From a bacterium (lineage in GTDB: Bacteria; Actinomycetota; Acidimicrobiia; Acidimicrobiales; Bin134), in assembly GCA_026708015.1 (NCBI GenBank), contig JAPOVT010000046.1:1-64000 (forward strand): a DNA stretch of 64,000 nt, read 5' to 3'. Shown in pieces: positions 1 to 64,000 of this stretch (positions are counted from its first letter, which is position 1; each line of letters starts with the position of its first letter). Position numbers and translations under genes: made by a program. The notes beneath the pieces are model-generated. The model saw only the letters and a list, made by a program, of their open reading frames with translations. It was not told the origin of the DNA and searched no databases.

Positions 1-3000
1 GGGACGCTGGCCGGCGTGAAGGGCTACGGGCCGGCGTTCAAGGCGGTCGGGTCCACCCAGAGCCTCGACGCCCGCGACCACCTCGGCCTGTGGGACAGCG
101 CCAACAGCCGGTGGGCGGACGGCACCGCGGGCGACGGGGACTGGGGCACCTCTATCTGGTGGATGGACGACGAGGGCGACGGCAAGCTGGTGGCCCGCGG
201 GTACGCGGATTTCTGCACGCGCCTGCCCGGCGACACCGTGTCGCCTCAGTCGTGGTGGCGCAACGACCTGCTGGCCGACCAGCGCGACGAGAACGGCGCC
301 GCGCACGGCGACAACAACTGGCCGTGGACCGGCACCGCCTCGGACTGCACGAAGCGGGCGAACCGGTGGCTCGGCCACATATCGGACGTGGAGGTCGGCG
401 CGCACCGCGACGGGCGCACCTGGGGTCCGCTGTCCAACGGCCGCCAGAACCCCGGCAGCTCCAATTCGCTGTACGGGATGTCGCCGGTGTTCGTCGCCGA
501 GGCCGTGCCGCCCGACCGCGGCACAGAGGGCGCGCCGGTCGCCTGGGAGCTGACCGCGGACCCCAAGCCCGCCGTGCCTTTGGTGGCGACGGTGTGGGCG
601 ACCCAGCACGGCGACTGGGTCGCGCCGGGGCATCTCGGGTGGCGCCACGTCGTGATCGGCCCGTCCGGCACAGCCACCTACACCGTGCCCACCGTGAACG
701 ACCGCGCGGATGAGGCCGACGGGTCGGTCACCCTGCACCTCGCCTCCGAGAGCCAGTGGCCGGGCGGGTTCGACGTCGGCAAACCCTCAGCGGTGACGCA
801 GCCCGTCGCCGACGACGACGCGGCGGGCAGCGGCGGCCAGGACACCATCGCAGCCGTCCCGGAGGTGTCGGTCGTCGCCTCCGCCGGCGGCACAGAGGGC
901 GCCCCGGTGCAGTTCATGATCGCCGCCACACCCGCGCCGGCGGCGCCTTTGGCGGTCACCGCCACGGTCTCACAGGACGGCGACTGGCTCGCCCCAGGCG
1001 AAACCGGGCAGCGCACCGTCACCATCGGCACCACAGGCGTCGCGACGGTGCGCCTCGCGACCGTAGACGACAGCGCCGACGAGCCCAACGGCTCCGTCAC
1101 CCTCACCGTGCAGCCCGGGTCGGGGTACACGGTCGGGACGCCCGCCGCCGAGAAGGCGGCCGTACACGACGACGACCCCCCCACCCGACAACAGCAGCAG
1201 CAGGCCCCGGCGGTGGACACCTCAGAGGCCGAGGCGCTCATCGACGCGATGATCGCCCGCCACCGCGACGTCACCGGCAACCAGGGCGCGCTCGCCAACT
1301 GGCAGAAAGCCCAAAAGACGATACGGGGCGAGCCGGGCGGGTTCACCGTCGCCGAGCTCGAGGCCCACACCGCCGCCGTCGAGCCCGGCGAGCCTCGAAA
1401 CCGGTGGAACAAGATCCTCGCCGCCGCGAAGCAACTCGCCGCCGCCCAGCAGCAGCAGCAGGGCAGCTCGGACGACGCGGCGCTGCCCGAGATCCGCATC
1501 GGCCACAGCAGCAGCCCCATAGCCGAGGGCGGCGACGCCGGGTTCGTCATCACCGCGGTGCCCGCCCCCGCCGAGCCCCTCACGGTCGCCGTCACCGTCG
1601 CCGGCGGCAGGGCGGCATCAGGCCACACCGGGCAGCGCGCGATCACTGTCCCCGCGTCGGGCATCGCCGGCATCACCGTCGCCACCGCCGACGACCAGGC
1701 CCGCACCCCCGCGGGCGACATCACCGCCACCGTGAACACCGGCGCCGGCTACACCGTGTCCGCCACACGCGGCACAGCGGCCGTCGCCGTCCAAGACGAC
1801 GACCCCGCCCCCAAGAAGGCCCCGCCGCCGGCGGTGCCCGAGATCAGCGTCACCGCGGGCGCGGGCATCACCGAGGGCCAGAGCGCGTCGTTCACGATCA
1901 CCGCCAGCCCCGCGCCCAAAACACCGCTGACCGTCACCGTCGCCGTGGCCCAGACCGGCGACTGGGGCGCGGCGACGGGAACGGCGACAGTTGTGATCCC
2001 CACGACAGGCTCGGCCGCCCACACCGTGGCCACCGCCGGCGACGAGGTCGACGAGGCCGACGGATCGGTCACCGTGGCGGTGAGCGCGGGCACGGGCTAC
2101 ACCGTGTCCGCCGCCAAGGGCGCGGCGTCAGTGGACGTCTCAGACGACGACGACCCGGCTCCCGCCGCTGCGCCCGAGATCGCAGTCGCCGCCGGCCCCG
2201 CGATCGCAGAGGGCCAGAGCGCGGTGTTCACCGTCACCGCCACACCCGCCCCCGAAGCACCGTTGACGGTGTCGGTGGCGGTCATCCAAAGCGGCGACCT
2301 CGGCGCCGCGGCCGGCCCGGCGACGGTCGTCATCCCCACGACAGGCTCGGCCGCCCACACCGTGGCCACCGCCGGGGACAGCACCGACGAGCCCGACGGG
2401 TCGATCACCCTCACCCTGAGGGCGGGCAGCGGCTATGCCGTGTCGCCGGGCAGGCCCGCGGCCACCGTCGCCGTCTCCGACGACGACCCCCCGCCGCCCC
2501 CGCCCAAGCCGACCTGCCGCACATCGGACGCGGCCCTGCTGGCCGAGGTTTTGGCCAAGGCCGGCGACCCGTGGAACGGGGCCCGCCCCGACCTGGTCGA
2601 CACGTTCGGGCGGGCCCATGCCACCATGCTGGGCGCCGACACCTACACCACAGCCGACCTCAAAGCGAGGCCGGACCGCCAGACGCCGAACTGGCAGGGC
2701 GCCGGGCCCAACGCGCTGTGGCAGGACATCTACGCCGAGCTCGACCGCCTCCAAGCCTGCCGCGCCAAAACCCCGCAGACCCCGCCGCCGCCGGCGGTTG
2801 TGCCGCAGGTCAGCGTCACCGCGGGGTCGGGCGTGACCGAGGGCGGCTCAGCCGGCTTCACGATCTCGGCCAGCCCGGCGCCGCCGGCGCCGCTGGCAGT
2901 GGTGGTGACCGTCACCGCCGCCGGCGAGTTCGGCGCCGCGGTCGGCGCGCAGACCGTGGTGGTCCCGACCGGCGGAACCAAGGCGTTCAGCGCCGCCACC

Positions 3001-3948
3001 GCCGGCGACAACGCCGACGAGCCCCACGGCACGCTCACGCTCACGCTCAACGCGGGCAGCGGCTACACCGTGTCCGCGACCAGCGGATCGGCCGCCGTCG
3101 CCGTTGCCGACGACGACCCCCCGCCCCAAGACCCCGACACCCCCGACCCCGACCCCCAAGACGACCCCCCCGACCCCGAGGACCCCGGCACGCCCGACAC
3201 TGATACGCCCGACCCCGATCCCCAAGACGACCCCCCGCCCCCACCGCCCGATCCCGTGATCAGCGTCACCGCCGGGGCGGGCATCGCAGAGGGCCAGAGC
3301 GCGGCGTTCACCGTCACCGCCGCCCCCGCGCCGAAGGCGCCGCTGGCGGTCACCGTCACCGTCACCGCCGCCGGCGACTACGGCGCCGCCACCGGCACCC
3401 GCACCGTTGTGATCCCCGCCGGCGGAACCAAGGCCGTCGCCGTGGCCACCGCCGGCGACAACGCCGACGAGGCCGACGGCACGGTCACCCTCACCGTGAA
3501 CGCGGGCAGCGGCTACACCGTGTCCACCGCGCACGGCGCGGCCACCGTCACCGTCTCAGACGACGACCCGCCCCCGCCGCCCCCGCCGCCGCCCCCGCCT
3601 GCGGGGCCGAGCCTGTCGGTGCGCGATGTGGAGGTCAGCGAGAGCGGCCGCAGTGTGCGGTTCATGGTGTATCTCAGCGAGACCCCCGACCAGACCGTCA
3701 CCGTCAGGGTGGCCACCCGAGACGGCACCGCGCGACACGGCGCCGACTACCGGGGCTACGGCGCCGGGAGCAGCCGGACGCTGACGTTCACCGCCGGCAC
3801 AAGGCTCCTGTACGACTACCTGTACATACCCATCCTCGACGACAACGACCCCGAACAAGACGAGACCTTCCAAGTCGTCCTCACCGACGCCCACGGCGCC
3901 CCGGTGGCCCGCGGCACCGCCACGGTCACCATCAAAGACAACGACTGA
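1..3948 (+). CDS. Large secreted repeat protein with Calx-beta domain, 5'-partial
   Basis: The frame is open from base 1, so the N-terminus probably lies outside the window (the GTG at 16 is only the first possible start). Residue numbers count from that GTG. Residues 1-155 are a Trp/Asp-rich non-repeat region. Seven related beta repeats of about 100 residues begin near 160, 282, 491, 608, 720, 930 and 1080; each has a TEG/AEG turn, an APLxVxVxV strand, GSGYTV and a closing DDDP. A more canonical Calx-beta domain occupies about 1199-1310 and ends KDND. Two helical inserts interrupt the array (about 392-490 and 833-925), next to poly-Gln, poly-Pro and Asp/Pro linkers. The acidic DDD turns suggest calcium binding. 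Family knowledge points to a surface or secreted adhesin-like protein. There is no sorting signal at the C-terminus, and the ligand is unknown. Confidence 0.8.
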   Translation, partial: GTLAGVKGYGPAFKAVGSTQSLDARDHLGLWDSANSRWADGTAGDGDWGTSIWWMDDEGDGKLVARGYADFCTRLPGDTVSPQSWWRNDLLADQRDENGAAHGDNNWPWTGTASDCTKRANRWLGHISDVEVGAHRDGRTWGPLSNGRQNPGSSNSLYGMSPVFVAEAVPPDRGTEGAPVAWELTADPKPAVPLVATVWATQHGDWVAPGHLGWRHVVIGPSGTATYTVPTVNDRADEADGSVTLHLASESQWPGGFDVGKPSAVTQPVADDDAAGSGGQDTIAAVPEVSVVASAGGTEGAPVQFMIAATPAPAAPLAVTATVSQDGDWLAPGETGQRTVTIGTTGVATVRLATVDDSADEPNGSVTLTVQPGSGYTVGTPAAEKAAVHDDDPPTRQQQQQAPAVDTSEAEALIDAMIARHRDVTGNQGALANWQKAQKTIRGEPGGFTVAELEAHTAAVEPGEPRNRWNKILAAAKQLAAAQQQQQGSSDDAALPEIRIGHSSSPIAEGGDAGFVITAVPAPAEPLTVAVTVAGGRAASGHTGQRAITVPASGIAGITVATADDQARTPAGDITATVNTGAGYTVSATRGTAAVAVQDDDPAPKKAPPPAVPEISVTAGAGITEGQSASFTITASPAPKTPLTVTVAVAQTGDWGAATGTATVVIPTTGSAAHTVATAGDEVDEADGSVTVAVSAGTGYTVSAAKGAASVDVSDDDDPAPAAAPEIAVAAGPAIAEGQSAVFTVTATPAPEAPLTVSVAVIQSGDLGAAAGPATVVIPTTGSAAHTVATAGDSTDEPDGSITLTLRAGSGYAVSPGRPAATVAVSDDDPPPPPPKPTCRTSDAALLAEVLAKAGDPWNGARPDLVDTFGRAHATMLGADTYTTADLKARPDRQTPNWQGAGPNALWQDIYAELDRLQACRAKTPQTPPPPAVVPQVSVTAGSGVTEGGSAGFTISASPAPPAPLAVVVTVTAAGEFGAAVGAQTVVVPTGGTKAFSAATAGDNADEPHGTLTLTLNAGSGYTVSATSGSAAVAVADDDPPPQDPDTPDPDPQDDPPDPEDPGTPDTDTPDPDPQDDPPPPPPDPVISVTAGAGIAEGQSAAFTVTAAPAPKAPLAVTVTVTAAGDYGAATGTRTVVIPAGGTKAVAVATAGDNADEADGTVTLTVNAGSGYTVSTAHGAATVTVSDDDPPPPPPPPPPPAGPSLSVRDVEVSESGRSVRFMVYLSETPDQTVTVRVATRDGTARHGADYRGYGAGSSRTLTFTAGTRLLYDYLYIPILDDNDPEQDETFQVVLTDAHGAPVARGTATVTIKDND

Positions 3949-4046
3949 GCCCCGCGCAAACCAGATCCACGGGGGAAGCTCTGCACACAACTCCTCCATA
4001 CGGAGCACGCCCTCCACGAAAAAGGGGAACCTCGCGGACCCCACCA

Positions 4047-4739
4047 CTAGGAGGCGGCGGATCGCCTTTGGTATAGGGCTTCTTCTACTTGGAGGGCCCG
4101 GCTCTTGAGGTAGGAGATAACCTGCTCACGGGAGTCGTCGAAGAGCGGGTCGGCGTCTTTGGCCGACGGGAATCGCAGCCTGAAGACCATCTGGTCCAAG
4201 GCGGCGTTGTCCCACTGCGCCCCGAACTTCTGCTGCCAGCAGGCTAGCCCGTCTTCGAGGCTGAGGCCGCTGAGCCGGTCGACGGCGGCGAGGTCGATCA
4301 GATCGCGCAGCGTGCTCCGCCATCGGATCAGATCCAATTTGAGGGCCAGCAGGTCTTCCAGCGATGCCACCGGCATCGAGTCGATTGTCGGACCCTCCTG
4401 CAAAGTCGCTACTTCCCCGGAGCGGGAGTCGGCATTGGGATCCTCGAATACATGCACGCTCACCCTGTCGACGAGGGCGTGAACCTCATGGGCACTGAGG
4501 CCGATCATGGTGAAAGACTCGTCGGCCTCGGATTCCAACAGCGCTTTCACTCCTGAGGTGTCAACCGGGCTGGGGGCCAAGATGTCGATGTCCTCGCTGA
4601 TCCGATGCCTCAGATGGACGGTGACCGCGGTGCCCCCCACCAGCACACCTCCGCAGGCAACGGCGGCTTTGGCCGCCTTGGGCCACACCTCACGCTGGCG
4701 GCCACCGATCACCTCTTGCCACTGGTCGATCTGGCTCAC
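4047..4739 (-). CDS. AbiEii-type nucleotidyltransferase toxin
   Basis: About 230 residues. The GGTAVTVHLRHRISEDIDIL segment matches the nucleotidyltransferase core of the AbiEii/AbiGii toxin family (GG, then a D-x-D metal pair). Later residues (LEDLLALKLDLIRWR, then RDLIDLAAV) match the usual helical continuation. The start is taken as the GTG at 4739, which overlaps the stop of the upstream gene (GTGA); longer readings run into that gene. Relatives transfer nucleotides to targets such as tRNA ends and are neutralised by the co-transcribed partner. Partner order and overlap fit an antitoxin-toxin pair. The target of this protein is not evident from the sequence. Confidence 0.8.
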   Translation of the reverse strand: MSQIDQWQEVIGGRQREVWPKAAKAAVACGGVLVGGTAVTVHLRHRISEDIDILAPSPVDTSGVKALLESEADESFTMIGLSAHEVHALVDRVSVHVFEDPNADSRSGEVATLQEGPTIDSMPVASLEDLLALKLDLIRWRSTLRDLIDLAAVDRLSGLSLEDGLACWQQKFGAQWDNAALDQMVFRLRFPSAKDADPLFDDSREQVISYLKSRALQVEEALYQRRSAAS

Positions 4740-5947
4740 TTGGCTCCGATGGGGGTGGAATGCCCAGCCTTGCCTGATTCGTGTTCGAGCAGTTCGGCGA
4801 CGGCCATCTCCACGCTTGGGGGGCATCCCGGGATTCCGGTCTGGGCCACCAAGGTCTTGAGCGGCAAATGCCGCAGTGCCCATCGTCGGGCGTCGAAGTC
4901 CAGCAGCCGCCCGTTGAGCAGTCGATTGGCCACCACCATCGCGTCGCGGGGCAACCGGATGTCGGCGGGGTCGGGACCCGACCAGAACAGATACCAGATG
5001 TCGGCGGGCAGCGATTCAGGACAGGGCGCCCTCCGACGCCAGCGCATCATAGGCAGATAGGGGAGCAGGGCAGCGGCTGGATTGGTCGGAGCCAGCCTCC
5101 AATTCAGAATCCGTCGAGTTCGGTGCTTCCAAGGCACCTCAACAAACTCTGAGGCAACGTACCCGCCCCCCTCCAAGCCGCGCAGCACTCGCTGGGTGCT
5201 ACGGCGGGTGATGGCCGCGGCGTTGGCCACCGTGGACGAGTCGGCACCGCCCAGATACGAGCGCAACACCGTCAGCGCCAGCACCTCCGCCTCGGTGATC
5301 TTTGGGCGGGGGTGGGGCGGCAACGTCACTGCCAACTGCTCTGGCGGAGTCGGCGGTGTCAGCCAGCGGTCCACACCATCGGGAATCGCAGGCTGGTGAT
5401 CGGACAGCTCGGCGATCCAGCCCAACGGCTCGCGGCAGGATTCGCCGGGGCTGGCTGGACTGCTGTCGCCCTCGGCTTGCGTGATCCGGCGGGCGAGTTG
5501 TTGGGGCCGGTCATAGGGGCTGACTCGGCTTCCACATACTGAGTGAATTCCATCGGCCACCGTCCTAGCTGCCCCCGGAGAAATCCCGTCTACCTGGCTC
5601 AGCGTTCCTGGTCTGACCACAAACGGGCCGTTAGCGGTAAGGGCGGCACCGATGGCCCACGCCCGCAGCGGGGGGTGCCCTCGGGCCAACATGGTCCCGG
5701 TGCGCACGCTGTATCGCCGACGGCACCCGCCGCACCACCTTCGACCGGAGTCGTCGGGAAACCGGCTTTTGTCCTCCACCTCGCATCGAGGGCAGGCTGG
5801 GCCTTTTGGCCACCTGACCTGCTCGAAAAAGGAGACTGCCGCTGGCTCGTCTCCAAAGGTGCGGCAAATCTCCTCGACCGGAACCGCACTGGGATAGCAC
5901 AACGACACTGCCGCCACCGCGCCAACCCTACTCCCACGCAGCGACAC
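4736..5947 (-). CDS. Putative antitoxin: IS1595-like zinc ribbon fused to winged-helix domain
   Basis: About 403 residues. Residues about 25-125 resemble the N-terminal zinc-ribbon region of IS1595/ISXO2 transposases: an FEQVRWPKGPACPRC start, a CGGC second knuckle, then YSVRTGTML. No DDE catalytic domain follows. After a linker, residues about 215-270 form a helix-turn-helix-like unit (ITEAEVLALTVLRSYLGG, then STVANAAAITRRSTQRVL). The C-terminal part (LPADIWYLFWS, VVANRLLNGRLLD) resembles proteins encoded beside AbiEii-type nucleotidyltransferases. It ends in a GTGA overlap with the toxin gene, which supports coupled translation. Inferred role: DNA-binding antitoxin and autoregulator. The zinc-ribbon fusion is unusual. 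Confidence 0.6.
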   Translation of the reverse strand: MSLRGSRVGAVAAVSLCYPSAVPVEEICRTFGDEPAAVSFFEQVRWPKGPACPRCEVEDKSRFPDDSGRRWCGGCRRRYSVRTGTMLARGHPPLRAWAIGAALTANGPFVVRPGTLSQVDGISPGAARTVADGIHSVCGSRVSPYDRPQQLARRITQAEGDSSPASPGESCREPLGWIAELSDHQPAIPDGVDRWLTPPTPPEQLAVTLPPHPRPKITEAEVLALTVLRSYLGGADSSTVANAAAITRRSTQRVLRGLEGGGYVASEFVEVPWKHRTRRILNWRLAPTNPAAALLPYLPMMRWRRRAPCPESLPADIWYLFWSGPDPADIRLPRDAMVVANRLLNGRLLDFDARRWALRHLPLKTLVAQTGIPGCPPSVEMAVAELLEHESGKAGHSTPIGAK

Positions 5948-6053
5948 ATTTGCGCCGCAAACTAGAGATTATGTCACCAAGTATGAACATGCTCTCTCAG
6001 TGCCAGTTTTGTGGGTGGCGTTGGTAGCCTGAAAGGTCTGTCGGTGGAGCAGG

Positions 6054-6986
6054 ATGGTGAATTGGATGCGGGCACGTAGACGCCGGATGGTTGTCGCGGC
6101 AATGGCGGCAGTAACCGTGTTGCTGTTCGGCCTAGCCGCGTGCGGCAACGATGACGATGGGGCGGGCGCGCCACCGCCCCCTAAGACCGAGCGGGACGCC
6201 TACACCAAGTGGTATGTGCAGCAGGCCGTGAATCGATACGAAGAGACCGGTCGGCAGGCCACCCTCGACTATTACAACAATGAGGCGGGCGCCGACGACC
6301 AGTGGTACATATTCATCTCCGACACCGAAACGGGCACTATCGCGGCCCACGCCGCCATTCCCTCTCGGGTGGGCACCTACTCAGCCGACAATGTGGACAT
6401 AACCGGCCATGCTTACGGTGAGCTGCTGATGGCTTCGCCCGAGTCGGGTCACTGGGTGGACTACGTGTTCTACAACCCGCAAACCGGCACCGGCGCCACC
6501 AAGCACTCCTGGGCCGTCAGTCGGGACAACTTGGTCTTTGGCTCCGGCTGGTACGAGGACTCCTACCCCGTTCCCCGACCCACTAAATCCGAACCCGGTT
6601 CCTACACCAGGGCATTCGTCGAAGACACGGTGTGGTTCTATGAGAGCAACGGTCGGGGTGCACTGATTGACCATCTCAATTCCCCCGACAGCACCGACCC
6701 CGCCAGCGTGGACGGGCAGTGGTACGGGTTTGTCGCCGACCTCAACGGAGTAGTGCTTGCCCATCCGACAGTCCCGGAGTACGTGGGCATGACCCTTCAC
6801 GAGATACTCGGTGCCACTTCGGAGGGCCGGAGGGCCGCCGACGAGATGGCTACCACTACCGAGACGGGCAAGTGGGTGCAATACACCTCTACCAACCCTC
6901 TAACCGGGAGTCCCGCGCCCAAGCATTCCTGGGTGGTGAAGCGAGACGACGTCCTCATCGGCTCGGGCTGGTACGAGTCCGGCTAA
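6054..6986 (+). CDS. Lipoprotein with two Cache-like sensor domains
   Basis: About 310 residues. A basic start and a hydrophobic stretch lead to the lipobox LAAC (Cys near 30), so the protein should be a lipid-anchored exported protein. Two homologous halves follow (about 45-175 and 190-310). Each contains a Trp-Tyr pair after a long helix, then HPxxPxxVG or a similar variant, then a KHSW segment and an FGSGWYE or IGSGWYE ending. These are hallmarks of single-Cache ligand-binding domains. No transmembrane signalling partner (kinase, chemoreceptor or cyclase) is encoded nearby, so it is an orphan sensor or binding protein. The ligand is not predictable. Confidence 0.75.
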   Translation: MVNWMRARRRRMVVAAMAAVTVLLFGLAACGNDDDGAGAPPPPKTERDAYTKWYVQQAVNRYEETGRQATLDYYNNEAGADDQWYIFISDTETGTIAAHAAIPSRVGTYSADNVDITGHAYGELLMASPESGHWVDYVFYNPQTGTGATKHSWAVSRDNLVFGSGWYEDSYPVPRPTKSEPGSYTRAFVEDTVWFYESNGRGALIDHLNSPDSTDPASVDGQWYGFVADLNGVVLAHPTVPEYVGMTLHEILGATSEGRRAADEMATTTETGKWVQYTSTNPLTGSPAPKHSWVVKRDDVLIGSGWYESG

Positions 6987-7020
6987 GCCCCCTTTCGTCT
7001 CCGGGCGGGCAGCGCCGCGT

Positions 7021-8706
7021 CTAGGGCGAGATCAGCCCATCTTGGGGGTGGGCCCAGGGGAGTTTGGGCACATGTTCGATCTGCTTGGGCCGCTCCAGGG
7101 CAATATGGCCGATGGGGACGTCGATGATGACCGGTGCTGGTCGCTCCAAGGCCGTCGGTATCAGTCTCTCGAGGTCCATCGGGTCATCTGCTCTCAAGCC
7201 AATGGCACCGAACGACTCGGCGTACTTCACGAAGTCTGGGTTGGCGAGGTCGGTTTCGTGCGTGCCGCCGAACAAGTCGTCCAGGTCCCGGGCGACATTT
7301 CCGAATGAGTCATCTCTGAAGATGACGGTTGTGACGTTGATTCCGTACTTCACGGCAGTTGACAACTCCGATGAGTTGAACAGAAAGCCGCCGTCTCCGG
7401 CGACGCACACCACGGGGCGATCTGGTTGGGCCACCTTTGCTCCCAGCGCAGTGGGGAAGGCATATCCCAAATTGAACGAATAGCCGGAGTCGATGAAGGT
7501 CCTCGGCTGGTTCACCTGCCAGTGGGTACGTGAGTAGAAGCCGAACTGAGTGACGTCCCAGATTGTGAAGGCGTCTTCGGGTGTGCCCCGCTGAAGCGCT
7601 TCCAAGATGGGGTACTGCGGCTCCTTGAATCGGATGTCGTAGTAAGCGATGAGACGGCGGGCGGCGGCCACTGCCTCAGCCGGTGACGGGCGCTCTTGGC
7701 ATCCGGCCTCAATGAGCAGTGGCAGGAGCGCATTGATGGTCGCTTTGGCGTCACCGTGCAGGGGAATGGAGTTGGCTTGAATCCGGGTGAGGTCGAAGTC
7801 GTCGATGTTGATGTTCACGAGCGGCGACGATTCTCCCGCAGGATTGCCCAGGGAAAAGCGCGTTCCAATCCCGATGACCAAATCGGCGGTCTTCATCACA
7901 TCCAGCAGCTGGTTCAATTCGTGCCGCTCACCTCCGGGGCTGACGCATGAGCCGTAACACAGAGGATGGGAATCGGGGATGGCACCCTTTCCGCCGCCCG
8001 ACGTCACCACCGGGATGTTCGTGGCTTCGACCAACTCGAGGAGCGCTTGCTCTGCGCCGGAGAGAGCCACTCCGCCACCGGCGACGATCAGGGGAAGCCG
8101 GGATTGCGAGATGGCCGCCGCCGCGCCTTGCAGTTGTTCGCGGCTGGGTATAACTCGCGAGACCGGAACGGGATCCCGTAGCTCGACTTCATCTCGTTCC
8201 ACCAGGGCATCGGGCGGGCATTCGATGTAGGTCGGACGGGGACGGCCACTGCGCATTTGTCGAAATGCCTCCGACACGGCCTCGGGTATCTCTCTTGGCG
8301 TCATGGCTTGTTGGCGCCATTTGGTGAGGGATCGAACGATGTCCATCTGGTCGTCGATCTCATGGACGCCGCCCAGGTCTTTCCCCATTTGCCCTCGGGG
8401 AATCTGTCCGGCTAGGAGCAAGATCGGCGATGAGCGGGAGTAGGCGGTGGCCAATCCCCCTGATGCGTTGCATACCCCCACGCCGGGAACCACCAAGGCC
8501 ACTCCTGGCTTGCCCGACGCTCGGGCGTATCCGTAGGCCATGAAGGTCGAGGCCTGCTCGTGTCGATTGGTGACCATCTCGATGCCGGGCTCGTCTCGCA
8601 GCGCAGCCACGACTCCGTATAGCTGGATGCCGGGAATGCCAAAGACAACCTCGACACCCTCTCGGACCAGCGCTTTGACGAGAGCCTCGCCGCCGCTCAA
8701 CTGCAC
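7021..8706 (-). CDS. Thiamine diphosphate-dependent enzyme, acetolactate synthase-like
   Basis: About 561 residues with the three domains of the ALS/pyruvate-oxidase family. The N-terminal PYR domain has FGIPG and the catalytic Glu in RHEQAS. A central domain has GGGVALSGAEQA. The C-terminal PP domain has GDGGFLFN and a downstream Asn completing the ThDP/Mg motif (DDSFGN). The start is a GTG at 8706. There is no regulatory small subunit or other branched-chain gene nearby, so this is probably not the biosynthetic IlvB; a 2-hydroxyacyl-CoA lyase, benzoylformate decarboxylase or other paralogue is possible. Substrate unknown. Confidence 0.8.
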   Translation of the reverse strand: MQLSGGEALVKALVREGVEVVFGIPGIQLYGVVAALRDEPGIEMVTNRHEQASTFMAYGYARASGKPGVALVVPGVGVCNASGGLATAYSRSSPILLLAGQIPRGQMGKDLGGVHEIDDQMDIVRSLTKWRQQAMTPREIPEAVSEAFRQMRSGRPRPTYIECPPDALVERDEVELRDPVPVSRVIPSREQLQGAAAAISQSRLPLIVAGGGVALSGAEQALLELVEATNIPVVTSGGGKGAIPDSHPLCYGSCVSPGGERHELNQLLDVMKTADLVIGIGTRFSLGNPAGESSPLVNINIDDFDLTRIQANSIPLHGDAKATINALLPLLIEAGCQERPSPAEAVAAARRLIAYYDIRFKEPQYPILEALQRGTPEDAFTIWDVTQFGFYSRTHWQVNQPRTFIDSGYSFNLGYAFPTALGAKVAQPDRPVVCVAGDGGFLFNSSELSTAVKYGINVTTVIFRDDSFGNVARDLDDLFGGTHETDLANPDFVKYAESFGAIGLRADDPMDLERLIPTALERPAPVIIDVPIGHIALERPKQIEHVPKLPWAHPQDGLISP

Positions 8707-8740
8707 CGGATCATTCTTGCACCCGTTGAATCGAGTGCGG

Positions 8741-10081
8741 TTACCGGGACGGTACGAGGCGGTACACGGTGTCGTCGAAGCTCAGGACATAGAGTTCACC
8801 GGCTGCGTCCTCTCCGAACGACACCAGGGTTCCCTGGGGGACAGAGAGGCCCAGCTCTACCCGGGTGGCCGCGCCCTGATCGTCGATGGTCAGACCCCAG
8901 ATGCGGCCCTGACAGAAGTCGCCAAACACGTAGGTGCCCACTAGGTGGGGGATGGCCGTTCCCCGGTACACATGGCCCCCGGTGATCGAGCAGCCGTCGT
9001 CGTGGTGGTAGACGTAAGCCGGAAAGTCCAGGTCGTCGGGGGTGGCCGTCCCGGAGAATCGCTCATCGCCCTCGAACAGCGGCCAGCCCAAGTTGGCCCC
9101 CGGCTTCCAGTCGTCGGCCGCTCTCAGCACGTGGATCTCTTCCCAGGTGTTCTGGCCAACGTCGGCGATCCACAAATCGCCGGTGGCCCGGTCGAACGAG
9201 AACCGCCACGGGTTGCGGGCCCCGTAGTGCCATATCTCGGCTCGCCCCCCGCCATCGGCAAACGGGTTGTCGGCGGGGATGGAGTAGGCCGAACCGCCGT
9301 CGGCCTCGGGGTCGATGCGGACCATGGTAGCTAGCAGGGTGTCCAGATCCTGGCCCTGGTTGAACATGTCATCGCGGCCGCCGCCGTCGCCGAACCCGAT
9401 CCACAGGTAGCCGTCGGGCCCGACAGCGATGTGGCCTCCGTTGTGGTTGCAGGCCGGCTGGCTCACCCGCATCAGTGTCCGGCTGGCATCTTTCCGAATC
9501 CATTGCCCGCTCATGGGGTACTCCACGATCTGGTTGTCGCCCCGCAAAGTTGTGTAGTGGAGGTAGAGATTCGATCCATCGGGGGAAAAGGCGATGCCCA
9601 GCAATCCTTCTTCGCAGTCGGTGGTGGTGAGATCGCCGATGTCCAGCACCATCTCCGGGGGCTCATCGCCGTCAGCGGCCATAAGCCACACCTGTCCGGC
9701 CCGGGTGGCCGCATACAGGTCTCCCGTACCGCTGCCGGTACCTGGTCGGGCCACCAGGGCAATGGGGTCGGGCAGCGACACCACCGGAGTGAGCACCAGC
9801 GATGGCTCGTCCGGCTGGATAGCTGGTGCCGGCTGGCCGTCGTCGGCTGGTTCGGGGCCTGGGTTGGCGGTGGGAGATGAGATAGCCCCTGGCACTGGAG
9901 TCGGGCCGGCTGTGGACTCAGCAGCGCCAGTTGTAGGGGTGGCAACTCCTGTGGCCTTCGCGGTCGCGATACCTTGGACCCCAGTGCCAGATTGCCCGTC
10001 ACCGTCGTTGTTTCCCTCGCAGGCACTGGCCAGCAGGCCGATTGCGGCGATCACCGCCAGCAGCCTCAGGCTGAGGCTCAC
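8741..10081 (-). CDS. Glucose/sorbosone dehydrogenase-type lipoprotein (PQQ family)
   Basis: About 446 residues. A signal sequence ends in the lipobox LASAC (Cys near 21), followed by a low-complexity Thr/Pro/Ala linker to about 95. The rest is a six-bladed propeller of the GSDH family: EEGLLGIAFSPDG, NHNGGHIAVGPDGYLWIGFGDGG, YGARNPWRFSFD, WIADVGQNTWEEI, NLGWPLFEG and FGDFCQGRIWGL. The family includes PQQ-dependent soluble aldose dehydrogenases; cofactor use here is inferred only. The GTG start overlaps the tesB stop by 4 bases, so the two are co-transcribed. No PQQ synthesis genes are in the window. Confidence 0.85.
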   Translation of the reverse strand: MSLSLRLLAVIAAIGLLASACEGNNDGDGQSGTGVQGIATAKATGVATPTTGAAESTAGPTPVPGAISSPTANPGPEPADDGQPAPAIQPDEPSLVLTPVVSLPDPIALVARPGTGSGTGDLYAATRAGQVWLMAADGDEPPEMVLDIGDLTTTDCEEGLLGIAFSPDGSNLYLHYTTLRGDNQIVEYPMSGQWIRKDASRTLMRVSQPACNHNGGHIAVGPDGYLWIGFGDGGGRDDMFNQGQDLDTLLATMVRIDPEADGGSAYSIPADNPFADGGGRAEIWHYGARNPWRFSFDRATGDLWIADVGQNTWEEIHVLRAADDWKPGANLGWPLFEGDERFSGTATPDDLDFPAYVYHHDDGCSITGGHVYRGTAIPHLVGTYVFGDFCQGRIWGLTIDDQGAATRVELGLSVPQGTLVSFGEDAAGELYVLSFDDTVYRLVPSR

Positions 10082-10923
10082 GACTGCTTTCGCAGGGGCC
10101 GGATCAGGCCCTCTTGCACGACAGAGGCCACCAGCTCACCGGTGCGGTTCCACGCCGTGCCCCACGCCAGGCCCCGAGCGTTAGACGCCGAGTTGGACAC
10201 CTGGTCCAAGAAGATCCAGTCGTCCATGCGCAGCGGTCGGTGAAACCACATGGCGTGGTCCAGGCTGGCTGCTTGAATGTCGATCTCGTGGCCCTGCACC
10301 GGGAGGGCCTTGGTGGCGGTGTCCAGCACGGTCATGTCACTGGCGTAGGTGAACATGCAGGTGTGCAACACCGGGTCGGCGGGCAGCGTGCCGGTAGCCC
10401 GCAGCCACACCTGCAAGCGGGGCTCTCGGCTCCGTTCCCGCTCCGCTGGTGAACCGGTCACATAGCGCAGCTCGATGGGGCGGATCATTCGGCCCTGGTC
10501 GTCCACCGGGAAGCCCGGCAACACATGCGGCTCCAGGTCCTCAGGATTGGGGGTGTCTATAGGCAAGTCGGTCTGGTGCTCGAATCCCTCTTCTTCTTTG
10601 TGGAAGGAGGCCGACATGGCGAAGATGGGCTGGCCGTGCTGGATGGCGGTCACCCGTCGAGTGGTGAACGAGCGGCCGTCGCGCACCCGCTCCACCAGAT
10701 ACACCAGGGGCGCCGACACATCGCCGGGACGGATGAAGTAGGCCTGGAGGCTGTGAACCGAGCGGTCTTCCACTGTGCGGGTGGCGGCCACGAGGGCCTG
10801 GCCGGCCACCTGACCACCAAACACCCGCTGGCGATCCTCTTGGGGGCTGACTCCCCGGAAGATGTCCTTCTCGATGGGCTCCAGATCCAGCAGCTTGATG
10901 AGATCGTCTACCTCTGACTGCAT
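10078..10923 (-). CDS. tesB: Acyl-CoA thioesterase II
   Basis: About 281 residues, the usual TesB length, with the double hot-dog layout. Diagnostic stretches are RVFGGQVAGQALVAA near the N-terminus, VHSLQAYFIRPGD, and in the second half LDHAMWFHRPLRMDDW and NARGLAWG. It hydrolyses acyl-CoA to free fatty acid and CoA. It is the first gene of a two-gene unit with the downstream GSDH lipoprotein, which starts inside its stop codon. The functional link between the two is not obvious. Confidence 0.9.
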   Translation of the reverse strand: MQSEVDDLIKLLDLEPIEKDIFRGVSPQEDRQRVFGGQVAGQALVAATRTVEDRSVHSLQAYFIRPGDVSAPLVYLVERVRDGRSFTTRRVTAIQHGQPIFAMSASFHKEEEGFEHQTDLPIDTPNPEDLEPHVLPGFPVDDQGRMIRPIELRYVTGSPAERERSREPRLQVWLRATGTLPADPVLHTCMFTYASDMTVLDTATKALPVQGHEIDIQAASLDHAMWFHRPLRMDDWIFLDQVSNSASNARGLAWGTAWNRTGELVASVVQEGLIRPLRKQS

Positions 10924-11042
10924 GACCGATTGATCCTACCGTTTGCCCCAACGATTCCCTGCTGCCCAATCGCCGGTTCCCTCCTGCTGTGCTCCCGCTG
11001 TGGCCGGATCGGAGAGGCGCTGGGGTACGCTTATTGCTCCCC

Positions 11043-11540
11043 ATGTCGCTTCTTGTCTCGGCTCGCGCTCACGTCTTGGACAACTGGCGCCGCCTGCTGC
11101 GCTACTGCGGCACATCCGCGGTGGGTGTGGTGTTGGGCCAGACCATTCTGCGGGTGTGCTACGACCTATTGGGCTGGTCGGGGCTGGTGTCCAACCTGGT
11201 GGCCTTCATGATCGCCAACATCCCCGTCTACTTTCTGTACCGGGGTTGGGTGTGGAACAGCGATGGCCCTACTCAGTGGGGCCGAGTCGTGCTGCCCTTC
11301 TGGCTAGTGTCTCTGGCCGGACTGGCCCTGTCGTCGCTGGCCGTGGGCCTGGTGGACGCCGCCACCGACAACGGCTGGTACATCACCGCGGCGTCGGTGG
11401 CCGCATTCGGCACCGTGTGGCTGGTGAAGTACGCGGTGTGCGACCGATATCTGTTCGGTGCTCCGTTGGACGGTGATGCCCCCTCTGAGCGGGCCTCCGA
11501 ATTGGCAGGCGATGGAACCCAGTCGGCGGGCGTTCGCTGA
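11043..11540 (+). CDS. GtrA-like membrane protein
   Basis: About 165 residues from the ATG at 11043; an upstream in-frame start at 10989 is possible but would add a non-hydrophobic extension. Four predicted membrane segments are visible: GTSAVGVVLGQTILRVCYD, VAFMIANIPVYFLYRGWVW, the stretch around LVSLAGLALSSLAVGLV, and AASVAAFGTVWLVKYAV. The FLYRGWVW motif and the final KYAVCDRYLF are typical of the GtrA family, linked to flipping or transfer of lipid-linked sugars for cell-surface polysaccharides. The 3' end overlaps the next gene. Confidence 0.8.
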   Translation: MSLLVSARAHVLDNWRRLLRYCGTSAVGVVLGQTILRVCYDLLGWSGLVSNLVAFMIANIPVYFLYRGWVWNSDGPTQWGRVVLPFWLVSLAGLALSSLAVGLVDAATDNGWYITAASVAAFGTVWLVKYAVCDRYLFGAPLDGDAPSERASELAGDGTQSAGVR

Positions 11541-12141
11541 GGCTGCCCGGGGGTTCATGCCCTCCGATGAGGGGTTGGCTCTGCATCAGGCGGCCTGCGA
11601 CTTGGAGGTGGATGGGCCGCTGCTCGAGGTGGGCAGTTACTGCGGCAAGTCGTCGGTGTATCTGGGCGACGCCGCCCAAGCACAGGGGCGAGTCCTGTTC
11701 GCTCTCGACCACCATCGGGGTTCAGAGGAGAACCAACCGGGCTGGGAGTGGCACGAGCCCGACCTCGTGGATTCCGAGGTGGGCCTAATCGACACCCTGC
11801 CCCACTTCCGCCGCACCGTGTATGAGGCCGGGCTGGAGGGGAGCGTGGTGGCGCTGGTGGGCGACTCGGTGGCCATTGCCCAAAATTGGTCCACGCCGCT
11901 GGCCTTTCTATTCGTCGACGGCGGCCACGGCACCGAGCCGGCCCACGCCGACTACGAGAACTGGGTGCCCCACGTGGCCATCGGGGGCCGACTGGCCATC
12001 CACGACGTGTTCCCCGACCCCGCCGACGGTGGCCGTCCGCCCTATGAGATCTACTGTCGGGCCATGGACTCCGGCGCTTTCACCGAGCAGTCTGCCACCG
12101 GTTCCCTGCGAGTCCTCACCCGCCACGCCCCCGGCATCTGA
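11476..12141 (+). CDS. SAM-dependent methyltransferase, class I (Methyltransf_24 type)
   Basis: About 221 residues from the ATG at 11476; a GTG at 11458 and an ATG at 11512 are also possible, and all overlap the GtrA-like gene. Motif I reads LLEVGSYCGKSSVYLG, followed by LFALDHHRG as the acidic loop and FLFVDGGHG as a motif IV-type metal or substrate region. A later GGRLAIHDVFP completes the Rossmann core. Relatives modify small hydroxylated molecules or sugars. The overlap with the GtrA-like gene suggests co-expression. Substrate unknown. Confidence 0.75.
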   Translation: MPPLSGPPNWQAMEPSRRAFAEAARGFMPSDEGLALHQAACDLEVDGPLLEVGSYCGKSSVYLGDAAQAQGRVLFALDHHRGSEENQPGWEWHEPDLVDSEVGLIDTLPHFRRTVYEAGLEGSVVALVGDSVAIAQNWSTPLAFLFVDGGHGTEPAHADYENWVPHVAIGGRLAIHDVFPDPADGGRPPYEIYCRAMDSGAFTEQSATGSLRVLTRHAPGI

Positions 12142-12167
12142 TCAGGCACGCCACTAGCTTCTGAGGC

Positions 12168-13349
12168 GTGAACAACGACCAGAAGTTGGCGACCGGCGTG
12201 GCGTGGCGGGAGTTCTGTGAGCGATTGAGGGCCGCAGGTGATCGACTGCTGGAAGACGACTTTCCGGCGGGGGCGGCGGATCGGGCTGAGGGGTATCGGC
12301 ACATAGGCCGGCTGCTGATGCAGGGGTGGATCGAGCAGGTGGAGTTTGCCGACCGGGATTTCCCGGTGATGTACCGCCACAACGACGACGTCATGCGCTG
12401 GGGCGGTCCCAACATCGACAACACCTACTGGCGGGCCCACGTAAGCAGTGAGCACTCCTATCGGGTAACTGGGTGGCTGTCGCCAGGGGCCATGTTCGTG
12501 ATCCAGAGTCCCCACGGAGAGATGCACCAGAACCGGCTGGGCATCACCGCCGAGCGCTCCAGCGACGACTTCGCCGTAGAGCCCGACGGCAGCTTCACCT
12601 TCGTCGCCAGCGCCACTTCTCACGAGGGCAATTGGCTGCCCATCGACGAGCACACCGACCACATATCGGTGCGGGAGTACAACGTGGACTGGGGGGTTGA
12701 CGAGCCGGGGCGGTTCTCCATTGAACGGCTGGGCAGCGAGGGCGAGACCCCTGCGCTCCTCGATCCTGGCGATCTAGCCGAAGGGCTGGACCGAGCCATG
12801 GCCTGGGCCGAGGACGCATTGGTGTTCTGGAACCAGTGGATGGAGCGCAGCCGCCGGGCTGCCCCTCCCAACGTGTTCTACGGCCCCCGTTCGGTGCCCG
12901 GCGGGGCCGATGCCATCGGCTACGGCGGCTGCTCCTATGAGTTGGCTCCCGATGAGGCCATGGTCGTGACTTGCGACGTGCCCGACGCCCAATACTGGTC
13001 GTTCATGCTCTACAGCTACGCCTGGTTCGAATCGCTCGACTTCGCCAACCGCACCGTAAGCCTCAACAACGCCCAGATCGCCACTGATGCCGACGGCCGT
13101 TTCCGCATCGTGGTGGCCCACCAAGACCCTGGCATTCAGAACTGGCTTGACACCGAGGGCCGCCCCGAAGCCCTCATCACCTTCCGCTGGGTCCTCAGCT
13201 CCACCATGCCCACCCCCGAGGGCCTCGTGGTCCCCTTCGCCGAGGTCGACAACCACCTCCCCGACTTCGTCACCCGCGTCACCCCCGACCAACGCGCTGC
13301 CCAAATCGTCACCCGCCGCCGATCCCGAGCCCACCGCTTCCGCTGCTGA
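12168..13349 (+). CDS. DUF1214-like protein
   Basis: About 393 residues, GTG start at 12168. The C-terminal region (GADAIGYGGCSYELAPDEAM, then YWSFMLYSYAWFESLDF) and a preceding NIDNTYWRAHV segment resemble DUF1214/DUF1254-type proteins common in actinobacteria with lipid or steroid metabolism. No catalytic motif or signal peptide was recognised. It follows the methyltransferase by 26 bp on the same strand and may be co-transcribed. Function unknown. Confidence 0.65.
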   Translation: MNNDQKLATGVAWREFCERLRAAGDRLLEDDFPAGAADRAEGYRHIGRLLMQGWIEQVEFADRDFPVMYRHNDDVMRWGGPNIDNTYWRAHVSSEHSYRVTGWLSPGAMFVIQSPHGEMHQNRLGITAERSSDDFAVEPDGSFTFVASATSHEGNWLPIDEHTDHISVREYNVDWGVDEPGRFSIERLGSEGETPALLDPGDLAEGLDRAMAWAEDALVFWNQWMERSRRAAPPNVFYGPRSVPGGADAIGYGGCSYELAPDEAMVVTCDVPDAQYWSFMLYSYAWFESLDFANRTVSLNNAQIATDADGRFRIVVAHQDPGIQNWLDTEGRPEALITFRWVLSSTMPTPEGLVVPFAEVDNHLPDFVTRVTPDQRAAQIVTRRRSRAHRFRC

Positions 13350-13411
13350 CTGCTAGTAGGTCGATGGGCATTGGGTCTGAATACAGGACGCGCGGACATG
13401 TTCGTCTGGCA

Positions 13412-13945
13412 CTACTCAAGGTGATGCCACTGCCCGTTTTCGACACTCGCTGAGCGAACTACGTACAACTCGCCGTGGTGTGCATTACGCGAGAAAACAG
13501 CAAGCACTTCGCCACTTCCGGAAGCTGATGGGGCGAGAACTCCGCCAAAGCCCAGCGTGCTAGCGGCATCACCGACTCGTTGGCACGGTTCAAATGGGCC
13601 AACGAGAGCTTCAGATGAAAGACCTACGGCGGCCAATGCCCCACCAATGGTGAGATTGGCTACTACAAGCCTCGTGATGGCGATGGTGTAGACCATCCGA
13701 GGTAGGAATGACTCTGCTCCCGAGCCCTGACCCGTTGCCATGCGGTGGAACTCGGCTCGGCAGGTCTCCAGCGGTCTCGCCAGGTACACCGTTTCTATCC
13801 CTGGTGGATTCCATCGGTCTCCCATCTGGCTCGCACCGAAGCCTGAGAGGGGGTCGCGATTGGGCCCAGTGTGTCGATAAAAGACGCCATCGATTTGCGA
13901 TGGGCCAAGTTCGTCCAGCACTCGGTAAAGGTCGGGAGAAGCCAT
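13412..13945 (-). CDS. RES-domain toxin
   Basis: About 177 residues. The RES signature is clear: FYRHTGPNRDP, then GDRWNPPGIETVYLARPLET (the Arg, Glu and Tyr positions of the family) and CRAEFHR. RES toxins degrade NAD+ and are held in check by a co-encoded Xre-type antitoxin. The gene follows that antitoxin by 17 bp on the same strand. Codon use is less GC-biased than in the flanking housekeeping genes, which fits acquisition with the adjacent defence genes. No truncation is seen. Confidence 0.88.
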   Translation of the reverse strand: MASPDLYRVLDELGPSQIDGVFYRHTGPNRDPLSGFGASQMGDRWNPPGIETVYLARPLETCRAEFHRMATGQGSGAESFLPRMVYTIAITRLVVANLTIGGALAAVGLSSEALVGPFEPCQRVGDAASTLGFGGVLAPSASGSGEVLAVFSRNAHHGELYVVRSASVENGQWHHLE

Positions 13946-13962
13946 GTCTTGGGCGTGTGTGC

Positions 13963-14301
13963 TTATACAACGACGCCATCAGCCAGGGCTTCGATGACCG
14001 CCGCTACAGACTTAAAGTCGCCGCTATGAATCCTCTCCGCAGGCGTGTCCCCATCCAGCAGGCGGTTTGGCGAGAGGATCCATATGTTTGCGTATTCAGC
14101 CTCTAGCACAGCCTCTAGTTCCTGAGCGACATAAGCAAGTTCTAGGAGGCGTTGCCGGGAGAGGCGCTGTGGCTCGGTGACTCCAGCGGACCAGCGACTC
14201 ACTGACCGTCCACTTGCATCGACGATATCCCCGATATCGTCGTGTGTGAGCCGTGTGGAGTCAACGATTGAAGTCAACTTGTTAGCAAGGGCGCTACTCA
14301 C
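13963..14301 (-). CDS. Xre/MbcA/ParS-type antitoxin
   Basis: About 112 residues from a GTG at 14301 preceded by a GGGGAG ribosome site. The N-terminal half is a helix-turn-helix (LTHDDIGDIVDASGRSVSRW). The C-terminal half (LYAVAQELE-like helices, NRLLDGDTPAERIHSGDF) matches the toxin-binding domain of antitoxins that pair with RES toxins. It lies directly upstream of the RES gene and probably represses its own promoter. Confidence 0.85.
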   Translation of the reverse strand: MSSALANKLTSIVDSTRLTHDDIGDIVDASGRSVSRWSAGVTEPQRLSRQRLLELAYVAQELEAVLEAEYANIWILSPNRLLDGDTPAERIHSGDFKSVAAVIEALADGVVV

Positions 14302-14321
14302 CTGATCACTCCCCTGTCCCC

Positions 14322-14360
14322 TTGTTTGGCTACTTGATTGTAGTGTATAATGTCGTATAC
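14322..14360 (+). promoter_or_regulatory. Divergent promoter and short inverted repeat upstream of the RES-Xre pair
   Basis: On the plus strand TTGTTT (14322-14327) and a perfect TATAAT (14346-14351) are 18 bases apart. The -10 box lies in an inverted repeat GTATA-6 nt-TATAC (14345-14360). This is a plausible Xre operator. No convincing gene starts downstream on the plus strand, so the promoter may be incidental or drive a short RNA opposite in direction to the toxin operon. Confidence 0.4.
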
Positions 14361-14601
14361 TATGTCGTCCAGTCTGACAAAGGAATATTCGTAGGAAGAA
14401 GCAAATGGGAATCGAGTTCCACCGTCGAAATCATCAATGACGGGCATGTTCCCGAGAATTGTCATCCAATCAAGGCTCGTACCCTCAAGTCACTGGCGTC
14501 CATCCTGGATCAAGATGCTGAGCAACGCGGCCTAAGGATCGCGTAGTTGCCAAGCTGCTGTAACGCGTACCCACGAAGGGTCGTCATTCGGACCCAATCT
14601 G

Positions 14602-15072
14602 TCAAACTTCTTCAGGCCCAGCCACAGGCTGAGCTGCATTTTGGCCCAGAGCAACTCGGACTGATTCTTCCACTGCATCGGCAACGGCTTCGGGGTTTTC
14701 GTGTTCCCAGAAGCGCATCACGGTCCAACCGGCCTCTTGGAGGTGAGTGTCGGTATCTTTGTCCCTCGCGATATTGCCGGTGATTTTGTCAGACCAGTAT
14801 TCCGGGTTGGTGGCGGGCTGGGTGTGGTGCTCGGGGCAGCCGTGCCAGTAGCAGCCGTCCACGAACACTGCGATCTTGGCCTTGCGGAACACTAGATCGG
14901 CCGTCCGGCGCAGCTCCGGCAGCGGCCGGGCCGCCACCCGATAGCGCAACCCCCGGCGATGTACCGCCGAGCGAACCGCCAGTTCCGGCTTGGTGTCGCG
15001 ACTGCGGTTCCCCTGCATCGACTTCCGAGTCGCCTCCGATGAAGCCCAAGACTCCTCCGGCAGCCCACCCAT
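14602..15072 (-). CDS. vsr: Very short patch repair (Vsr) endonuclease
   Basis: About 156 residues. Diagnostic features are MQGNRSRDTKPE near the N-terminus, ADLVFRKAKIAVFVDGCYWH and HGCPEH (active-site Asp and zinc-ligand region), and a C-terminal VMRFWEHE. Vsr nicks at T:G mismatches created by deamination of 5-methylcytosine. It is therefore the natural partner of the C5 methyltransferase encoded divergently at 16541. The two genes once shared a spacer of about 30 bp and are now separated by an inserted second restriction-modification unit. A 32-residue copy of its N-terminus lies at 16412-16510. Confidence 0.92.
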   Translation of the reverse strand: MGGLPEESWASSEATRKSMQGNRSRDTKPELAVRSAVHRRGLRYRVAARPLPELRRTADLVFRKAKIAVFVDGCYWHGCPEHHTQPATNPEYWSDKITGNIARDKDTDTHLQEAGWTVMRFWEHENPEAVADAVEESVRVALGQNAAQPVAGPEEV

Positions 15073-15206
15073 AGGCCGATGGTAGCGACAGAGCCTTCGT
15101 CATGTTGATCCCTGTAACTGTCATTGCCCACGGCTATCGTCAATTGATGCACTCACGTCAGCCTTTCGTAGCGGCGGAGTTCTTTGCCGGCATTGGCCTG
15201 GTGAGG
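15002..15206. repeat. Direct repeat copy A flanking the inserted R-M unit
   Basis: About 205 bp, repeated in the same orientation at 16440-16645. The first 65 bp (start of vsr) differ at one position. The last 76 bp (start of the C5 methyltransferase) are identical. The roughly 65 bp between them, which include the divergent start sites, differ at many positions. Copy A carries the intact vsr start and only a stub of the methyltransferase. Confidence 0.9.
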
Positions 15207-15263
15207 CCAGTTGGTCCCAGACGGTTCGTCGGTCGCAAGATGATGGAGGAAATGGCAATATGA
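15102..15263 (+). pseudogene. Stub of the C5 methyltransferase N-terminus
   Basis: An ATG at 15102 opens 53 codons. The first 35 match the start of the methyltransferase at 16541 (MHSRQPFVAAEFFAGIGLV is shared). Homology stops at 15206 and the frame ends at TGA 15261-15263. That stop overlaps the ATG of the inserted methyltransferase (ATGA at 15260), so translation of the stub could feed ribosomes to the newcomer. It is a remnant with no enzymatic core. Confidence 0.8.
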
Positions 15264-15982
15264 GCAGAGTTCAGAGCGACAGCCTGTTCGGCCAACAGAT
15301 GCCAGCACGTCGCGTACGCAATGGATTGCCAACCAACGACCTAGTGTTCAGCGCATACGCCGAGGGAAACGACTACGTGTTCCCGCGGATAATGGACTTG
15401 TACGTGGCGCCTAGCAGTGTTGTTGCCGACGTGACTTTCGGTAAAGGCGTTTTCTGGCGGAACGTTCCAGATGGAATGTATGAATTGCTGGCGACGGACA
15501 TTCAGACCGGCATCGACTGTAGGGCGCTTCCCTACGGCGATGGCGAAATCGACTGCGTTGTGCTTGACCCGCCGTATATGCACTCACCGGGGGGAACAGC
15601 GCACACTGCGCATCAGGCGTTCGAGCGCCATTACCGGAACAACGGGACAGGCAACAGGACGAACAAGAAGTACCACGAAGCCGTGCTCTCTCTGTACGAG
15701 GATGCCGGGGAGGAAGCGCACAGAGTGCTCCGCGACAGGGGTGTCTTGATAGTGAAGTGCCAGGACGAGGTGTGCTCCAACCGGCAGCGGTTCACCCATG
15801 TCGAGATCATGCAGGCATACGAACAACTGGGTTTCGTGGCCGAAGACCTGTTCGTGGTGATGCGAAAGAACCGGCCCGGTGTGAGCCGCGCAGTCAAGCA
15901 AGTACACGCACGGAAGAATCACTCGTACTTCCTGGTTTTCTGGAAGCCCGATGGCAGCAAGCGGGTATGGGAAGCGCCCTGA
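15260..15982 (+). CDS. DNA adenine/N4-cytosine methyltransferase of the inserted R-M unit
   Basis: About 240 residues. The catalytic motif IV is VVLDPPY (DPPY at residues 103-106). A motif-I-like segment ADVTFGKGVFWRNVP lies upstream at about 55-69, so the order is I then IV. A late GVLIVKCQDEV resembles the following Rossmann strand. DPPY indicates amino-methylation (N6-adenine or N4-cytosine). There is no separate target-recognition domain of typical size, so the recognition sequence cannot be guessed. The start overlaps the preceding stub (ATGA) and the stop overlaps the endonuclease start (TGATG). Base composition is lower in GC than the flanks. Confidence 0.8.
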   Translation: MSRVQSDSLFGQQMPARRVRNGLPTNDLVFSAYAEGNDYVFPRIMDLYVAPSSVVADVTFGKGVFWRNVPDGMYELLATDIQTGIDCRALPYGDGEIDCVVLDPPYMHSPGGTAHTAHQAFERHYRNNGTGNRTNKKYHEAVLSLYEDAGEEAHRVLRDRGVLIVKCQDEVCSNRQRFTHVEIMQAYEQLGFVAEDLFVVMRKNRPGVSRAVKQVHARKNHSYFLVFWKPDGSKRVWEAP

Positions 15983-16397
15983 TGGATGCCGTAGAACTGC
16001 TGGCGAACATAATACGCGAGCAGAGTCCAGAGGATATCTGGGCAACGCAGGATTCAGCATCGGCAACGGCAACCGTACATCGGAGATTGACATGGTGATC
16101 GAGGGGCATCGAACCGAGGTCAAGACCGCTTCGCTGGGCGCGAACGGCACATTTCAGTTCAACCACGTCCGTTTGGACCGAAACTATACTTTTCTACTGT
16201 GTCTTGGAATATGCCCTGAGCAAATCGTATTCAATGTCTGGCACAAGGACGAAGTGAATGACGGGCTAGCGGGGCGCTTGATAATGATGGCCCAGGACCA
16301 GGACATCACATACAAGATCACCAAGAAACTTGAAGACATGCGCCCTGTTGGCGAAATGATCAACACGCTTCTTGAGCGAATGGCGGCACCTGATTAG
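15982..16397 (+). pseudogene. PD-(D/E)XK-type restriction endonuclease, frameshifted
   Basis: The reading frame starting at ATG 15982 (MDAVELLANIIREQSPEDIW) must shift by one base near 16039-16042 to continue as GNAGFSIGNGN. After that the frame is open to 16397. Adding one G to the GGG run would restore a single protein of about 138 residues. The second frame holds the nuclease core: SEIDMVIEG then TEVKTA, giving a D...EVK pattern. Overlap with the methyltransferase stop (TGATG) supports a two-gene R-M unit. Either a real inactivating or phase-variable change or a sequencing error could explain the break. Confidence 0.7.
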
Positions 16398-16411
16398 TTG
16401 ACCGGACCCTT

Positions 16412-16510
16412 TTATGGGTCCAAGTGACGCATGCCTCGGCTGCGGTTCCCCTGCATCGACCTCCGAGTCGCCTCCGATGAAGCCCAAGACTCCTCCGGCA
16501 GCCCGCTCAT
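16412..16510 (-). pseudogene. Stub of vsr N-terminus
   Basis: An ATG at 16510 opens 32 codons. The first 25 differ from the start of Vsr at only two residues (MSGLPEESWASSEATRRSMQ), and then unrelated sequence leads to TAA at 16412. Homology breaks at 16440, the edge of the direct repeat. This is the vsr half of the second repeat copy and mirrors the methyltransferase stub at 15102. Confidence 0.8.
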
Positions 16511-16645
16511 GAGAGTGATGGTACCCACGGAGCCTTCTTGATGTTGATCACCGAAACTGTCATTGGCCACGGCTATCGTCAATTGATGCACTCACGTCAG
16601 CCTTTCGTAGCGGCGGAGTTCTTTGCCGGCATTGGCCTGGTGAGG
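16440..16645. repeat. Direct repeat copy B flanking the inserted R-M unit
   Basis: About 206 bp, partner of 15002-15206. It carries the vsr stub and the intact beginning of the C5 methyltransferase gene. The unique sequence between the two copies (15207-16439, about 1.23 kb) contains only the inserted methyltransferase and endonuclease. Confidence 0.9.
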
Positions 16646-17716
16646 GCTGGCTTGGAGCAGGCGGGTATCGACGTGGTGTGGGCGAATGACATTGAGCCGG
16701 TCAAGCATGCGGTGTATGCGGCCAACTTCGATGCTGCCCACTATGTCTTAGGAGACATTCGAAGGGTCAAGGGCACCTCGGTGCCTAGCGTCGACATCGC
16801 TACGGCCAGCTTCCCATGTGTTGATCTGTCTCTGGCCGGGAATCGGAAAGGGTTGGAAGGGGAGCAGTCGGGGTTGTTCTTTGAGTTTTCCCGAGTCCTG
16901 AGGGAGATGGGGGAGCGAATCCCGCCCGTGGTGATGATCGAGAATGTTCCATCGTTCGTTTCTTCCAGGGGAGGTGAAGACCTCCGAGCTTCGATCATGG
17001 TGCTCAACAAGTTGGGATACATCTGTGATGTGCTGACATTGGATGCAAGCTGGTTCGTGCCTCAGTCAAGGCCCCGCCTCTTCATCATCGGCACGAGTGA
17101 ACGACTAGGCGGTGCGTCTTCGGGGATGGCTGGGCCGCTGCGCTCCGAGTCGGTGGCCGCGTTCGTGAGGGCCAATCAAGATCTCATGCTTCAGGAGCTA
17201 TCACTGCTAATTCCACCCCAGGATACTCGCCGCCTCAGCGATGTCATAGAGCATCTCGATCTTGGCGACGGACGGTGGTGGGACGGCGAACGGTTTGGGA
17301 AGTTCATGGGATCGCTTTCTCCCCTCCATCAAGATCGCTTGGCTCTCCTAGAGCAAGACGGGGTTACCCATTGGCGCACTGCCTACCGACGGACCCGCAA
17401 CGGAGCACCTGTGTGGGAAATCCGCTCGGACGACATTTCCGGATGCCTCCGCACGGCACGAGGTGGTTCGTCTCGACAGGCAGTCGTCGTAGTCTCTCCA
17501 GATGGAGTACGAGCACGATGGATGACGCCGCGCGAATACGCCCGCCTTCAGGGAGTTCCTGATGAGTTCGACTATTCCGCAGTTACCGATGCTCAGGCGC
17601 TATTCGGCTTCGGTGACGCAGTTTGTGTGCCAGTGATCGAATGGCTCGCTGAACATGCGCTGGTGCCTGCTGCTATGGCGATGGGGAGTCGAGTAACCGC
17701 AAAGGCTGCTGTGTGA
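16541..17716 (+). CDS. DNA (cytosine-5)-methyltransferase
   Basis: About 391 residues from the ATG at 16541; the ATG at 16586 is an alternative. Motifs are in the canonical order: I (FFAGIGLVRAG), IV with the catalytic Cys (ASFPCVDLSLAG), VI (MIENVPSF), VIII (QSRPRLFIIG), then a target-recognition region and motifs IX-X (RLQGVPDEF, GFGDAVCVPV). It protects sites cut by the endonuclease encoded next and generates the deaminable 5-methylcytosine that Vsr repairs. The stop overlaps the next gene (GTGA). Confidence 0.93.
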   Translation: MLITETVIGHGYRQLMHSRQPFVAAEFFAGIGLVRAGLEQAGIDVVWANDIEPVKHAVYAANFDAAHYVLGDIRRVKGTSVPSVDIATASFPCVDLSLAGNRKGLEGEQSGLFFEFSRVLREMGERIPPVVMIENVPSFVSSRGGEDLRASIMVLNKLGYICDVLTLDASWFVPQSRPRLFIIGTSERLGGASSGMAGPLRSESVAAFVRANQDLMLQELSLLIPPQDTRRLSDVIEHLDLGDGRWWDGERFGKFMGSLSPLHQDRLALLEQDGVTHWRTAYRRTRNGAPVWEIRSDDISGCLRTARGGSSRQAVVVVSPDGVRARWMTPREYARLQGVPDEFDYSAVTDAQALFGFGDAVCVPVIEWLAEHALVPAAMAMGSRVTAKAAV

Positions 17717-18696
17717 ACGCCGAGAGCATTGCCGATGTGCTCGATGCCGACATCGAGCAGTGGTACGAGGCTCAACGCAACGAAGGCACAGTCAACCGCA
17801 ACGTGATGGCAGTTGGGCTCATCATGTGTGAGCACATGAGCACCCACTTTCCTCTCGACGAATCCAAGTGGTTCACCGGTTCTCAAGTCAGTCTTCTCGG
17901 CGGGACCCGAATAAAGAACATCCTTGCTCGGCACGGTGAGGAACGCCCTTTCGCCAGTGAGGGGGGTCGCACGAGCCGCGGGAGCCAAGACCTCGCCCGC
18001 TCGTTCCAGGATGTGGTCAACGGCTCATTGGTTGCGGAGGAATTCGAAGTTCTGGACGAGGACGAAAAGCTCTCTGCCATGAATCTCCTTCAGGCGAAGA
18101 TGGTCGGGCGTATTCGGGCTGACTTCTACGATCGCCAGCGCCTGCCACTGGAGATCGACTTTAACAAGCAGACTCGTCACACGTTCGACGGACTGCTAGC
18201 CGCCGCCAGAGAAAAGGGCGGCAACACGGTAGGGGCGGTGGCACAGCATCTCGTGGGAGCGACATTGGAGATCAGACACTCTGATCTTGCCATCGAGAAC
18301 CAGAGCTACACGACTGCCGACCAGCAGACAGGCCGAGCGGGGGATTTCATGGTCAACGACACTGCGATCCATGTGACTGTGGGCCCAACTGAGGCGCTTG
18401 TCGCGAAATGCCAAGTCAACATCGAACAGGGCTTTCGGCCCATGATCCTGACGCTTGAAGACAGGATAGGAACGGCCCGATCTCTCGCTGACTACATCGG
18501 TATCGAAGATCGCATCGCGGTTCGCGGTGTTGAGGAGTTCGTGGCCGGCAGTATCGATGAGATTGCCAGATACTCAGAACCAGAGACCCGCCGGGTGTTT
18601 CGCCAGCTCTTCGATGCATACAACTCACGTGTGGCGGCAGTGGAGCCGGATCCCTCACTGCTAGTAGAGGTACCTGAGAATCTGACTCAGACCTGA
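17713..18696 (+). CDS. DUF4928-like protein, probable type II restriction endonuclease
   Basis: About 327 residues, GTG start inside the methyltransferase stop codon. The sequence resembles the DUF4928 family found directly after C5 methyltransferases. Residues about 185-260 hold charged strand-like elements (AVAQHLVGATLEIRHSDL, GRAGDFMVNDTAIHVTV) that could be a PD-(D/E)XK core, with E and D-x-V positions. Position and coupling argue for the cognate nuclease. Activity and site are inferred, not shown. Confidence 0.65.
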   Translation: MNAESIADVLDADIEQWYEAQRNEGTVNRNVMAVGLIMCEHMSTHFPLDESKWFTGSQVSLLGGTRIKNILARHGEERPFASEGGRTSRGSQDLARSFQDVVNGSLVAEEFEVLDEDEKLSAMNLLQAKMVGRIRADFYDRQRLPLEIDFNKQTRHTFDGLLAAAREKGGNTVGAVAQHLVGATLEIRHSDLAIENQSYTTADQQTGRAGDFMVNDTAIHVTVGPTEALVAKCQVNIEQGFRPMILTLEDRIGTARSLADYIGIEDRIAVRGVEEFVAGSIDEIARYSEPETRRVFRQLFDAYNSRVAAVEPDPSLLVEVPENLTQT

Positions 18697-18714
18697 TGGC
18701 CGGCCGCCTGGCCG

Positions 18715-19833
18715 TTAGCCGATGGTGATTAGTTCGGGGAGGGTGCGGTGGTTGGAGAACAGGGCGGAGGCGGGGGAGGCGCCGGAGAGGGCATCGGCGG
18801 CCAGGATGACGGCGGCGGCGGTGTATGAGGTGCGCTCGTCGGCGGGGAAGTGAGTGCGCTCGGGGTGGACCATGCCGGTGAAGTAGGAGCCGTCGTCGGC
18901 CCGCAGGTCTTGCACCCATTCGAACATCTCGGCGGCAATGTCTCGGCGGCCCACGCCGAGGTGGGCGATGACGCTTTCGCAGGTCTCGGCGGCGGTGACC
19001 CAGGGCCGGTCGGACACGCAGCGCACTCCCAGGCCGTCCATCACGAACTGATCAAATTGGGAGGCCAGCCGGGCTCGGCCTTCCTGTCCGGTGATCACGC
19101 CCGACAGCACCGGGTAGTACCAGTCCATGGCCCAGCGGTCTTTGGGGGCGAAGGCGTCGGGCTGGGTTCGGATCACGTCGGCCAGCCGAGCCGCGCTCAG
19201 CTCCCAGTCTGGTCGCTCGTGGCCCAACGCCTCGCCGGTGGCGATCGCCGCCCGCAGGCTGTGGCAGATACTGGACGACCCGGTGAGCAGGGCGAACGAC
19301 CACGGGGTGCCGTCGGCGTGGCGGGCCCAGCGGATCTCGCCTCGGGGAAGCTGCAAGTCGAGGACAAAGTCCACGGCCCGCTCCACCACCGGCCACATTG
19401 ACTCCAGGAAGCTCCGATCGCCGGTACACAGGTAGTGGTGCCACACCCCGGCAGCCACGTAGGCCACGCAGTTGGCGTCCAGCTTGTCTTGCTCCACGCC
19501 GTCGGCCACGTAGTACTGGTGCCAGGCGCCGTCGGGCCGCTGATAGTCCATCAGCCATTGGTAGGCCCGCTCGGCCTCGACTCGGCGGCCCATCACCGAC
19601 AGGGCCATGGCTGCCTCCACATGGTTCCACGGATCGGCGTGGCCGTCGGGGAACCAGGGAATCATGCCGTTGGGCAGCTGCCAGTCGGCGATGCTGGCGG
19701 CGGTTAGTTCGAGATCGGACGCCGACAAAACGCCAGCCACGCAAGGTCCGTCGGAATCGCTGCCTCCGGGGGTGGGGGAGTCAGCATCGGCAAGCTCGGT
19801 CTCCCGTTGGTTGTGGGATTCAGACGGCGACAA
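18715..19833 (-). CDS. Alpha/alpha-barrel prenyltransferase/glycosidase-like protein
   Basis: About 372 residues, TTG start at 19833 overlapping the end of the methyltransferase gene by 14 bases. It shows repeated helical pairs with motifs such as ADWQLPNGMIPWFPDGHADP, WLMDYQRPDGAWHQYY and WYYPVLSGVI, typical of six-hairpin or terpenoid-cyclase-like (alpha/alpha)6 barrels. The QxPDG-type repeats recall prenyltransferase/squalene-cyclase repeats and GH15-like enzymes. It is the last gene of a three-gene unit with a GT4 glycosyltransferase and a methyltransferase, so a role in glycan processing is inferred. Confidence 0.6.
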   Translation of the reverse strand: MSPSESHNQRETELADADSPTPGGSDSDGPCVAGVLSASDLELTAASIADWQLPNGMIPWFPDGHADPWNHVEAAMALSVMGRRVEAERAYQWLMDYQRPDGAWHQYYVADGVEQDKLDANCVAYVAAGVWHHYLCTGDRSFLESMWPVVERAVDFVLDLQLPRGEIRWARHADGTPWSFALLTGSSSICHSLRAAIATGEALGHERPDWELSAARLADVIRTQPDAFAPKDRWAMDWYYPVLSGVITGQEGRARLASQFDQFVMDGLGVRCVSDRPWVTAAETCESVIAHLGVGRRDIAAEMFEWVQDLRADDGSYFTGMVHPERTHFPADERTSYTAAAVILAADALSGASPASALFSNHRTLPELITIG

Positions 19834-20572
19834 ACTCGGTCTCCCTTGAACTCTCTGGTCCTGGCTTCCGGCTGTAGAGGACCAGGCTCTTGCCCAGCAC
19901 TGGACTCAGGACCCGTTCGGCTATTCGGGTGATTTTCGGTTGGCGAACAATATCCCATTCCAAGAGCCGGCGGTAAGCCGCCACCAGCCGATGGTCGTCC
20001 CGGTTGGGACCCACCGCGCACCGCAGCCACCAGTACGGGCTGTGCAGGGCGTGGGCGTGGTGGCCCGAATAGGGGGCTAAGCCGGCCCGGCGGAGCCGAT
20101 TGCGGAGTTCGCCCCGCCGGTAGATCCGCACATGGCCGCCCTGGGCTTTGGGAGCGTGATATTCGTCCGACAGCGCCCAGCACACCTTCTCGGGGAACCA
20201 GGTGGGCACGGTCACAGCCAGCACGCCGCTGGGCCGCAGAATCCGGGCTAGCTCGGCCAGGGCCTGATCGTCGGAGTCCACGTGCTCTAGGACTTCGGAG
20301 GCGATGACCCGGTCGAACGACTGGTCGGGGAACGGCAGGCAGGTGGCATCGCCCTGAGCTGCCTGGCAGGTTCCCTGATATTGCTCGCCAGTATCCGACA
20401 TGGCCGCGAACGTGGCCCGAACTTCGGCCAGCTCGGCCGACGCCAGGTCGCAGGCCACTACATGGGCGCCCCGTCGGGCGGCCTCATAGGCATGGCGCCC
20501 AAAGCCGCATCCCAAATCGAGCAGCCTTTCGCCCGGCTTCAAACCCAAGCGGTTGTAGTCAACGGTCAACAT
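19820..20572 (-). CDS. SAM-dependent methyltransferase of the glycosyltransferase cluster
   Basis: About 250 residues from ATG 20572, 32 bp after the glycosyltransferase stop; a longer frame upstream would lie inside that gene and is not used. Motif I is LLDLGCGFGRHAYEAARRG, then VVACDLA, and FDRVIASEVLEHV as motif II-type sequence, followed by GVLAVTVPTWFPE. This is a Methyltransf_11-like fold acting on a small or lipid-linked acceptor. Context suggests methylation of a glycan or glycolipid; the acceptor is unknown. Confidence 0.85.
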   Translation of the reverse strand: MLTVDYNRLGLKPGERLLDLGCGFGRHAYEAARRGAHVVACDLASAELAEVRATFAAMSDTGEQYQGTCQAAQGDATCLPFPDQSFDRVIASEVLEHVDSDDQALAELARILRPSGVLAVTVPTWFPEKVCWALSDEYHAPKAQGGHVRIYRRGELRNRLRRAGLAPYSGHHAHALHSPYWWLRCAVGPNRDDHRLVAAYRRLLEWDIVRQPKITRIAERVLSPVLGKSLVLYSRKPGPESSRETEFVAV

Positions 20573-20604
20573 GATCGGACTGGAAGTCGCCGAGAGGTTC
20601 GTGC

Positions 20605-21870
20605 CTATCGGTTGGGCCGCCACTCGTCGAGCAAGGCCCGATAGTGTTCCACCGTCTGCTTTGCGGTGTGACGCCAGCTCCATCGGCTGATCACCCGCTC
20701 CCGTCCCGCCTCGCCTATACGGGCGGCCATGGCCGGGTCGTCCAACACCCGGCTTATCGCGGCGGCCAGAGCCTCGCTGTCGCCTGGTGGAACCGACACG
20801 CAGGTCTGGCCATCGGGGCCGGCCACTTCGGGCAGCGCCCCTCCCGTGGTGGCCACCAGCGGTGTGCCGCTGCACATGGCCTCGATGGCGGGCAGCGAGA
20901 ACCCCTCATACAGCGACGGCACCACCGCCACCGAGCTGGTGGCGTACAACTCCACGATGCGCTCGTCGGGGACGCCAGAGATGAACTCCACCACCTGGCT
21001 CAGACCCAGGCTGGCAATGGCCTCCGCCGAGGTTCCCCCTTCGCGGGGCTTGCCGATGACGATCAGGCGCACATCCCGCTCGGTACGCAGCTTGGCCACC
21101 GCCTCCAGCAGATAGCGCAGGCCCTTCATGGGCACATCGGCGCTGGCGGTGGTGATGATCTGCTCTGGTTTGCGTTCCACGCCGGGCAGCGGGCGGAACT
21201 GCTCGGGGTCCACGCCCACCGGCACCACATGCATCAGGCGACGGGGCACCTTCTGGTCCCGGACGATGTCGTCGCGTGATGACTCCGACACGGTGATGAT
21301 GCGCCGCAGGCGCCGGGCCACCCGGGCCTGCATCCGGGTGAAGGAGTACCAGCGCCGCTTGCCCAGCCGCTCCACCGGGCCCCGGGCGTGCTCCAGCTCC
21401 AGTTGGCGGTCGACGGTGATGGGGTGGTGGATGGTGCCCAGCACCGGCAAACCGTCCCGCTCAATGCCCAGCAGGCCGTAGCCCAGCGACTGGTTGTCGT
21501 GAACCAGGTCGAATTCGCCGGTCCGGGTTCGCAACATCTGCCAGGCCCGGATAGAAAAAGCCAGCGGCTCCGAGAACGCCCCGGTCATAAACGAGCCCAC
21601 CTCGGCAGCGTCGGCCCACGACTTGATCTCCCAGAACCCCGGCATCCGCCCGGGGTGGACGTCGTTGAAGATATCCAGACTGGGAAGCTGGTGCAGCGGC
21701 ACCCGATTGTCCAGCACCGGATAGGGCTGTCCGCTCAGCACCTCCACATGGTGGCCGAGGTCGGTAAGGGCCCGACTCAGATGGTGGACGTACACCCCCT
21801 GTCCGCCGCAGTGGGGCTTGCCCCGGTACGACAAAAGGGCGATTTTGAGCGGTTGATCCGCCGAGACCAT
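20605..21870 (-). CDS. GT4-family glycosyltransferase
   Basis: About 421 residues with a GT-B fold. The N-terminal domain begins KIALLSYRGKPHCGGQGVYV (glycine-rich acceptor loop). The C-terminal domain has IITTASADVPMKGLRYLLEA and the EX7E nucleotide-sugar motif in PSLYEGFSLPAIEAMCSGTP. It transfers a sugar from a nucleotide donor with retention. It is the first gene of a minus-strand unit with the methyltransferase and barrel protein, and lies opposite dtd. Donor and acceptor are unknown. Confidence 0.88.
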   Translation of the reverse strand: MVSADQPLKIALLSYRGKPHCGGQGVYVHHLSRALTDLGHHVEVLSGQPYPVLDNRVPLHQLPSLDIFNDVHPGRMPGFWEIKSWADAAEVGSFMTGAFSEPLAFSIRAWQMLRTRTGEFDLVHDNQSLGYGLLGIERDGLPVLGTIHHPITVDRQLELEHARGPVERLGKRRWYSFTRMQARVARRLRRIITVSESSRDDIVRDQKVPRRLMHVVPVGVDPEQFRPLPGVERKPEQIITTASADVPMKGLRYLLEAVAKLRTERDVRLIVIGKPREGGTSAEAIASLGLSQVVEFISGVPDERIVELYATSSVAVVPSLYEGFSLPAIEAMCSGTPLVATTGGALPEVAGPDGQTCVSVPPGDSEALAAAISRVLDDPAMAARIGEAGRERVISRWSWRHTAKQTVEHYRALLDEWRPNR

Positions 21871-21945
21871 AGCCCCACAAGGCTTTCGGAATTCGGGGGG
21901 TTTGGCAAATGCTCAGGTGCCTCTAGGGGCCACTAACTTGGCGCC

Positions 21946-22383
21946 GTGCGAGCGCTAGTACAACGGGCCACCGAGGCTCGGGTTCGGGTGGACGGCGAGG
22001 TCATCGGAGAGATCGGTCCCGGTCTGTGCTGTCTGGTGGGGGTGACCCACGATGATGATGCCGAGACGGTCAAGAAGATGGCCGGCAAGCTGTGGAACCT
22101 GCGGATCTTCACCGACGAGAACGGGCACATGAACCTGTCGGTGGCCGACACCAGCGGCGAGTTGTTGGTGGTGAGCCAGTTCACCCTCTACGGCGACATC
22201 AGCCGGGGCCGCCGCCCCTCATTCCTGGGCGCTGCCGCCCCCGACCAAGCTGCTGCCTTGATCGACGGCCTCGTCGCCGAGCTCCGCACTCTAGGGGCCA
22301 CCGTAGCCACCGGCTCCTTCGGCGCCATGATGGCAGTAGAACTAACCAACGACGGCCCCGTCACCCTGATGGTGGAGGTCTGA
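21946..22383 (+). CDS. dtd: D-aminoacyl-tRNA deacylase
   Basis: About 145 residues, the usual Dtd length, GTG start at 21946. Diagnostic motifs are MRALVQRATEARVRVDGE, the SQFTLYGD catalytic segment and the C-terminal NDGPVTLMVE. It frees tRNA from wrongly attached D-amino acids and glycine. It stands alone on the plus strand and ends against the 3' end of lnt with no spacer. Confidence 0.95.
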   Translation: MRALVQRATEARVRVDGEVIGEIGPGLCCLVGVTHDDDAETVKKMAGKLWNLRIFTDENGHMNLSVADTSGELLVVSQFTLYGDISRGRRPSFLGAAAPDQAAALIDGLVAELRTLGATVATGSFGAMMAVELTNDGPVTLMVEV

Positions 22384-23868
22384 TCAGCGAGGTTGGCGGC
22401 GGGTAGGGGTGGGGTCCCTTGAGTGGGCCATCCAGGCGGCGGCTAGGGCGGCGAGGGCGAGGGCGATCATGGGCCAGGGGCCGGCGCGGGTGGCGAGGGT
22501 TTGGCCAGTGCGGAGTTCAACTTCAGCTTGGATGACCTTGCGCTCGGAGACGGCGGTGCGCTGATAGACGTTGCCGTCGGGGTCGACGAAGGCGCTGAAC
22601 CCGGTGGGGGCCGACTGCACCACCCAGCGGCCGGTCTCCAGTGCTCGCAAACGGGAGCTGGCGATTTGCTGGGTCTGCACGATGGTGAGCCAGTAGCTGG
22701 CCCCATTGGTGGGGTTCAACAGCACCTCGCCGCCGTTGCCAATAGCATCGCGAGCCCGATCCTCGAAGAAGATCTCCCAGCTTATGGACACCCCGAGGCG
22801 GCCCACGGGGGTGTCCACCACCGCGGGGGTGTCACCCCGGCGCATGTCTCCGGCCGGCAGGTAATCGGGGGCCAGCGGCTCGATCAGCGACCGCAGCGGC
22901 ACGTACTCCCCGAAAGGCACCAGCCTCACCTTGTCGTAGCGGTCTACCAGCGATCCGTCGGGGCTGAAGACCGCGGCGAAGTTGGCTGCCTCGGTGGCTG
23001 ACACGTCTTCGACCACCCCGGCTACCAGGGTGGCATCGAGTTCGGTGGCCAACTCTGCTAGTCGCTGACGCTCCTCGCTGTTGACAAACAGGCCGTGGAC
23101 GTCCACCACGTCTTCGGGCCACACCACCAAGTCCACTGGCTTCTGCACCAGTTGGCTGGCTTCCAGGTGGCGCTCGAACACCACGCCCGGCACAGTGTTG
23201 GCCGCCCTGGTTCGCTGTGGTCCGCCTCCCTGCACGATGGCCACGTCTAGGGTGCCGGTGGCCGAGCCCCGGGGGGCCAACGCCGCCCAGCCCCAGAACC
23301 CCAGCACCACCACGGCCAGAGCCAACGCCGCTTGCCACCGGCGATCCAGCGCGGCGGCCAGCACCATGGCGATGACCGCACACACCCCCACCAGCAGCAA
23401 TGGCCCCAGTACCCGCACGGTGGTGGCCCACGGGGTGTCAACCTGGCTCATGGGCAGGGTGGCCAGCGGCACACCGCCGAACGGCCAGCGCCACCGAATC
23501 GCTCCGGCCAGCACGAACAGGCCGGGCAGAGCCACCCACCGGCTGCGCCCCGGCGGGCTAGTCGCCCCCACCAGGCCATACAGTGCCGAGAACACCACGC
23601 ACACCGCCAGATAACCGGGCAGAGTGAAGTCCACCATCCAGAATGTGGCCGGGAACAGCCAGCCGGCCCCAAAGCCGAACCCCCGCCACGCCCGAGCCCA
23701 AATCGGCTGATCGGCAATCAGACGCTCGAATGCCACCAGTCCAATGAGGGCCAGGGACCACCACCCCCAGGGGGGCATCGACAGAGCCACCAGTCCGCCC
23801 GCCGCCAAAGAGCCCGCCGCCGTCCACCCGCTGGTGCGAGCCCACACCGCCAACCTCGGGCTACTCAT
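22384..23868 (-). CDS. lnt: Apolipoprotein N-acyltransferase with altered catalytic motif
   Basis: About 494 residues. The N-terminal half has several hydrophobic segments (for example LAAGGLVALSMPPWGWWSLA), followed by a nitrilase domain from about 210 and a final membrane helix. The catalytic Glu (VWPEDVV) and Lys (DKVRLVPFGEYVP) are present. The position of the active-site Cys in the usual ICYE motif reads ISWE, so Cys is replaced by Ser. The enzyme adds the third acyl chain to lipoproteins, and three predicted lipoproteins are encoded in this window. It may be a lineage-specific variant or an inactive paralogue. Confidence 0.8.
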   Translation of the reverse strand: MSSPRLAVWARTSGWTAAGSLAAGGLVALSMPPWGWWSLALIGLVAFERLIADQPIWARAWRGFGFGAGWLFPATFWMVDFTLPGYLAVCVVFSALYGLVGATSPPGRSRWVALPGLFVLAGAIRWRWPFGGVPLATLPMSQVDTPWATTVRVLGPLLLVGVCAVIAMVLAAALDRRWQAALALAVVVLGFWGWAALAPRGSATGTLDVAIVQGGGPQRTRAANTVPGVVFERHLEASQLVQKPVDLVVWPEDVVDVHGLFVNSEERQRLAELATELDATLVAGVVEDVSATEAANFAAVFSPDGSLVDRYDKVRLVPFGEYVPLRSLIEPLAPDYLPAGDMRRGDTPAVVDTPVGRLGVSISWEIFFEDRARDAIGNGGEVLLNPTNGASYWLTIVQTQQIASSRLRALETGRWVVQSAPTGFSAFVDPDGNVYQRTAVSERKVIQAEVELRTGQTLATRAGPWPMIALALAALAAAWMAHSRDPTPTRRQPR

Positions 23869-23904
23869 CGGGCGAATGTCCGCCGGTCATGCTGGCGGGG
23901 GTTC

Positions 23905-25239
23905 TCATCGGGCGACCGCGCCGTGGGCCACGCTGGCCATTGCCGCTTGTCGGCCCTGGTGGATGCAGGCCGGCACCCCCAAGCCCCGAGCCCACGCCCC
24001 GGTTACCCGCAACCAGGGGGCGTCGTGGGCCAATGACTGCTCGATGTCGGCCACCAACTCCAAATGGCCGGGCCGAAACTGGGCCAGCGACCGCTCCCAC
24101 CGGCTGATGCGTACGGTGTGGGGCTGGGCGTCGAGTCCCATGGTCTCAGCCAAATCAGCCCCCACTGCCTCCAGCAGCGCATCGTCGCCGAGGGCCAACA
24201 CCCGGTCGTCGCCGTAGCGGCCGGCGGACACCCGCAATACCACCGTGTCGGGCGAGCCCACATGGGCCCATTTGCTCGACGCCCATGAGCAGGCCGTGAT
24301 GGTGAGTCCCTCAACTGCGGGTACCAGATAGCCCGACCCCGCCATGGGGTGGTTGACATCCATGGCTTCGTACGCCAGCGACACCAGCACCACCGAGGCG
24401 TAGTCGATGGTGCCCATCAGTTCGGCCGTGCGGGCCGACACCGGGGCCACCAGCTCACGAGCGATGTCGGCGGGGAGGGTCACTATCACCTGGTCGGCAT
24501 CGATCTCGCCCAGGTCAGACACCGGGGACGACAGTCGCAGCCGGTCGCCCAAACGCTCGGTGAGCGCGCCGGTCAGCCGCCCCAAGCCGTCGGGCAGCGT
24601 ATAGAACACCGGCGCGGCCGGGTCGACTGTCGACGACGCGGCCAGACGCCGCAACTCCTGCACCAGGCTGGGGCCCCGGGAGGCAGCCTCGGCCAACTGG
24701 GGCACTGCGGCCCGCACGCTCAGGTCGTCGATGGAGGAGGCGTTGATGCCCCCGATCAGAGGATCCACCAGCCGGTCGGCCACCTCATCGCCCAAACGCC
24801 GCCGCACCAGTCCGCCCACCGACTCGTCGCCGACCAGCGGCGACCCGGCCAAATCGGGCTCTTGGCGGGCGCGGTCCACTCCGTCGTCGGACACGATCCC
24901 GGAGGCAGCCAGAGCGTCGAAGTCCAGCGGCACCCCCAGCACATTGGGCAAGGGCAGTGCCCGCAGCGCTCCCCGGGAGTACACGAACGCCGCCCGCTGA
25001 GCAGGTGACACCAGCTCAGCGCCCAGTCCCAGTTCCTGGCACAGTTCTGTCGCCCACGGCACCCGGGCCAAGAATGCGTCCGCTCCCTCATCTACCGGTT
25101 GACCAGCCAGCTTGGTGGTGAGAAGCCGTCCGCCGGCCCGCTCGGCGGCCTCGTACACCACTACCTCGGCACCGGCCTTGGTGGCCTCATACCCGGCGGC
25201 CAGCCCGGTGATACCAGCCCCGACAACGGCAACCTTCAC
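23905..25239 (-). CDS. hemY: Protoporphyrinogen/coproporphyrinogen oxidase
   Basis: About 444 residues from GTG 25239, which gives MKVAVVGAGITGLAAGYEA, a clean FAD Rossmann start, with a GAGGG ribosome site 9 bases upstream. Further family features are ERAGGRLLT, DEGADAFLA, PLIGGINAS and the C-terminal FAD contact AWARGLGVPACIHQG. It oxidises the porphyrinogen ring in the late steps of haem synthesis. In actinobacteria the HemY type often acts as the coproporphyrinogen oxidase of the coproporphyrin route. It lies directly downstream of hemE. Confidence 0.9.
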   Translation of the reverse strand: MKVAVVGAGITGLAAGYEATKAGAEVVVYEAAERAGGRLLTTKLAGQPVDEGADAFLARVPWATELCQELGLGAELVSPAQRAAFVYSRGALRALPLPNVLGVPLDFDALAASGIVSDDGVDRARQEPDLAGSPLVGDESVGGLVRRRLGDEVADRLVDPLIGGINASSIDDLSVRAAVPQLAEAASRGPSLVQELRRLAASSTVDPAAPVFYTLPDGLGRLTGALTERLGDRLRLSSPVSDLGEIDADQVIVTLPADIARELVAPVSARTAELMGTIDYASVVLVSLAYEAMDVNHPMAGSGYLVPAVEGLTITACSWASSKWAHVGSPDTVVLRVSAGRYGDDRVLALGDDALLEAVGADLAETMGLDAQPHTVRISRWERSLAQFRPGHLELVADIEQSLAHDAPWLRVTGAWARGLGVPACIHQGRQAAMASVAHGAVAR

Positions 25240-25296
25240 AGAGACACCCTCATGGCGCGACAATCTCCCAGCGAACTGCTTCTCTCACCGCGACTC

Positions 25297-26349
25297 TCAC
25301 GGGGTGGCCCTGTACCCGTGTACCAACGCCACAACCCGTTCCAGCGTCTCAGGGTCGGTCTCAGGCAGCACGCCGTGGCCTAGGTTGAACACGTGACCGG
25401 GCTGGCCGGCATTGCGGTCAAGCACGTCGACCACCCGCTCGGCCACCACTGACCACGGGGCCAGCACCGCGGCCGGGTCCAGATTGCCCTGCACGGCTAC
25501 GCTGGGACCCAGCCGCTCCCGGGCGTCGTCGATGTGTACTCGCCAGTCCACCCCCACCACGTTGGCCCCGGCCTTGGCCAACAACTCGAGCAGTTCGCCG
25601 GTGCCCACGCCGAAGTGGATGCCTGGTGCCCCATCGCCACGACTGCGGAGCTCGGCGAAAATGCGCTGACTGGCGGGCAGCACGAATCGCCGGTATTCGT
25701 CGGGGGCCAGCGCCCCGGCCCACGAGTCGAACAGCTGAAACGCCGAAGCCCCAGCGTCGAGCTGCGAGCCGATGGAGGCGATGGCCAGATCGGCCAAGCG
25801 ATCCAACAGCGCAGCCCACAACCCGGGTTCGCTGTGCATCAACCGCTTGGTGAGGGCGTGGGTACGCGACGGCCCTCCTTCAACCAAATAGGAGGCCATG
25901 GTGAATGGCGCCCCGGCGAAAGCGATCAGCGGCACGTCCAGCTCCGCCACCAGGTTTCGGACGGTCTCCAGTACATACGGCGTGTCCGTCTCCGGATCCA
26001 GCGGGCGGAGCCGGTCGAGGTCGCGGGCCTCGCAGAACGGCTGCTCCACCACCGGCCCCACTCCGGGCACAATGTCCACTCCAAATCCAATGGCGTGGGT
26101 GGGCACCACGATGTCGGAGTACAAGATGGCAGCGTCTACCCCGTAACGCCTCACCGGCTGAAGGGTGATCTCGGTGGCCACGTCCGGGCGGGCAATGGCT
26201 TCCAGCATCGAGCCTTCTCCCCGAAAAGCCCGGTATTCGGGAAGCGATCGCCCGGCCTGGCGCATGAACCACACTGGAACCCGGTCTACTGGCAGGCCGC
26301 GGCACGCCCGCAGAAAGGCGCTGTTTGTGAGGTCGGAACCGGCAGCCAC
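25297..26349 (-). CDS. hemE: Uroporphyrinogen decarboxylase
   Basis: About 350 residues from GTG 26349, matching family length; longer frames add an unrelated leader. The hallmark [12 protein letters not shown] is near the N-terminus. [24 protein letters not shown] and [11 protein letters not shown] are also conserved. It decarboxylates uroporphyrinogen III to coproporphyrinogen III. The next gene downstream is the oxidase, so haem steps are paired. It is transcribed divergently from a small unknown gene at 26422. Confidence 0.95.
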
Positions 26350-26421
26350 GCCCAAACCGTACTGACATATCGGGGGGTCGTTGCTATCGCTCCGATACCG
26401 GTCGCCAGTACCATCGACCGC

Positions 26422-26682
26422 GTGCGCCGGTCTATAGACGACTACCCCTTCGACCCAGCCGACCTCCCTCCCGGAGACGACGACGAGTTCTCCCCGGTTT
26501 CGTGGGCGGTGGCCATTGCCGACGACTACGAAGACGCCACCCCTCGGGTGGTGCTCACCGTTGAGGAGGTGGGCCAGGCTGGCTATGGGCTGGTAGCTCA
26601 TCTGCACCCTCATCTCGCCCGCCGTCTTCGGGCCGCCATTGGCGACGCTCTCAAGGAGATCGGCGAGGCTGAGACTCTCTGA
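26422..26682 (+). CDS. Small acidic protein of unknown function
   Basis: About 86 residues from GTG 26422, divergent from hemE with 72 bp between starts. The N-terminus is rich in Asp and Pro ([18 protein letters not shown]). It is followed by a compact strand-helix unit ([20 protein letters not shown]) and a basic helix ([18 protein letters not shown]). No known motif, membrane segment or signal is seen. It keeps strong high-GC codon bias, which supports it being a real gene. Confidence 0.55.
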
Positions 26683-26796
26683 GCGCTACTCCATCTGACC
26701 CGAGTGTCACATTGATCGGCGCTCGCTGTGCGAATATAACCTTCCAGGCTGTTTTCCAATTGCGCGAGGTTTGGAAGACGACCCTAAAGGGGCGGC

Positions 26797-27516
26797 ATGG
26801 ACTCTGGCGAAACACGCAGCGGCGGGTATAGCTGTCATCGGGGCCGCTACGCTGGATTTGTGGGCATGGCAGGTTCTTCGCTCTCGGTTCCCTGTGCGGG
26901 TTCCTATTTGGGCCGAGGGATCTACGACGTTGCCGAGGTGGCGCGTCTCATCAGATGCACCAGACGCCGAGTCGAGGGGTGGACCAGAGCAGGCGCGGAC
27001 AAGGTGCCGCTGTTGTCGGGGGAGTTGGACGGCCTGTTCAGCTTCTGGGACTTGCTAAGCCTCCGCGTGATCGGAGAACTTGTGGAGCGGGAGGTCCCCC
27101 GAAGCGAGATCGCCAGAGGCGCCGAATATCTGGCTGCTGAGCTTGGAACCCACAGGCCGTTCGCCCATGAGGGCCTGGCTACAGCTGGACGAGGGTTCTT
27201 CGCCGACATAGGGAGCTGGATAGATGTGGGAATGGGCGGCCAGCAGGCCTTCCAGGTTGTGGTCGAACCGCTGCTTGTGCCGATCACGTTCAATGATTCG
27301 GGTATGGCCACCATCTGGAGGCCGCATACAAGTGTGTGGGTGAATCCCGAAGTCCAGGCAGGAGCCCCCTGCGTCGAAGGCACCCGGATTCCCACCGGTA
27401 CACTTGCCGACCTGCAACGCGCCGGGCTGAGCATCGAGGACTTGTCAGATGACTACCAGCTCTCAGCAGAGCAGGTACAAGCTGCCATCGCGTATGAGAC
27501 CAGCCTGGCGGCGTGA
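26797..27516 (+). CDS. DUF433-type antitoxin with N-terminal helix-turn-helix
   Basis: About 239 residues from ATG 26797, which has an AAGGGG ribosome site; the ATG at 26866 is an alternative. Residues about 45-65 (GIYDVAEVARLIRCTRRRV) look like a MerR-type DNA-binding helix pair. The C-terminal part (VNPEVQAGAPCVEGTRIPTG, then ADLQRAGLSIEDLSDDY) is a DUF433 domain, common in antitoxins paired with PIN-like DUF5615 toxins. The following gene starts in its stop codon (GTGA) and is the remnant of such a toxin. Confidence 0.75.
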   Translation: MDSGETRSGGYSCHRGRYAGFVGMAGSSLSVPCAGSYLGRGIYDVAEVARLIRCTRRRVEGWTRAGADKVPLLSGELDGLFSFWDLLSLRVIGELVEREVPRSEIARGAEYLAAELGTHRPFAHEGLATAGRGFFADIGSWIDVGMGGQQAFQVVVEPLLVPITFNDSGMATIWRPHTSVWVNPEVQAGAPCVEGTRIPTGTLADLQRAGLSIEDLSDDYQLSAEQVQAAIAYETSLAA

Positions 27517-27695
27517 GCCCCCAATCGGCAACACCCAGGCAACGTCCCTCCATACGACTCATTTTCGATGAGAATCTGCCATGGAGAGTGGCCGCGGCAT
27601 TGGAGATGCTCCAGTTCAAAACCACCTACGTTGGAAATCAGCACCACCCCGATGTTCCGAACCGGGGTTCCTCCGACGAAGAGGTGCTCTCCTAA
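27513..27695 (+). pseudogene. Truncated DUF5615 PIN-like toxin
   Basis: About 60 residues, GTG start overlapping the antitoxin stop. RLIFDENLPWRVAAALE is the characteristic start of DUF5615 toxins (first acidic pair D-E), and SSDEEVL is the conserved second block. The frame then stops. The remaining half with the THDRDF-type acidic motif is absent in all three frames downstream, so the nuclease core is incomplete. Confidence 0.65.
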
Positions 27696-28145
27696 ACCAC
27701 GCCCTTCCCTATCTCTCTGTCTGACGCCAGTCCCTCGCTAAATGAACCCAATCGGGGGCGGTGATGTCTCCTGGTGCGGGGCGCAGCAGGGCCGCCATGC
27801 ACCCTGGCCCGCCCCTCCCTCCATCATCCTCCACCTGCCCACCTTGGGAACAGATCCCGAAGAAACCAAGCCCAACGAAACGCCCGAACTCGGATCTCGA
27901 AAATCAAGAGCAACTCCAGGCGACACCTAGGAAGTCGTAGTGCCCGAATTGACATTTGAGCCATCCTGAGGTGAGGTCAATTCTGAGACCGCATCGCATT
28001 GCAGCCCTCCGATCTTGTACTAGACTTGAACGTTCACTGATTTTGCGCTCTGGCTGAGGAGTCTCCGATTCATCCCGATCACGCTGCGGAGCAGACGTAC
28101 ATCGATCAGGCCCACCAAGCCCTCGAGACGGCTCGGGAGCGGGCC
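27696..28145. other. Intergenic stretch with no recognised gene
   Basis: 450 bp between the broken toxin and the HelD-like gene. No coding pattern or known RNA was recognised before 28041. From 28041 to 28145 the frame of the next gene is already open and reads like its N-terminus (EESPIHPDHAAEQTYIDQAH) without an ATG, GTG or TTG. The deletion that removed the toxin end may lie at the 5' edge of this stretch. Confidence 0.5.
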
Positions 28146-30254
28146 TTGTCGCTGAAAGGCATGGTAGAGGTGGGCGCGGGCGGTACCCACCAGGCCCGCT
28201 ATGAGCGGGAGATCATTTGGGACTCCATCAGTACCCGCCTCAGCGCCCTTGACATTGGCAACTCATCGCTAGTGTTCGGCCGCCTCGACTGGAGCGACGA
28301 TCAGGGCGGCGATCAGGGCGGCGACCAGCTCTATGTAGGCCGGGTGGCGGTGTGGGATGACGACCAGGAGCCGGTGACCATCGACTGGCGGGCCCCGGCG
28401 GCCGAGGCCTTCTACCGGGCTACCGGCAGCGAGTCCATGGGCCTGTCCCGCCGCCGCCACTTCGTGACCCGGGGCCAAGAGCTGTTGGGGGTGGAAGACG
28501 AGCACTTCGGCGAAACCAACGGCCGGGGTCGTATGCCGCTGGTAGGGGAGGCCACCCTGCGAGCCGGACTGGAAGCCGGGCGCACTGGCCGACTGGCCGA
28601 CGCGGCCGCCACCATCCAGATCGAGCAGGATGCCATCATCCGCTCCCCGCTGTCAGGCCTCTTGGTGGTCCAGGGCGGTCCCGGTACCGGCAAGACGGTG
28701 GCCGCCCTCCACCGGGCCGCCTACCTGCTCTACACCCATCGCTTTCCCCTCGAAGGCCAGGGGATGCTGGTACTCGGCCCCAACCGGCTGTTCCTCGCGT
28801 ATATCGAACAGGTGCTTCCGTCGCTGGGCGAGGCCGGCGTGGAGGTGTCGATGCTGGCCGACCTTTTGCCTGGCACCCGGGTGAAAGGGCTCGACGATCC
28901 TAGCGTGTCCCGCATCAAAGGCGATTTGCGCATGATCACGGTGCTTCGCCGGGCCCGTCGGGATCGCCAGCGCCCGCTGCGCTCCGATGTGACAGTGGGG
29001 TTTGGCCTGCGTCGGCTCCGTCTCACCGTGGACCAAAGCGCCGAGATCGTGCGCCAGGCCCGCAAGCGGTTCCGCACCCACAACCGGGCCCGCCGCTATG
29101 TCGAAGAACAGGTGTACCAGCACCTAGCCGACAGCGGTGCCCGCACCGACTCTTCCGCCCCCGATGTGGAAGCAGTGCGAGAGCAGCTTCACGGCAGCAT
29201 CGAGCTGCGAGAAGCCTTGGAGTGGATGTGGCCGGTTCTCACCCCGTCGCACCTGCTGCACGACCTGTTCGGCTCGCCGGCCTTGCTCCGCTCGGCGACC
29301 GCCTCGGTGCTCACTTCGACCGAAGCCAATCTGCTCTATCGCCCTCGACAACCCCATGCCTCCGAGGTGATGTGGACGGCCGACGATGCCCCGCTGCTGG
29401 ATGAGGCATTGGCCCTGTTGGGCACCCGGCCCGGCCACAAGCAGGCCGACTCGATACGCACCTACGGCCACATCGTGGTGGACGAGGCCCAGGATCTGTC
29501 GCCCATGCAGCTCCGGATGATCAGCCGCCGCTCGCTCAACGGGTCGATGACGGTGGTTGGCGACATCGCCCAGGCCACCTCGGCCTGGGGGCACGACACT
29601 TGGGACAGCGTGATCGAGCACTTGCCCAGCCACCGGGAGCCCCGATTCTCCGAGTTGACTATTGGCTATCGCCTGCCCGAGCCGATTATGGATGTGGCCG
29701 CCAAGGTGCTCGATGCCGCCATGCCCGGTCTTGTTCCGCCCCAATCCATCCGCACCGAAGGCCGGCCACCCCGTTTCGTGCCCGTCTTCGGCCATCAATC
29801 TCCCGCCTCCGGCAATGGGCAGGGCAACGGCCAAGGCCGTGAATCCAGCCACGTCAGCCATGCTGGCCATGCCAACGAGTCCATCCCCACCAGCCTGACC
29901 GCTGCCGTCGTCGGCGAAGTGAAAGCCGAGCTCAGCGCGTTGGCCAACGGAAACCTGGCGGTGATCTGCCACAACGATCTGGCCGATGCCATCTCTGAGG
30001 CACTCACCGCTGCCGAGGTCGACCACGGGCTGGTGTATGAGCGGGGCCTGGAGTCTCGGGTGACCATCACCCCGGTGGAGTTGGTGAAGGGGCTCGAGGT
30101 GGACACCGCCATCGTGGTGGAGCCGGCCGACATCTGTGAGAAGCTCCCCAAGGGGATGCAAGCCCTGTATGTGGCCATGACAAGGGCCACCCAACGCCTG
30201 GTGGTACTCCACGCCCGCCCGTTGCCCGAACCCCTGCTCACTAAGGAAGCCTGA
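28146..30254 (+). CDS. HelD-like RNA polymerase-associated ATPase (UvrD/Rep superfamily)
   Basis: About 702 residues from TTG 28146. Features in order: a substrate-facing N-terminal region with VAVWDDDQEPVTIDWRAP; Walker A (VVQGGPGTGKTVAALHRAAY, about residues 173-192); the Walker B type VDEAQDLSPMQ; motif III (TVVGDIAQATSAWG); and a C-terminal motif VI (LYVAMTRATQRLVVL). HelD-class proteins pull stalled RNA polymerase off DNA and in actinobacteria can confer rifamycin tolerance. The homologous frame extends about 32 codons upstream without a standard start, so the true start may be non-canonical or the sequence altered there. Confidence 0.85.
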   Translation: MSLKGMVEVGAGGTHQARYEREIIWDSISTRLSALDIGNSSLVFGRLDWSDDQGGDQGGDQLYVGRVAVWDDDQEPVTIDWRAPAAEAFYRATGSESMGLSRRRHFVTRGQELLGVEDEHFGETNGRGRMPLVGEATLRAGLEAGRTGRLADAAATIQIEQDAIIRSPLSGLLVVQGGPGTGKTVAALHRAAYLLYTHRFPLEGQGMLVLGPNRLFLAYIEQVLPSLGEAGVEVSMLADLLPGTRVKGLDDPSVSRIKGDLRMITVLRRARRDRQRPLRSDVTVGFGLRRLRLTVDQSAEIVRQARKRFRTHNRARRYVEEQVYQHLADSGARTDSSAPDVEAVREQLHGSIELREALEWMWPVLTPSHLLHDLFGSPALLRSATASVLTSTEANLLYRPRQPHASEVMWTADDAPLLDEALALLGTRPGHKQADSIRTYGHIVVDEAQDLSPMQLRMISRRSLNGSMTVVGDIAQATSAWGHDTWDSVIEHLPSHREPRFSELTIGYRLPEPIMDVAAKVLDAAMPGLVPPQSIRTEGRPPRFVPVFGHQSPASGNGQGNGQGRESSHVSHAGHANESIPTSLTAAVVGEVKAELSALANGNLAVICHNDLADAISEALTAAEVDHGLVYERGLESRVTITPVELVKGLEVDTAIVVEPADICEKLPKGMQALYVAMTRATQRLVVLHARPLPEPLLTKEA

Positions 30255-30258
30255 GCCG

Positions 30259-30657
30259 ATGGCCCACGACCCCCGCAACCTCACCGACGAGATGAACGGC
30301 TTCCTCCAAGACCGCCACCTGGCCTCGCTAACCGTATTGCGCCCCGACGGCACTCCCCACGTGACCCCGGTGGGGTTCACCTGGGATCCCGAAACCGCCA
30401 CGGCTCGCATCATCACCTGGGCCGGGGCCAAGAAGGTGCGCCTGCTGGAGGCAGCTGGGGGCGGTGGAGCCGCCCTTTGCCAGGTGGACGGTGGCCGATG
30501 GGTCACCCTGGAAGGACACGCCACCGTCACTGCCGACCCCGAGCAGTGTGCCGACGCGGTGGCCCGCTACGGCCAGCGCTACAGCCCCGCCAAAGACCGG
30601 GGTGCCGACCGACGGGCCATCATCATCGAGGTGGACTCCGTGTTGGGGCGGGCATGA
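30259..30657 (+). CDS. PPOX-class flavin/F420-dependent protein
   Basis: About 132 residues with the split-barrel pattern: LQDRHLASLTVLRPDGTPHV, PVGFTWDP, KVRLLEAAGGG and RWVTLEGHATV. The family binds FMN or F420 and reduces small quinone- or enone-like substrates; F420 would fit an actinobacterium. It starts 4 bp after the HelD-like gene and ends in an ATGA overlap with the O-methyltransferase, so the three form one transcription unit. Confidence 0.8.
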   Translation: MAHDPRNLTDEMNGFLQDRHLASLTVLRPDGTPHVTPVGFTWDPETATARIITWAGAKKVRLLEAAGGGGAALCQVDGGRWVTLEGHATVTADPEQCADAVARYGQRYSPAKDRGADRRAIIIEVDSVLGRA

Positions 30658-31322
30658 CCCCCAAGGGAATCGGCCTCAGTGCCAATGTGCAGGAGTACTT
30701 GGTGGCCCATGGGGCGGGCATCGACCCCATCGCCCAAGAGTTGATCGACATCACTGCCGAACTGGGTCGCATCTCCGGGATGCAGGTCGCCCCCGAACAG
30801 GCCGCCTTCATGACCATGCTCACGCGCCTGCTCGACGTGCAGTTCGCGGTGGAAGTGGGCACCTTCACTGGCTTCTCGGCCCTGTCCATCGCCCGGGGGC
30901 TGGCCCCTGGCGGGCGGCTGCTGTGCTGCGATGTGAGCGACGAGTGGGTGAGCATCGGCCGGCCATTCTGGGAGCAGGCCGAGATGGCCGACCGCATCGA
31001 GGTGGTGATCGCCCCCGCGGCCGAGACGCTGGCCTCCCTGCCGGACGATCCGCCCATCGATCTGGCCTTCATCGACGCCGACAAGCGGTCTTACAAGACC
31101 TATTACGAGGAGATCATGCGCCGCCTCAGCCCGAAGGGGATCATCCTGGTGGACAACGTGCTGTGGGGTGGGAGAGTGGCCGACCCTGATGCCGACCTCG
31201 AAGAGAACCCCGACACTGCCCACATTCGAGAGTTCAACGCCTCTGTGGTGGCCGACCCCCGCACCGCCCAAGTAATGCTCCCCATAGCCGACGGCCTAAC
31301 GCTGATAACCCACGCCCCCTGA
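30654..31322 (+). CDS. O-methyltransferase, caffeoyl-CoA OMT-like
   Basis: About 222 residues from ATG 30654 inside the preceding stop. Family features: FAVEVGTFTGFSALSIARGL (motif I), LCCDVSDEW (acidic loop), LAFIDADKRSYKTYYEE (metal-binding Asp) and ILVDNVLWGGRV. It transfers methyl from SAM to a catechol-like hydroxyl with a divalent metal. Substrate unknown. It is the last gene of its unit and faces the end of the thiamine operon. Confidence 0.88.
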   Translation: MTPKGIGLSANVQEYLVAHGAGIDPIAQELIDITAELGRISGMQVAPEQAAFMTMLTRLLDVQFAVEVGTFTGFSALSIARGLAPGGRLLCCDVSDEWVSIGRPFWEQAEMADRIEVVIAPAAETLASLPDDPPIDLAFIDADKRSYKTYYEEIMRRLSPKGIILVDNVLWGGRVADPDADLEENPDTAHIREFNASVVADPRTAQVMLPIADGLTLITHAP

Positions 31323-31349
31323 CCCGCCAGCCTGCCGGGGGATCAACTA

Positions 31350-32107
31350 CTAGTCGATCAGATGCGCAACCGGTCCTCGACCCATGCCAAGGTCCCAGTC
31401 GGCCGACCGCACGATGCACCGTCGCACAAACCCCTTGGCCGCTGCGATCGCATCCACCGGTTCCACTCCCGTGGCCAACCCCGCCGCCACCGCCGACGCA
31501 AATGTGCAACCGGTCCCGTGGTCGTTGGCGGTTTCCACCATCTCGCCGGCCAGCTCGGTCCAACCTCCGTGGTGATGCACCCGATCGACGGCGGTGGTCT
31601 CTCCGGTCACCACCAAACAGCCGGGGCAAAGCCGGCCCAGCTCAGCGACAGCATCCAGTCCGGCAACTTCCTGAAGCGCCGCGGCCTCTCGAACATTGGG
31701 GGTAGCCACGGTGGCGTGCTTGAGCAGCTCCAGGTAGAGGACTTCGGCCCCGGAGTCCAGCAGCCGGGCCCCAGTGGACGACACCATCACTGGATCGACC
31801 ACCAGATTGGGCAGCCGTCCGGCTGCGGCGTAGTCGCCCACCACCGCGATGATGTCCAGATTGGCCAGCATCCCGGTCTTCACTGCGGCCACCGGCAAGT
31901 CATCCAACACTGAGTCGAGCTGCTGGGCCACGAAATGGGCCGGTACTGGATGCACCCCCTGCACGCCCACCGTATTCTGGGCGGTCACCGCGGTGATCAC
32001 TGCGGTGCCGTGAACCCCCAGCGCCGCGAATGTGGTGATGTCGGCGGCAACCCCCGCGCCGCCCGAAGGGTCCGACCCGGCCACGCTAAGCGCCACCGGA
32101 GGATTCA

Positions 32108-32108
<1 letters not shown>
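31350..32108 (-). CDS. thiD: Hydroxymethylpyrimidine (phosphate) kinase
   Basis: About 252 residues from ATG 32108, which overlaps the tenI stop (ATGA); an ATG at 32120 is also available. Diagnostic: ALSVAGSDPSGGAGVAADI, VKTGMLAN, VVDPVMVSSTGARLL and NDHGTGCTFASAVAA (anion hole and catalytic Asp). It phosphorylates HMP to HMP-PP for joining with the thiazole. It is the last gene of the seven-gene riboswitch-controlled operon. Confidence 0.93.
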
Positions 32109-33437
<1,329 letters not shown>

Positions 33438-33626
33438 CTATCCCCCCTGGGCGGCTTCGAGGATCTCGACCCGGTCGCCCTCTGCCAACAGGGCCTGGCT
33501 CCATTGGCTGCGGGGGACGATCTCCCGGTTGACCGCCACCGCCACCCCTCGCTGATTGGGGGCCAAGGTGCCCACCGTGCACCCGGTGGGAACGTCGAGC
33601 GCCTCTCCGTTCACTACAACGATCAT
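33438..33626 (-). CDS. thiS: Sulfur carrier protein ThiS
   Basis: About 62 residues from ATG 33626 (MIVVVNGEALDVPTG), a ubiquitin-like small protein ending in the required Gly-Gly (AAQGG). VAVAVNREIVPRSQW is the conserved central part. It carries sulfur as a C-terminal thiocarboxylate to ThiG. The adenylating enzyme ThiF is not encoded in the window. It lies 10 bp after thiO. Confidence 0.92.
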   Translation of the reverse strand: MIVVVNGEALDVPTGCTVGTLAPNQRGVAVAVNREIVPRSQWSQALLAEGDRVEILEAAQGG

Positions 33627-33636
33627 GCTGGCACAC

Positions 33637-34756
33637 TCATCCTGGCACCCCGCTGAGACGCCCAGAGGCCCCGTCGATGTTGTCTGCTGGGGCATCGAAC
33701 CGGCCGGGGCTGAACGGCCGCAGGTTCACCGGCGGCTCATGGCCCTGCACCAACGCAGCCACCGCGGCGGCGGTGATGGGTGCAGTGAGGATGCCGTTGC
33801 GGTAGTGACCGGTGGCGTACACGATGCTGTCATCGCCGGTGCCGATGATGGGAGCATTGTCGGGCGCACCGGGGCGCAGGCCAGCCCAGGTTTCCACCAG
33901 GTCGATCTCGCTCAAACCCGGCAGTAAGGCCAATACATCTCGGAGTAACTCGTAGACGCCGCCTGCGGTCACTCGGGTGTCAAAGCCTTGCTCTTCTTGG
34001 GTGGCGCCCACCACAATCTCGCCGTCGCTGCGGGGCACGGCGTACACGCTCGAGCCCCGCACCACTCCCCGCACTGGCAGCGCAAGCAGCCCTTCCGGGC
34101 CGCTCAAGCGGAGGATCTGTCCTTTGATGGGCCGGATGGGAATCCCCAGCAATCGGCCTGTCCACGCACCGGCTGCCACCACCACCTGCTGGCAGGCCAT
34201 CGTCTGCCCGTCGTTGGCCACCACCTGGTTATGGCTCACCCTTGTGGCCGAGACCGGAATGGTGGGCACCCGGTTCAGCAGTTCGGCCACCACCTGGCGG
34301 GGGTTCACCTGATGGTCGAGGGGCGAGTACACCCCGCCCCGCACGTTGGGAGCGAGCAGCGGTTCCCGGGCACGGCATGCTTTGCTCCGCAGCCGCTCCA
34401 CCGGCAGGCCCTCTTGTTCGTGCAGGTCGCCCAGGTTGTCGAGCAGCGCCTTGTCGTCGGCGTCGTAGGCGGCCATGAGCATCCCGTTACGGCGATAGTC
34501 AACCTTGTCAACCCCCAGCTCATCAGCAAACGCTGGCCACGCTTGGCTAGCGGCCAGGTTCAGTTCCAGGATGTGGCTCTCTCCCCAGTAGGCCTCGTGG
34601 ATGGGGGCCAGCATCCCGGCGGCGGCGTGGCTGGCTCCGGTGCCGGGCGCGGGGTCGAGCACCACCACATCGATACCGTCTCGATGAAGCTGCCAGGCAG
34701 CCGAGAGCCCGATGATGCCGCCACCCACGATGATGACTTCGGGTTTCGGGGACAGG

Positions 34757-34764
<8 letters not shown>
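33637..34764 (-). CDS. thiO: Glycine oxidase
   Basis: About 375 residues, GTG start at 34764 overlapping the thiE stop by 8 bases. It has an FAD-binding N-terminus (VIIVGGGIIGLSAAWQLHRD), GASHAAAGMLAPIHEAYWG typical of ThiO, and a C-terminal GLRPGAPDNAPIIG with the closing TGHYRNGILTAP. It oxidises glycine to dehydroglycine for thiazole assembly. ThiO rather than the SAM-type ThiH implies aerobic synthesis. Confidence 0.94.
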
Positions 34765-37222
<2,458 letters not shown>

Positions 37223-37236
37223 GTTTTCTATTCACT

Positions 37237-37403
37237 CTCAGTATATTTCGACGTATGCTGAGTTGGACCGCACCGGGCCTTTTGAGAAGGCCCGGTGCGG
37301 CCCAAGGAGACAGCAAAGCTGCCTCCTTCACGGGACTACCCGTGGTCGGGCCGGTGCAGACTTGACACCTCGCCGGGAGGGTTCGATCCCCTCTAGTTCC
37401 ACC
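37237..37403 (+). other. Hairpin-dense region ending in a tRNA/tmRNA-like T arm
   Basis: Between pgi and thiC lie a 9-bp stem at 37237-37262, a perfect 12-bp stem with 9-nt loop at 37268-37300, an 11-bp stem with one mismatch at 37304-37328 and a 6-bp stem at 37329-37344. Then on the plus strand comes a T-arm-like unit (GAGGG-TTCGATC-CCCTC, 37377-37393) followed by TAGTTCC-A-CC. GGGACTA at 37332-37338 could pair with TAGTTCC. No anticodon arm is possible, so it is not a normal tRNA. It may be a tmRNA/tRNA 3' fragment left by integration, or an unknown RNA. Confidence 0.45.
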
Positions 37404-37487
37404 CCGCACCCTATACGGTTCTGATGCTGTTCACCATCCCCTTTGCCATAGGTAGAGCAGCCGCCCAGTTAGTTATGCCTCGATACC

Positions 37488-39011
37488 TCATCTACGGCTG
37501 AGATAGCGGTTGATGAGGGATTGGGTGGAGGAGTCGCGGGTGGGGTCGGGGTTGGCTGCGCCGGTGAGTTGGGCGGCGATGCCGGTGGCCAGAGTTTTGC
37601 CCAGCTCCACGCCCCACTGGTCGAAGGGGTTGATGCCCCACACGGTGGCTTGGGTGAACACCTTGTGCTCGTACAGGGCTACCAGCTGGCCCAGAGTGCG
37701 GGGGGTGAGCTGGTCGCCGAGGATCACGGTGCTGGGCCGGTTGCCGGGAAAACTCCGGTGGGGATCGCCGGTATCGGGGGTGCCGAAGGCCAGGGCCTCG
37801 GCCTGGGCGAACAGGTTGGCCATGAGCAGGTCGTGATGCTCGTCAAGGGTGTGGTTGGCACGGCAAAAGCCAATGAACTCCGCGGGGACGATGTCGGTGC
37901 CCTGATGTAGCAATTGGTGGAAGGCGTGCTGGCCGTTGGTGCCCGGCTGGCCCCACACCACCGGGCCAGTGGCGGTGCTCGCCAGGGTGCCATCGGCCCG
38001 AATCGACTTGCCGCTGCTCTCCATGTCGAGTTGCTGGATGTAAGCCGGGAACAGGGCCAGCTCCTGGGCGTAGGGGAGCACGGCATAAGTGGGGCAGTTC
38101 CAGAAATTGCGGTTCCAGATGCCGATGAGCCCCAACAATGCGGGCAGGTTCTCGGTCCAGGGAGCGGTGCGGTAGTGCTCGTCGATGTGGTGCATCCCGT
38201 CCAACAGGTTGGCGAAGGCATCGGGGCCCACCGCGATCATGAGGCTGAGCCCCACCGCCGAGCCCAGGGAGTAGCGACCGCCCACCCAGTCCCACACGGC
38301 GAAAACGGCACCAGCGTCGATGCCGAAGTCGTGGGCCTTGTCGGGGCTGGCCGTGACGGCGGCAAAGTGGCCGCCAGCTATTTCCGGCCCCACGGTGTCA
38401 GCGACCCATGCCCGGGCGGTGCGGGCGTTGGTCAGGGTCTCGGTGGTGGTGAAGGTCTTGGACACCACGATGAACAAGGTCTGGGCCGGGTCCAGCCCTC
38501 GGGTGACGGCCCCGAAATGGGCTCCGTCCACATTGGACAAGAAGCGCACATCCAGATCAGCGTAGGCACAGGCGCCAAGTGCGGTAGTGGCCATGGCCGG
38601 TCCTAGATCCGACCCGCCGATGCCGATGTTCACCACCGCCTGCCACCGACCGTCTCGGACTTCGGCGACGAAGGCGGTCATGCGGTCGAGTTCCTGTCGG
38701 GCTTCGGGTGGCGGGTCGGGTTGGCGCAGGGCGGTGTGCCAGGCGGGGCGGTTCTCGGTGGAGTTCACCGGCTCCCCATTGAGCATGGCTTCAATCTGGT
38801 GCCGAAGCCCGGCCCGGTCGGCCAGTGCGGCCAGCAGCGCCACGGTCTCATCGGTGAGGCGGTTCTTGGAGTAGTCCAACAACAGGCCGTCGGTCTCAGA
38901 GGTAAGCCGCTCTCCCCGGCTGGGATCATGGTCGAACAAATCCCGGAGGTGCTGGTCGCTGAGTGCCTTTCGATGCGCGCTCAACGCTTGCCATTCCCGG
39001 GTGTCATGCAC
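37488..39011 (-). CDS. pgi: Glucose-6-phosphate isomerase
   Basis: About 507 residues. Signature stretches: VNIGIGGSDLGPAMA, DWVGGRYSLGSAVGLSLMIA (phosphate site), LPYAQELALFPAYIQQLDME, GQPGTNGQHAFHQLLHQG (catalytic region) and WGINPFDQWGVELGK. It interconverts glucose-6-phosphate and fructose-6-phosphate. It lies upstream of the thiamine genes on the same strand, but the structured spacer and separate riboswitch argue for independent transcription. Confidence 0.96.
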   Translation of the reverse strand: MHDTREWQALSAHRKALSDQHLRDLFDHDPSRGERLTSETDGLLLDYSKNRLTDETVALLAALADRAGLRHQIEAMLNGEPVNSTENRPAWHTALRQPDPPPEARQELDRMTAFVAEVRDGRWQAVVNIGIGGSDLGPAMATTALGACAYADLDVRFLSNVDGAHFGAVTRGLDPAQTLFIVVSKTFTTTETLTNARTARAWVADTVGPEIAGGHFAAVTASPDKAHDFGIDAGAVFAVWDWVGGRYSLGSAVGLSLMIAVGPDAFANLLDGMHHIDEHYRTAPWTENLPALLGLIGIWNRNFWNCPTYAVLPYAQELALFPAYIQQLDMESSGKSIRADGTLASTATGPVVWGQPGTNGQHAFHQLLHQGTDIVPAEFIGFCRANHTLDEHHDLLMANLFAQAEALAFGTPDTGDPHRSFPGNRPSTVILGDQLTPRTLGQLVALYEHKVFTQATVWGINPFDQWGVELGKTLATGIAAQLTGAANPDPTRDSSTQSLINRYLSRR

Positions 39012-39066
39012 CTCCGCAGCGTAACCGTGGGTCGCGGCGGAGATACCGCCAATTGCCGCTCTCGGG

Positions 39067-41829
39067 CTACTCGTAGGCGATGGCGTCGAGGATGTTGAGG
39101 CGGCTGGCCCGACGGGCGGGGAAGTAGGCCGCCACTATTCCGGCCACGGCGGCCACCACCATGTAGATGATGAGGGTGAACCAGGGCACTGCGAACGCCG
39201 AGATGAAGCTGTCGGGGATGACCACCACCGCGGCCCAACCGAACAGCACGCCGATGACCGCACCCATGATCCCCCCGAAGGCGGCCACAATGGCCCCCTC
39301 CCAGCGGATCGTGCGCCGGGTTTGAAGCCGAGACATCCCCACCGCCCGCAGCAGCCCCAGCTCTCGGGTTCGCTCAAACACCGACAGGGCCAGCGTGTTG
39401 GTAATGCCGATGAGGGCGATGACCAGGGAGATCCCCAGGAATACGTTCACCACAGCCAAGAAGGTGTCGATCTGGCTCTCCTGGCTGGCTCGGAATTCGG
39501 CCTGGTCGCGCACCTCGAGCTGGGGGAAGTCGGCAGTTACCGATTCCAGAGCGGCCCGGGCTTGATCTGCCGTATATCCCTCAGCAGTGATGGCGGATAT
39601 GAACTGGTCTTGATCTCCAGTCATGTATCGATCCCAATCGGCGTGGTCGATGACCCAGGCCCCCAGCACGGTGGCATCGGAGAAAATTGCCGCCACTTCC
39701 AGGGAAACCAATTCCCTACCGGGGAACTCCAACTCCACCAAGTCGCCCACTCCCACCCCGAAGTCTTCAGCTTCATCGTCATGCAGGAGCAGTTGGCCAG
39801 CCCCAGCCCCCACCGTGCTTCCGGCCACGATGTCGGGATCGATATGGCGGGTGATCACATCCAGATCAGTCGATCCGAGGTCCTGTTCTTGTTGATCGAC
39901 GGTGGTGCGAGCGGCATCAAAGCGGAACCGGACAGTGACCACCGACTCCAACTCGGGCTGGGCGGCCATGGCCTGAGCGGCCAGCGGACTGAAGGCGGCG
40001 GTCGGGTCGCCGCAGCCGCCCACGCAGATGAGCCAGTCAGAGTTCACCGACTCATCCAAGACGTCGGCCAGAGTCTGCTTGAACGACTGTCCCAAGACGG
40101 TGACCATGGAGACAAGGGCCAGCCCGATCATCAGCGCCGAAGCGGTGCTCGCCGTGCGCTGAGGAGTGCGGGCCGCGTTCTGGCGGGCCAACCGCCAGCT
40201 GACCCCCATGAACAGGTCTCTCACCCAGCGCCTCCATTGACCGCCTCGTCGAAGCATGAGCGCCCCCAACCCGATGAGGAGAATCACGGGAAGCCCAAAT
40301 ATCAGCAGCAAGGGGGTCAGCCGCCCGAGGAACCGGACCGCCGGATTGGCGAAAATCGGACTCACCAGGTTCATGCCCACGAACACCAGCAGCGCCCCCA
40401 TTCCCAGCAGCACCAAGATGTCGACGGTGGAGAAGTCGGCCACAACGGCGATCACCAACAGGAGTATCCCCAGAACCAGCACCGACCCCCGTCCGAAGTT
40501 GGGGTGAATGCGAGAACCACCGGCGTAAAGCAGCACCGACCCCACCAGCGCGGCGAACACAATGATCCAAGGTGATTGCGCGGCGACCCCTGCCACCACG
40601 ATCGCCACCCCCAGTCCGTAGAGCAGGGCTCCCAGTTGGGGGGCCGGGCGCACATCGGAAACGCTCAGCCGCACGTCGGCGGCCAGCGCGGCCATCGGCG
40701 GCACCTTCCGGGCTCGCAGCGCGGGCCAGATGGCAGAAACGGCGGTAACGCCCACACCAATGGTAAACGCGGCGACGATGGTGGCTCCCTTGATGATGAT
40801 GGGGGTATCAGGGAGGGAAGCACCCAACGCGCTGAACATGGCTTGCAGGCCAATGGCAATGAGCACGCCGGCACCCAGGCCCAGTCCAGTGGCCACCAGT
40901 CCGACCACCACCGCCTCGCCGATCACCATGAACGTGACTTGGTTGCCGCTGGCCCCCAGCGCTCGCAGCAGCCCCAACTCTCGGATGCGTTGGCCCACGA
41001 GAATGGTGAAGGTGTTGTAGATGATGAACGACGACACCACCAGGATGACGATGGCGAACCCCAGTAAGAAGTTGCGGAAAAAGCCGATTACCTCGTTGAA
41101 CTCGTCGGCTTGTTCCTCCACGAGCTGTTGGTTGGCCACTACCTCCACATTGTCGGGTAGAGCGCTAGAGAGGGCCGCGGCCACCACCTCCACGGAGGCG
41201 CCTGGCTCTAGGCGCACGTCGATGGTGTCGAGGCCGCCTCCGTCGTGCAGCACGTCAATGGCGGTGTCCACATCCCAGGCCATGATCTGCGCGCCCACCG
41301 TGGCGTCTTCTCCAGTTCCGAATCGGAAATGCCCCACCAGGGTGAATTCCCTGGTGCCGGTGGGGGTGGACACCCGGTAGCGTTCGCCGATCTCGAAGCC
41401 ATTGTCGGCGGCAGTTTGGGCATCCATGGCGAACTCGTCAGAGCCACGCGGGGGTCGGCTGATGCCATCGGGCCAAACGCTCACCTGGCTGAGCAACTCA
41501 TCGGTGGGCCAGGAAACCCCCATCTGGGGAGGGCCAAAGCTGGTCAACGGCTCGCCGTCGGGCTTGATGGCAATCACGCTGAACTCGAATACTCCGCCGT
41601 CGGCGGCGGCCACCCCGTCGACCGACCGCACCACTTCTTGGAGGCCGGGATCTATGAGTGGGGCATTCAGTTCCCGGTCTCCGAACTCAGACTGCGAGCG
41701 AACCGACAGGTCCACACCTCGGTAGATGTCCTCCGACAGGTCGCCGAAGGTGGAGCGCAGTCCATCGGTGGTGACGAACACGCCCACCGTGAAGGCCACG
41801 CCGATGACGACGGACAGGGTGGTCAGCAA
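39067..41829 (-). CDS. FtsX/MacB-type ABC transporter permease 1
   Basis: About 920 residues with the duplicated FtsX layout: an N-terminal helix, a large extracytoplasmic region (about 30-240), three helices with GQRIRELGLLRALGASGNQV, a central membrane region, a second periplasmic-type domain and a final FtsX unit (FERTRELGLLRAVGMSRLQT). Its paralogue lies directly upstream. TTG 41829 is the first standard start, but sequence alignable to the paralogue (IRYALKSIAG) continues about 18 codons further up without ATG, GTG or TTG. It likely works with the ATPase at 44543. Confidence 0.88.
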   Translation of the reverse strand: MLTTLSVVIGVAFTVGVFVTTDGLRSTFGDLSEDIYRGVDLSVRSQSEFGDRELNAPLIDPGLQEVVRSVDGVAAADGGVFEFSVIAIKPDGEPLTSFGPPQMGVSWPTDELLSQVSVWPDGISRPPRGSDEFAMDAQTAADNGFEIGERYRVSTPTGTREFTLVGHFRFGTGEDATVGAQIMAWDVDTAIDVLHDGGGLDTIDVRLEPGASVEVVAAALSSALPDNVEVVANQQLVEEQADEFNEVIGFFRNFLLGFAIVILVVSSFIIYNTFTILVGQRIRELGLLRALGASGNQVTFMVIGEAVVVGLVATGLGLGAGVLIAIGLQAMFSALGASLPDTPIIIKGATIVAAFTIGVGVTAVSAIWPALRARKVPPMAALAADVRLSVSDVRPAPQLGALLYGLGVAIVVAGVAAQSPWIIVFAALVGSVLLYAGGSRIHPNFGRGSVLVLGILLLVIAVVADFSTVDILVLLGMGALLVFVGMNLVSPIFANPAVRFLGRLTPLLLIFGLPVILLIGLGALMLRRGGQWRRWVRDLFMGVSWRLARQNAARTPQRTASTASALMIGLALVSMVTVLGQSFKQTLADVLDESVNSDWLICVGGCGDPTAAFSPLAAQAMAAQPELESVVTVRFRFDAARTTVDQQEQDLGSTDLDVITRHIDPDIVAGSTVGAGAGQLLLHDDEAEDFGVGVGDLVELEFPGRELVSLEVAAIFSDATVLGAWVIDHADWDRYMTGDQDQFISAITAEGYTADQARAALESVTADFPQLEVRDQAEFRASQESQIDTFLAVVNVFLGISLVIALIGITNTLALSVFERTRELGLLRAVGMSRLQTRRTIRWEGAIVAAFGGIMGAVIGVLFGWAAVVVIPDSFISAFAVPWFTLIIYMVVAAVAGIVAAYFPARRASRLNILDAIAYE

Positions 41830-41892
41830 GAACCGGATGCGGGTTCCGGCGATGCTTTTGAGGGCGTAGCGGATGAGGCCGATGGGCTATTT

Positions 41893-44487
41893 CTACTGGT
41901 GAGCGATGGCTTCCAACACATTGAGGCGGTTGGCCCGGCGGGCCGGGAAGAAGGCGGCCAGCATTCCGGCCACCGCCGACACCACCAGGTAGATCAACAG
42001 TGTGAGCCACGGCACGCTTACGGTGGAGATGACACTGCTGGGGAGGGCGGCCGCAGTGATAGATCCAGCTGCTACGCCAGTCGCGATGCCCACCAATCCC
42101 CCGAAGACGGCCACGATGATGCTCTCCAAGAAGATCGTCCCCCAGGTTTGCTGCTTGGCCATGCCGATGGCCCGCACCAATCCCAGTTCCCGGGTTCGCT
42201 CGAAAATCGAAAGGGCCATGGTGTTGGAAATACCCACCACCGCAATGAGCAACGCGAGGACCAAGAACACGTTGATGATGATCAGGAACGTGTCGATTTC
42301 AGAGGCCCTGCCCTCTCGGTATTCGGCCTGGTCCTTGACGATGACCTGGGGGAAGTCGGAGAGTTCTGATTCCAGGCTGGACCGAGCCTGGTCCATTTCA
42401 ATCCCCGGAGCGGTGATGGCCGTGGCCAGGTTGTCTTGGCCTTCGCCCATGAGGCGGTCCCAGTCGCTGAAGTCGACCACCAGAGGACCGACCACAGAAT
42501 CTTCGGTGTGGAGGGCGACAACTTCAAACGTCGCTTCTTGCTCGCCGGGGAACTCGAGGAACAGTTGGTCTCCTAGGCCGATGTCCAGGTCGTCGGCTAG
42601 GTCTTTGTGTACGAGCACATGGCCGGCACCGGCGCCCTCCAAGCTCCCGGCAACCACGCCTGGATCAACATGGGGGGAGAACGAGTCGAGGTCGGTGGCT
42701 GCCACTCGGCGTTGTTCGCCATCGGGAGAGCGCGCTCCGTCGGGGCGGAATCGGAAGGCCATCACCGATTCCAACTCGGGCATCTGGGCCATCCTGTGAG
42801 TGGCCTCCGGGCTGAACGCGCCCAGAGCAGTGCTGAAGGTGCCCAGATCGGTGTTGCATTCGTTGACGCAAACCAGCCAATCGGCCTCTACCGAATCCCC
42901 AAGTTGGTCATTCAGGGTTTGCTTGAATGATGTCCCCAGCACAGTGACCAGCGACACCATGGCCAGGCCGATCATGAGCGCTGAGGCGGTGGTTGCGGTG
43001 CGTCGGGGGTTGCGAGCCGCGTTGAGCCGAGCCAATCGCCCGTTGATGGTGAACAGGCGATCGGCTGGCCAACCTAAGAACAGCGACATAGACCGGGCAA
43101 TCGCCGGGGTCGCGATGTTGACCCCCAGAAGCATCAACAGCGCCCCCAAGCCAAGCGGAAGGAGGAGTTGGGAGGTGGAAAGGTCGACCAGTAGGCCAAT
43201 CAGCAGCAGAATCAGCCCTACCTCGCTGGCTGCTGATCCGATAACCAAAGTGCGCCGCCGATTGAAAGGATCGATCTCGGCTTCGTCGGCCAGTGCCACC
43301 ATGGGCGTAACCCGGCGGGCCCGCATGGCCGGCCAGATGGCGGTGATCATGGTCACGCCAATGCCGATGACCAACGCGGCAACAACGGTCCACCCACCGA
43401 TAATCACGTCGATAGCGGGAAGGTGAGCGCCGGCGCTGTTTAGCGCTCCGGCAACGCCGAGAGCTACCAAAATGCCGAGCCCGAATCCCACGATGGTGGC
43501 CACCACTCCAACGATTAACGCTTCGACCGCCACGATTTGAGCGATTTGGCGTCGCTCGGCGCCGAGTACCCGCAAAAGACCCAATTCTCTTATGCGCTGC
43601 CCCATTACCAGGGTGAAGGTGTTGTACGTGATGAACCCCGAAATGATCAAAACGATGACCGCAAATCCCAGCAAGAGGTTTTGGATGCGGTCGATGTTTC
43701 CGGCGAATTCCGCGTTGCTCTCATCGATGTTGTCCTGCCGGGAGATCACTTCGATGTCGGGGCCCACGCGGGAACCGATGGCCGCGGCCACCTCTTCGTA
43801 AGAAGCTCCCGGCGACAGCTTGCCGTGAATGAAGTCGTAGCCGCCTCCGTTGTGCAGTAGCTGCCGGGTGGTTTGCATGTCCCAAGAGACGATCTGAAGC
43901 GCGATCCGGGTTTCGGGGTCGAGGAAGTACAAGTAGCCGACCAGCTCGAAGTCGAATGTGCCGGTGGGAGTAGCGATGTTGTAGCGCTGGCCGATGACGA
44001 AGTTGTTCTCCTCGCCGGTGAAATGGTCGATGGCGAATTCATCGGGCCCGACGGGCTGGCGGCTTATGCCGTCGTCATAGACATAGATCGTGCTCAGCGA
44101 CTCATTCTCGGGCCAGCCGTAGCCGGTTTGTCGTCCTACGCCGGGGTCCAGAGCGTTGCCATCGCCGCCGATGGCAACGACGTCGAATTCCAGCGCCAAT
44201 CCGGTGACTGCTTCCACCCCATCGACCGACGCGATCTCATCGCTTAGCGCAGTAGGGAGTAGGGGCACGCCCTCGTTGCGATCGCCGACATCGGAGGCGG
44301 AGCGTACGGTGAAGTCGTATTTTTCGTAGATCTGGCCCGACAGGTCATTGAGGGAGGCGCGAAGCCCGTCGGTGGCGATCAACACCCCGGTGGTGAGGGC
44401 CACCCCGACGATCACAGCAAGGGTGGTGAGTGCGAACCGGACCTTGACGCCGGCGATGCTTCGAAGGCTGTATCGCAGGAGAGTCAT
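41893..44487 (-). CDS. FtsX/MacB-type ABC transporter permease 2
   Basis: About 864 residues from ATG 44487 (MTLLRYSLRSIAGVKVRF). It has the same architecture as the neighbouring permease, including GQRIRELGLLRVLGAERRQ and FERTRELGLVRAIGMAKQQT, and a pair of extracytoplasmic domains, each with conserved Cys (CVNECN in one). Extensive similarity indicates tandem duplication. With the ATPase it would form a type VII ABC machine (lipoprotein or peptide export, or mechanotransmission). Substrate unknown. Confidence 0.9.
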   Translation of the reverse strand: MTLLRYSLRSIAGVKVRFALTTLAVIVGVALTTGVLIATDGLRASLNDLSGQIYEKYDFTVRSASDVGDRNEGVPLLPTALSDEIASVDGVEAVTGLALEFDVVAIGGDGNALDPGVGRQTGYGWPENESLSTIYVYDDGISRQPVGPDEFAIDHFTGEENNFVIGQRYNIATPTGTFDFELVGYLYFLDPETRIALQIVSWDMQTTRQLLHNGGGYDFIHGKLSPGASYEEVAAAIGSRVGPDIEVISRQDNIDESNAEFAGNIDRIQNLLLGFAVIVLIISGFITYNTFTLVMGQRIRELGLLRVLGAERRQIAQIVAVEALIVGVVATIVGFGLGILVALGVAGALNSAGAHLPAIDVIIGGWTVVAALVIGIGVTMITAIWPAMRARRVTPMVALADEAEIDPFNRRRTLVIGSAASEVGLILLLIGLLVDLSTSQLLLPLGLGALLMLLGVNIATPAIARSMSLFLGWPADRLFTINGRLARLNAARNPRRTATTASALMIGLAMVSLVTVLGTSFKQTLNDQLGDSVEADWLVCVNECNTDLGTFSTALGAFSPEATHRMAQMPELESVMAFRFRPDGARSPDGEQRRVAATDLDSFSPHVDPGVVAGSLEGAGAGHVLVHKDLADDLDIGLGDQLFLEFPGEQEATFEVVALHTEDSVVGPLVVDFSDWDRLMGEGQDNLATAITAPGIEMDQARSSLESELSDFPQVIVKDQAEYREGRASEIDTFLIIINVFLVLALLIAVVGISNTMALSIFERTRELGLVRAIGMAKQQTWGTIFLESIIVAVFGGLVGIATGVAAGSITAAALPSSVISTVSVPWLTLLIYLVVSAVAGMLAAFFPARRANRLNVLEAIAHQ

Positions 44488-44542
44488 TGACCGTCTACCG
44501 GGTCATGAACTTCGAGGAGGGGCTATCTGGCTGCGCCCAAAC

Positions 44543-45373
44543 TCAGTCGTCCAGGTCCTTCATGTATTCCAAGACCTCTTCCATGGTTGCCCCCTCTGTT
44601 ATGCCCCGGACGAACTGGCCCACTTGCAGAATCTTCATGTAGTCGAGGATCTGATCGGCGGTGGGACTGAGCATCTCCCCCTGGAGTTTGCCGTCGGCCA
44701 AGAACACGGTCCGGTCGGCGAATGATGCCGCCTTGGCGTCATGGGTGACCATCACAATGGTCTGGCCCAGATCGTCAACCGCATCGCGCATGAACTTCAG
44801 CACATCGTTGCCCGACCGGGAGTCGAGGTTGCCGGTGGGCTCGTCGGCAAAGATGATCTCCGGCTGGCTGGCCAGCGCCCTCGACACCGCCACCCGTTGT
44901 TGCTGGCCTCCCGACAGCTCGTTGGGACGGTGGGTGAGTCGGTCGCCTAGTCCCACAGTAGCGATCACATTGTCGACCCACTCCTGATCGGGTTCCCGCC
45001 GAGCCAGGTCCATAGGCAGGGTGATGTTCTCGATGGCGTTCAGCGTGGGCACCAGATTGAAAGCCTGGAAGATGAACCCCACTCGGTCGCGGCGCAGAAG
45101 GGTCAGCTCTTTGTCTGACAGGGTGCTCAGGTCGGTATCACCGATGAAGGCGTGACCTTCGGTGAGGTTGTCGAGTGCGGCCATGCAGTGCATGAGCGTG
45201 GACTTGCCCGAGCCCGACGGGCCCATGATCGCGCTGAATTTGCCCTTCTCGAAGGTGATGTCCACCCCGTCGAGGGCTCGGACTTCGGTCTCTCCCGACC
45301 CGTAGATCTTCACCGCTTCCACCGCTCGGGCGGCAGCCATGGTGTCGGTGGCCAGCGTGGACGCATCGCTCAT
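44543..45373 (-). CDS. ABC transporter ATPase, LolD/MacB type
   Basis: About 276 residues. Walker A IMGPSGSGKSTLMHCM, Q-loop FIFQAFNLVPTLNA, signature LSGGQQQRVAVSRALA, Walker B EIIFADEPTGNLDS and the H-loop MVTHD are all present. The DEPTGNLD form and LVPTLNAIENI are typical of ATPases serving FtsX-type permeases. The C-terminal 45 residues (LQVGQFVRGITEGATMEEVL) are an extra helical tail. First gene of the three-gene exporter unit. Confidence 0.93.
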   Translation of the reverse strand: MSDASTLATDTMAAARAVEAVKIYGSGETEVRALDGVDITFEKGKFSAIMGPSGSGKSTLMHCMAALDNLTEGHAFIGDTDLSTLSDKELTLLRRDRVGFIFQAFNLVPTLNAIENITLPMDLARREPDQEWVDNVIATVGLGDRLTHRPNELSGGQQQRVAVSRALASQPEIIFADEPTGNLDSRSGNDVLKFMRDAVDDLGQTIVMVTHDAKAASFADRTVFLADGKLQGEMLSPTADQILDYMKILQVGQFVRGITEGATMEEVLEYMKDLDD

Positions 45374-45428
45374 GGAAAAAGCACCCCTTCGGCGTCAGCC
45401 AGGTTTTCCTTGGTGGAAAAAGTGGAGA

Positions 45429-46058
45429 TTATGGCTGGGAGACTACACGAAGGTAGGGCTTCTGCTCGTCCCAGCCGTCGGGGAACAGCTCCGCGGCCTC
45501 ATCATTGGAGAGGGCGGGCACGATGATCACGTCGTCGCCGTGCTGCCAGTTCACCGGGGTGGCCACCTTCTTAGCGGCGGTGAGCTGGAGCGAGTCGATA
45601 ACCCGCAGCACCTCATCGAAGTTGCGCCCGGTGCTGGCCGGGTAGGTGATGGTGAGCTTCACCGCGTTGTCGGGGCCGATCACGAACACCGAGCGCACCG
45701 TCATGGTGTCGCTGGCGTTGGGGTGGATCATGTCGTAGAGGTCGGCTACGGCGCGGTCGGCGTCGCCGATCATCGGGAAGTTGGGACGGATGCCCTGAGT
45801 GTCCTCGATGTCCTGGGACCAGGCCACATGGTCTTCCACCGTGTCGCACGACAGGCCGATCACTTTCACATTTCGGGCTGCGAACTCTTCGGCCAGTTGG
45901 GCGGTGTAGCCCAGCTCGGTAGTACACACCGGGGTGAAGTCCTTGGGATGGGAGAACAGAACCGCCCACGAGTCACCCTTCCATTCGTGGAAGGAGATGG
46001 TTCCCTCAGTGGTCTCAGCAGTGAAATCGGGGGCGGCATCCCCAAGTCGAATAGCCAT
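45429..46058 (-). CDS. 1-Cys peroxiredoxin (Prx6 family)
   Basis: About 209 residues from ATG 46058, which has a strong AAAGGAG ribosome site. The peroxidatic Cys is in HPKDFTPVCTTELG (about residue 47). LSCDTVEDHVAW and a long C-terminal domain with NWQHGDDVIIVP are typical of Prx6 proteins. It reduces peroxides, including lipid hydroperoxides. Single gene, 55 bp upstream of the exporter ATPase start. Confidence 0.93.
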   Translation of the reverse strand: MAIRLGDAAPDFTAETTEGTISFHEWKGDSWAVLFSHPKDFTPVCTTELGYTAQLAEEFAARNVKVIGLSCDTVEDHVAWSQDIEDTQGIRPNFPMIGDADRAVADLYDMIHPNASDTMTVRSVFVIGPDNAVKLTITYPASTGRNFDEVLRVIDSLQLTAAKKVATPVNWQHGDDVIIVPALSNDEAAELFPDGWDEQKPYLRVVSQP

Positions 46059-46162
46059 GTTCAGCTCCTTTTGTGCGGCAGTTGGTGAAAGAAGTCTGCC
46101 CACCCTACTCCGCTGAGGCAATACCTGACTAAAGAGGTCTGGATTGATGTCGCGGCTTGTCT

Positions 46163-47098
46163 CTACTCCGCGTCTTCGGAGGTGCCGCGCCGGCGGAGAA
46201 GGCGGCGGATGCGACCGCCTTCAAGGTCTTCGATGGTGTCGTCGGGAGTGCCGACGGCCACCTGCAAGGGTCCATCGGTCTGGACAACCAAATCGAGAAC
46301 CGACTCCGGATCTTCTCTGACCATGATCGGGGCTTCGAAGTCGGGCTCGACCTCTTCGGGTTCTTCGGTTTCGAATAGAGCGGTTTCCAGTGCGGCGCGG
46401 ATCTCCTCCAACTCAAACTCGTCGGTGTTCATCACCGAGCGAAGACTGGTCAGCGGGCTTTGGGAGAATTGGCGCAGCCGTTCGATCCACTCGTCCCGGT
46501 ATTGCACATAGATCAGGTGTTGGCGACGGGCGGTGGCATAGTCGCTCTTGATCACCGCGAATACGGCTGCCTCCCCAGCCACGTGCATCGCGCTCAGTTC
46601 GGCTCTCATCACCGGCGAGGGATGGCTGGCGATGGCCTCTCGCATCTTTGGGGCCAGCTCTTCGTGTCCGGCCAAGAGTTCGTCACGATCGTCCATATCG
46701 ATCTGAAGACCCGAGGCATTGATTTCGCCCAGCACCCTCTGGTGATTCTCTATCCAGTCCGACACCGTTTGTTCATGCCGCTGGTGCCATTCGGCTAGCC
46801 CTTGGTGGTCGGAACGAGCGATGTCTACAACGGTTGGCACTTCGTCTGTCGCGTCACCTACCAGCTCGAGCTTGGGTTTTCCGTTGACGCTTTCGGATTC
46901 GTCGTTGGAATCGGAGAGCTCAGCCTCGCCGTCGAACAGCACCGGATCTTCTAATGAGGCCGCGTCGCTCGCTTTGGGCATCGGGCCCGGGAAGATGTCC
47001 CACAGGGCTCGTTTCTTGCGGGTAGCCATGGCCACGATGCCAGCAAGGAGAGCGCAGCCCAAGATGATGACAGCAGGAATGGCAAGCCCAGCGCTCAT
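46163..47098 (-). CDS. Membrane-anchored protein of unknown function
   Basis: About 311 residues. One N-terminal membrane helix (LAIPAVIILGCALLAGIVAM) is followed by RKKR, so the bulk is probably cytoplasmic. An acidic low-complexity linker (about 45-90) leads to a helical domain (about 90-235), with HQRHEQTVSDWIENHQRVLG and DEWIERLRQFSQSPL. The C-terminus is acidic and ends in a basic cluster (RRLLRRRG). No known domain was recognised. It is followed upstream by a small zinc-ribbon gene on the same strand. Confidence 0.6.
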   Translation of the reverse strand: MSAGLAIPAVIILGCALLAGIVAMATRKKRALWDIFPGPMPKASDAASLEDPVLFDGEAELSDSNDESESVNGKPKLELVGDATDEVPTVVDIARSDHQGLAEWHQRHEQTVSDWIENHQRVLGEINASGLQIDMDDRDELLAGHEELAPKMREAIASHPSPVMRAELSAMHVAGEAAVFAVIKSDYATARRQHLIYVQYRDEWIERLRQFSQSPLTSLRSVMNTDEFELEEIRAALETALFETEEPEEVEPDFEAPIMVREDPESVLDLVVQTDGPLQVAVGTPDDTIEDLEGGRIRRLLRRRGTSEDAE

Positions 47099-47132
47099 GG
47101 GAGGTCAATCGCAGGGATGGCTAGCCCAGCGT

Positions 47133-47273
47133 TCACGACTCGCCGACCGTGCTGGCGGCCAGCACGCGAACATTGGCGGTCGGGGCCGGAGTCGTGGCGG
47201 TGTGCTGGCGGCACGACCAACAGGTGTCGCGCACCGTACCCCACCATGTGACATCGCAACGTGGACACCACAT
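47133..47273 (-). CDS. Small zinc-ribbon protein
   Basis: About 46 residues from ATG 47273. MWCPRCDVTWWGT and DTCWSCRQH provide two CxxC knuckles 14 residues apart, a classic zinc ribbon. The rest is a Thr/Pro/Ala-rich tail. Short, and in the same direction as the neighbouring unknown gene 34 bp downstream. The Cys spacing is unlikely by chance. Role unknown. Confidence 0.5.
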   Translation of the reverse strand: MWCPRCDVTWWGTVRDTCWSCRQHTATTPAPTANVRVLAASTVGES

Positions 47274-47431
47274 GGTGGCTTTGCGCCGCGCTTTCGGCGC
47301 GAATAACCAAGCGCGAGCCGGAACGGCCATGTGGCCCACACTAGAAGCGCGGTCAGCGCAAGTTGTGGATATCCGCTACTAGGGAGCGGTCAGCGCAAGT
47401 TGCGGCTAGTGCCAGTTGGGGCTGGCCGCCG

Positions 47432-47977
47432 CTAGGAGGTGGGCTCTTCTTCGTCGGGTGGGATGATGAGTTCTTGGCCGACCTGGATCAGTTCGGCTGC
47501 GACGATGTTGTTGGCTGCGGTGATCTCATCCAGCGTCTTGCCGTACTGGAGGGCGATGTCCAGCAACGTGTCGCCCGCAACGACGATGTGGGTGCGCTCG
47601 CCGGGACGGACGGTGCCGTCGCTGTTGAGCACCACCGGCGCGTCCTGGGGAATCTCTATCTCCTGGCCGATGCTCAAGACGTTGGGGTTTTCCAACTGGT
47701 TGACGGCGTCGATCTCCTGCCAGGTGATGCCGAACTCATCAGCGATGCTGCCCAGCGTGTCGCCCTCGCGCACGACATAGATGAACGCTTCTGGAGTTGA
47801 AGTCGGCGTTGGGGTCGGGGGAAGGGTCGGTTCCGGGACCGCGACGGTGGCAGTGACCAACTCGTCGGAGTCCACGCCGATTGGGCGATCCTCCGAAGTC
47901 GTTCCTCCTCCTCCGCCGCAGGCCGCGGCCAACACAGCCAACATCAGCACCATCCACAACACTCGTGCCCGGCGCAT
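47432..47977 (-). CDS. Lipoprotein with two LysM domains
   Basis: About 181 residues from ATG 47977, which has an AGGAGG ribosome site 8 bases upstream. The signal peptide ends in the lipobox LAAAC, followed by a poly-Gly and Pro/Thr linker. Two LysM motifs follow: YVVREGDTLGSIADEFGITW, ending EIEIPQD, and HIVVAGDTLLDIALQYGKTL, ending QELIIPP. LysM binds N-acetylglucosamine in peptidoglycan, so it is a wall-associated lipoprotein. There is no catalytic domain. It may act as a scaffold. Confidence 0.9.
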   Translation of the reverse strand: MRRARVLWMVLMLAVLAAACGGGGGTTSEDRPIGVDSDELVTATVAVPEPTLPPTPTPTSTPEAFIYVVREGDTLGSIADEFGITWQEIDAVNQLENPNVLSIGQEIEIPQDAPVVLNSDGTVRPGERTHIVVAGDTLLDIALQYGKTLDEITAANNIVAAELIQVGQELIIPPDEEEPTS

Positions 47978-48110
47978 GGCGACACCTCCTCTACTGCCAG
48001 TGACCCACAACAATAGGCAACGCGCCCCGAAAGCAAAAAAAGAACGCAACTGTCGCGTCCAGAAAACGGCGGATGACCACCCATTCAACTGATGCTGGCA
48101 ACATGGAGAA

Positions 48111-48206
48111 GTGTCCACTGTCGGCATCTTGGTGAACCCCCGTTCGGGTAGCGATGTGCGCCGCCTGCTCACCAGTGCATTCAGGAGCCCGGACAGGCGC
48201 GTTTGA
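48111..48206 (+). pseudogene. N-terminal remnant resembling an ATP-NAD/AcoX-type kinase
   Basis: A GTG at 48111 opens 31 codons (VGILVNPRSGSDVRRLL). This closely resembles the start of ATP-NAD kinase-like/AcoX family proteins (NPxSGxDxRRL). After about 22 residues the similarity ends and a stop follows at 48204. The rest of the gene is missing; the next complete gene begins at 48231. Likely a deletion scar. The match is short, so the identification is tentative. Confidence 0.45.
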
Positions 48207-48230
48207 GCTTGGCGTGGGAAACTCTGAGCT

Positions 48231-49898
48231 ATGAGTGCAGACATCGTCATCAGCGGGGGAATTGTGGTGGACGGCTCGGGCGAGCCGGGACGGGAGGCTG
48301 ATGTCGCCATAACCGGGGATCGCATCAGCGAGATCGGTTCAGGCTTGTCGGGCAAGGTCGAACTGGACGCCGACGGCCAAGTGGTGGCCCCCGGATTCAT
48401 CGACATCCACACGCACTACGACGCCCAGGTGTTCTGGGACCCAGCCCTCAGCCCGTCGTGCTTCCACGGGGTGACATCGGTGATCGCCGGCAACTGCGGC
48501 TTTTCCATCGCACCCACCCGGCCCAGTCACCAAGACCTCATCGCCCGCACGCTGGAGAACGTCGAGGACATGAACGTGGACAGCCTGGCCGAGGGCATCC
48601 CCTGGGACTTCGAGACGTTCCCCGAGTATTTGGACTCCATTTCCCGTCGGGGCATCGCCCTCAACTTCGGGGCCTACATCGGCCACACCGCCCTGCGGCT
48701 GTTCGTGGTGGGCGATGAGGCCTACGAGCGGGCGTCAACCGACGAGGAGGTGGCTCGCATGGTGGAGGTGGTTGCTGAGGCCATCGACGCCGGAGCGGCC
48801 GGGCTGGCCACCAGCTTTGCCATGACCCACCGCGGGGCCGATGGACTGCCCATCCCCAGCCGATTCGCCACCCGGGATGAGTTCGAAGCACTTATGGGCG
48901 TGCTGGGCCAAAAGCGTCGGGGCGTGGTGTCGATTGCCCCCGGTGAGCAAGTGGGCATTGACGATATGTACGCCTTGCAGCCCCAGGTGGGAGTGCCGTT
49001 CACCTACGGTGCCCTGTTGACCTTCCCCAATGGGAACCACGAGAAGAGCGCGGCCAAGAACCGGGAGGCGTGGACCAAGGGAATCGAAGTGTGGCCCCAA
49101 GTCACCCCTCGCCCGCTTACTTTCCAGATGGTGATGTCCGATCCATTCACCCTCAACGTGAACTCCGAGTTTGCCGCCCTCATGAGCGAGGACCACGATG
49201 CCCGGCTCAAGTCTTACGACGACGAGGATTGGCGCAACCGGACCGAAGAGGCCTTCAAGCACCAAAAGGCCATGGTTCCGCGGTGGGAGACGTTCCAGAT
49301 CGCCGAGACGGATTCTCGTCCGGAACTGGTCGGACGGCGTCTTACCGACGTGGCCGAGGAGCTGGGGGTGCGCCCCCTCGACGTGCTGCTCGACACTGCG
49401 GTGGCCGACGACCTGACCACTCGCATCAGCTGCATCATCGCCAATGATGACCCCGACGGGGTGGCCATGCTCTTGCAGCAAGACGGCTGCACACTGGGAC
49501 TGTCCGATGCCGGGGCCCACGTGGGCCAGCTTTGCGACGCTCCCCAAGCCACCGACTTCTTGGGCAACTGGGTGCGCGATCGCGGGCTCATGCCCATGGA
49601 AAAAGCAGTGCGGAAGCTCTCCGCAGTGCAGGCCGACCTGTTCAATCTGGTGGATCGGGGCTATTTGCGGGAGGGGGCCTATGCCGATGTTGTGGTGTTC
49701 GACCCCGACACCGTGGCCCCGGGGCCGTTGCGCCGGGTTCGAGACTTCCCCGCCAACGCCGAGCGGCTCACCGCCGACGCCTCCGTGGGCATAACCCATG
49801 TGCTGGTGAACGGCACCCCCATTCGCCGCGACGGCGAGGTAGACCAGGGCGGCGTGGACTCCCACCCCGGCGACATCCTCCGCCCTTCGACGCGATAG
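48231..49898 (+). CDS. N-acyl-D-amino-acid deacylase-like amidohydrolase
   Basis: About 555 residues. The N-terminal composite domain (DIVISGGIVVDGSGEPGREA) leads to the metal motif GFIDIHTHYDAQVFWDP. GNCGFSIAP (the metal-ligand Cys of D-aminoacylases) and late SDAGAHVGQLCD (catalytic Asp) complete the amidohydrolase signature. A C-terminal YADVVVFDPDTV belongs to the beta sandwich. The family removes acyl groups from D-amino acids or opens related cyclic amides; length and FETFPEYLD fit a D-aminoacylase paralogue. Exact substrate uncertain. No operon partner. Confidence 0.85.
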   Translation: MSADIVISGGIVVDGSGEPGREADVAITGDRISEIGSGLSGKVELDADGQVVAPGFIDIHTHYDAQVFWDPALSPSCFHGVTSVIAGNCGFSIAPTRPSHQDLIARTLENVEDMNVDSLAEGIPWDFETFPEYLDSISRRGIALNFGAYIGHTALRLFVVGDEAYERASTDEEVARMVEVVAEAIDAGAAGLATSFAMTHRGADGLPIPSRFATRDEFEALMGVLGQKRRGVVSIAPGEQVGIDDMYALQPQVGVPFTYGALLTFPNGNHEKSAAKNREAWTKGIEVWPQVTPRPLTFQMVMSDPFTLNVNSEFAALMSEDHDARLKSYDDEDWRNRTEEAFKHQKAMVPRWETFQIAETDSRPELVGRRLTDVAEELGVRPLDVLLDTAVADDLTTRISCIIANDDPDGVAMLLQQDGCTLGLSDAGAHVGQLCDAPQATDFLGNWVRDRGLMPMEKAVRKLSAVQADLFNLVDRGYLREGAYADVVVFDPDTVAPGPLRRVRDFPANAERLTADASVGITHVLVNGTPIRRDGEVDQGGVDSHPGDILRPSTR

Positions 49899-50025
49899 GC
49901 CCGACCAGGCGATTACGCAGAATTTGCCGAAGTCCTCTGGCGCTCCGTATTGGAGTGGGCCTAAGCTGGCCTTGAACGCAAGAGCGACAGCGTGGTCGTT
50001 CCCACATGATGACGAGGAGATCGCC

Positions 50026-50445
50026 ATGGGGGAAAACAAAGACTGGCGCGTTGAGCTGAATAGAGCAGGAGTTGGCCTGCACGAGCTCTTGTCTGAGGGC
50101 ATGCCAGCTGACAATCCCGATGACTGGGTGCACCGCCTTGAGGACCAGCTCGGAGAACTGAGCCGAGCGCTCACCGGGTTCTGCTCGGATTGCGATCTCG
50201 GGCTGTACGACGAGTGCATTGAGCTGGCCCCTCGACTGGTGCCCCAAGTGAACAAAATCCGCTCCGAGCAGGTTCAGCTACAAGTCTCGGTGGAGGAGCA
50301 GATCAAGCGGTTGCATACGCAAAAGCCCGACTCTGGTCTGCAACGGTCGATGGCCGACATCGTCTACCGAGTGGGCCAACTCAACCACCACGCGGTCGAC
50401 CTGGTGTACAGCGCTTACGACACCGATTTGGGAGGTCCCGGCTGA
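50026..50445 (+). CDS. Small helical protein of unknown function
   Basis: About 139 residues from ATG 50026 with a GAGGAG ribosome site. Predicted mostly helical: DWVHRLEDQLGELSRALTGF, a central CSDCDLGLYDECIEL with three Cys, then LVPQVNKIRSEQVQLQVSVE. No membrane helix or known domain. The CxxC plus Cys arrangement could bind a metal. It is followed by the convergent upp gene, 21 bp away. Confidence 0.6.
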   Translation: MGENKDWRVELNRAGVGLHELLSEGMPADNPDDWVHRLEDQLGELSRALTGFCSDCDLGLYDECIELAPRLVPQVNKIRSEQVQLQVSVEEQIKRLHTQKPDSGLQRSMADIVYRVGQLNHHAVDLVYSAYDTDLGGPG

Positions 50446-50466
50446 TTCTTCGGCAGCCGGGAAAAC

Positions 50467-51090
50467 TCAAAGCTCTCCGAACTGGCGGTCGCCCGCGTCG
50501 CCTAGCCCGGGCACGATATAGGCCCGCTCGTTGAGGCCATCGTCCACGGCCGCGGTGAACAGATGGACCCCGGGGGCCGCGGCTTCGAGCGCCGCCACCC
50601 CTTCGGGCGCGGCCAGCACGCACACCGCGGTGATCTGTCCGGCCCCGGCTGCGGCCATCCGCCCACATACGTAGGCCAGCGAACCTCCGGTGGCCAGCAT
50701 CGGCTCCAATACCAATACGGCCTGCCCGCTGAGACTGTCGGGCACGGTGTTGAGATAGGGCTCGGGTTGAAACGTCTCCTCATTTCGGCGCACGCCCAGA
50801 AAGCCCACCGCAGCCTCCGGTAGCAGCCTCCGGGCTGCGTCTAACATGCCCAGCCCCGCTCGCAGCACTGGCACCAGAAGCGGGGGATCGTCGACTCGGA
50901 CTCCAGACGTGGGTGCCAGCGGGGTGGCCACTTCCACCTTCGTGGTGGGAGTGTCTCGCAAAGCCTCGTAGATCAAGAGCCCGCTAAGCTCCTCCAGGGT
51001 CCGCCGGAACTCCGGCGAAGGGGTGTCGGCCCGGCGCAGGGTGGCCAAGCGGGCCTGCGCCAGCGGGTGGTCGACGACCGTTGCGCTCAT
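50467..51090 (-). CDS. upp: Uracil phosphoribosyltransferase
   Basis: About 207 residues, the standard length. [14 protein letters not shown] at the start, [12 protein letters not shown], the PRPP-binding loop [13 protein letters not shown] and the C-terminal uracil contact [15 protein letters not shown] are all conserved (the usual Asp-Pro before MLATGGS reads Glu-Pro). It salvages uracil to UMP, the product expected from the pyrimidine phosphorylase and deaminase genes downstream in the window. Confidence 0.95.
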
Positions 51091-51098
51091 AGTCTCAC

Positions 51099-51267
51099 CC
51101 TAGTGGTGTGTCTTGGGTTTATCGCGCGTGTCCTGCTAGGCATCGACGCCCCTCGCTGCGTTGCTCCTCCTTGCCGTACGCTCCGGGTATGGCTACGTCG
51201 GTGCGCCTTGCGAGGAACGCCGCTGCCGTCGCAATCCACGGCGCTAAACCCAAGACACACCACTAGG
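51099..51267. repeat. 169-bp element with perfect 23-bp inverted ends
   Basis: The ends 51099-51121 and 51245-51267 are exact reverse complements (CCTAGTGGTGTGTCTTGGGT plus TTA). The interior also folds on itself with imperfect arms (CTCGCTGCGTTGCTCC against GAGGAACGCCGCTGCC). It lies between upp and deoC and holds no gene. The form resembles a small non-autonomous mobile element or an extended intergenic palindrome. No obvious target duplication beyond the ends was seen. Confidence 0.7.
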
Positions 51268-51356
51268 CGTGTTCAGCCAGGAGTCTCGTTGTCGTGGTCT
51301 TCGGTGTTCTGTCGTCGAATGCCTCACAGTCGCAGCCCAGCCCTATCCTTGGTCGG

Positions 51357-52295
51357 GTGACCGACTTGCTTGCTGTTGATGCTCCGGTGGGGGCCGCCGA
51401 TGCCGTAGCCGGCGTGCGCATCACTCCGGTGGATGCGGTGGGGCTGGAGCAGCGGGCCGCGTTGCTGTGTACCCGGTCGATCAAGACCTCGTCCAAGGGG
51501 GCGGCGCTCGACTTGGCCATCCAGGTGATGGATCTGACCACGCTGGAGGGAGCCGACACTTCGGAGCGGGTCCAGGCGTTGTGCGCCCGGGCCCGCCACC
51601 CTGACGCCGGTGACTGGTCGGTGCCGTCGGTGGCCGCAGTGTGCGTGTATCCCGAGTTGGTGCCGGTGGCTGCCGAGGCGCTGGCCGACAGCCCGGTGGC
51701 AGTGGCCAGTGTTGCCGGGGGGTTTCCCGCCGGTTTGGCACCCCTTGAGGCTCGGCTGGGTGAGATCGCCTGGGCAGTAGCTGCCGGGGCCGACGAGGTG
51801 GACATCGTGCTGAACCGCTCGGCATTTCTGTCCGGTCGCTACCAGCGGGCTTACGACGAGATCGCCGCGGCTAAGCAGGCCTGCGGATCAGCCCACCTGA
51901 AGGTGATCTTGGAGACCGGAGAGCTGGGGTCTTACGACCAAATCAGGCGGGCATCCATGCTGGCTATGGTGGCCGGGGCCGACTTCATCAAGACCTCCAC
52001 CGGCAAGATCGGCACCTCGGCCACTCCACCCACCGCCCTGTGCATGGCCGAGGCCATTCGAGACATGGCCGAGCAAACCGGGCAAGCCGTGGGCCTAAAG
52101 TTGGCCGGGGGCATTCGCACCGCCAAGCAGGCCTGGCACTATCTGGTGATCGTGGGCGAAACGCTGGGTTCGAGTTGGCTGACCCCGGAGCGGTTCCGTT
52201 TGGGTGCCTCCAGCCTGCTCAATGACGTATTGATGCAGCGGGCCAGGCTCCGTGATGGCCGCTACCAGCGGCGGGAGGATTTCAGCGTTGACTGA
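51357..52295 (+). CDS. deoC: Deoxyribose-phosphate aldolase
   Basis: About 312 residues from GTG 51357 (a start at 51294 is possible), the longer class of DERA. CVYPELVPVA, GFPAGLAPLEARLGEI, VDIVLNRSAFL, LKVILETGEL (catalytic Lys), FIKTSTGKIG (Schiff-base Lys) and GLKLAGGIRT are all present. It splits deoxyribose-5-phosphate into acetaldehyde and glyceraldehyde-3-phosphate. The stop overlaps the start of an aldehyde dehydrogenase, which would take the acetaldehyde. Confidence 0.95.
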   Translation: MTDLLAVDAPVGAADAVAGVRITPVDAVGLEQRAALLCTRSIKTSSKGAALDLAIQVMDLTTLEGADTSERVQALCARARHPDAGDWSVPSVAAVCVYPELVPVAAEALADSPVAVASVAGGFPAGLAPLEARLGEIAWAVAAGADEVDIVLNRSAFLSGRYQRAYDEIAAAKQACGSAHLKVILETGELGSYDQIRRASMLAMVAGADFIKTSTGKIGTSATPPTALCMAEAIRDMAEQTGQAVGLKLAGGIRTAKQAWHYLVIVGETLGSSWLTPERFRLGASSLLNDVLMQRARLRDGRYQRREDFSVD

Positions 52296-53775
52296 CCCCT
52301 CTTCTCCTGGTAAAGAAGTGGAACCCGCCAGCGGTTTCGACATCGAGTACGCGCCCGCCCCCGAATCCACCGCTCCCGTCCAACTGGCCTCTCAGTACGG
52401 CCTATTTGTGGGTGGCGAAATGGTGGAACCGGCCGCTGGGAGACTGGCTGCCACCATCAACCCGGCCACTGGGGAGCAGCTGGCCGAGGTGAGTGTGGCC
52501 GACGCCGCCGATGTGGACCGGGCGGTGGCCGCTGCCCGCGCCGCGTGGGTGGGAGGCTGGCGGGATCTGTCTGGCGCGGAGCGGGCCAAGTACCTGTACC
52601 GGGTGGCCCGGCTGCTGCAAGAGCGGGCCCGAGAGTTCGCGGTCTTGGAGACCATGGACGGGGGCAAACCCATACGGGAGTCCCGCGACCTCGACATCCC
52701 GCTGGCTGCGGCCCACTTCTTCCATTACGCCGGCTGGGCCGACAAGCTCGACTACGCCTTCAGCGGTCGGCGAACTGCACCCCTGGGGGTTGCCGCCCAA
52801 GTCATTCCGTGGAACTTTCCCCTGCTCATGGCGGCCTGGAAGCTGGCCCCTGCCCTGGCCTGCGGCAACACTGCCGTGCTCAAGCCGGCGCCCACCACCC
52901 CGCTAACCGCATTGTTGCTGGCCGAGGTGCTGCGCGACGCCGAACTGCCCGCAGGCGTGGTCAACATCGTCACCGGCGACGACGCCACCGGGGCCGCGCT
53001 GGTGTCCCACCCCGGCGTGGACAAGGTGGCGTTCACCGGGTCGACCGAGGTGGGCCGGGCCATCGGAGCGGAGGTGGCCGGTACCGGAAAGCGCCTCACC
53101 CTGGAACTGGGAGGAAAGGCGGCCAACATCGTGTTCGAAGACGCCGCCTTGGACCAAGTGACCGAGGGCATCGTCAACGGCATCTACTTCAACGGCGGAC
53201 AGGTGTGCTGCGCCGGTTCCCGCCTTTTGGTGCAAGAGACGGTGGCCGACGCAGTGGTGGGGAAGCTCCAGCGGCGCATGGACACCCTGCGGGTGGGCGA
53301 CCCGCTGGACAAGAACACCGACATCGGGGCCATCAACTCCCAAGCCCAACTCGACCGCATCCAAGAGCTGGTGGCTTCCGGGGTGGCCGAGGGGGCCGAG
53401 CTGTACACGCCGGAGTGTGTGCTGCCCGAGCGGGGTTTCTTCCACCCGCCGGCGCTGTTCACCAACGTGTCCACCGCCCACCGCATCGCCCAGGAGGAGA
53501 TCTTCGGGCCGGTGCTGTCGGTGCTCACCTTCCGCACCGCCGAGGAGGCGGTGGCCAAGGCCAACAACACCCCGTATGGATTGTCGGCCGGCATCTGGAC
53601 CGAGAAGGGGTCGCGCATCTTGTGGATGGCCGACCGGATGCAGGCTGGTGTGGTGTGGGCCAATACCTTCAACCGGTTCGACCCGGCCAGCCCGTTCGGC
53701 GGCTACCGGGAGAGCGGCTACGGCCGCGAAGGGGGCCGGGTCGGACTGCTGCCCTATGTGGAGTTGGTGGCATGA
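52288..53775 (+). CDS. Aldehyde dehydrogenase
   Basis: About 495 residues. The start is taken as TTG 52288, which has a GGGAGGA ribosome site and overlaps the deoC stop by 8 bases; an ATG at 52255 is an alternative. The active site is complete: VIPWNFPLLMAAWKLAPALA, the general base Glu in TLELGGKAANIVF, and the nucleophile in NGGQVCCAGSR. EEIFGPVLSV and FGGYRESGYGREGG are late family motifs. It probably oxidises acetaldehyde from DeoC. Confidence 0.93.
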   Translation: MTDPSSPGKEVEPASGFDIEYAPAPESTAPVQLASQYGLFVGGEMVEPAAGRLAATINPATGEQLAEVSVADAADVDRAVAAARAAWVGGWRDLSGAERAKYLYRVARLLQERAREFAVLETMDGGKPIRESRDLDIPLAAAHFFHYAGWADKLDYAFSGRRTAPLGVAAQVIPWNFPLLMAAWKLAPALACGNTAVLKPAPTTPLTALLLAEVLRDAELPAGVVNIVTGDDATGAALVSHPGVDKVAFTGSTEVGRAIGAEVAGTGKRLTLELGGKAANIVFEDAALDQVTEGIVNGIYFNGGQVCCAGSRLLVQETVADAVVGKLQRRMDTLRVGDPLDKNTDIGAINSQAQLDRIQELVASGVAEGAELYTPECVLPERGFFHPPALFTNVSTAHRIAQEEIFGPVLSVLTFRTAEEAVAKANNTPYGLSAGIWTEKGSRILWMADRMQAGVVWANTFNRFDPASPFGGYRESGYGREGGRVGLLPYVELVA

Positions 53776-54647
53776 GCAGTCGGTTGTCGGTCAACAAGAC
53801 CTACAAGCAATTCGTCGGCGGGGCGTTCGAGCGCTCGGAGTCGGGGCGGTCGTACCCGGTGACTGGGGCTGGGGGAGAACTCCTGGCCCACGCCGTCCAA
53901 GGGTCGCGCAAAGACGTCCGGGACGCAGTGGCCGCCGCTAGGTCGGCCCAAGAGAGCTGGGCCGGGCGCACCGCCTACAACCGGGGCCAGATCTTGTACC
54001 GGGTGGCCGAGGTGATGGAGTCGCGCCGCGACGAGTTCTGTGCCGAGGTGCTCCGGACAACCGATGGAGGCTCGGAGGCGACCGCAGCTGAGGAGGTCGC
54101 CGCCGCCATCGATCGCTGGGTGTGGTACGCCGGCTGGGCCGACAAGTTCCCCACCGTGCTGGGCGGAGCCAACCCGGTGGCCGGTCCCTATTTCAACCTC
54201 AGCGTGCCCGAGCCCACCGGCGTGGTGGGGATCGTGGCCCCCGACGAACCACCCCTGATTCCGCTGGTGTCGAGGCTGGCTCCGGTGATCGTGTCGGGAA
54301 ACACCGCAGTGGTGCTGGCCTCCGAGCGCTGCCCGCTGGCGGCCGTCACCCTGGCTGAGACCTTGGCGCTGAGCGACATCCCCTCCGGGGTGGTCAACAT
54401 CATTACCGGCCACCGCGATGAGCTCGTCCCCCCGCTGGCTGGCCACGTGGCGGTGGACTCGCTGGACCTGACCGGTTGCGACTCCGAGCAGGGCGCGGCT
54501 GCGGCCCGCCAGGCCGCGGCCACCATCACCCGGGTGGTAAGCGCATCGGCCGCCGAGCGCCAGTGGGCCGATGAGTCCGCCCAGAGCCCCTACCTCATCA
54601 ACGCCTTCTGCGAAACCAAGACTGTCTGGCACCCCAAGGGAAGATGA
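53772..54647 (+). CDS. Short aldehyde-dehydrogenase-like protein without catalytic Cys
   Basis: About 291 residues, ATG overlapping the ALDH stop (ATGA). It aligns with the N-terminal NAD-binding half of ALDH (YKQFVGGAFERSESGRSY, NRGQILYRVAEVMESRRDEF, RWVWYAGWADKFPTVLGG, EPTGVVGIVAPDEPPLI) but lacks the Cys-containing catalytic domain. It ends in CETKTVWHPKG. Recalled Streptomyces relatives beside deoC have the same length and ending, so this is a conserved short form rather than a fresh truncation. It may be a structural partner of the full ALDH. Confidence 0.8.
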   Translation: MSSRLSVNKTYKQFVGGAFERSESGRSYPVTGAGGELLAHAVQGSRKDVRDAVAAARSAQESWAGRTAYNRGQILYRVAEVMESRRDEFCAEVLRTTDGGSEATAAEEVAAAIDRWVWYAGWADKFPTVLGGANPVAGPYFNLSVPEPTGVVGIVAPDEPPLIPLVSRLAPVIVSGNTAVVLASERCPLAAVTLAETLALSDIPSGVVNIITGHRDELVPPLAGHVAVDSLDLTGCDSEQGAAAARQAAATITRVVSASAAERQWADESAQSPYLINAFCETKTVWHPKGR

Positions 54648-55291
54648 GCCCCGGTCCGTTTGTGCTCGGCGTCGACCTCGACGGGGTGTGCGCCCAGCAC
54701 ACGGTGGCGTTCCGAAGGATCGTCGCGAGGGAAAAGGGTGTGTCTGAAGAGTCGTTGACCCTGGAGTGCGGCTGGGGCTTCCAAGAATGGGGATTCGAGG
54801 ACGGCGACTTCGAGACCTACCACCGACGGGCGGTGGTGGAGCATCGAATGCTGGCCGACATGCCGGCCATGCCCGGTGCCTCCCGAGCCCTGTGGCGGCT
54901 GTCGGAGGCCGGGGCGTGGATCCGCATCATCACCCACCGTCTTTATACCAACTGGGATCATGCCATCGCCGCCGGCGACACCGCAGAGTGGCTCGACAAG
55001 GCCAAGATCCCCTACCGAGACCTGTGCTTCGTGGGCGGCAAGACCGCAGTAGACGCCCACGTCTACATCGAAGACGCCCCCCACAACGTCGAGGCTCTGC
55101 GGGCCGAGGGCCGAACCGTCATCGTGTTCGACCAGCCCTACAACCGGGACCTGGACCCACCCCGGGCCACCACTTGGGACGAGGTGGAGGCCATGGTGTA
55201 CGACGAGCTGACCTCCCATCAAGGCGCCGTCCAACACCAGCTCCCCACATTCGACCCCAGCACCGACCGCCTCGACGACCGTTCGGGCTGA
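54644..55291 (+). CDS. 5'(3')-deoxyribonucleotidase-like HAD phosphatase
   Basis: About 215 residues, ATG overlapping the previous stop. The HAD motif I is VLGVDLDGVCAQHT (DxDG). RIITHRLY provides motif II (Thr). The metal pair is DAHVYIEDAPHNVEA. It resembles the 5'-nucleotidase NT5C group acting on deoxynucleoside monophosphates. As the last gene of the deoC operon it would feed deoxynucleosides into the breakdown route. Confidence 0.8.
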   Translation: MSPGPFVLGVDLDGVCAQHTVAFRRIVAREKGVSEESLTLECGWGFQEWGFEDGDFETYHRRAVVEHRMLADMPAMPGASRALWRLSEAGAWIRIITHRLYTNWDHAIAAGDTAEWLDKAKIPYRDLCFVGGKTAVDAHVYIEDAPHNVEALRAEGRTVIVFDQPYNRDLDPPRATTWDEVEAMVYDELTSHQGAVQHQLPTFDPSTDRLDDRSG

Positions 55292-55342
55292 GAGGCCCCA
55301 TGCCCCTCGTTCATGGCTTAGGACCGATTCTCTGTTGTGTTT

Positions 55343-55357
55343 CACATTTTATGTGAT
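55343..55357. promoter_or_regulatory. Palindrome at the VapBC promoter
   Basis: A perfect inverted repeat TCACAT-TTT-ATGTGA overlaps an extended -10 (TGTGATACT), 35-40 bp upstream of the antitoxin start. Position and symmetry fit an operator for a ribbon-helix-helix antitoxin. Confidence 0.5.
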
Positions 55358-55394
55358 ACTGTGACAATCAGATCGGGACTCTGGAGGAGAATCG

Positions 55395-55682
55395 GTGAGG
55401 AATATCACGGTGGCGGTGGATGAGGAAACGCACCGACTGGCACGAATTCGAGCAGCGGAGCTGGACACTTCGGTGTCGGCCCTGGTGCGGGGCTACCTCC
55501 AGGGGCTTGCCCGGGGCGACCAGGCGGCGGCCGGGGCCGATGTGTTGGCGGAAACAGAAGCTGAGCGCCGACATAGGCTGCTGGGTGAGGCCATCGACGA
55601 CATCACCGGCAATGGCGGAGGTCTACGGGTAGCCGCCCATGTGCCTCGGGACGCCCTGTATGAACGCAGTGCGCTTCGTTGA
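55395..55682 (+). CDS. Ribbon-helix-helix VapB-type antitoxin
   Basis: About 95 residues, GTG start with a GGAGGAG ribosome site. The N-terminus MRNITVAVDEETHRLARIRA followed by DTSVSALVRGYL is a CopG-type ribbon-helix-helix. The C-terminal tail should bind the PIN toxin. It overlaps the toxin gene by 23 bp. It probably represses its own promoter through the palindrome upstream. Confidence 0.85.
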   Translation: MRNITVAVDEETHRLARIRAAELDTSVSALVRGYLQGLARGDQAAAGADVLAETEAERRHRLLGEAIDDITGNGGGLRVAAHVPRDALYERSALR

Positions 55683-56079
55683 CACCAACATCTTGTTGTA
55701 CGCCGTCAGCGCGTTGTCTGAGGACTCGTACAAGCGCGGCCGCGCCCTTTCGCTGTTGGAAGACGGCGATCTAGCTCTCTCGGTGCAGGTGATCCAGGAG
55801 TTCTACGTTCAAGCGACCCGCCCGAGCCGCGCCGACGCACTCACCTCCGAACAGGCGCTGCGTTTTCTGGAGGCCATTGACAGCTACCCCGTTCAGCCGG
55901 TGACGGAGCAGATCTTCCAACAGGCCGTGACTATCAGCCAACGTTTCGGACTGTCGTATTGGGACAGTGCGATCTTGGCCGCGGCGGGTGCGATGGGCTG
56001 CGAGGTCGTCTATTCCGAGGACATGAGCTCCGAACAGGACTACGACGGCATCCGAGTAATCAATCCCTTCGAATCCTGA
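55660..56079 (+). CDS. PIN-domain VapC-type toxin
   Basis: About 139 residues from ATG 55660. The acidic residues of the nuclease are visible: FVDTNILLYAVS (first Asp), SVQVIQEFYV (Glu) and GLSYWDSAILAAAGAMGC (Asp), then VVYSEDMS (last Asp/Glu). VapC toxins are RNases acting on tRNA or rRNA. It is intact, in contrast to the PIN-like remnant at 27513. It separates the two nucleoside operons. Confidence 0.9.
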   Translation: MNAVRFVDTNILLYAVSALSEDSYKRGRALSLLEDGDLALSVQVIQEFYVQATRPSRADALTSEQALRFLEAIDSYPVQPVTEQIFQQAVTISQRFGLSYWDSAILAAAGAMGCEVVYSEDMSSEQDYDGIRVINPFES

Positions 56080-56123
56080 CTGACCCGCTCTCGCCTCGAC
56101 TAGCTCCTGCCGCTTGGAGTTCT

Positions 56124-56822
56124 CTACTGGGCGGCCAGCCAGGAGGGGAGTTGGCGGATGTCGGAGAGTTCAACCCACCGATCGTGGGGGGAGATGGTGG
56201 CGTGCTCTAGATCCCAGGTGAGGTGGTAGGGGATGTGGACGCCTCGGCCGCCGAGGGCGACCACGGGCTCGATGTCGGAGCGCACCGAGTTTCCCACCAT
56301 CACGAATCGGTCGATGGCGATGTCGTGGCGGTCGAACAGGCGGGAGTAGGTGGCCTCGTCTTTCTCGGCCACGATCTCCACTGCGTCGAAGTGATCGGCC
56401 AACCCGGAGGCGGCGATCTTGGTTTCCTGGTTCCATAGGTCGCCCTTGGTGATGATCACCAGGCGATAGCGGTGCTCCAACGCCTCGATGGTCTCGGCTA
56501 CTCCGTCGAGCAACTCCACTGGGTGGGCGTGCATTTCCTTGGCCCAGCCCACAATGGTGTGGATCTCCTCCGCGGTGATCTGTCCTTCGGTGGCCTCGAT
56601 GGCGGTTTCGATCATCGACAGCACGAACCCCTTGATGCCGTAGCCGAAGATGGCCACGTTGTGGCGCTCTAGCTCGATGAGCCGCTCGTGGAAGTCCACA
56701 TCGGGCAGGTAACGGGCCACCAGGCTGGCCATGCGCTCCTCATAGTCGGCGAAGATCGACTCGTTGTGCCACAGGGTGTCGTCAGCGTCGAGACCGACGA
56801 TTTCAATGGTGGCCACGGTCAC
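56124..56822 (-). CDS. HAD-family hydrolase
   Basis: About 232 residues, GTG start overlapping the add stop. Motif I is [13 protein letters not shown], motif II LVIITKG, and the last motif [14 protein letters not shown]. The cap region is helical. It is a general phosphatase fold; as the last gene of the transporter-deaminase operon, a nucleotide or sugar-phosphate substrate is inferred. Confidence 0.85.
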
Positions 56823-57889
56823 AACGCGAGGGGGCCGTAGGCTGGCTTTACGACCTTGTTGATGATCTCCAGCCGCTCATCGAAGGGGATGAACGCGCTC
56901 TTCATGGCGTTGATGGTCAGCCACTGGATGTCGGCCCAGTTGAAGCTGAATTCGTCCACCAATTGCATCACCTCCTGGGTCATGGAGGTGGCGCTCATCA
57001 GGCGGTTGTCGGTGTTGACCGTGACCCGGAAGCGCAGATCGCTCAGCACCTTGATGGGGTGCTCGGCGATGGACTGCGCTGCCCCGGTGTGGACGTTGGA
57101 CGTTGGGCACAGCTCCAATGGGATGCGCCGGTCCCGCACGAATGCGGCCAAACGGCCCAGCTTTGGGGTGCCATCGGGGCCGAAATCAATGTCATCAACG
57201 ATGCGGACGCCGTGGCCTAGGCGCTCGGTGCCGCAGTACTGCACGGCTTCCCAGATGGACGGCGGGCCGTAGGCCTCCCCGGCGTGGATGGTGAAGTGGA
57301 AGTTTTCCCGCTGAATCAGATGGAATGCGTCGAGGTGGCGGGTGGGAGGATTGCCGGCCTCGGCTCCGGCAATGTCAAAGCCCACCACGCCCCGGTCGCG
57401 ATGGCGGATGGCCAGCTGGGCGATTTCCAGCGAGCGAGCCGCGGTGCGCATGGCAGTGACCAGCGTGCCGATGCGGATGTTGCGGTTGGCGCTTCCCGCC
57501 TCGAAGCCGGCCACTACCGCCTCCACTACCTCGTCCAGGCTCAGCCCGGCTTCGGTGTGGAGTTCGGGAGCAAACCTCACCTCGGCGTAAACCACGCCAT
57601 CGTCGTCCAGGTCTTCGGCGCACTCAGCCGCTACTCGCTCCAGGGCGTCACTGGTCTGCATGACACCCACGGTGTGGGCGAAGGTCTCCAGGTACAGGGT
57701 GAGGTCCAGCCGGCTGGCCCCTCGCACCATCCAGCGGGCCAGCTCGTCGGCGTTGGTGGTGGGCAGGTTGTTGTAGCCGGTCTCGGCGGCCAGCTCCACC
57801 ACGGTCTGCGGGCGCAGTCCGCCGTCCAGGTGGTCGTGCAACAGGACTTTGGGAGCGGCTCTTACTTCTTCGATTGTCGGATGAATCAC
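56819..57889 (-). CDS. add: Adenosine deaminase
   Basis: About 356 residues from GTG 57889, 4 bp after deoA; a longer start at 57919 would overlap deo[15 protein letters not shown] carries the zinc His pair. [11 protein letters not shown] and GHGVRIVDD are the active-site Glu and His regions. [13 protein letters not shown] holds the late Asp ligand. It converts adenosine and deoxyadenosine to inosine forms. Confidence 0.95.
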
Positions 57890-57893
57890 TGCC

Positions 57894-59168
57894 CTAATCG
57901 TACGGAATCCGAGCGGCAATCAGGCGGCGAGGCTCGGGAGCGGTGTCGGCGATGGTCAGGGCGGTGCTCAAGGCCTCGTGGGCCGCGGGCAGCAGGGAAG
58001 GGTCGTCGGTGTGGAGTTCGGCGATCACCTCGCCGGCCGCCACGCTGTCACCGTGGACCCGGCGTAGGAGCACCCCAGCCACCGCCGACACGTCGTCCTC
58101 CTTGCGGGCTCGGCCCGCGCCCAGCCGCCAGGCCGCCACTCCCACGGCCAGGGCGTCAATGCGGTTGACCACCCCGTCGGCCGGGGCAGTCCAGTGGTCC
58201 ACCACCGGGGCGGCGGGCAGGGGAGCGGCGGGATCGCCGCCCTGGGCCGCCACCATGGCCCGCCACACGTCCATGGCCCGGCCCGAGGCCAGCACATCGG
58301 CCGGGTCGGAGTCCAGGCCGGCGATGGCCACCATCTCCTGGGCCAAAGCCAGGGTCACCTCCAACAAGTCGGCGGGTCCGCCCCCGGCCAATGTCTCGAC
58401 CGCCTCGGCCACCTCCAGGGCGTTGCCCGCGGCTAGGCCCAATGGCTGGTCCATGTCGGTGAGCAGCGCCACGGTGTCCACCCCGTGGGCATGGCCCAAT
58501 CCGACCATGGTGCGGGCCAGTTCCTCGCCCATAGCGGGGTCGGGCAGGAACGCCCCCGAGCCGAACTTCACATCCAGCACCAGCCCGGCGGTTCCCTCGG
58601 CGATCTTCTTGGACATGATCGAGCTGGCGATCAGCGGGATCGACGCCACCGTCCCGGTCACGTCCCGCAGGGCGTACAACACCCGATCGGCGGGAGCCAG
58701 GTCGGCAGTGGCCGCAGCGATCACCGCGCCCACGTCTTGGAGTTGGCCCAGGAATTGATCGTGGCTGAGGGCGGCCTGCCAGCCGCTGATGGCCTCCATC
58801 TTGTCGAGGGTGCCACCGGTATGGCCCAGGCCCCGCCCCGAGAGCTGGGGCACCGCCGCGCCGCAGGCCGCCACCAGGGGGCAGAGCACCAGCGACGCCT
58901 TGTCGCCCACTCCGCCGGTGGAGTGCTTGTCGACCGTGGGCCGCGCCAGGCTCGACAAGTCCAGCCGCTGGCCGCTGTTGATCATGGCCGCGGTCCAAGT
59001 GGCCAGTTCTCGGCCGGTCATCCTCCGCCACACAATGGCCATGAGCAGGGCGGCGGCTTGCTCCGCTGGGATGGAGCCCGAGGTGACCCCTTCGATGAAC
59101 CAGTCGATTTGCTCGTCGCTCAGCTCGCCACCGTCCCGCTTGGCGACAATGAGATCGACCGTGTTCAC
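57894..59168 (-). CDS. deoA: Thymidine/pyrimidine nucleoside phosphorylase
   Basis: About 424 residues, GTG start overlapping the cdd stop. The phosphate-binding signature [20 protein letters not shown] is intact, with [17 protein letters not shown] and [19 protein letters not shown] (catalytic Lys region). It cleaves thymidine or deoxyuridine to base and deoxyribose-1-phosphate. A phosphopentomutase to reach deoxyribose-5-phosphate for DeoC is not in the window. Confidence 0.95.
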
Positions 59169-59554
59169 GGCAGGTCGTCGGGGCCGAAGGCGCCGGGCAG
59201 CAACTCGCCCACCGTCTGGATCTCGTTTACCTGGCAGGCGGCGCCACCCGCCTCATAGAGCAGTTGGCGGCAGCGTCCACAGGGGGTGAGCGGGTTTCCG
59301 TCGCCATCGGTCACCGCCACCGCCACCAGCCGCCCGCCGCCAGTGCGGTGCAGGTCGCCGACCAAGCCGCATTCGGCGCACAGGGTGAGCCCGTAGGAGG
59401 CGTTCTCCACGTTGCACCCGGTTACCACCCGACCGTCGTCGGTCAGCCCGGCCGCGCCCACCGACAGCTTCGAGTACGGGGCATAGGCCCCCGTGGAGGC
59501 CTCATGGGCGGCAGCCCACAACTCATCCCAAGAGATCGCCTGCTCAGTGCCCAT
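59165..59554 (-). CDS. cdd: Cytidine deaminase
   Basis: About 129 residues, homotetrameric type. YAPYSKLSVGAAG, the motif GCNVENASYGLTLCAE (zinc Cys and catalytic Glu) and PCGRCRQLLYE (second Cys pair) are all conserved. It deaminates cytidine and deoxycytidine. It sits between the permease gene (21 bp upstream) and deoA (4-base overlap) in the transporter operon. Confidence 0.96.
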   Translation of the reverse strand: MGTEQAISWDELWAAAHEASTGAYAPYSKLSVGAAGLTDDGRVVTGCNVENASYGLTLCAECGLVGDLHRTGGGRLVAVAVTDGDGNPLTPCGRCRQLLYEAGGAACQVNEIQTVGELLPGAFGPDDLP

Positions 59555-59575
59555 CAGTGCTCTTTTCTGCTTCCG

Positions 59576-60916
59576 CTACTTGCTTCGCTGGAACGGCTGG
59601 CCCGCAGCCGCAGGTGGGATCGACCGGCCCACCGCACCGGCCACCACCACCAGCGTGACCACAAACGGCAGGGCCTGGAGGAACTCGCTGGGAATCTCGA
59701 ACCCGCTCACTTCTACCCCGAGGAGCTGGAGGCGGGTGCCCAGCGCCCGGGAGAAGCCGAACAGCAGCGCCCCACCAAATGCGCCCCACGGGGTCCACTT
59801 CCCGAAGATCAGGGCGGCCAGAGCGATGAACCCCGCCGCGTTGGTCATGTTGTCCTCGAAGCGGGTTTGCGACTCCATGGAGAACCAGGCCCCGGCCAAA
59901 CCGGCAATCAGCCCGCCCAAGATCACCGACTGGTAGCGGATCCGAATCACGTTCACACCCAGGGTCTCGGCGGCGTGGGGGTTCTCTCCGCACGATCGCA
60001 CCCGCAAACCCCACGGCGTACGGAACATGACCAGCCAGGTGCCGATCACCACCAGGTACATCATCCAGTAGATGGGCTTACCCCGGAAAAGCTGGTCGCC
60101 GATCACCGGAATTTCCGACAGCAAGGGCAACCCGAACTCGGAGGTTCCCACCCCGGTGGTGATGCCGGTCTTGACGATCACCTCCGAGCGCAGGAATCCG
60201 GTCAGCCCCAAGGCGAACAGGTTGATCACCACCCCGGCCACGATCTGGTTCACGCCGAAGCGGATGGACAGCACGGCAAGAAGGGAGGCCACCAGTCCGC
60301 CGGCCAATACCGATATGAGTATGGAGAACCACAGCAATCCGGTGGACTGGGCATCTCCGATGGTGGCGTAGGTCATGTAGCCGATGCCGGCACCGGCCAG
60401 CATGGTGCCCTCGATGCCGATGTTTATGATGCCCGACCGCTCGCACCACAGGCCGGTGGTGGCCCCCAATGCCAGTGGGGTGGCCAGCACCAGCGACTGG
60501 TTGAACAGGTTGATGATGTTGGTGCTGGGGTTGTCGGATAGCGCCAGGCTGAGCACCAGCACCAATGGGATCAGGGCTATGGCGCTCAAGAGCCGAGCCG
60601 GGCTAGCCCATCGTCGGGTCTCGGGCGGTGCAAATCCCAGCACCGCAGCGACCAGGAACAGCACCCCGATGGCGATCACCCACGTGGGGGGATGGAATCC
60701 GATACCGGCCGGGTCGGGGGGCGGCTCAAAGTCGAACGTCCGGCTGGTGCCGCTGATGGCCGGGGCGACCCCGGCGATCAAGGCCACTCCCAGCAGCCCG
60801 AAGACCAGCCCGGTCACCGACTGGCGATTCAGACCAGCCCGCTCCGAGGCTCCGGTCGCGCCCGCGGCGTGCTCCACGGTGGTCACACGATTCTCCGGGG
60901 TTGCACTGATATCCAA
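59576..60916 (-). CDS. Nucleoside-type ABC transporter permease 2
   Basis: About 446 residues, TTG start. It is a BPD_transp_2-type permease with about ten hydrophobic segments. The CERSGIINIGIEGTMLAGAGI loop and the coupling region VRSCGENPHAAETLGVN are typical of the NupQ/YufQ-like half of nucleoside importers. About 50 N-terminal residues are non-hydrophobic. It pairs with the permease at 60945 and the ATPase at 62102. Confidence 0.88.
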   Translation of the reverse strand: MDISATPENRVTTVEHAAGATGASERAGLNRQSVTGLVFGLLGVALIAGVAPAISGTSRTFDFEPPPDPAGIGFHPPTWVIAIGVLFLVAAVLGFAPPETRRWASPARLLSAIALIPLVLVLSLALSDNPSTNIINLFNQSLVLATPLALGATTGLWCERSGIINIGIEGTMLAGAGIGYMTYATIGDAQSTGLLWFSILISVLAGGLVASLLAVLSIRFGVNQIVAGVVINLFALGLTGFLRSEVIVKTGITTGVGTSEFGLPLLSEIPVIGDQLFRGKPIYWMMYLVVIGTWLVMFRTPWGLRVRSCGENPHAAETLGVNVIRIRYQSVILGGLIAGLAGAWFSMESQTRFEDNMTNAAGFIALAALIFGKWTPWGAFGGALLFGFSRALGTRLQLLGVEVSGFEIPSEFLQALPFVVTLVVVAGAVGRSIPPAAAGQPFQRSK

Positions 60917-60944
60917 GCTGTGCTCGTGGTGTGGTCATTCATGT

Positions 60945-62101
60945 TCACACTGACCCCTCGACGGATGTGGCCTTGAACGGGCTTTGGTCCATTTCTCGTA
61001 CCCGGAACAGGTAGCGGACGATGGCGTCAGCGGCCACGAACAGCAGCACCATGGCCTGGATGATCCGCACAACGTCGATGGAAACGTCGGCTTCCTGCTG
61101 CATCAGCGGTGCCCCCGACAGCATCGACCCCCAGAGAAGCGCGGCGGCGATGATGGCCACCGGGTTGGTGCGGGCCAACAGGGCGATGGCGATGCCGTCG
61201 AAGCCCATCAGGAAGAAAGTACCCGGCTGGAAGAAGCCGTTGGTGCCCGAGATTTCCGAGGCCGCGGCCAGCCCGGCGAACGCTCCCGACGCGGCCATCG
61301 AGGCCACGATCACCCGGTTCACGTTGATCCCGGCGTAGTGGGAGGCGTGAGGATTCAGCCCCACCGTGCCCACCTCGAACCCGAACGTGGTGCGATTGAG
61401 CACGAACGCCACCACCAGGCACACGCCCAGTAGGGCGAATAGGCCAGTGTGGAGAACGGGCTGGCTGTCCACCAGCTCGGGCAAGACCGCGGTGTCGGAG
61501 ATGGGGTCGGTGCGGGGAACGGTGCTCTCGGTGTCGCGCAGCACTATTGGATCGCGGGAGTTCACCATCCAGCGGACCCCGAATAGAACCAAGGAGTTGA
61601 GCATGATGGTGCTGATCACCTCGTGGGCCCCGGTCTTGGTGCGCAGCACGCCGGGAATCCCGCCCCAGAAGGCACCCCCCAGCGTGCCGGCGATGAGGAT
61701 CAGCGGGATGGCCACGATGCCGGGCAGGTCGGACATCCACGACAGCGCCCCCACATAGGCCGCGGTGATGCCGCCGGCTAGCAGCTGGCCCTCGGCACCG
61801 ATGTTGAACAGCCCGGCTCGAAAGGCGAAAGCCAAGGCCAACGCCGATCCGATGAACGGCGCCGACCGGGCTATCGACCCCGCGATCTGGTCGCCCCCAC
61901 CCACCATGCCCCGCAACAGCGCCCAGTAGGCGGTGAAAGGGTTCACCCCTATGATGGAGATCAGCACGCCGCCGACCACGAACGACAACAAGATGGCGTA
62001 GAGCGATACGTACAGCGGCTGGAGCCGCCATGCCTCGGTGAGCAGGCGGTGGACCTGGCTGGCGGCCCGCCCAATCCCGGCGTTGGCATTCTTGGCGCCG
62101 T

Positions 62102-62105
<4 letters not shown>
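60945..62105 (-). CDS. Nucleoside-type ABC transporter permease 1
   Basis: About 386 residues, GTG start overlapping the ATPase stop by 4 bases. Multiple membrane segments, with FRAGLFNIGAEGQLLAGGI and the cytoplasmic GLNPHASHYAGINVNR loop contacting the ATPase. This is the NupP/YufP-like half of the importer. It lies 28 bp ahead of the second permease. Confidence 0.9.
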
Positions 62106-63646
<1,541 letters not shown>

Positions 63647-63807
63647 GCGCAGCCCAGGCTACGCCAAATGACGCCAGCTGCTACCCCATCCACGAGATGC
63701 TCAAGCTTCGAGTCCTTTCTCAAGGGTCCGAAATGTGCTCGAGAGGCCGATTGGAGAAGTGGCCGTCCACAGGCCGTTTCTCGTGAATGCCGTGATTACG
63801 ACTGTGG

Positions 63808-64000
63808 TCAGTGGACGCTGGCAGGCTCGTGTGTGGCAAGGTCGATGACATTGAAGAGCGACGGTGCATCGTGAGCCTCGCCCCACTGCTGCAAGAGTTG
63901 GTCGACTGCATGAGCAATCGCCGCAGCATTTAGGTGCTGACCGACTTTATCAAGAGCGGCACGCGCGTCTTTCTCGATACCTGCACGGTTGTGGCGAAGA
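63808..64000 (-). CDS. C-terminal part of an unknown protein, 5' end outside window
   Basis: On the minus strand a frame is open from the window edge (codons from 63999) to TGA at 63808-63810, giving about 63 residues. They include KDARAALDKVGQHLNAAAIA, HAVDQLLQQWGEAH and SLFNVIDLATHE. It looks like a coherent helical C-terminus with normal codon use. No family was recognised. The 160 bp between it and the ATPase start hold no gene. Confidence 0.5.
   Translation of the reverse strand, partial: LRHNRAGIEKDARAALDKVGQHLNAAAIAHAVDQLLQQWGEAHDAPSLFNVIDLATHEPASVH

What the first reader, a model, noticed from the sequence alone, without database searches (positions are those of the whole stretch)
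15002..16645. Restriction-modification unit lodged between vsr and a C5 methyltransferase inside a 205-bp direct repeat
The unique 1.23-kb insert (15207-16439) contains only an amino-methyltransferase and a PD-(D/E)XK nuclease. Its flanks are direct copies spanning the start of vsr and the start of the C5 methyltransferase. Intact vsr lies left and intact methyltransferase right, each with a stub of the other on the opposite side. Reconstructing a single copy restores a simple divergent vsr/methyltransferase pair. This matches the published idea of insertion with long target duplication for R-M genes (Kobayashi and colleagues). Unlike a fresh duplication, the spacer between the two starts differs strongly between copies while the coding edges are nearly identical. 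One R-M system may thus have used another as its landing site.
Basis: partly seen in the sequence, partly recalled or inferred. Interest (0 to 1): 0.75.

Follow-up and report, generated by a model that had tools for sequence, protein, structure and literature searches.

The report
Restriction genes nested inside restriction locus
In a bacterium that is probably of the sponge-associated genus Poriferisocius, a DNA-methylase gene and a frameshifted nuclease gene sit between two unequal copies of the start of another restriction system; a sister species carries the same methylase-fragment junction in a different setting, so the piece likely spreads by recombination and carries a scrap of an earlier landing site with it.

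Summary
The structure is real: intact vsr, a 36-codon C5-methyltransferase (C5M) stub, an amino-MTase, a nuclease gene, a vsr stub, then intact C5M and its DUF4928 restriction partner. The direct repeat is 209 columns at 91.9%. Removing insert plus one copy gives a locus that aligns with relative G003 over 1,623 bp without a gap. Corrections: (1) The nuclease gene has lost 85 bp between 12-bp repeats and is frameshifted; it is intact in relatives. (2) The copies are not of one age: vsr edge 5/75 differences, spacer 12/58, C5M edge 0/76 (spacer vs C5M p=2e-5). (3) A same-genus genome (G018 = L001) has the same stub-insert junction, but right of it a piece of another C5M type and no right-hand vsr/C5M copy; insert dS between the two is 0.21, pooled flanks 0.37. 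(4) In 22 genomes this interval is a turnover hotspot; one relative has a RES-type module between vsr and a vsr stub. R-M into R-M, and R-M insertion with long duplication, are both published. I read this as a recombination-built variant of that known kind; a one-step target duplication plus later gene conversion is not excluded.

The parts
14602..15072 (-). vsr, intact very-short-patch endonuclease gene; its first ~25 codons are in the left repeat
   Evidence: TIGR00632 129.9 bits; PF03852; vsr/flank dS ratio 1.49 (13 pairs with the window) against 1.50 (78 other pairs)
14999..15206 (.). left repeat copy: vsr start, spacer, codons 1-36 of the C5M ORF (35 counted from the ATG at 15102)
15102..15263 (+). 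C5M stub ORF, 53 codons, its TGA overlapping the ATG of the amino-MTase; open in G018 too
   Evidence: cluster on 6 contigs
15207..15259 (+). junction leader between stub and amino-MTase, 53 bases, 5 differences from G018
15260..15982 (+). amino-MTase (N6-adenine or N4-cytosine), PF01555
   Evidence: 38.5 bits, cut-off 26.7; 95% identical in G018; PADLOC weak: mad2 1.6e-5, MTase_II 3.5e-5
15982..16397 (+). restriction nuclease gene, frameshifted by an 85-bp deletion at the single 12-bp repeat copy (16033); native frame stops after 38 codons, the rest is open in the ORF that starts at 15951
   Evidence: full length in L001 and in all 11 relatives read; PADLOC REase_II 2.2e-17 for L001, 2e-14 for the window's ORF
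16398..16436 (.). right junction: tail shared with G018 to 16408, then ~27 bases of uncertain origin
16437..16645 (.). right repeat copy: vsr stub (start codon at 16510, minus strand), spacer, C5M start
16538..17716 (+). C5 cytosine methyltransferase, intact
   Evidence: TIGR00675 173.1 bits, PF00145 174 bits
17713..18696 (+). DUF4928 restriction endonuclease partner of C5M, overlapping its stop
   Evidence: PF16280 323 bits; PADLOC REase_II 5.7e-68
18715..19833 (-). right anchor gene of the hotspot (called GH15-like here; my label, its glycosidase matches are below the curated cut-offs), next to vsr in relatives without C5M

Best explanation
A two-gene restriction-modification unit already fused to the first 36 codons of a C5 methyltransferase likely entered this vsr-C5M-DUF4928 locus by recombination with shared vsr/C5M sequence, which would leave a truncated second vsr and a complete C5M on its right, rather than jumping in and copying its target in one step. 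Shown: the anatomy, the shared stub-insert junction in two species, the differing right junctions, the uneven divergence of the two copies, the frameshifted nuclease. Inferred: one end joined by homology in vsr, spacer or C5M start and the other by end joining or microhomology at vsr codon ~25; the C5M edge of the two copies was later made identical by gene conversion; the amino-MTase is now transcribed with the C5M start region. Predicted consequence: the repeat allows precise loss of the insert, and with its nuclease broken the unit could no longer punish that loss.
For: Same junction (C5M codon 36, 53-bp leader, MTase) in window and G018/L001, different right contexts. In G018 the stub is nearest the short C5M type (of 70 bases: 10 differences from G002, 15 from the window, 16 from G003, 25 and 32 from the long-type G020 and G004), yet the DNA right of the nuclease matches G014's long-type N-terminus and its deletion junction (85 ungapped bases, 82%), and the SOD-plus-leader stretch on the left is that of G004, whose C5M is long-type (669/727): at least two alleles met there. 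Insert dS window-G018 0.21 (0.15-0.28) against 0.37 (0.33-0.41) for five pooled flanking genes. Copies differ by 5/75, 12/58, 0/76; the left spacer is nearer G003 and G020 (10/59 each) than the right spacer (12/59), and no spacer column has a base found in the two copies alone (0 columns against 8 other sequences). DUF4928 was exchanged as well: dS to G004 0.18 against pooled flanks 0.40. G014 has vsr - RES-type module - vsr stub - C5M remnant, 119-bp repeat at 76%.
Against: The vsr edges of the two copies are nearer to each other (5/75) than the left one is to any of 15 other vsr genes (7-11) and share a codon (GAT) that none of the other rows has, as a true duplication predicts. The C5M stub in the window is identical to the resident C5M and 15/76 from G018's stub, so a conversion step has to be added. 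G018's stub could be native to an SOD-type locus with a short C5M, and G018 might have lost a right-hand copy by deletion. GH15 and GT4 alone have dS intervals (0.24-0.41, 0.23-0.38) that overlap the amino-MTase's (0.14-0.30), and low dS could also reflect constraint. The 27-base right junction has no proven source.
Confidence: 0.48

Rival explanations
1. One-step insertion with long target duplication (Nobusato and Kobayashi type): the unit inserted in a vsr-C5M locus and the ~207-bp target was doubled; later gene conversion made the C5M edges identical, while spacer and vsr edge drifted. G018 got the stub-insert chimera secondarily.
For: Repeat length, empty site with one copy in G003; vsr edges nearest to each other; spacer divergence (12/58) is of the same size as insert dS to G018 (0.21), as if both began together; published precedent.
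Against: Even divergence rejected (p=2e-5); in G018 the pieces on the two sides of the unit are of different C5M types; no spacer base is shared by the two copies alone.
Confidence: 0.36
2. Tandem duplication of vsr-C5M first, then replacement of the DNA between the two copies by the amino-MTase/nuclease unit.
For: Both repeat copies are in direct order with complementary stubs; direct repeats within the locus were also found in G002, G011, G014 and G020 (with the window 5 of 21 stretches).
Against: Between the C5M stub and the vsr stub no further piece of C5M or DUF4928 matches (L012); the shared G018 junction then needs a second coincidence.
Confidence: 0.1
3. Assembly artefact or chimera of strains.
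For: The genome is a draft of 67 contigs and the repeats differ.
Against: Identical amino-MTase on 6 contigs and the stub ORF cluster on 6 contigs; same left junction in G018.
Confidence: 0.03
4. Nuclease-driven homing: the nuclease cuts the C5M motif-I region and the unit copies itself in by repair.
Confidence: 0.02

Closest known systems
R-M insertion with long target duplication (Nobusato et al. 2000, Gene 259:99; not held, seen only as cited in passages of PMC3874152, PMC3031569, PMC1643837, PMC2630997)
   Same: R-M genes between direct repeats of the order of 100 bp or more, no transposase found in the insert, relative with one copy
   Different: Copies are not of one age; the C5M stub is also present beside the insert in another species with another C5M type on the far side
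R-M inserted into R-M: CupORF237P of Campylobacter upsaliensis and the H. pylori case (passages of PMC2630997)
   Same: One R-M gene pair lying inside another R-M locus
   Different: Here the host R-M genes stay complete because part of them is doubled; the inserted nuclease is broken (how those cases are built I did not see)
vsr-C5 MTase-restriction enzyme type II loci (general kind, recalled)
   Same: Divergent vsr and C5M, REase gene overlapping C5M
   Different: Carries a second R-M unit and a second vsr start

Membership tests
R-M insertion with long target duplication | R-M genes flanked by direct repeats of the order of 100 bp or more | tested here: met
   209 columns, 91.9%
R-M insertion with long target duplication | empty allele with a single copy in a relative | tested here: met
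   of 4 relatives compared, G003 aligns to the single-copy join over 1,623 bp with 0 gaps; G011 and G013 in one piece with 13 gap columns; G002 in two pieces
R-M insertion with long target duplication | both copies derive from one target at one time (even divergence) | tested here: not met
   5/75, 12/58, 0/76; Fisher 2e-5
R-M insertion with long target duplication | stubs made by the insertion, not carried by the insert | tested here: inconclusive
   stub-insert junction shared with G018, with another C5M type on its right; direction of transfer unknown
Type II R-M system (the insert) | DNA MTase linked to a restriction nuclease | tested here: met
   PF01555; REase_II model for the L001 nuclease 2.2e-17; same pair in L001-L006 and L008, 7 of 11 loci
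Type II R-M system (the insert) | intact nuclease in the window | tested here: not met
   85-bp deletion, native frame lost after codon ~21
Type II R-M system (host locus) | C5M plus restriction gene | tested here: met
IS or transposon | transposase or terminal inverted repeats | tested here: not met
   no transposase family among the matches of the two insert genes; none of the 4 inverted-repeat pairs (16 bases or more) lies at the insert ends
Homing endonuclease | cuts the uninterrupted target | not testable with these tools
   fold likeness only

The most novel reading that the evidence does not exclude
R-M units spread within a genus as chimeras that keep the 5' scrap of the R-M gene they last interrupted; that scrap is their homology arm and their promoter-leader, so each landing in a relative's vsr-C5M locus is aimed by the previous one, and the vsr start acts as a repeated docking point for R-M and toxin-antitoxin cargo.
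Probability: 0.18. Interest if true: 0.7.

Novelty: new variant of a known kind. Interest (0 to 1): 0.45.

Why it matters
How R-M genes without a transposase move is an old question. Here two species catch the same R-M unit with the same captured gene stub but different surroundings, which makes two accounts of the long duplications separable: target copying by insertion, or recombination guided by a carried fragment. Strain-level sequencing of the host genus could decide it.

Tried and rejected
Viral contigs gave no relative of the amino-MTase (14 pattern hits, 0 confirmed). Plasmids gave 3 records and phages 9, all under 60% identity, so no carrier was found. No PDB sequence matched the window's nuclease ORF (E up to 1) or the amino-MTase (E up to 0.1). 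Promoter and terminator scans were at chance (1 found, 0.8 expected; 1 found, 1.6 expected). I asked whether the ~27 bases right of the insert come from the long-type C5M N-terminus. With the shared tail included, local scores were reached by 1 (G018), 56 (G020), 147 (G014) and 921 (G004) of 1,000 shuffles. Without it, global scores were reached by 0.1% (G020), 0.5% (G018), 0.7% (G014) and 40% (G004), local scores by 5.5% or more in all four. I do not rely on it. I asked whether the window's vsr is foreign: it is not unusual (1.49 against 1.50). An IS-borne move was set aside: no transposase match in the insert. Selection on the stub as the cause of 0/76 is unlikely, because synonymous sites are identical too (inference). 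The paper PMC2853133 is not held. That I know no published case like this rests only on searches.

Full report
Observation. The window carries vsr (14602-15072, minus), then a 36-codon C5M stub, an amino-MTase (15260-15982), a nuclease gene, a vsr stub, and the complete C5M (16538-17716) and DUF4928 gene (17713-18696). The direct repeat is 209 columns at 91.9%. Segment differences are 5/75 (vsr edge), 12/58 (spacer), 0/76 (C5M edge); spacer against C5M edge p=2.1e-5, spacer against vsr edge p=0.020, vsr against C5M edge p=0.028.

Where else. In the 22 genomes of the genus the amino-MTase is in 2: G000 and G018. In the order sample 9 of 397 genomes match, G000 and G018 at 100 and 95%, the next at 72%. 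In the other 10 loci from genome contigs (L002-L011) no vsr, C5M or DUF4928 matches were found in the DNA held, and in the loci compared there (L002-L010) upstream DNA does not align with the window's stub or leader. The protein library holds many relatives (7,765 of the 7,999 candidates scored, a capped list), so the unit itself is common. The organism is inferred: a 93% relative is named Candidatus Poriferisocius, an acidimicrobial genus.

The hotspot. Anchored by the DUF1214 gene on the left and the GH15-like gene (my label) on the right, the interval varies. Seven of 22 genomes have vsr directly beside the right anchor with no C5M between (G007, G008, G010, G012, G015, G017, G021). G002, G003, G011 and G013 have a simple vsr-C5M pair (DUF4928 in two frames in G011; the G002 contig ends behind DUF4928). 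G020 has a long-type C5M and a truncated DUF4928. G004 has vsr-SOD-C5M-DUF4928 (SOD named by my reading of translations, no family search). G014 has vsr-RES-type module-vsr stub-C5M remnant-DUF4928 remnant. G018 is described below. In G001 and G019 vsr and the right anchor lie on different contigs; in G005, G006, G009 and G016 one or both were not found. The single-copy join of the window aligns to G003 in one piece of 1,623 bp without gaps. Self-comparison found direct repeats in the window, G002, G011, G014 and G020, 5 of 21 stretches; in G011 most lie inside one repeat-rich ORF.

The sister locus. G018 reads vsr-SOD-C5M stub-amino-MTase-intact nuclease-C5M N-terminal piece-DUF4928 remnant. 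The stub is nearest the short C5M type (10 of 70 differences from G002, 16 from G003, 15 from the window, 25 and 32 from long-type G020 and G004). The DNA right of the nuclease is like G014's long-type N-terminus through the same deletion (82% over 85 ungapped bases), and the SOD-plus-leader stretch on the left is like that of G004, whose C5M is long-type (669/727). So sequences of two C5M types meet there. That the stub came in with the insert is the simpler reading; a native short-type stub on the left with a long-type piece from elsewhere on the right is possible too. Insert dS between window and G018 is 0.21 (0.15-0.28), five pooled flanking genes 0.37 (0.33-0.41), 0 of 1,000 bootstraps with insert at or above flank; of single flanking genes, GH15 and GT4 overlap the amino-MTase's interval. 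So the insert seems shared more recently than its flanks, and since the junction is shared, exchange after the fusion is indicated in at least one direction. DUF4928 shows the same kind of exchange with G004 (0.18 against 0.40), and C5M of G011 and G013 is unusually distant from the window's (dS 1.17 and 1.12, flanks 0.45).

Reading. A one-age duplication does not fit. Two accounts stay: a carried stub that guided recombination (my choice), or a true target duplication with later conversion at the C5M edge. For the second speaks that the two vsr edges are nearest to each other (5/75 against 7-11 and 6-11 to 15 others). For the first speak the G018 context, the differing right junctions, and that the spacers share no base that is theirs alone (0 columns). 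Both need a conversion step for 0/76. The vsr of the left side looks vertically inherited.

Function. Shown: the stub ORF is open in both species and its stop overlaps the MTase start. Inferred: the amino-MTase is expressed with the C5M start region. With the nuclease frameshifted the unit is predicted to be a solitary MTase, so that loss by recombination between the repeats should carry no penalty.

Known or new. A review passage states that some R-M systems can insert with long and variable target duplications, in the order of 100 bp (PMC3874152, passages; likewise PMC3031569, passages; PMC1643837, passages). Insertion of one R-M into another is reported for Campylobacter upsaliensis and said to have been suggested for H. 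pylori (PMC2630997, passages). Of the primary papers, PMC2853133 is not held and Nobusato et al. 2000 was seen only as a citation. This case is thus a variant of a known kind.

Noticed in passing
L096 (G014) ~4493-6850: A RES gene with a small neighbouring ORF (taken for its antitoxin, untested) lies between an intact vsr and a vsr stub (119-bp repeat, 76%); in the window the like module (13412-14301) lies left of vsr.
   Followed up: partly
L089 (G004), L099 (G018), L088 (G003), L094 (G012): A gene that reads like a superoxide-dismutase lipoprotein is right of vsr in G004 and G018 and left of vsr in G003 and G012, so gene order around vsr is shuffled.
   Followed up: no
L093 (G011; coordinates on the flipped strand) 6382-8348: Between DUF4928 and the right anchor lie a 95-bp copy of the DUF1214 gene end (72%), an ORF that reads like a PIN toxin and a repeat-rich ORF with ~110-bp internal repeats.
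   Followed up: no
L100 (G020) 4443-4487 and 6505-6549: A 45-bp direct repeat (87%) links the DNA left of vsr with the broken end of DUF4928, another partial duplication of the locus edge.
   Followed up: no
L087 (G002) 1779-1884: A 40-bp repeat (97.5%), 66 bp from start to start, doubles part of the vsr-C5M spacer.
   Followed up: no
C5M 5' ends in L089, L100, L096, L099: C5M has a short and a long N-terminal type (about 130-150 bp more); G004 is long-type although the window, its nearest C5M and DUF4928 relative in the trees, is short-type. The role of the extension is unassigned.
   Followed up: partly
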